DNA from: Phycisphaerae bacterium
GTDB taxonomy: Bacteria > Planctomycetota > Phycisphaerae > Sedimentisphaerales > Anaerohalosphaeraceae
Length of the DNA: 18,831 nucleotides
Direction: 5' to 3'
Assembly: GCA_007121565.1 (NCBI GenBank)
Contig: SKKI01000133.1
Coordinates: forward strand, 1-18,831
Part shown: piece after piece, positions 1 through 18,831 of the stretch
Numbering within the stretch: the first letter of the stretch is position 1
Layout: every line of letters starts with the position of its first letter
Notes under the pieces: model-generated
Databases searched by the model: none
Told to the model about the DNA's origin: nothing
Seen by the model: only the letters and a program-made list of their open reading frames with translations
Translations under genes and position numbers: made by a program

Positions 1-804
1 AGCGTCCCCATCGGCCTGGATGAGCCGCTGTTTGTGATTGCCGGGCCGTGTGTGATTGAGAGCCGGGACCTGTGCCTTCAGATCGCCGAGGCCCTGGTCG
101 GCATTCGTGATCGCACCGGTGTCGGTGTCATCTTCAAGGCCAGCTTTGACAAGGCCAACCGCTCGAGCATTCACAGCTTTCGCGGGCCGGGCATCGATGA
201 CGGGCTTGCGATCCTTGAGCAGGTGCGCCGTCAAACTGGGCTGCCTGTTTTGACCGACGTGCACGAGGCGGCGCAAGCGAAAAAAGCCGGGCAAGTGGTT
301 GACTGTTTGCAGATTCCGGCGTTTTTGTGCCGCCAGACCGATTTGCTGGTTGCCTGCGGCCAAACGCAAAAATGCGTCAACATCAAAAAGGGCCAGTTCG
401 TCAGTCCCGACGAGATGCGCAACTGCGTCGAAAAGGTGCGTTCCACCGGCAATACGAAGGTAGCGCTGACCGAACGGGGAACATTTTTCGGCTACAACCG
501 CAATGTCAACGACATGACCGCCATCGCGCTGATGCAGCAGATCGGCTGTCCGGTCGTCTTTGACGCCACCCACAGCACGCAGCGGCCCGGCGGCCTGGGC
601 ACAGCCAGCGCGGGGGTGCCGGATATGGCTCCGATTCTGGCGCGGGCGGCTGTGGCGGCGGGGGCCAACGGCCTGTTTCTTGAAATCCATCCCGACCCGG
701 CAAACGCCTTGTGCGACGCGGCCTGTATGCTGCCGGTCAGCCAGGTCGAGGCGCTGGTGACGGTGTGTAATCGTATTCGTCAACTGATCAGCGGTGCACA
801 ATGA
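1..804 (+). CDS. kdsA: 3-deoxy-D-manno-octulosonate 8-phosphate synthase, 5'-truncated by window edge
   Basis: Condenses phosphoenolpyruvate with arabinose-5-phosphate to Kdo-8-phosphate in the cytoplasm, the committed step toward the Kdo of lipopolysaccharide. The frame is open from base 1, so the GTG at 34 is an internal valine and the true start lies upstream. 267 residues are visible, nearly the whole family length. Recognisable blocks in order: AGPCVIESRD, KASFDKANRSS, RGPG, LTDVHE, IPAFLCRQTDLL, NIKKGQFVSP, LTERGTFFGYN, DATHSTQRPGG and LEIHPDPANALCD. The Cys in AGPC, the His in ATHS, the Glu in LEIHP and the Asp in CDAA match the four metal ligands of the metal-dependent (Aquifex-type) class. 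E. coli KdsA has Asn in place of the Cys. The stop overlaps the next start as ATGA at 801-804, indicating an operon with the radical SAM gene. Confidence 0.94.
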   Translation, partial: SVPIGLDEPLFVIAGPCVIESRDLCLQIAEALVGIRDRTGVGVIFKASFDKANRSSIHSFRGPGIDDGLAILEQVRRQTGLPVLTDVHEAAQAKKAGQVVDCLQIPAFLCRQTDLLVACGQTQKCVNIKKGQFVSPDEMRNCVEKVRSTGNTKVALTERGTFFGYNRNVNDMTAIALMQQIGCPVVFDATHSTQRPGGLGTASAGVPDMAPILARAAVAAGANGLFLEIHPDPANALCDAACMLPVSQVEALVTVCNRIRQLISGAQ

Positions 805-1763
805 CCCGGGACAACGGCACCTATCACTACCTGTTCGGGCCGGTGCCGTCCCGACGGCTCGGCAAAAGCCTGGGCGTGGACATTGTCCCGCTCAAAACCT
901 GCACACAGAACTGCCTGTATTGCCAACTGGGACGCGATGCGCCGGTTACGCTCCAGCGCAAGGTTTACGTCCCGACCGAGGCGGTGCTGGATGAGCTGCG
1001 CCGCCGGATCGCCGAAGGGCTGGAGGCCGACTTTATCACGGTCAGCGGCTCGGGCGAACCGACACTGCACAGCGAACTGGGGGTACTGCTGGATGGCATC
1101 AAGGCGCTGACCGCTGTCCCCGTGGCCGTCATTACCAATGGCACGCTGCTGCATCAGCCGCAGGTACGGCAGGACTGCGCCAAGGCCGATGTCGTGCTGC
1201 CGTCGCTGGACGCCGGCGACGAGGCGACCTTTGGCCGTATCAACAACCCGCATCCGGACCTGGATTTCAGGACTTTCGTTGAGGGCTTATGTCGTTTTCG
1301 CGATGCCTATAAAGGCCAGATCTGGCTGGAGGTCTTTTTCTGCAAGGACATCAATACCGACGACGACAGCATTGAAAAGATTGCCCGCCTGATCGCCAAA
1401 ATCCGCCCCGACCGCATTCAGCTTAACACCGCTGTGCGCCCTGTCACGGCGCCGGAGGCGCTGCTGGTTGGCCGCGATGAGCTGGAGCGCATCGCCGAAA
1501 AGCTGCATCCCAAGGCCGAGATTATCGCCGATTTTGCGCCTCACGACATGCGTGCCGCCGATGTGCAAGCTGGACAGACAGAGGCGATACTGGCCATGCT
1601 GCGCCGCCGTCCCTGTTCGCTGGAGGATATCTGCAAAGGGCTGTCGCTGAGTCCGGAGAACGTACGCCCTGTGATGGATCGCCTGGTGAAAACCCGTCGA
1701 GTCTTGCCTGATACCATCTCCGGCACGGAATTTTACAAAATAAACATTACGGACCGGATTTAA
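801..1763 (+). CDS. Radical SAM protein (COG0731/UPF0026-like) with C-terminal winged-helix-like region
   Basis: A 320-residue radical SAM enzyme of unknown substrate. The 4Fe-4S-binding CxxxCxxC is C34-C38-C41 (CTQNCLYC). It is preceded by the FGPVPSRRLGKSLGVD block that I associate with the COG0731 'Fe-S oxidoreductase' group. GSGEPT (83-88) and ITNGT (111-115) are the usual SAM-binding beta strands of the barrel. The last ~60 residues (about 258-315) look like a small helical winged-helix domain (EAILAMLRRRPCSLEDICKGLSLS), as seen in some members. The start ATG at 801 overlaps the kdsA stop, so the two are probably translationally coupled. The 3' end overlaps the opposite-strand pilT-like gene by 17 bp. 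The family is related to wyosine-base enzymes (TYW1), but nothing here establishes that activity. The family assignment is strong and the function is unknown. Confidence 0.9.
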   Translation: MTRDNGTYHYLFGPVPSRRLGKSLGVDIVPLKTCTQNCLYCQLGRDAPVTLQRKVYVPTEAVLDELRRRIAEGLEADFITVSGSGEPTLHSELGVLLDGIKALTAVPVAVITNGTLLHQPQVRQDCAKADVVLPSLDAGDEATFGRINNPHPDLDFRTFVEGLCRFRDAYKGQIWLEVFFCKDINTDDDSIEKIARLIAKIRPDRIQLNTAVRPVTAPEALLVGRDELERIAEKLHPKAEIIADFAPHDMRAADVQAGQTEAILAMLRRRPCSLEDICKGLSLSPENVRPVMDRLVKTRRVLPDTISGTEFYKINITDRI

Positions 1764-2886
1764 GGGCATCATTGAAGCTTTTCAGGTCGTTGGCCCATTT
1801 CTGGGCTTCGAGCAGTTCGACCTGGTCCTGTTTGACCAGAAGGGCCAGGTGCCGCTCGAGGGTAATCATCCGTTCGTCGGGTTGATCTTTGGTTTTGACC
1901 TGCATCTGCGAGTAAATCTGCTCGAATTTTCCTTTGCGAATGAGGTTGGCCACCGCGTAGTTGCTGTTGAGGATTTCCATCGCGACGATACGGCCGTTGC
2001 CGCCTTTTTGGGGTACGAGCTTCTGGCAGACCACATACCGCAGGCCCAGCGAGAGCTGATTGCGCACCTCATCCTGCCGGTCGGTGGGGAAAAAGTCGAG
2101 AATGCGCGTCAGCGTGCCGACCACATCGCGCGTGTGGAGGGTCGAAAAGACCAGGTGCCCGGTCTCGGCGGCGGTCAGGACCAGCGAGACCGTCTCGGCG
2201 TCGCGCATCTCGCCGACAAAGATCACGTCCGGGTCCTCGCGCATCATCGATCGCAGGCCGTGGGCGAACCGATCCACGTCGCGGCCCAGCTCCCGCTGTG
2301 AAATCATGGAATTGTGCTGGGGGTAGATGTATTCAATCGGATCCTCCAGCGTGATAATCCGACAGGCCCGATTTTCGTTGATGCGCTGGATCAGCGAGGC
2401 GATGGTGGTGCTTTTGCCGGCGCCGGTGATGCCGGTAAACAGACACAGGCCCTGTTTGCGGCGGATGATGTCCTGCCAGGCGGTGTTGGGAAAGCCGATT
2501 TTCTCCGGCACCGGAATGTCCGTACCCAGCGCGCGGATGGCCGCGGTCAGCCCGTCATTGTCCAGAAATGCGTTGATGCGAAACTGCAGGGTGCCGTATT
2601 TGTAGGAGCAATCGACCGTGCTGTCCTGCCGCAGCGCGGCGATGTTCTTTTCGCCGAGCAGCGGGAAAATCAGTTTTTCGGCAATCGCTTCGGTGACAAT
2701 CCCGCCTTTGAGGCGCACCAGGTCTCCGTCGATCCGATAGGCCGGCTGCGTTCCGATCTTGATATGCAGATCGGAGACCCGCATCGCGCCCATTTTTTCA
2801 AAATAGGCCAGCATGTCCGCAATGCTTAAAAAGGCCCCCTCGCCGGCCGGGTAAATTTTCGCATCCACTGAATGCGGCTGATCCAT
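1747..2886 (-). CDS. pilT: PilT-type twitching motility/type IV pilus retraction ATPase
   Basis: A hexameric secretion-superfamily ATPase that in type IV pilus systems powers pilus retraction at the inner membrane. From the chosen ATG it has 379 residues. Visible in order: an N-terminal PAS-like domain (SDLHIKIGTQPAYRIDG, about 38-54), Walker A GITGAGKST (152-160), the Asp box ITLEDPIEY, Walker B DPDVIFVGEMRD (218-229), the His box HLVFSTLHT (244-252) and a PilT-like C terminus (NLIRKGKFEQIYSQMQ). An upstream TTG at 2904 would add six residues. I prefer ATG at 2886 because GAGGA lies four bases upstream of it. No other pilus gene is in the window, so its role in pili is inferred from the family. 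PilU or another PilT paralogue is possible. It runs convergent to the radical SAM gene, with overlapping ends. Confidence 0.88.
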   Translation of the reverse strand: MDQPHSVDAKIYPAGEGAFLSIADMLAYFEKMGAMRVSDLHIKIGTQPAYRIDGDLVRLKGGIVTEAIAEKLIFPLLGEKNIAALRQDSTVDCSYKYGTLQFRINAFLDNDGLTAAIRALGTDIPVPEKIGFPNTAWQDIIRRKQGLCLFTGITGAGKSTTIASLIQRINENRACRIITLEDPIEYIYPQHNSMISQRELGRDVDRFAHGLRSMMREDPDVIFVGEMRDAETVSLVLTAAETGHLVFSTLHTRDVVGTLTRILDFFPTDRQDEVRNQLSLGLRYVVCQKLVPQKGGNGRIVAMEILNSNYAVANLIRKGKFEQIYSQMQVKTKDQPDERMITLERHLALLVKQDQVELLEAQKWANDLKSFNDALKSGP

Positions 2887-2915
2887 AGCATCCTCATTTC
2901 TCAAATATCGCTGGT

Positions 2916-2943
2916 TTTATAACTCAACCTGACCAATGGTCAG
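2916..2943 (-). promoter_or_regulatory. Candidate sigma70-type promoter of the pilT-like gene
   Basis: On the minus strand, CTGACC (2943-2938) and TATAAA (2921-2916) are separated by 16 bp. This predicts transcription starting near 2909 and a leader of about 23 nt that carries the GAGGA ribosome site. The -35 element lies inside a long inverted repeat (2923-2949). The spacing and -10 are good and the -35 is imperfect. Confidence 0.4.
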
Positions 2944-2949
2944 CTTGAG
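2923..2949. repeat. 12-bp inverted repeat overlapping the pilT promoter (operator-like)
   Basis: The left arm is CTCAACCTGACC (2923-2934), the spacer is AAT, and the right arm is GGTCAGCTTGAG (2938-2949). The arms are complementary at 11 of 12 positions, with only the C2928/C2944 pair mismatched. The repeat covers the spacer and -35 of the candidate pilT promoter, as a repressor site would. As RNA it would form a strong hairpin. No T-run follows on either strand, so a terminator is unlikely. Confidence 0.5.
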
Positions 2950-3003
2950 AAGTCAAAAATTAAAGTGCAAAAGTCAAAATTGTGGAATCCGCCTTTGGCG
3001 GAT
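2950..3003. repeat. Direct-repeat plus hairpin element, possible dispersed intergenic repeat
   Basis: Two near-copies of AAGTCAAAAATT (2950-2961 and 2971-2981), 21 bp apart, are followed by a 7-bp hairpin, ATCCGCC (2987-2993), TTT, GGCGGAT (2997-3003). AT-rich direct repeats followed by a CGCC/GGCG hairpin look like a REP/MITE-like intergenic element. Only one copy is in this window, so its repetitive nature is a guess. ATTTTT follows at 3007, so weak plus-strand terminator activity is possible, but no plus-strand gene ends here. Confidence 0.3.
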
Positions 3004-3096
3004 AGCATTTTTAAGAACGATTTGAATGTCTTACAACATGTTTAATCATCATTGGTTAAGGTAAATTGTTGCCGTTTATCGGTTAGTTTGAGTTAT

Positions 3097-3115
3097 ACGG
3101 GGTATTGTACCCCGT
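3097..3115. repeat. Perfect 8-bp inverted repeat, hairpin or operator
   Basis: ACGGGGTA (3097-3104), loop TTG, TACCCCGT (3108-3115). Just upstream a weak promoter-like pair is visible (TTGCCG near 3070 and TTATAC overlapping the left arm, 18 bp apart). The palindrome would therefore sit at a start site. Its role is unknown. It lies about 180 bp upstream of kdsB. Confidence 0.4.
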
Positions 3116-3186
3116 CAGCGGTCAAAAGAAAAGTGCCGGGCGTAAAAAAATCTCACCGCGCATCGGCGCCGGCCATAAAGTCAAGG

Positions 3187-3215
3187 TTGACAGGGCCAGG
3201 CCGGTGTCCTATGAT
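3187..3215 (+). promoter_or_regulatory. Near-consensus sigma70 promoter driving kdsB and downstream genes
   Basis: A perfect TTGACA (3187-3192), a 17-bp spacer and TATGAT (3210-3215) give a predicted start near 3222 and a leader of about 70 nt before the kdsB GTG. It is the best promoter match noted in the window. It probably also drives the ATPase, TOPRIM-like and pyrG genes, because no long gap follows until after pyrG. Confidence 0.6.
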
Positions 3216-3290
3216 GTTTCGGCAGTGGATTCGGGATGTTTTGGAGAGGTTCAACAGTCAACCGGAAAAAAGCTGCAAGGTATGGTATAA

Positions 3291-4037
3291 GTGAAAACAA
3301 TCGTGGTCATCCCCGCCCGTTACGGGTCAAGCCGGATGGGCGGCAAGGTTCTTGCAAAAGAAACAGGGAAATATCTTGTACAGCACACCTATGAACGGGC
3401 GCTGCAGGCGCGACGTGTCAGCGAGGTGCTGATTGCCACCGACCACGAGCGGGTGCTGGAGGCCTGCCGGCAGTTCGGGGCGCAGTGCGTGATGACCGGC
3501 GCCGAGCACCAGAGCGGCACCGACCGGGTGGCCGAGGTCGCGGCCGGGCGGGATTGCGATATTGTCATCAATCTGCAGGCCGACGAGCCGGAAGTTGAGC
3601 CGGATTATATCGATCAGATCGCCGCGCTGCTGGCCGAGCGCCCGGAGGCGAAGATGGCGACGTTGCTGGCGCCGTTTGATACGGCACGGGACATTGCCAA
3701 TCCTAATATTGTCAAGTGTGTGACCGACGAAAAGGGCTACGCGTTGTATTTTTCGCGACTGGCGATTCCGTATGACCGCGACCGCGCGGGTATCGGGCCG
3801 TTGGATGTGTATCGGCGTCATCTGGGCATCTATGCCTATCGCAAAGAGTTTCTGCTGATTTACACCACGCTGCCCAAGAGCCGCCTGGAACAATGCGAAC
3901 AGCTCGAGCAGCTTCGGGCGCTGGACAATGGGTTTCGGATTCTGACCGCCACCGTGCCGCGCGCCTGGGACGGCATCGACACGCTGGAGCAGTACGAGGC
4001 GTTTGTGCAGCGACAAAAAAATGCGGAAAAAGGATAA
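3291..4037 (+). CDS. kdsB: CMP-Kdo synthetase (3-deoxy-manno-octulosonate cytidylyltransferase)
   Basis: Transfers CMP from CTP to Kdo, giving CMP-Kdo for lipid A glycosylation, in the cytoplasm. The 248 residues equal the family's usual length. Recognisable blocks: the nucleotide-binding IPARYGSSR (7-15), HQSGTDR (73-79), LQADEP (95-100), YFSRLAIPY (153-161), HLGIYAYR, SRLEQCEQLEQLR (198-210) and GIDT (228-231). D98 and D230 match the two Mg-binding aspartates. Two motif positions deviate: the usual LPGK is MGGK (16-19) and the usual QGDEP is QADEP. The start is GTG at 3291, fitting the conserved N terminus, with only a weak AAGG upstream. The stop is 3 nt before the ATPase start, so the genes are likely coupled. 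PyrG, which makes the CTP substrate, lies downstream of the inserted pair. Confidence 0.93.
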   Translation: MKTIVVIPARYGSSRMGGKVLAKETGKYLVQHTYERALQARRVSEVLIATDHERVLEACRQFGAQCVMTGAEHQSGTDRVAEVAAGRDCDIVINLQADEPEVEPDYIDQIAALLAERPEAKMATLLAPFDTARDIANPNIVKCVTDEKGYALYFSRLAIPYDRDRAGIGPLDVYRRHLGIYAYRKEFLLIYTTLPKSRLEQCEQLEQLRALDNGFRILTATVPRAWDGIDTLEQYEAFVQRQKNAEKG

Positions 4038-4040
4038 GCC

Positions 4041-5201
4041 ATGTATGTTTCCGGACTGAGATTGCAGAACTGGAAAAATTTCAGAAATGTGAACGTGAAA
4101 CTTCGCAATCGGATGTTTCTCGCAGGACCGAATGCGAGTGGGAAGTCCAACTTTTTGGATGTATTTCGTTTTTTAAGAGACGTTGTCAAGGCCGGTGGTG
4201 GACTTCAGCAGGCCGTACAGGATCGAGGCGGTCTGTCAAAAATCCGGTGTTTGGCGGCGCGTCAAGAGCCGGATATTGAAATTGAAGTCCATTTATCCGA
4301 TACCGAATCGATTGAGACTTCCCCTGTGTGGAGATATGCCATCGGGATTACACAAGAACCTCGGGGACGTCGGCAGCCTTATCTTCGTTTTGAGCGCATT
4401 TGGCACAACGGTGAGTTGATTCTGGACCGACCGGATGATTCAGATCGACAGGATGATTTGCGACTTACCCAAACCCACTTGGAACAAATTAGTGCAAATG
4501 AGAAGTTCAGGGAAATTGCTAATTTTTTAAATAGTGTTTTATACTTACACTTAGTTCCGCAATTGGTGCGAAACCCTGAAGCATTTTCCGGCCCCAATAT
4601 TGCGGGGGATCCCTATGGTCGCAATTTTCTGGAACGCGTAGCCCGCACGCCCGAAAAAACACGTAAGGCGAGGCTTCGAAAAATTGAGGATGCTTTGATT
4701 AAGGCAGTCCCTCAATTGCGGCGACTGACTGACATTAAAGATGAGGCGGGCATACCTCACTTGGAAGCAGTCTATGAACATTGGCGTCCTCAAGGCGCTA
4801 AACAGCGTGAGGATCAGTTTTCTGACGGAACTTTACGGTTAGTGGCATTTTTCTGGAGCTTAATGGAAAAAAGCGATAATATTCTGTTGATGGAAGAACC
4901 GGAATTGTCATTGAATGCGGCCATCGTACGATTATTACCGTCGATAATATATAAATTTCAAAAAAAGAAATCAAGGCAAGTGATTTTGAGTACACACAGC
5001 GCCGAGTTGTTGGATGATAAGGGTATTGATGGCAGTGAAGTGCTTGTTCTCACACCTGCCGTCGAGGGAACCGAGATCAAGGTTGCCTCTGATATTGAAG
5101 AAGTTCGCTTGCTTTTGGAAGGAGGCTTTTCGATTGCCGAGGCGGTATTACCGAGAACAGAACCCAAGGCAATGCAGCAGGGGTTTTTGTTTGATGTCTG
5201 A
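4041..5201 (+). CDS. AAA15/AAA21-like ABC-type ATPase, first gene of a putative defence pair
   Basis: A predicted ATPase of the RecF/SMC-head type (COG4637/COG1106-like), 386 residues. The N terminus MYVSGLRLQNWKNF is the usual opening strand of this group. Walker A is GPNASGKSN (29-37), the signature motif FSDGTLR (260-266), Walker B with catalytic acid ILLMEEPE (281-288) and the switch histidine STHS (317-320). The stretch between Walker A and the signature is only about 220 residues and shows no long coiled coil, so this is a compact head, not an SMC. The start is 3 nt after the kdsB stop, with AAGGA (4029-4033) as ribosome site. The end overlaps the TOPRIM-like gene by 8 bp. Codons are visibly AT-richer than in kdsB or pyrG, suggesting transfer. 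By analogy with PARIS AriA or OLD ATPases it may sense or regulate the partner. That role is inference. Confidence 0.85.
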   Translation: MYVSGLRLQNWKNFRNVNVKLRNRMFLAGPNASGKSNFLDVFRFLRDVVKAGGGLQQAVQDRGGLSKIRCLAARQEPDIEIEVHLSDTESIETSPVWRYAIGITQEPRGRRQPYLRFERIWHNGELILDRPDDSDRQDDLRLTQTHLEQISANEKFREIANFLNSVLYLHLVPQLVRNPEAFSGPNIAGDPYGRNFLERVARTPEKTRKARLRKIEDALIKAVPQLRRLTDIKDEAGIPHLEAVYEHWRPQGAKQREDQFSDGTLRLVAFFWSLMEKSDNILLMEEPELSLNAAIVRLLPSIIYKFQKKKSRQVILSTHSAELLDDKGIDGSEVLVLTPAVEGTEIKVASDIEEVRLLLEGGFSIAEAVLPRTEPKAMQQGFLFDV

Positions 5202-5790
5202 TCGACCTGTCAATCTTGTTTTTGAAGATGACTTGTCCGGTGTGGTGTTGCGACGATTATTGTCCGAGATCCGACCGGGTTGTCAAATTGGTCTTAATTA
5301 TCGTACAGGTGGAAAAGGAAACATAAAGCGTAAGTTAATGGGCTTCAATAATGCCGCAAAGGGAATGTCCTATTTGATTTTGGTGGATTTGGATACTGAA
5401 TATGAATGCCCGCCGTCGCTGCTTAGTGACTGGTTTGTTCATAACAAGCATCCGAATTTGCATTTTCGCATAGCCGTCAGAGAAGTCGAGTCTTGGCTGT
5501 TGGCGTCACGAGGTGCATTTTCGAACTATTTAGGAATTTCAAAAAGCGAAATCCCTGAAATTTCAGACCACATCCAAAGCCCCAAAGAACTGCTGTTAGA
5601 GATTGTAAGCAAGTCAGGCAAAAAAAGTATTCGAGAAGATATAGTGCCGCATATCAGAACGACAGCAAAGGTTGGACCGAATTATAATCACCGATTAATA
5701 GAGTTTGTCAATCAACGATGGGACTACCATGAAGCAATAATGTGTTCGGAAAGTCTTGGTCGCACGGTTGATTATTTGGGAAAAATATAA
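5194..5790 (+). CDS. TOPRIM-like (DUF4276-like) protein, partner of the ATPase
   Basis: A 198-residue protein. The N-terminal strand carries a conserved acid in LVFEDD (E11, D12, D13). A second strand reads LILVDLD (61-67) with a D65-x-D67 pair, followed by FRIAVREVESW (91-101) with R96, E97 and E99. An acid followed by DxD in this order is the pattern of TOPRIM-like folds, and the ensemble resembles the DUF4276 group that often neighbours AAA ATPases. A conserved-looking TTAKVGPNYNHRLIEF (156-171) lies near the C terminus. I chose ATG at 5194 because it overlaps the ATPase stop by 8 bp and begins just before the first strand. Longer reading upstream has no protein-like character. If catalytic, it would be a metal-dependent nuclease or phosphoryl-transfer effector. 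Fold and activity are inferred from motifs only. AT-rich like its partner. Confidence 0.75.
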   Translation: MSDRPVNLVFEDDLSGVVLRRLLSEIRPGCQIGLNYRTGGKGNIKRKLMGFNNAAKGMSYLILVDLDTEYECPPSLLSDWFVHNKHPNLHFRIAVREVESWLLASRGAFSNYLGISKSEIPEISDHIQSPKELLLEIVSKSGKKSIREDIVPHIRTTAKVGPNYNHRLIEFVNQRWDYHEAIMCSESLGRTVDYLGKI

Positions 5791-5820
5791 ACATTCGTTA
5801 TCCTATTTGAAGAAGACATT

Positions 5821-7590
5821 ATGACTGATAACAAACATATATTGGCACAGTTGGGCAGTGTTTCAACGGATGAGTTTTTTCTGCCGCTGCCGAAAGGCTA
5901 CCAAAAGGGAAAAACCCGTTATGTCATTGTCGTCGGGACGGTGATGAGCGGGTTGGGCAAGGGGATATTTTCCTCGTGTCTGGCCAAGCTGCTGCAGGAC
6001 AAGGGGCTTAAGGTCGCGCCCATCAAGCTGGAAGGATACCTGAATATTGACTCGGGGACGCTGAATCCGTTTCGGCACGGCGAGGTGTTCGTACTGGATG
6101 ACGGGATGGAAACGGATATGGATTTGGGCACGTACGAGCGGATGCTGGATCAGAATCTGACGCGGGCCAATTTTTCCACCAGCGGCCAGGTTTACCGTTC
6201 GGTGCTGGACAAAGAGCGCCACGGCGAATACCTCGGGCGTGATGTGCAGATGATCCCGCATGTGACCGGCGAGGTCAAATTGCGGCTGCGTGAATTGGCG
6301 GTCAAGGCCGATGCCGATGTGGTGTTCGTGGAAATCGGCGGCACGGTCGGCGATCTTGAAAACGCCTTCTACATCGAGGCGATGCGGGAGCTGGCCTATG
6401 AGGAAGGACCGCATAGCTGCTGTTTTGTTGCGCTGACGTATATTCTTGAGCCGCACGCCCTGGGCGAGCAGAAGTCCAAGGCCGCCCAGTTGGGCATCAA
6501 GCAGTTGATGCAGACCGGCATTCAGCCGGATATCATCGCCTGCCGGGCGGAGAATGAAGTAACCGAAACAGCGCTTCAAAAAATCAGTGTCTTTGGCAAC
6601 GTACCGGCTGAGCGCGTCTTCAGTATGCACGACTCGGCCAGCATTTATTCGATTCCGGCGATGCTGCGTGACTGCGGGCTGGACTTTGAGGTGCTGCGGA
6701 TGCTGCGCATTGAGGATCGTACCAAGCTTCGTTTTGAGCGAAAAGAATGGGAGCGTTGGTGCGACTTTACCGACAAGCTCGGCAAAGAAAATAAGGAAGT
6801 GACCATCGGCATCACCGGCAAATACACCTCCGTCCGCGACAGCTATGCCTCAATCCTGAACGCCCTGGAACATGCCGGCATTCATCTGGGCTGCACCGTC
6901 AATGTCAACTGGATTGAGACCTCTGAGGTCACGGATAAAAACGCCGACCGGCTGCTGAACCAGGTGGACGGCATTATTGTCCCCGGCGGCTTCGGGTCGC
7001 GGGGGATGGAGGGCAAGATTTCAAGCGTCCGCTACGCGCGCGAGAATCATATCCCCTATCTGGGTTTGTGTTTGGGCTTTCAGGCGGCGGTGATCGAATA
7101 CGCCCGCAACGTCTGCGGTCTCAGCGATGCCGACAGCACCGAGGTCAATCCGCAGTGCAAGGCGCCGGTCATTGATGTGCTGCCCGAACAGAAAAAGATC
7201 GAGGGACTCGGCGGCAATATGCGGCTGGGCGGCCAGGATGTCACCATTAAGCCCGACACCCTTGCCTGGCGTCTGTTCGGCAAGGTCGAGTCGGTGCGGC
7301 TTCGGTTTCGCCATCGGTATGAGGTGGACCCGCAGTATATCGATACGCTTGAGCAGAAAGGACTGGTCTTTTCGGGCAAGTCGCCGACCCAGCCGATCAT
7401 GCAGATTCTTGAATTGCCCGATCATCCGTTTTTTATGGGTACACAGGCCCATCCGGAATTGACCAGCCGGCCGCTGCAGCCCCAGCCGATGTTTGTTGCC
7501 CTGGTCGCCGCGGCCATTCGGCGGCGATACGCCCAGGCCGATGCGGCCTTGCCGGAAGATGCGGTACGGGCGGTGTGCCGGGTGTGTTGA
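5821..7590 (+). CDS. pyrG: CTP synthase (glutamine-hydrolysing), divergent form with N-terminal extension
   Basis: Converts UTP to CTP using ATP and glutamine. The protein has 589 residues, longer than the usual 535-550. The synthase domain starts at about residue 33 with the P-loop GTVMSGLGKG (39-48), then HGEVFVLDDG, MIPHVTGEVK, EIGGTVGD and GEQKSKAAQ, which keeps the two lysines of the UTP site. The glutaminase domain has nucleophile C417 in GLCLGFQ and H544/E546 in AHPE. It differs from the near-universal KxDPYxNxDxGTMxP motif, reading KLEGYLNIDSGTLNP (69-83). Roughly 31 extra residues precede the domain, and I see no plausible closer start. The start ATG has GAAGAAGA just upstream, 30 bp after the TOPRIM-like gene. 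CTP is the substrate of KdsB upstream, so pathway logic explains linkage to kdsB. Confidence 0.95.
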   Translation: MTDNKHILAQLGSVSTDEFFLPLPKGYQKGKTRYVIVVGTVMSGLGKGIFSSCLAKLLQDKGLKVAPIKLEGYLNIDSGTLNPFRHGEVFVLDDGMETDMDLGTYERMLDQNLTRANFSTSGQVYRSVLDKERHGEYLGRDVQMIPHVTGEVKLRLRELAVKADADVVFVEIGGTVGDLENAFYIEAMRELAYEEGPHSCCFVALTYILEPHALGEQKSKAAQLGIKQLMQTGIQPDIIACRAENEVTETALQKISVFGNVPAERVFSMHDSASIYSIPAMLRDCGLDFEVLRMLRIEDRTKLRFERKEWERWCDFTDKLGKENKEVTIGITGKYTSVRDSYASILNALEHAGIHLGCTVNVNWIETSEVTDKNADRLLNQVDGIIVPGGFGSRGMEGKISSVRYARENHIPYLGLCLGFQAAVIEYARNVCGLSDADSTEVNPQCKAPVIDVLPEQKKIEGLGGNMRLGGQDVTIKPDTLAWRLFGKVESVRLRFRHRYEVDPQYIDTLEQKGLVFSGKSPTQPIMQILELPDHPFFMGTQAHPELTSRPLQPQPMFVALVAAAIRRRYAQADAALPEDAVRAVCRVC

Positions 7591-7651
7591 CGTTCTATGT
7601 CAGGCACAAGTCCGGGGTTGGATTCAAAAACAGATTCAGGGTAAAATGCGG

Positions 7652-8005
7652 TCAGGAATTTTCAAGCCGGCCGAGCCGTTCTTTGAGCCGTTCATTTTCT
7701 TCGCGGAGCTGTTCGGCGCGCCGTTCGGCCTCAGCGGTGATTTCAAGCAGGCGGCGGGTGTTCTGTCCGGTTTGCTCGGTAATGCGCAGCATTTCTTCGT
7801 GAGCGTCCTGGAGTTCCTGCTCCAGTTGGGCAATGCGACGGTCTTTTTGTTCAAGCTGTTTACGCAGCTCAATGTTTTCATCGGCGACCAGACGCGCCCG
7901 ACGAATCAGGGCGTCATCGGATTGAGGCTCTGCGCAGCCGGAGGCCAGAAGGGTCACACTGAACAGAAGTCCCAGGCTTATTACGACACAATGTATCGGC
8001 TTCAT
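7652..8005 (-). CDS. Small coiled-coil lipoprotein
   Basis: A 117-residue protein of unknown function. The N terminus MKPIHC is followed by a hydrophobic segment (7-20) and a lipobox-like LASGC with the lipidated cysteine at 24. This predicts export and anchoring in a membrane, probably the outer one. Residues about 31-115 are almost entirely charged heptad-type helix (ELRKQLEQKDRRIAQLEQEL and onward), a coiled coil likely to oligomerise. An in-frame start 11 codons upstream exists, but ATG at 8005 has AGGAGA seven bases upstream and opens the signal peptide, so I use it. It runs opposite to pyrG and ftsW, its 3' end 61 bp from the pyrG stop. The charged helix could reflect an envelope-spacer or division role, but no family was recognised. 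Confidence 0.75.
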   Translation of the reverse strand: MKPIHCVVISLGLLFSVTLLASGCAEPQSDDALIRRARLVADENIELRKQLEQKDRRIAQLEQELQDAHEEMLRITEQTGQNTRRLLEITAEAERRAEQLREENERLKERLGRLENS

Positions 8006-8050
8006 AGAAATCTCCTGAAATCGTAATTTATTATGCAACAGTTGAATCGT

Positions 8051-8079
8051 ATTGTAGCAATCGGTACTTTACAGAGCAA
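8051..8079 (-). promoter_or_regulatory. Candidate promoter of the coiled-coil lipoprotein gene
   Basis: On the minus strand, TTGCTC (8079-8074), a 17-bp spacer and TACAAT (8056-8051) give a start near 8044 and a leader of about 40 nt ending in the AGGAGA site. The -10 is good and the -35 matches only TTG. Confidence 0.35.
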
Positions 8080-8201
8080 ACTTAATCTATTGTTGCGGGG
8101 ACCTGTCCTGCCGGTTGGCCTCAAGTTCCGATAAAACGAGCAAATTGTACAGCTTTTTTAAGGGTTTTGCGGCTTTTTTGCCGATAGAGATTAATAATAC
8201 C

Positions 8202-9341
8202 ATGAAGACTACACTGAAACAAATAACACCTGAACGCTGGATTGAATCGGTCGTGATTCTGCTGATGGCCATTGGGACGGTGTTTGTCTCCTCGGCCGGG
8301 GCGACGGTGACCGGGGGGTATGATCTGTCGCGGTTTTACGACTCGACCGTGCTCAAGCAGCTTGTGTTTTTCCCGCTGGCGGTGGCGATTATGTATGCGG
8401 TCTCGCTGGTTCCGTACCAGTGGTTTCGCTTTGAGCCGGGCCGGGCGCTGCGATCCTTGACGCCGTATCTGCTGGTCGTCAGCATCCTGCTGCTGGTGGC
8501 GGTGCTGCTTTGGGGGGTGGAGCGCAACTATTCCCGGCGCTGGCTGGACATCGCGCCGGGGCCGGCGTATGTCAGCTTTCAGCCTTCGGAATTATCGAAA
8601 TGGGTGGTGATCATCTTCCTGGCGGCCTATGCGGACCGGTTTGCCGACAGCATGGGGCTGTTCTGGAGGCGTTTTCTCCCGGCCTGTGCAGTGGTGGGGC
8701 TGTCGGTGGGGCTGATTATTATTGAGGATTTTGGTACCGCGGCCTTTATCGCCGGCGTGGCGGTGATTATGCTCTGGTTCGGCGGGGCCAGGGGGTGGCA
8801 TTTTTTGTCGCCGCTGCCGGTGATGGTGCCGGGGTTTATGGCGGCGATTTTGTCCAGTCCGACTCGGATTAACCGGATCACCAATTTTATTAACCCCGAA
8901 ACCATGCCCTATCAGGCGCATCAATCGCTGATTGCCATCGGCACCGGCGGCCTGCTGGGCAAGGGGCTGGGCCGGGGCGTGCTCAAATACGGCCATCTGC
9001 CCGAAGATACGACGGACTTTATTTTCGCGATTATCGCAGAAGAGATGGGCTTTGTCGCCTGTGTGGTGGTGATCCTGCTGTTTGTGCTGTTTACGTTTTG
9101 GGGGCTGGTTGCGGCGTGGCGCTGCCCGGATCGCTGCGGCAAACTGCTGGCGATCGGCATCGTGCTGGCGGTCAGTCTTCAGGCGGCCTTTAACATCGGC
9201 GTGGTAACGGTTGTCCTGCCGACCAAGGGCATTCCGCTGCCGTTTATCAGTGCCGGCGGTACCAGTTTGCTGCTGACCAGTGCCGCGGTGGGCATTTTGC
9301 TGAACATTGCCCGACAGGAGCGCACGCCCGATTGCAACTGA
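8202..9341 (+). CDS. ftsW: SEDS-family peptidoglycan glycosyltransferase FtsW
   Basis: A polytopic inner-membrane glycosyltransferase that polymerises lipid II, in division complexes together with a class B PBP. It has 379 residues and about ten hydrophobic segments. SEDS landmarks: SRRWLD with VSFQPSELSK (111-133), EDFGTAAF (175-182), LGKGLGRG (252-259), HLPEDTTDFIFAIIAEE (265-281) with the catalytic-type Asp D272, and PTKGIPLPFISAGGTSLLLTS (340-360). The adjacent murG favours FtsW over RodA. An open extension reaches TTG at 8115 but looks non-coding. ATG 8202 precedes the first membrane segment directly and gives the normal family length, though its ribosome site is weak. The stop is 49 bp before murG. 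Confidence 0.9.
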   Translation: MKTTLKQITPERWIESVVILLMAIGTVFVSSAGATVTGGYDLSRFYDSTVLKQLVFFPLAVAIMYAVSLVPYQWFRFEPGRALRSLTPYLLVVSILLLVAVLLWGVERNYSRRWLDIAPGPAYVSFQPSELSKWVVIIFLAAYADRFADSMGLFWRRFLPACAVVGLSVGLIIIEDFGTAAFIAGVAVIMLWFGGARGWHFLSPLPVMVPGFMAAILSSPTRINRITNFINPETMPYQAHQSLIAIGTGGLLGKGLGRGVLKYGHLPEDTTDFIFAIIAEEMGFVACVVVILLFVLFTFWGLVAAWRCPDRCGKLLAIGIVLAVSLQAAFNIGVVTVVLPTKGIPLPFISAGGTSLLLTSAAVGILLNIARQERTPDCN

Positions 9342-9362
9342 ACATCCACATGCAGGCGAATA

Positions 9363-9392
9363 TTGACAGTGGCTCTTATGAAACGATGATAT
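9363..9392 (+). promoter_or_regulatory. Possible murG promoter
   Basis: A perfect TTGACA (9363-9368) lies in the ftsW-murG gap. The best -10 at acceptable spacing is TGATAT (9387-9392, 18 bp). Transcription would then begin at about the first codons of murG, so either the message is nearly leaderless, the start is internal, or this is a chance -35. Readthrough from ftsW is equally likely. Confidence 0.2.
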
Positions 9393-10518
9393 GATGGTTT
9401 CTATACATACACAACGCAGTCAGTTCTTTTTTGCCGGCGGCGGCACGGGCGGGCATATTTACCCGGCCCTGGCGGTCGCCGCGGAATTGACCCGGCAGCA
9501 GCGGGACGCGGAGATCGCCTTTTTTTGCAGCAGCCGCGAGGTCGATGCGCGGATATTGGCCGGGCAGGGCTACGCGTTCTTCCCGCTGCCGGCAACAGGC
9601 TTTTCGCCCCATCCGATTAAGGCTATGAAATTTGCCGCGGAATTTTTTAAAAGTTATGTTTTTGTCAAACACGTTCTGCGCCCTGTGCGCGATCATGCCG
9701 CACTGATTGGAACGGGCGGGTTTGTCTCGGCGCCGGCGATTCTGGCCGCACATGCCTTGAAGATTCCCGTTTATATGCTCAATGTCGATTATGTCCCGGG
9801 CAAGGCCAACCGGCTGCTGGCACGCTATGCGAAAACAATCTTCACCCAGTTTGATCGGACGGGTGATTTTTTCCCGAAACATCGCGATAAGATCGTGGCC
9901 GCGGGCTGCCCTTTGCGGGCTGATTTTGCCGCGCCCGATCCCGAGGCCGCCCGCCGGGCGCTTGGGTTGGATCCGGACAAAAGAGTTCTGCTTATAACCG
10001 GCGCATCCAGCGGGGCGCTGAGCATCAACCAGGCGATGGTCAAACTGTTGCCGGAACTGGGCGCATACGCCGACGACTGGCAGGTGGTCCATCTGACCGG
10101 ACAATCGCATTTTCAGGCGGTGCGGGCCGAGACCGAAGGTGCGGCGATTGCCTGGCATACGGTGGATTATGTCGATGCGATGGCTGATCTCTATGCCGCG
10201 GCGGATATTATTGTGGGTCGCTCCGGTGCGGTCAGCGTGGCCGAATACGCCGCCGCCAGACGCCCGGCAGTGTGTCTGCCGTACCCCTACCACAAGGACA
10301 ACCACCAGCTTTTGAACGCCGAAGAACTGGTCAAATCCGGCGGCGCGGTGATCGTGGACGACGTTATCGGCGATAATCACAAAACCGCCGCAACGCTGAT
10401 GGCGACCCTGCATGACCTGATGACCAATGAGCCTCGCCGCCGGCAGATGGCCCGGGCCGCCCGCGCAGCGGCCCGCCCGGACGCAGCCCAGCGCATCGCC
10501 GAGGCGATCGCTCGCTGA
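9391..10518 (+). CDS. murG: UDP-GlcNAc:undecaprenyl-PP-MurNAc-pentapeptide GlcNAc transferase (MurG), divergent
   Basis: Adds GlcNAc to lipid I to make lipid II at the cytoplasmic face of the inner membrane. The 375 residues fit a GT-B glycosyltransferase. The first glycine loop is AGGGTGGH (15-22). The second lipid-side loop is GTGGFVSAP (107-115). The C-terminal nucleotide-binding region has [17 protein letters not shown] (276-292) with E285, and [13 protein letters not shown] (301-313). Two motifs are altered compared with E. coli MurG: HEQN is LNVD (130-133, just before VPGKANR), and GGSQGA is TGASSGA (203-209). The gene follows ftsW, a standard dcw-type linkage, and precedes tadA. Tandem ATG codons occur at 9391 and 9394, and no strong ribosome site is visible. 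A MurG-like enzyme with another acceptor cannot be excluded. Confidence 0.87.
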
Positions 10519-10540
10519 TTTCCAAACGGAGTCTATTTTT

Positions 10541-11044
10541 ATGAAGCAACACATTCATTCGACCGATCTCCAAGAAGATCAGCGGTATATGCGGATGGCG
10601 ATTGATCAGGCCTTTATTGCCGAGGAAAACGGCGATGTGCCGATTGGGTGCGTGATTGTGTTCGAGGGGCGGGTGATTGCCAAGGCCTACAATCAGCGTC
10701 AGCAGTTGAACGATCCGACAGCCCATGCCGAGATTATCGCGTTGACCCAGGCGTCCGAGTTTGTCGGCAACTGGCGGCTGCACGGCTGTACAATCTATGT
10801 GACACTGGAGCCGTGTCCGATGTGTGCCGGGGCGTTGGTGCTGGGCCGCCTGGATCGGCTGATTTACGGCACGGACGACCCCAAAACGGGTGCCTGCGGA
10901 TCGCTTTATAACATTGTTCAGGATCCGCGTCTTAACCATCGCCTGGAGGTAACGGCCCATGTGCTGCAGCCGGATTGCCAGGCCCAGCTTCAGGCATTTT
11001 TCCGTCGGCGTCGAGACGAAAATAGCCGCTTTCCGGATGGGTAA
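10541..11044 (+). CDS. tadA: tRNA-specific adenosine deaminase (A34 to inosine)
   Basis: Deaminates the wobble adenosine of tRNA-Arg(ACG) to inosine. The 167 residues match the family. The zinc site is complete: TAHAEIIAL gives H62 and the proton-shuttle E64, and PCPMCAGAL gives C92 and C95. [11 protein letters not shown] (30-40), [10 protein letters not shown] and [16 protein letters not shown] (108-122) are typical TadA blocks that distinguish it from CMP/dCMP or guanine deaminases. The frame is open further upstream, but ATG 10541 begins at the usual distance before the core and has GGAG about ten bases upstream. It sits 22 bp after murG and probably shares its transcript. No SRP RNA, sometimes found beside tadA, is visible downstream. 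Confidence 0.92.
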
Positions 11045-11061
11045 TCGTTTGAAATAAGGCG

Positions 11062-11090
11062 TTGTGTTTTCTGTGCAGCTCTGGTATAAA
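11062..11090 (+). promoter_or_regulatory. Promoter of the membrane protein and dehydratase genes, extended -10
   Basis: TTGTGT (11062-11067), a 17-bp spacer ending in TGG, and TATAAA (11085-11090) form a promoter with an extended -10. The predicted start near 11097 gives a leader of about 65 nt. That leader begins with a hairpin, CAAGGGC (11102-11108), TT, GCCCTTG (11111-11117). It ends with AAAGGAG (11147-11153) before a TTG start. Confidence 0.45.
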
Positions 11091-11160
11091 AGCAGAAAAG
11101 ACAAGGGCTTGCCCTTGCCGAGCACGTTGAAATGTCCGTTTTTTCGAAAGGAGACTGCCT

Positions 11161-12477
11161 TTGGCAGCCCGCTATTCGCTACGCGTAATCTGGGAAGATT
11201 TGGCGCTGCCGGAACTGGCGCACGCATTTCGTCTGGCGATCGGGCCGAACAAGCTGGCGATTGCCTTTCTGGCGGTTGCTTCGATCGGCCTGGCCGGCTA
11301 TCTTCTGGATCGCTGCACCCGTACGGTCGTGGTGCATCCCGATTCAACGCAAAAGCGCTCCGGCCAAATCGGGGCAGTAACACTGACCACCAGGACAGAA
11401 CTTGAGGCGTATCTGCTGGATGCCGATAGTATACACGACTTTTTAGAGCGTCATCAGGGTCAGGCTCCGCGAGAGGGGGTGTTTTCGACGCTGTGGTCAT
11501 TTTCATCCGGGCGTTTCAATGACGCAAGCCGCCAATTGTTCGACTTGGGTCAGGCCAGTTTTTTCAGCAATATGGAGCATGTGTTCATTAATTTGTGGCT
11601 TTGTCTGCGGGCGATTGTCTGGGCGATTCGGTTTCATCCCTGGTACAGCGCGATTTTCTTTACCTTTTCCTTTGTGGTGCTGTGCTTTGCCGGGGGCGGG
11701 GTGTGCCGGTGTGCGGCATTGGAGAACGCGCGTAACGAAAAACCGGGCTTTTTTGAGGCGCTTGGCTTTGCGCGTCAAAAGTTTGCCTCGCTGCTGTCGG
11801 CGCCGCTGCTGCCTGCGGGCCTGATGCTCGTGCCGGCTGTTCTGGTGATGGCTGTCGGGATGCTGGGAGCGATTCCCTGGGCCGGGGAGCTGCTGATCGG
11901 GCTGCTGTTTGGCGTGCTGGCGTTGCTGTCGCTGGCGGTCGTGGCGATGGTGGTCGGCACTACGGCCGGCGGCTTGCTGCTGTTTCCGGCGGTTGCGTAT
12001 GAAGGCACCTCCGGCCGGGACGCCATCGGGCGTGCGGTCAGTTATGTCTTGAACAGGCCTTTGTGGATGTTGTTCTATATTTTTGGGGCTGGTCTTTTTG
12101 GCACGTTTTTTTATGTGGTGCTGCGCCTGCTGGTGTTCTGGGTGTTGAAAGTTACCCACGGGCTGCTGGCCGGCGGGATGACCCTGGTCGGCGGCGATAT
12201 GGAGAAGTTGGATCGGCTTTGGTCGGGACCCACACTGTATTCACTGATGAACCAGACGGCCGGGGCCGCTACCTGGTCCGAATCGATAGGCGGATTTTTT
12301 GTGTACCTGTTTTTTTTATTTCTGGTCGGCTTGCTGGCGGCCTACGTCATCAGCTATGTGTTTTGCGCGTCCACGATTGTGTATGCCCTGATGCGAAAAA
12401 AGGTCGACCAGGTTCAGCCCCAGGATATCTATATCCCGCTTGCTTATGCGGGTATCAATGAGCGGTGTGAATCATAA
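11161..12477 (+). CDS. Multi-pass membrane protein of unknown function
   Basis: A 438-residue protein with no family I can name. A hydrophobic segment lies near residues 32-49. A soluble stretch of about 90 residues (51-140) follows. Then come clustered membrane segments at roughly 144-158, 161-180, 210-235, 243-278, 298-330 and 379-412. A conserved-looking cytoplasmic-type phrase, YEGTSGRDAIGRAVSYVLNRP (280-300), sits between segments and recalls membrane proteins with repeated 'sequence before TM pair' motifs. The start is TTG, supported by AAAGGAG (11147-11153) seven bases upstream and by the absence of a nearby ATG. The end is close to, or overlaps, the start of the nucleotide-sugar dehydratase, so the two are co-transcribed. 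This hints at a role in envelope or polysaccharide assembly, which is inference only. Confidence 0.75.
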   Translation: MAARYSLRVIWEDLALPELAHAFRLAIGPNKLAIAFLAVASIGLAGYLLDRCTRTVVVHPDSTQKRSGQIGAVTLTTRTELEAYLLDADSIHDFLERHQGQAPREGVFSTLWSFSSGRFNDASRQLFDLGQASFFSNMEHVFINLWLCLRAIVWAIRFHPWYSAIFFTFSFVVLCFAGGGVCRCAALENARNEKPGFFEALGFARQKFASLLSAPLLPAGLMLVPAVLVMAVGMLGAIPWAGELLIGLLFGVLALLSLAVVAMVVGTTAGGLLLFPAVAYEGTSGRDAIGRAVSYVLNRPLWMLFYIFGAGLFGTFFYVVLRLLVFWVLKVTHGLLAGGMTLVGGDMEKLDRLWSGPTLYSLMNQTAGAATWSESIGGFFVYLFFLFLVGLLAAYVISYVFCASTIVYALMRKKVDQVQPQDIYIPLAYAGINERCES

Positions 12478-12502
12478 GCCAACCTTGACGGGAATTGCAG
12501 CG

Positions 12503-14671
12503 ATGCCGGAAAAAACAACGATTTCAAATCAAAGCGAATCTGCCGTCCCACCGCAGACCGATCTGCCGGGCGAAGATTTTTCGGGGGGTATTTTCAAGTA
12601 TCGACGATGCTTGATTACCCTGGCGCACATAGCCTGTTTTGCCGCAGCGATGGCACTGGCGTTTTTATTCGCCTTTAATATGCAGATTCTGCGGAAGTGG
12701 GCCGTTTACCAGTATCCGATTCTGCTGGTGTTCGTCATTCCGGTCAAGCTGATTGTCTTTGGGTACTTTCGCCAATACAGCGGATGGTGGCGTTATGTGG
12801 GATTGTCGGACCTGATGCAGATTGCCAAGGCCGCCCTGGCCAGCAGTATTATCCTGATGGCATTATGGTATGGATACGGCATTTTCGGCAGTTATATTGT
12901 ACCGGCCTCGGCGATCGAATCGGTCAACCAGCGCATTGAGCAGCTTGATGAGAGAATCGCCGAGGCGGTCAGCGTCGAACAGGCACGACAATTACAACAG
13001 CAGCAGGCCAATCTTTCCGGTCTTCAGGATATTCTCGAGGTCAGCCGCATTACCGAACTCATGGCCGCCGCCGAGCAGTATCCGACCCACAGCGAAGAAC
13101 ACCAGGAGCTGGCGCAGCGGCATGTCGAGCTCAAGGAGGTGCAGCGCAGGATCGAGGGCGTAATTATGCTCGATTTGCTGACGACGATTATGCTGCTGGC
13201 AGGGCTCCGGATGCTGGTCCGGCTTTATCATGAAGAATTTTTTGCCGAGACACGCGGCGCAGCGCGGCGGTTTTTGATCGTGGGCGCGGGCAATGCCGGC
13301 GAAGCGCTGCTGCGGGAGATGCTGCGCCGCAAGGACGTCCAGTGCGAGGTCGTCGGTTTCGTTGACGACAATCCGGCCAAGCTGGGAATGAGCATTCACG
13401 GCATTGCCGTGCTGGGCAACGTGGATCAAATGCCGGACATCTGCCAGAAACATGACGTCGATGAGATCGCCATCGCCATGCCCAGCGCCACCCATAAACA
13501 ACTGCGCCGTGTGGTGCAGGTCTGTCAGGGGACCCAACTGCGATTCAGCACCGTCCCGTCACTGATGGACATCGCCTCCGGCAAGCTGCGGGTCTCGCAG
13601 ATGCGCAATGTGGACATCAACGACCTGCTGGGGCGCGACGTTGTCAAGCTGGACCTGGCCGAGATTGAACATTACCTCAAGGGTCGCACGATACTGGTGA
13701 CCGGCGCCGGCGGGTCCATCGGCTCGGAAATGTGCCGGCAGGTGTGCACGTTCCGGCCCAAGGCGCTGCTGCTGGTCGAGCAGGCCGAAAATCCCCTGTT
13801 TTTTATTGAACGGGAGCTTCGACGCGATTACCCCGATGTGCCGATGCATTCGGTCATTTGTGATATTACCGACAAAACGCGCGTTGAGCAGATATTTTCA
13901 CAGTATCACCCTGAAATTGTCATCCACGCCGCAGCACACAAACACGTTCCGCTGATGGAGGGCAACCCCGGCGAATCGGTCAAAAACAATGTGCTGGGAA
14001 CCCGCTTCGTCGCCGACGCGGCCGATGCGTTCGGGGCGGCCGGTTTCGTGATGATCAGTACCGACAAGGCCGTCAATCCCACCAGTATTATGGGTACCAC
14101 CAAGCGGGTCGCCGAGATGTATATCCAGGACCTGAACACCACCAGCAAGACCCGGTTTGTCACGGTACGGTTCGGCAATGTCCTCGGCTCCAACGGCTCG
14201 GTGATTCCGATTTTCAAGCAGCAGATTGCCGCCGGCGGGCCGGTGACCGTTACGCATCCTGAGATGTGCCGGTATTTTATGACCATCCCGGAGGCCAGTC
14301 AATTGGTGCTTCAGGCCGCGGCGATGGGCGAAGGGGGCGAGATCTTTGTGCTGGATATGGGCGAGCCGGTCAAAATCGTCGATCTGGCGCGGGAACTGAT
14401 CACGCTGAGCGGTTTTCGACCCGGCGAGGATATCGACATTGAATTTTCCGGCTTGCGGCCGGGCGAAAAGCTTTTTGAGGAGCTGAGCATCGAAGGTGAA
14501 GATATGCTCCAGACCCGCCACCCCAAAATCGCCGTGTGGAAAAATATCCCCAAAGATCGCAACACCCTGCACGAGGGCATCGAACGGCTCGGCACGATTG
14601 CCGTCAAAGGGGACCGCGAGACCATCATCAAGACCCTTCGCGACCTCGTGCCGGAGTTTCTCTATCAATAA
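12503..14671 (+). CDS. Membrane-bound nucleotide-sugar 4,6-dehydratase, WbpM/CapD/FlaA1-type, with coiled-coil insertion
   Basis: A large polysaccharide-biosynthesis dehydratase, typically acting on UDP-GlcNAc to make 4-keto-6-deoxy sugars for surface glycans. From ATG 12503 it has 722 residues. The N terminus carries three membrane segments (about 36-58, 69-88, 107-130), then a charged helical stretch (140-219), and a fourth segment (220-240). A CoA-binding-like Rossmann domain follows, with VGAGNAGE (260-267). The catalytic SDR domain has TGAGGSIGSE (400-409), AAAHKHVPLME and ISTDKAVNPTSIMGTTKR (518-535). S519, M530 and K534 give the Ser-Met-Lys version of the active site known for the long members. 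The stop is at 14671. Alternative starts at 12440 (TTG), 12446 and 12458 (both ATG) would overlap the upstream gene. None has a strong ribosome site, so the start is uncertain. Confidence 0.9.
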   Translation: MPEKTTISNQSESAVPPQTDLPGEDFSGGIFKYRRCLITLAHIACFAAAMALAFLFAFNMQILRKWAVYQYPILLVFVIPVKLIVFGYFRQYSGWWRYVGLSDLMQIAKAALASSIILMALWYGYGIFGSYIVPASAIESVNQRIEQLDERIAEAVSVEQARQLQQQQANLSGLQDILEVSRITELMAAAEQYPTHSEEHQELAQRHVELKEVQRRIEGVIMLDLLTTIMLLAGLRMLVRLYHEEFFAETRGAARRFLIVGAGNAGEALLREMLRRKDVQCEVVGFVDDNPAKLGMSIHGIAVLGNVDQMPDICQKHDVDEIAIAMPSATHKQLRRVVQVCQGTQLRFSTVPSLMDIASGKLRVSQMRNVDINDLLGRDVVKLDLAEIEHYLKGRTILVTGAGGSIGSEMCRQVCTFRPKALLLVEQAENPLFFIERELRRDYPDVPMHSVICDITDKTRVEQIFSQYHPEIVIHAAAHKHVPLMEGNPGESVKNNVLGTRFVADAADAFGAAGFVMISTDKAVNPTSIMGTTKRVAEMYIQDLNTTSKTRFVTVRFGNVLGSNGSVIPIFKQQIAAGGPVTVTHPEMCRYFMTIPEASQLVLQAAAMGEGGEIFVLDMGEPVKIVDLARELITLSGFRPGEDIDIEFSGLRPGEKLFEELSIEGEDMLQTRHPKIAVWKNIPKDRNTLHEGIERLGTIAVKGDRETIIKTLRDLVPEFLYQ

Positions 14672-14780
14672 GTCCGTCAGGCCTTTTTTGCACCCTGTAC
14701 AATCCGTTATGTGGGGGCCTTGGGCCGGTTTAGAATGCGATAGAAGTCAGTGATTTGTGATCCAGGACGGTGATCGCGAG

Positions 14781-15173
14781 CTAAAAGCCAAGCCGCGACG
14801 ACTCGCAGAACTCCAGGGCGATGTGGTTCCGGTTGTCGGTGCTGCGGGCGGTATCGTCGATGCGAACGACCCGCGCATAGCCTGAAAAACATCCCCGCCC
14901 GCGACGCCCGCGCCGCGAGGGCATCGCCATTTCGACACTGACCAGCTCGCCGTCCCGCAGGGTCGCGCCGGGCATCGCAATCAGCGCGCCGCCGGGACTG
15001 ACGTTGACGGTGCTGCCGCTGAGCAGTCGGCCGTCCTGCGAGCCGACCTTCTGGCAAAAGATCGATAACTCCAGCCGCTGGCGGCAATTGCGCCTGCGCT
15101 CACGGGCGGTTGACGAGCTTTCCAGTTGAAAGGGATTGAAAAAACCTTCGTCATAATCCTTAGCAAGTTTCAT
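14781..15173 (-). CDS. PilZ-domain protein, putative cyclic-di-GMP receptor
   Basis: A 130-residue single-domain protein. The first c-di-GMP-binding element RxxxR is R27-R31 (RRNCR), directly before the opening strand LELSIFCQ. The second, D/NxSxxG, is N57-V-S59-P-G-G62 (VNVSPGG). The remaining barrel strands are visible as GELVSVEMAMP, GYARVVRIDD and NHIALEFCES. Nothing suggests an enzymatic partner domain, so it would be a stand-alone effector that binds the second messenger and a target protein. The ATG at 15173 has AGGT six bases upstream and AAAGGA further upstream. It faces the dehydratase gene tail-to-tail across 109 bp with no clear terminator. A link to the pilus ATPase or to exopolysaccharide synthesis is plausible, not shown. 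Confidence 0.82.
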   Translation of the reverse strand: MKLAKDYDEGFFNPFQLESSSTARERRRNCRQRLELSIFCQKVGSQDGRLLSGSTVNVSPGGALIAMPGATLRDGELVSVEMAMPSRRGRRGRGCFSGYARVVRIDDTARSTDNRNHIALEFCESSRLGF

Positions 15174-15271
15174 ACCGGTACCTGTGTCCTTTCATCCATG
15201 AGGTTGTCTATTGCAAAGTCCTTGCCACGGCGGACTTAAAAATCCCTTTCAAACAAGAGCCTGCTCTACTC

Positions 15272-15277
15272 ATTATA
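15272..15277 (-). promoter_or_regulatory. TATAAT -10 element upstream of the PilZ gene
   Basis: On the minus strand a perfect TATAAT (15277-15272) lies about 100 bp upstream of the PilZ start. No good -35 is found 16-18 bp upstream; the region there is an AT-rich tract. The remainder of 15174-15387 is AT-rich (for example 15291-15340) and holds no gene I can see. Confidence 0.3.
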
Positions 15278-15387
15278 TCGGCTGACAGGCAAAAAAAATT
15301 GAAAAAATCAACATTTTTATGTTTTTTACCCACTGTCCAGCGTCAAGCTTTTTTTGTGAACTAAAGCCCGGCTGACACCGGAGCTGA

Positions 15388-15732
15388 TTTATATCCCTCC
15401 AGCCTGCTGCAACGGCGGTTAGCCGTAAGACCGGTTACTGTCCAGAAAGCTGCGCGTTACGGCACAGGTCAACTGGTGATCCCGCTGCCGGCAGGCAGTT
15501 TGGCGAGAGACTGGCCTCCTTGCTGGACAAAATCAAGGCGATGCTCTCGCCGCGGGCCCTGGCGTATTTTTCCAGCCTCGACGAGTCGCTGCTGGTCAAG
15601 CCGTCGGCCTGGAGCGATGATGCCGCCCACAACAAGACCATCCGCCTGCTGACCCGTGTGGTGCAGGGCTGTGTTGTCGTCGCTTTGCGCTACCGCTCGC
15701 TCAGTTGCAGCGAACCCTGCGACACGCTCTAA
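15388..15732 (+). pseudogene. Remnant of a WYL-domain transcriptional regulator
   Basis: The frame is open from just after a TGA at 15385 to TAA at 15732. From about 15493 it reads RQFGERLASLLDKIKAMLSP, then LAYFSSLDESLLVKPS, then HNKTIRLLTRVVQGCVVVALRYRSLS. This is the linker and opening of the WYL domain as seen in YafY/PafC-type HTH-WYL regulators. The N-terminal helix-turn-helix is absent. The reading stops right after the YRS strand, where the rest of the WYL domain should continue. No other frame restores it. No strong start codon or ribosome site is present (TTG 15520 is the earliest candidate near the recognisable part). I read it as a gene fragment left after deletion. A chance open frame in GC-rich DNA is the alternative. 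Confidence 0.4.
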
Positions 15733-15849
15733 CGCCAAAGCGCTCGGGATAGACTTGACCCGAACCGATGCGGAGCCCTTCATGCGGCCGCCTCTTCCTT
15801 ATCCAATTGGACATTAAATCTTTTGCGAAAATAGGATTTGAACGGAAAG

Positions 15850-15888
15850 CTAATTGATTTCTAACATTATTTTAACATAATTGTGGCA
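15850..15888 (+). promoter_or_regulatory. Pho-box-like array and promoter of phoBR
   Basis: Direct repeats with an 11-bp period: CTAACA (15861-15866) and TTAACA (15872-15877), each followed by five bases. Weaker flanking copies are CTAATT (15850-15855) and GTGGCA (15883-15888). An 11-bp period of six- or seven-base half-sites is the known layout of PhoB boxes and of Bacillus PhoP boxes (TTAACA consensus). A -10-like CATATT (15887-15892) begins nine bases after the strong pair, as in Pho-activated promoters where the box replaces the -35. It implies autoregulation of phoB under phosphate limitation. Confidence 0.5.
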
Positions 15889-15930
15889 TATTGCCGGCGC
15901 TTAGAAAAGTTACTTCGGACAGGACTGGCT

Positions 15931-16620
15931 ATGTCACATGAGAAAATTTTGATTGTTGAGGACGAAGAAGATGTCCTTGAACTGGTACGCTACAATCTGG
16001 AAAAGGACGGTTATCTGACCGATTGTGCGACGACCGGCCGGGCGGGGTTGGGTAAATCGAAAACAGGTGTCCCCGACCTTGTTTTGCTGGATTTAATGCT
16101 GCCTGAGATCGACGGGCTTGAGGTCTGCAGGTTGATCAAGGCCGATCCCGAGACCGCCGCGATTCCGGTGATTATGCTGACGGCCAAGGGCACCGAGGCC
16201 GACATCGTGACCGGGCTGGAGATGGGGGCCGACGACTACATCACCAAGCCCTTCAGCCCGCGCGTCCTGCTGGCCCGGGTCAAGGCGGTGTTGCGGCGGC
16301 ACGACGTACCGGACCAGACGGATACGACACCGCTTCGCATCCATGACATCGAAATCGACCCCGGCCGGCACCGTGTTCTGGTCCGCGGCAAGCAGGTCAA
16401 GCTGACCAGCACTGAGTTCAATCTGCTGCGCTTCCTGGCGGCCCGGCCCGGGTGGGTCTTTACCCGCTATCAGATTGTCGATGCGATTCACGGCAATGAC
16501 TATCCCGTCACCGACCGCTCGATTGATGTGCAGGTTGTCGGTCTGCGCAGAAAGCTTGGCACGGCGGGCAAATACATCGAGACGGTTCGCGGCGTCGGTT
16601 ACCGCTTTGAGGAAGCGTAA
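15931..16620 (+). CDS. phoB: Phosphate regulon response regulator PhoB (OmpR family)
   Basis: A DNA-binding response regulator, 229 residues, the same length as E. coli PhoB. The receiver domain has the acidic pair E10/D11, phosphoacceptor D54 in LVLLDLMLP, T84 in MLTAKG and K106 in YITKPFSP. The C-terminal winged-helix domain of the OmpR/PhoB type shows LTSTEFNLLRFLAARPGWVF, the recognition region DRSIDVQVVGLRRKLG and the terminal hairpin IETVRGVGYRF. An upstream in-frame start at 15883 would add 16 residues with no homology. ATG 15931 has AGGA seven bases upstream. A Pho-box-like repeat precedes it. phoR follows after 2 nt and an OprO/P-type porin after that, which together support PhoB over other OmpR-family regulators. 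Confidence 0.9.
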   Translation: MSHEKILIVEDEEDVLELVRYNLEKDGYLTDCATTGRAGLGKSKTGVPDLVLLDLMLPEIDGLEVCRLIKADPETAAIPVIMLTAKGTEADIVTGLEMGADDYITKPFSPRVLLARVKAVLRRHDVPDQTDTTPLRIHDIEIDPGRHRVLVRGKQVKLTSTEFNLLRFLAARPGWVFTRYQIVDAIHGNDYPVTDRSIDVQVVGLRRKLGTAGKYIETVRGVGYRFEEA

Positions 16621-16622
16621 CG

Positions 16623-18419
16623 ATGAAACGGCGGCTGCTCTGGCAGGTTTTCCCGACATTTATTCTGGTCATCGTGGCAGGTCTGTCGGCAATTTCCTGG
16701 CATGTCTCGCAGCTTTTCAGAGATTTCTATCGACATGAAAAGCAGGTTCAATTAGAGCACTTGGTGCATGCTGCCCGGCATTACTTTGAAGAAATTCTCG
16801 GCACGGATTCCCACAACGCGATGCAGGCGGCCTGCGACGCACTGCGCGACAGCACGGGATATCGCTATACGCTGATTGATCTCCAGGGAAATGTGCTGGC
16901 CGATTCCGACCAGGACCCGGAAGTGATGGAAAACCATCTGATGCGTCCCGAGGTGCAGGCGGCCCTGGACGGGCGTACCGGCTCGGACATTCGTACCAGT
17001 CGAACCCTTCAGCAGGAGCTGTTGTATGTCGGCCTGCCGCTGGTCGATGACGGTCGAACGGCTGCGGTTTTGCGGGTGGCGGTGCCCCTGGTTGATCTGC
17101 ATTATACGACCAGGCGAATGATGTCCCGAATGTTTCGTTACGGTCTCGTGATTGCCCTTTTGCTGGCCGTCGTCAGTTTTGCCCTGTCGTGGAAGATCAG
17201 CCGCCCGCTGGAGCAGTTGCGGCGTGGAGCGATGCGTTTTGCCGCCGGGGATTTAAGCCATCGCCTGCCCGCGGCGTCATCGGACGAGATCGGTACACTG
17301 GCCGCGTCGATGAATCAAATGGCCGCCCAGCTTGACGATCGCATCCGCTCCATTATGCAGCAGCGCAATGAACAGCAGGCCGTACTGAGCAGTATGGTGG
17401 AAGGGGTGCTGGCAGTGGATACGAACGGGCGATTGATCAGCGTCAATGACGCGGCGGCCGAGATGCTCAACATCGATCCCCAAAAAGATGTTGACCTGAC
17501 GCTTGAAGAGGTTGTGCGCAACACCAGGCTTCAGCGCTTTATCCGGCGAGCGATGGACAGCATCGAACCGATTGAAGAGCAGATGGTCATCCAGCCCGGT
17601 ACAGAGCTTGAATGCCATCTGCACGTTCATGGCGCACCGCTGCGCAGCGCGGCGGACGACCCCATCGGCGCGCTGGTCGTTTTAAACGATATCACTCGCA
17701 TCCATCGCCTGGAACAGATACGACGCGATTTTGTGGCCAATGTCTCACACGAGTTGAAGACACCGATCACCTCAATCAAAGGCTTCATTGAAACCCTGCT
17801 GGACGGGGCCAAAGACAACCCTGAGGACTGTCGCCGCTTCCTGGAGATCATCGCGCGCCAGGCGCATCGGCTGGACTCGATCATCGACGATCTGCTGACC
17901 CTGTCCCGTGTCGAGCAGCAAAGCGAGGACGAGCAACTGGATATCTCCCCTTGCCACATCAAAACAATATTGACCGCCGCGGCGGACTTGTGCAGACCCG
18001 CCGCAACAGACAAAGATATCCAGATTCAGATCACCTGTCAGGACGCCCTCGAGGCGCCGGTCAACGCGTCGCTGCTGGAGCAGGCGGTGGTCAATCTCAT
18101 CGACAATGCCGTCAAATACAGCAGTCCCGGCGGCGCGGTTCATGTCCAGGCATCCTGTGCGGAGAATGAAGTGCTGATCTCGGTGCGCGATCAAGGCTGC
18201 GGGATTGCCGCCGAGCACCTGCCGCGACTGTTTGAGCGGTTTTACCGTGTCGATAAGGCCCGCAGCCGCACATTGGGCGGCACCGGCCTGGGGCTGTCGA
18301 TTGTCAAGCATGTCATCCACTACCACAAAGGACAGATCAGCGTCGAAAGCCGTCCGAACGAAGGCAGCACCTTCACGCTTCACCTGCCGACCGGGCCATC
18401 CAGGTTAGCGGCAAATTAA
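16623..18419 (+). CDS. phoR: Sensor histidine kinase PhoR
   Basis: A membrane sensor kinase, 598 residues, that would phosphorylate the adjacent PhoB. TM1 is about 10-27. A periplasmic sensor region (about 28-172) contains GYRYTLIDLQGNVLADSD (79-96), a Cache/PhoR-like fold signature. TM2 is about 173-190, followed by HAMP (191-243, ISRPLEQLRRGAMRFAAGD) and a PAS domain (about 250-358, VLAVDTNGRLISVNDAAAEML). The HisKA domain has H376 in FVANVSHELKTPITS. The ATPase domain has N495 in NLIDNAVKYS, DQGCGI (523-528), the F box LFERFYRVDKARS and GGTGLGLSI (552-560). The start ATG is 2 nt after phoB with GAGG in the phoB tail, so the pair is coupled. It is longer than E. coli PhoR because of its large extracytoplasmic region. 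No PhoU or Pst transporter gene is in view. Confidence 0.9.
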   Translation: MKRRLLWQVFPTFILVIVAGLSAISWHVSQLFRDFYRHEKQVQLEHLVHAARHYFEEILGTDSHNAMQAACDALRDSTGYRYTLIDLQGNVLADSDQDPEVMENHLMRPEVQAALDGRTGSDIRTSRTLQQELLYVGLPLVDDGRTAAVLRVAVPLVDLHYTTRRMMSRMFRYGLVIALLLAVVSFALSWKISRPLEQLRRGAMRFAAGDLSHRLPAASSDEIGTLAASMNQMAAQLDDRIRSIMQQRNEQQAVLSSMVEGVLAVDTNGRLISVNDAAAEMLNIDPQKDVDLTLEEVVRNTRLQRFIRRAMDSIEPIEEQMVIQPGTELECHLHVHGAPLRSAADDPIGALVVLNDITRIHRLEQIRRDFVANVSHELKTPITSIKGFIETLLDGAKDNPEDCRRFLEIIARQAHRLDSIIDDLLTLSRVEQQSEDEQLDISPCHIKTILTAAADLCRPAATDKDIQIQITCQDALEAPVNASLLEQAVVNLIDNAVKYSSPGGAVHVQASCAENEVLISVRDQGCGIAAEHLPRLFERFYRVDKARSRTLGGTGLGLSIVKHVIHYHKGQISVESRPNEGSTFTLHLPTGPSRLAAN

Positions 18420-18426
18420 CACATCG

Positions 18427-18443
18427 CTAATACTTATCTCATA
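18427..18443 (+). promoter_or_regulatory. Possible Pho-box half-sites upstream of the porin
   Basis: CTAATA (18427-18432) and CTCATA (18438-18443) are 11 bp apart and resemble the CTAACA/TTAACA pair before phoB (5 and 4 of 6 matches to CTAACA). They lie about 90 bp before the porin start. A Pho-controlled porin would be expected from its family, but the match is weak and no clear -10 follows. Confidence 0.22.
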
Positions 18444-18474
18444 AAGTGCCTGTACCTTACCATCATCACGCCCG

Positions 18475-18496
18475 GCATCCAAAACGGTTTGGATGC
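18475..18496 (+). terminator. 9-bp hairpin between phoR and the porin; terminator or leader structure
   Basis: GCATCCAAA (18475-18483), loop ACGG, TTTGGATGC (18488-18496), perfectly paired. A run of seven T (18512-18518) follows 15 bases later rather than immediately, so it is not a textbook intrinsic terminator. It may partly terminate phoBR transcripts, or it may act in the porin's leader, being only 26 bases from the GGAGG ribosome site (18522-18526). Confidence 0.4.
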
Positions 18497-18532
18497 GGCA
18501 CAGAAATAAGGTTTTTTTCATGGAGGTACCAA

Positions 18533-18831
18533 ATGGTTCAGAACAGGACAACGTGGTTTCTCGCTGCGGTGGTCGCAGCCGGTCTGGTTGGCATGGTCAA
18601 CGCCGACGAGGTCAGTGAATTGCGCAGAGAAATACAGCAGCAGGACCGTATTCTGCGCCAGATGCAATCCCGGTTAACTGAGCTGGAGCAAAAGCAGGCC
18701 GAGACCCCGGCTGCCGCACGCCCCAATGATTTGCGGGCGTTCTGGAGCGACGGCCTGCGGTTCGAGACACAGGACAGGGCCGTGCAGCTTCGCATCGGAG
18801 GACGTATCCACTACGATACGCTGTGGGTGGA
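18533..18831 (+). CDS. Phosphate-selective porin OprO/OprP-like, N-terminal part (runs off window)
   Basis: An outer-membrane porin fragment, 99 complete codons visible. The N terminus is a signal peptide with a hydrophobic core (about 8-22) and a likely signal-peptidase I site after VNA (22-24). The mature N terminus is a short charged helix, EVSELRREIQQQDRILRQMQ and on to about residue 56, a trimer-type coiled coil seen in many OprO/P-family porins. Then FWSDGLRFETQD and VQLRIGGRIHYDTLWV begin the first beta strands, the typical opening of the phosphate-selective porin family. The start ATG at 18533 has GGAGG six bases upstream. Its position after phoBR suggests phosphate-regulated expression. 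Substrate selectivity cannot be judged because the barrel lies outside the window. Confidence 0.8.
   Translation, partial: MVQNRTTWFLAAVVAAGLVGMVNADEVSELRREIQQQDRILRQMQSRLTELEQKQAETPAAARPNDLRAFWSDGLRFETQDRAVQLRIGGRIHYDTLWV

Follow-up and report, generated by a model that had tools for sequence, protein, structure and literature searches.

The closest worked model for the locus considered here is PARIS, in which AriA holds AriB until a phage trigger leads to its release, whereupon AriB cuts tRNA (as given in the available text of PMC12409363). The OLD proteins and GajA of Gabija likewise combine an ABC ATPase with a Toprim domain of E..DxD..ExE-like layout, there within a single polypeptide. 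A two-gene ATPase and Toprim arrangement is found in AbiL and in the AAA-neutralised TOPRIM_OLD toxins (NetFlax), and two such Toprim toxin/AAA antitoxin pairs have been validated by neutralisation, according to the portion available of PMC10440598. A further group of candidates is termed HEC, for Hma-embedded candidate, the embedding being how these candidates were found. Several HECs are active against phage; HEC-06 is named in the accessible part of that report and HEC-01 is not (PMC12988326). HEC-01 has also been listed in a gut bacterium, in the section available of PMC12724379. A literature search restricted to articles other than preprints, with many journals missing, returned no mechanism for HEC-01 relatives and nothing on DUF4276, on a Sedimentisphaerales defense system or on a kdsB-pyrG hotspot. 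The source preprint of HEC-01 is said to be Payne et al. 2024.

Judged by profile matches, the two genes described here, A and B, are a member of the PADLOC candidate defence system HEC-01, and they form a candidate defence pair that is catalogued and conserved and that occupies an unusual place in an operon. The window, which is the whole stretch of 18,831 nucleotides that was analysed, carries them as two ORFs in different frames of the forward strand, directly between kdsB and pyrG (Table 1). The ORFs of 386 and 198 residues overlapping by 8 bp, as the earlier note had described them, were confirmed. Gene A starts 3 bp past the stop of kdsB at 4037, and pyrG starts 30 bp past the stop of B. 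The promoter-like site upstream of kdsB is of a quality that was found eight times in 3100-6000, against 3.0 expected. The A/B region is AT-richer, with a GC content of 0.44-0.45 versus about 0.57 in the flanks. Relative to a congener (G003), dN/dS is 0.046 for A, 0.139 for B, 0.155 for kdsB and 0.074 for pyrG, values that are only rough because dS is 1.0-1.4. The frames are intact, and those of A and B are under purifying selection. Proteins matching B number 462 and those matching A at least 8000; chance ORFs are ruled out by this homology together with the selection. Elsewhere in the window, the AT skew falls as low as -0.36 within 11001-12500, a strong bias that coincides with an ORF at 11161-12477; this ORF has no Pfam match, adjoins a Polysacc_synt_2 protein and perhaps encodes a membrane polysaccharide protein.

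Table 1. Positions of the pair, its operon partners and its conserved motifs in the window
Feature	Position	Strand	Basis
Promoter-like site 5' of kdsB, TTGACA-17-TATGAT, 11/12	3187..3215	+	consensus match only
kdsB, upstream operon partner	3291..4037	+	NCBIfam PRK05450.1-5 E 4.3e-85; TIGR00466 kdsB E 3.8e-65
Gene A, HEC-01A, ABC/OLD-type ATPase, 386 aa	4041..5201	+	PADLOC PDLC04180, Pfam AAA_21, dN/dS
Walker A GPNASGKS of A, aa 29-36	4125..4148	+	G29, P30, N31, A32, G34, K35, S36 invariant, 18 sequences
ABC signature FSDGTLR of A, aa 260-266	4818..4838	+	F260-R266 invariant, 18 sequences
Walker-B-type ILLMEEPELSL of A, aa 281-291	4881..4913	+	E285, E286 invariant, 18 sequences
H-switch LSTHS of A, aa 316-320	4986..5000	+	H319 invariant, 18 sequences
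A/B overlap ATGTCTGA, 8 bp	5194..5201	+	ORF coordinates
Gene B, HEC-01B, Toprim-like, marginally DUF4276, 198 aa	5194..5790	+	PADLOC PDLC04194, AlphaFold2, fold matches
First acidic Toprim motif VFED (E11) of B	5218..5229	+	E11 invariant, 23 sequences
Toprim DxD motif VDLD (D65, D67) of B, aa 64-67	5383..5394	+	D65 invariant, D67 not, 23 sequences
REVE motif (E97, E99) of B, aa 96-99	5479..5490	+	E99 invariant, E97 at least 90%, 23 sequences
pyrG (CTP synthase), downstream partner	5821..7590	+	NCBIfam CTP synthase E 1.4e-202

The top PADLOC family of A is HEC-01A (PDLC04180, PADLOC-DB 2.0.0), with E 2.9e-157 over residues 1-380, and in Pfam the protein matches AAA_21 (E 4.6e-35) and AAA_15 (E 1.9e-14), both above cut-off. 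Its conserved motifs are those that we take to be Walker A, signature, Walker-B-type and H-switch. The complete motif set claimed for A thus stands for Walker A, the signature and the H-switch; the Walker B carries Glu (E285-E286) at the usual position of Asp, invariant in 18 aligned sequences. The predicted structure of A is poor (pLDDT 48.6).

Gene B is matched best in PADLOC by HEC-01B (PDLC04194, E 8.5e-59, with a query that started one codon early). The acidic E...DxD...RExE layout noticed earlier is present as E11, D65/D67 and E97/E99. The second protein had also been called DUF4276-like rather than DUF4435-like, which agrees with Pfam: DUF4276 (PF14103) is the sole match in a scan up to E 1, at E 3.2e-4 and 21.4 bits, below the cut-off of 30.2, and neither DUF4435 nor RloB appears in that scan. 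PF14103 is assigned in the database to some close relatives of B, e.g., P0003 and P0007, and AriB is absent among the 12 PADLOC families that B matches. An AlphaFold2 model of B, predicted with high confidence (pLDDT 92.3), has a Toprim fold with a conserved acidic site. The top solved matches of this model in two aligners are the Toprim domains of OLD and AriB, with the C-terminal domain of OLD as the best Foldseek match, which bears out the parallel drawn in the earlier note to the ATPase and Toprim pairing of PARIS and OLD. By the aligned ranges, and if no gap precedes it, E11 of B aligns with AriB E26, BpOLD E400 and GajA E379, each given as an active-site residue in the available parts of the published accounts. 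Sequence searches of the PDB gave, for the B profile, one match at E 1.3 that was taken as chance and, for B alone, two matches, one being Crov588 at E 1.3e-4 across 29 residues.

Although the parallels with described systems are evident, HEC-01 is the family to which both genes are top-matched, adjacent and in order; the idea of an undescribed system was mistaken, since PADLOC already holds this one. The pair differs from the founding HEC context in being flanked by kdsB and pyrG and not by Hma genes. Compared with PARIS, A matches AriA only at E 1.5e-33, far behind HEC-01A, and B lacks the DUF4435 match of an AriB-family Toprim gene. OLD and GajA share the ABC ATPase and the Toprim layout, but in them these form one polypeptide, whereas here they are two overlapping ORFs; furthermore, the flanks hold kdsB and pyrG and no GajB-type helicase. 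The two-gene arrangement resembles AbiL and NetFlax, yet A matches AbiLi only at E 2.4e-20 and B has no RloB match. A second pair occurs in the source genome on another contig (C260; L001, G000:C260, 305-2093), in which the ATPase matches HEC-01A at E 2.6e-134, and the second gene matches DUF4276 above the Pfam cut-off and overlaps its ATPase gene by 8 bp. This pair lies just upstream of HAD-like and primase-like genes, both named from sequence.

The pairing of A with B is widely maintained. In a scan of species genomes covering the best 80 loci of 414 relatives, B lies directly 3' of A in 79 of the 80, and in the remaining one (L118) the sequence ends with A; L121 and L122 carry B as two fragments. 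By record titles, these best 80 of 414 include archaea, cyanobacteria, acidobacteria, bacteroidetes, deltaproteobacteria, elusimicrobia, chloroflexi and others. At class level, a match to A at E 1e-60 was obtained in 12 of the 397 genomes sampled, and in eight of those 12, from other families and at 46-55% identity, B adjoins A, with neither kdsB nor pyrG within 1.5 kb on each side. Searches of 72,556 plasmid records (at E 1e-40) and of 50,697 phage records (at E 1e-20) gave no match. As a separate observation, two HEC-01A copies (L098 and L118) share one deltaproteobacterial contig (JAFDKH010000081).

Within the order Sedimentisphaerales, 13 of 148 relatives match A at E 1e-10. Eight genomes, including that of the window, have a full match at 67-100% identity, one (G123) retains a remnant with 77% identity over residues 1-88, and six weaker matches have 26-45% identity. 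The eight intact copies and the remnant are, in 9/9 cases, directly upstream of pyrG, and A directly follows kdsB in all nine except G147, in which another ORF intervenes. Two more kdsB-A-B-pyrG loci (L079 and L088), which stem from the scan of species genomes and are planctomycetes by title, group with the order copies; in L079, ORFs are present between kdsB and A. The kdsB-pyrG site is thus common to 10 intact copies and one remnant, and this location is new here. The 10 copies form a single branch in a quick tree of 84 rows (SH-aLRT 99). The 8-bp overlap of A and B recurs in 8/9 planctomycete loci, the window included, while L083 has no ATG there.

The earlier note had raised housekeeping-operon context and defence neighbourhoods as checks on a defence role, and taken together these came out divided. 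The close order copies are all in one housekeeping operon but have a patchy distribution there, and those of other phyla occur without kdsB or pyrG in the DNA examined. Some relatives in other phyla adjoin restriction genes, whereas the named neighbours in the window are metabolic, pilus, envelope and two-component genes (Pfam/NCBIfam; PADLOC was applied in the window to A and B only).

The order methyltransferase-A-B-DEAH was found in four loci from three phyla, namely Nitrospinota, two Bacteroidota and Chloroflexota (L092, L126, L143 and L154). The upstream DPPY methyltransferase matches PADLOC type III models in 3/3 tested (L092, L126 and L154), and the downstream DEAH-box proteins, of about 940 residues, are 61-80% alike among themselves. 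On this sequence basis the neighbours are probably Mod and Res; we only infer Res, since four DEAH-box neighbours tested gave no PADLOC match at E 1e-20 and none has a plain Walker A pattern. More broadly, 71 loci yielded 131 nearest ORFs, one on each side, of which 112 were scanned (L148-L157 left out), with Pfam ResIII in 6/112 and MTase_III in 4/112. These 112 proteins matched 137 PADLOC models at E 1e-20, versus 13 for 113 pyrG-neighbour proteins, and MTase_III models are absent among those 13; the tallies count models rather than proteins, some counts are inflated by related cyanobacterial loci, and the two sets differ in design because the control took up to three ORFs on each side (28 genomes and 149 ORFs, of which 113 ORFs from 22 genomes were scanned, with L215-L220 left out). 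ORFs were called by a longest-ORF rule, with no gene finder.

We consider it about 60% probable that A and B form a two-gene abortive-infection module, composed of an ATPase sensor or antitoxin and a Toprim nuclease effector. In favour of this are the HEC-01A and HEC-01B matches of adjacent genes, the Toprim-like model of B, the constancy of the A-B pairing, the methyltransferase-A-B-DEAH loci, the PADLOC tallies of neighbours, the validated Toprim toxin/AAA antitoxin pairs and the purifying selection. A would be an ABC ATPase resembling OLD and AriA, and would hold B back or gate it, as the analogy with PARIS and the AAA-neutralised Toprim toxins implies, and B would be a separate Toprim metal-dependent nuclease. 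Upon a phage-linked trigger, A would probably release or activate B, which may then cut nucleic acid (RNA/tRNA or DNA), such that growth or phage replication stops. The pair between kdsB and pyrG would probably be read from the kdsB promoter, and may have been acquired, lost or exchanged for other genes at this site. The presence of restriction-type genes beside copies elsewhere suggests that the pair could serve as a backup for blocked restriction; the neighbours here are kdsB and pyrG. The Toprim-like model of B, with its named acidic residues, and the copies flanked by methyltransferase and DEAH-box genes make HEC-01 testable.

It is possible, if somewhat doubtful, that A and B instead stay together in one stable complex of ATPase and nuclease and cut phage DNA themselves, in the manner of OLD and Gabija, rather than acting as an antitoxin that releases an RNA-cutting effector. 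The OLD Toprim domains as best Foldseek matches of B, the resemblance of its ExE layout to the OLD metal-B residues, and the type III-like methyltransferase genes adjoining the pair elsewhere all favour such a complex. The frequent clean absence of the pair at the site would not be expected under strong addiction and, along with the restriction-type neighbours elsewhere, makes it unlikely that addiction is what maintains the genes, as a selfish or stress-linked toxin-antitoxin pair whose part in defence is incidental, despite the overlapping gene order, the shortened A remnant in G123, and the neutralisation of published AAA-Toprim pairs as toxin-antitoxin (in the available text of PMC10440598). 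The kdsB-pyrG interval houses all eight intact close order copies and the two further planctomycete copies, and in 4/8 loci kdsB and A share 4 bp, as might suit an accessory, housekeeping role in CTP or KDO metabolism. The notion arises because CTP is consumed by KdsB and made by PyrG, but it is very improbable: 135 of 148 order relatives have no A match at E 1e-10, kdsB and pyrG are both missing from the DNA examined at 72 of the 80 wider-scan loci (the best 80 of 414), and unrelated genes fill the same interval. The abortive-infection reading remains the one preferred here.

The distribution of the pair at this site is uneven, even within genera. One genome (G025) has it, while its congener G027 has a gap of 15 bp between kdsB and pyrG, with the first 46 bases of pyrG identical. 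With the G123 remnant counted as present, a minimum of 7 changes is required to explain the pattern on a tree of kdsB from 44 genomes, a tree of one gene rather than of species. In a tree of A plus B, two families are split at 84/95 when only these two are compared, and four rows of family f1 stand against all others with support of 54/69; L079 and L088, which have no stated family, were assigned to f7 for this count. The trees favour neither vertical descent nor exchange at the site.

The interval itself varies in length. Among the 112 order relatives in which the kdsB-pyrG gap was measurable, it is below 200 bp in 77, 200-449 bp in four and at least 450 bp in 31, and HEC-01 accounts for six of these 31; the count omits genomes with kdsB and pyrG on separate contigs and most of those with a cut kdsB match, and the HEC-01 holders G138 and G147 lie outside it. 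Large gaps occur in 14/55 nearer relatives versus 4/41 for the control interval kdsA-rSAM (Fisher p 0.066), or in 10/38 versus 4/38 when the same genomes are compared (p 0.14). A hotspot is thus only suggested, because this single control interval is not significantly less variable.

Other fillings of the kdsB-pyrG interval include SIR2-like (three), FRG/PDC-S15 (three) and DUF5677 (two tested) proteins, a PD-(D/E)XK protein, a 23S_rRNA_IVP protein, GH127 glycosidases and unknown families, and they lie on the operon strand wherever a clear ORF is visible. Six of 40 filling proteins, chosen on the operon strand, match PADLOC at E 1e-5. At the site in the window, a mobile element was sought and rejected, as inverted repeats are absent from 3900-5950 and the direct repeats there are short, imperfect and confined to the genes. 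The location suggests that a core operon can harbour defence-type genes without any visible mobile element, and a survey restricted to defence islands would overlook genes so placed. One might go further and regard the interval as a standing slot for defence or accessory genes, filled and swapped with no recombinase in evidence, possibly through recombination via the core flanks, and in which a nuclease effector would be expressed in step with CTP-using and CTP-making enzymes. This is a speculative extension that we think quite unlikely; if it were true, the trigger could be a phage-caused disturbance of nucleotide supply.

Several proteins of the interval deserve brief mention. One family, recognized by eye through a '[W][VL]A..DILGF'-like start, is represented by L179 (882-1694), L158, L174, L176 and loosely L066, and the L179 protein has no Pfam match and no PADLOC match at E 1e-5. 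The same is true of a 361-residue protein in L171 (806-1888). In L163 (1001-2136; G088), two ORFs that are transposase-like from sequence lie beside a SIR2-like gene, and these are the only mobile-element trace noticed in the interval. Lastly, lipoprotein-like proteins of about 177-191 residues, alike by eye, occupy the interval in different genera (L063, L065, L167 and L168).
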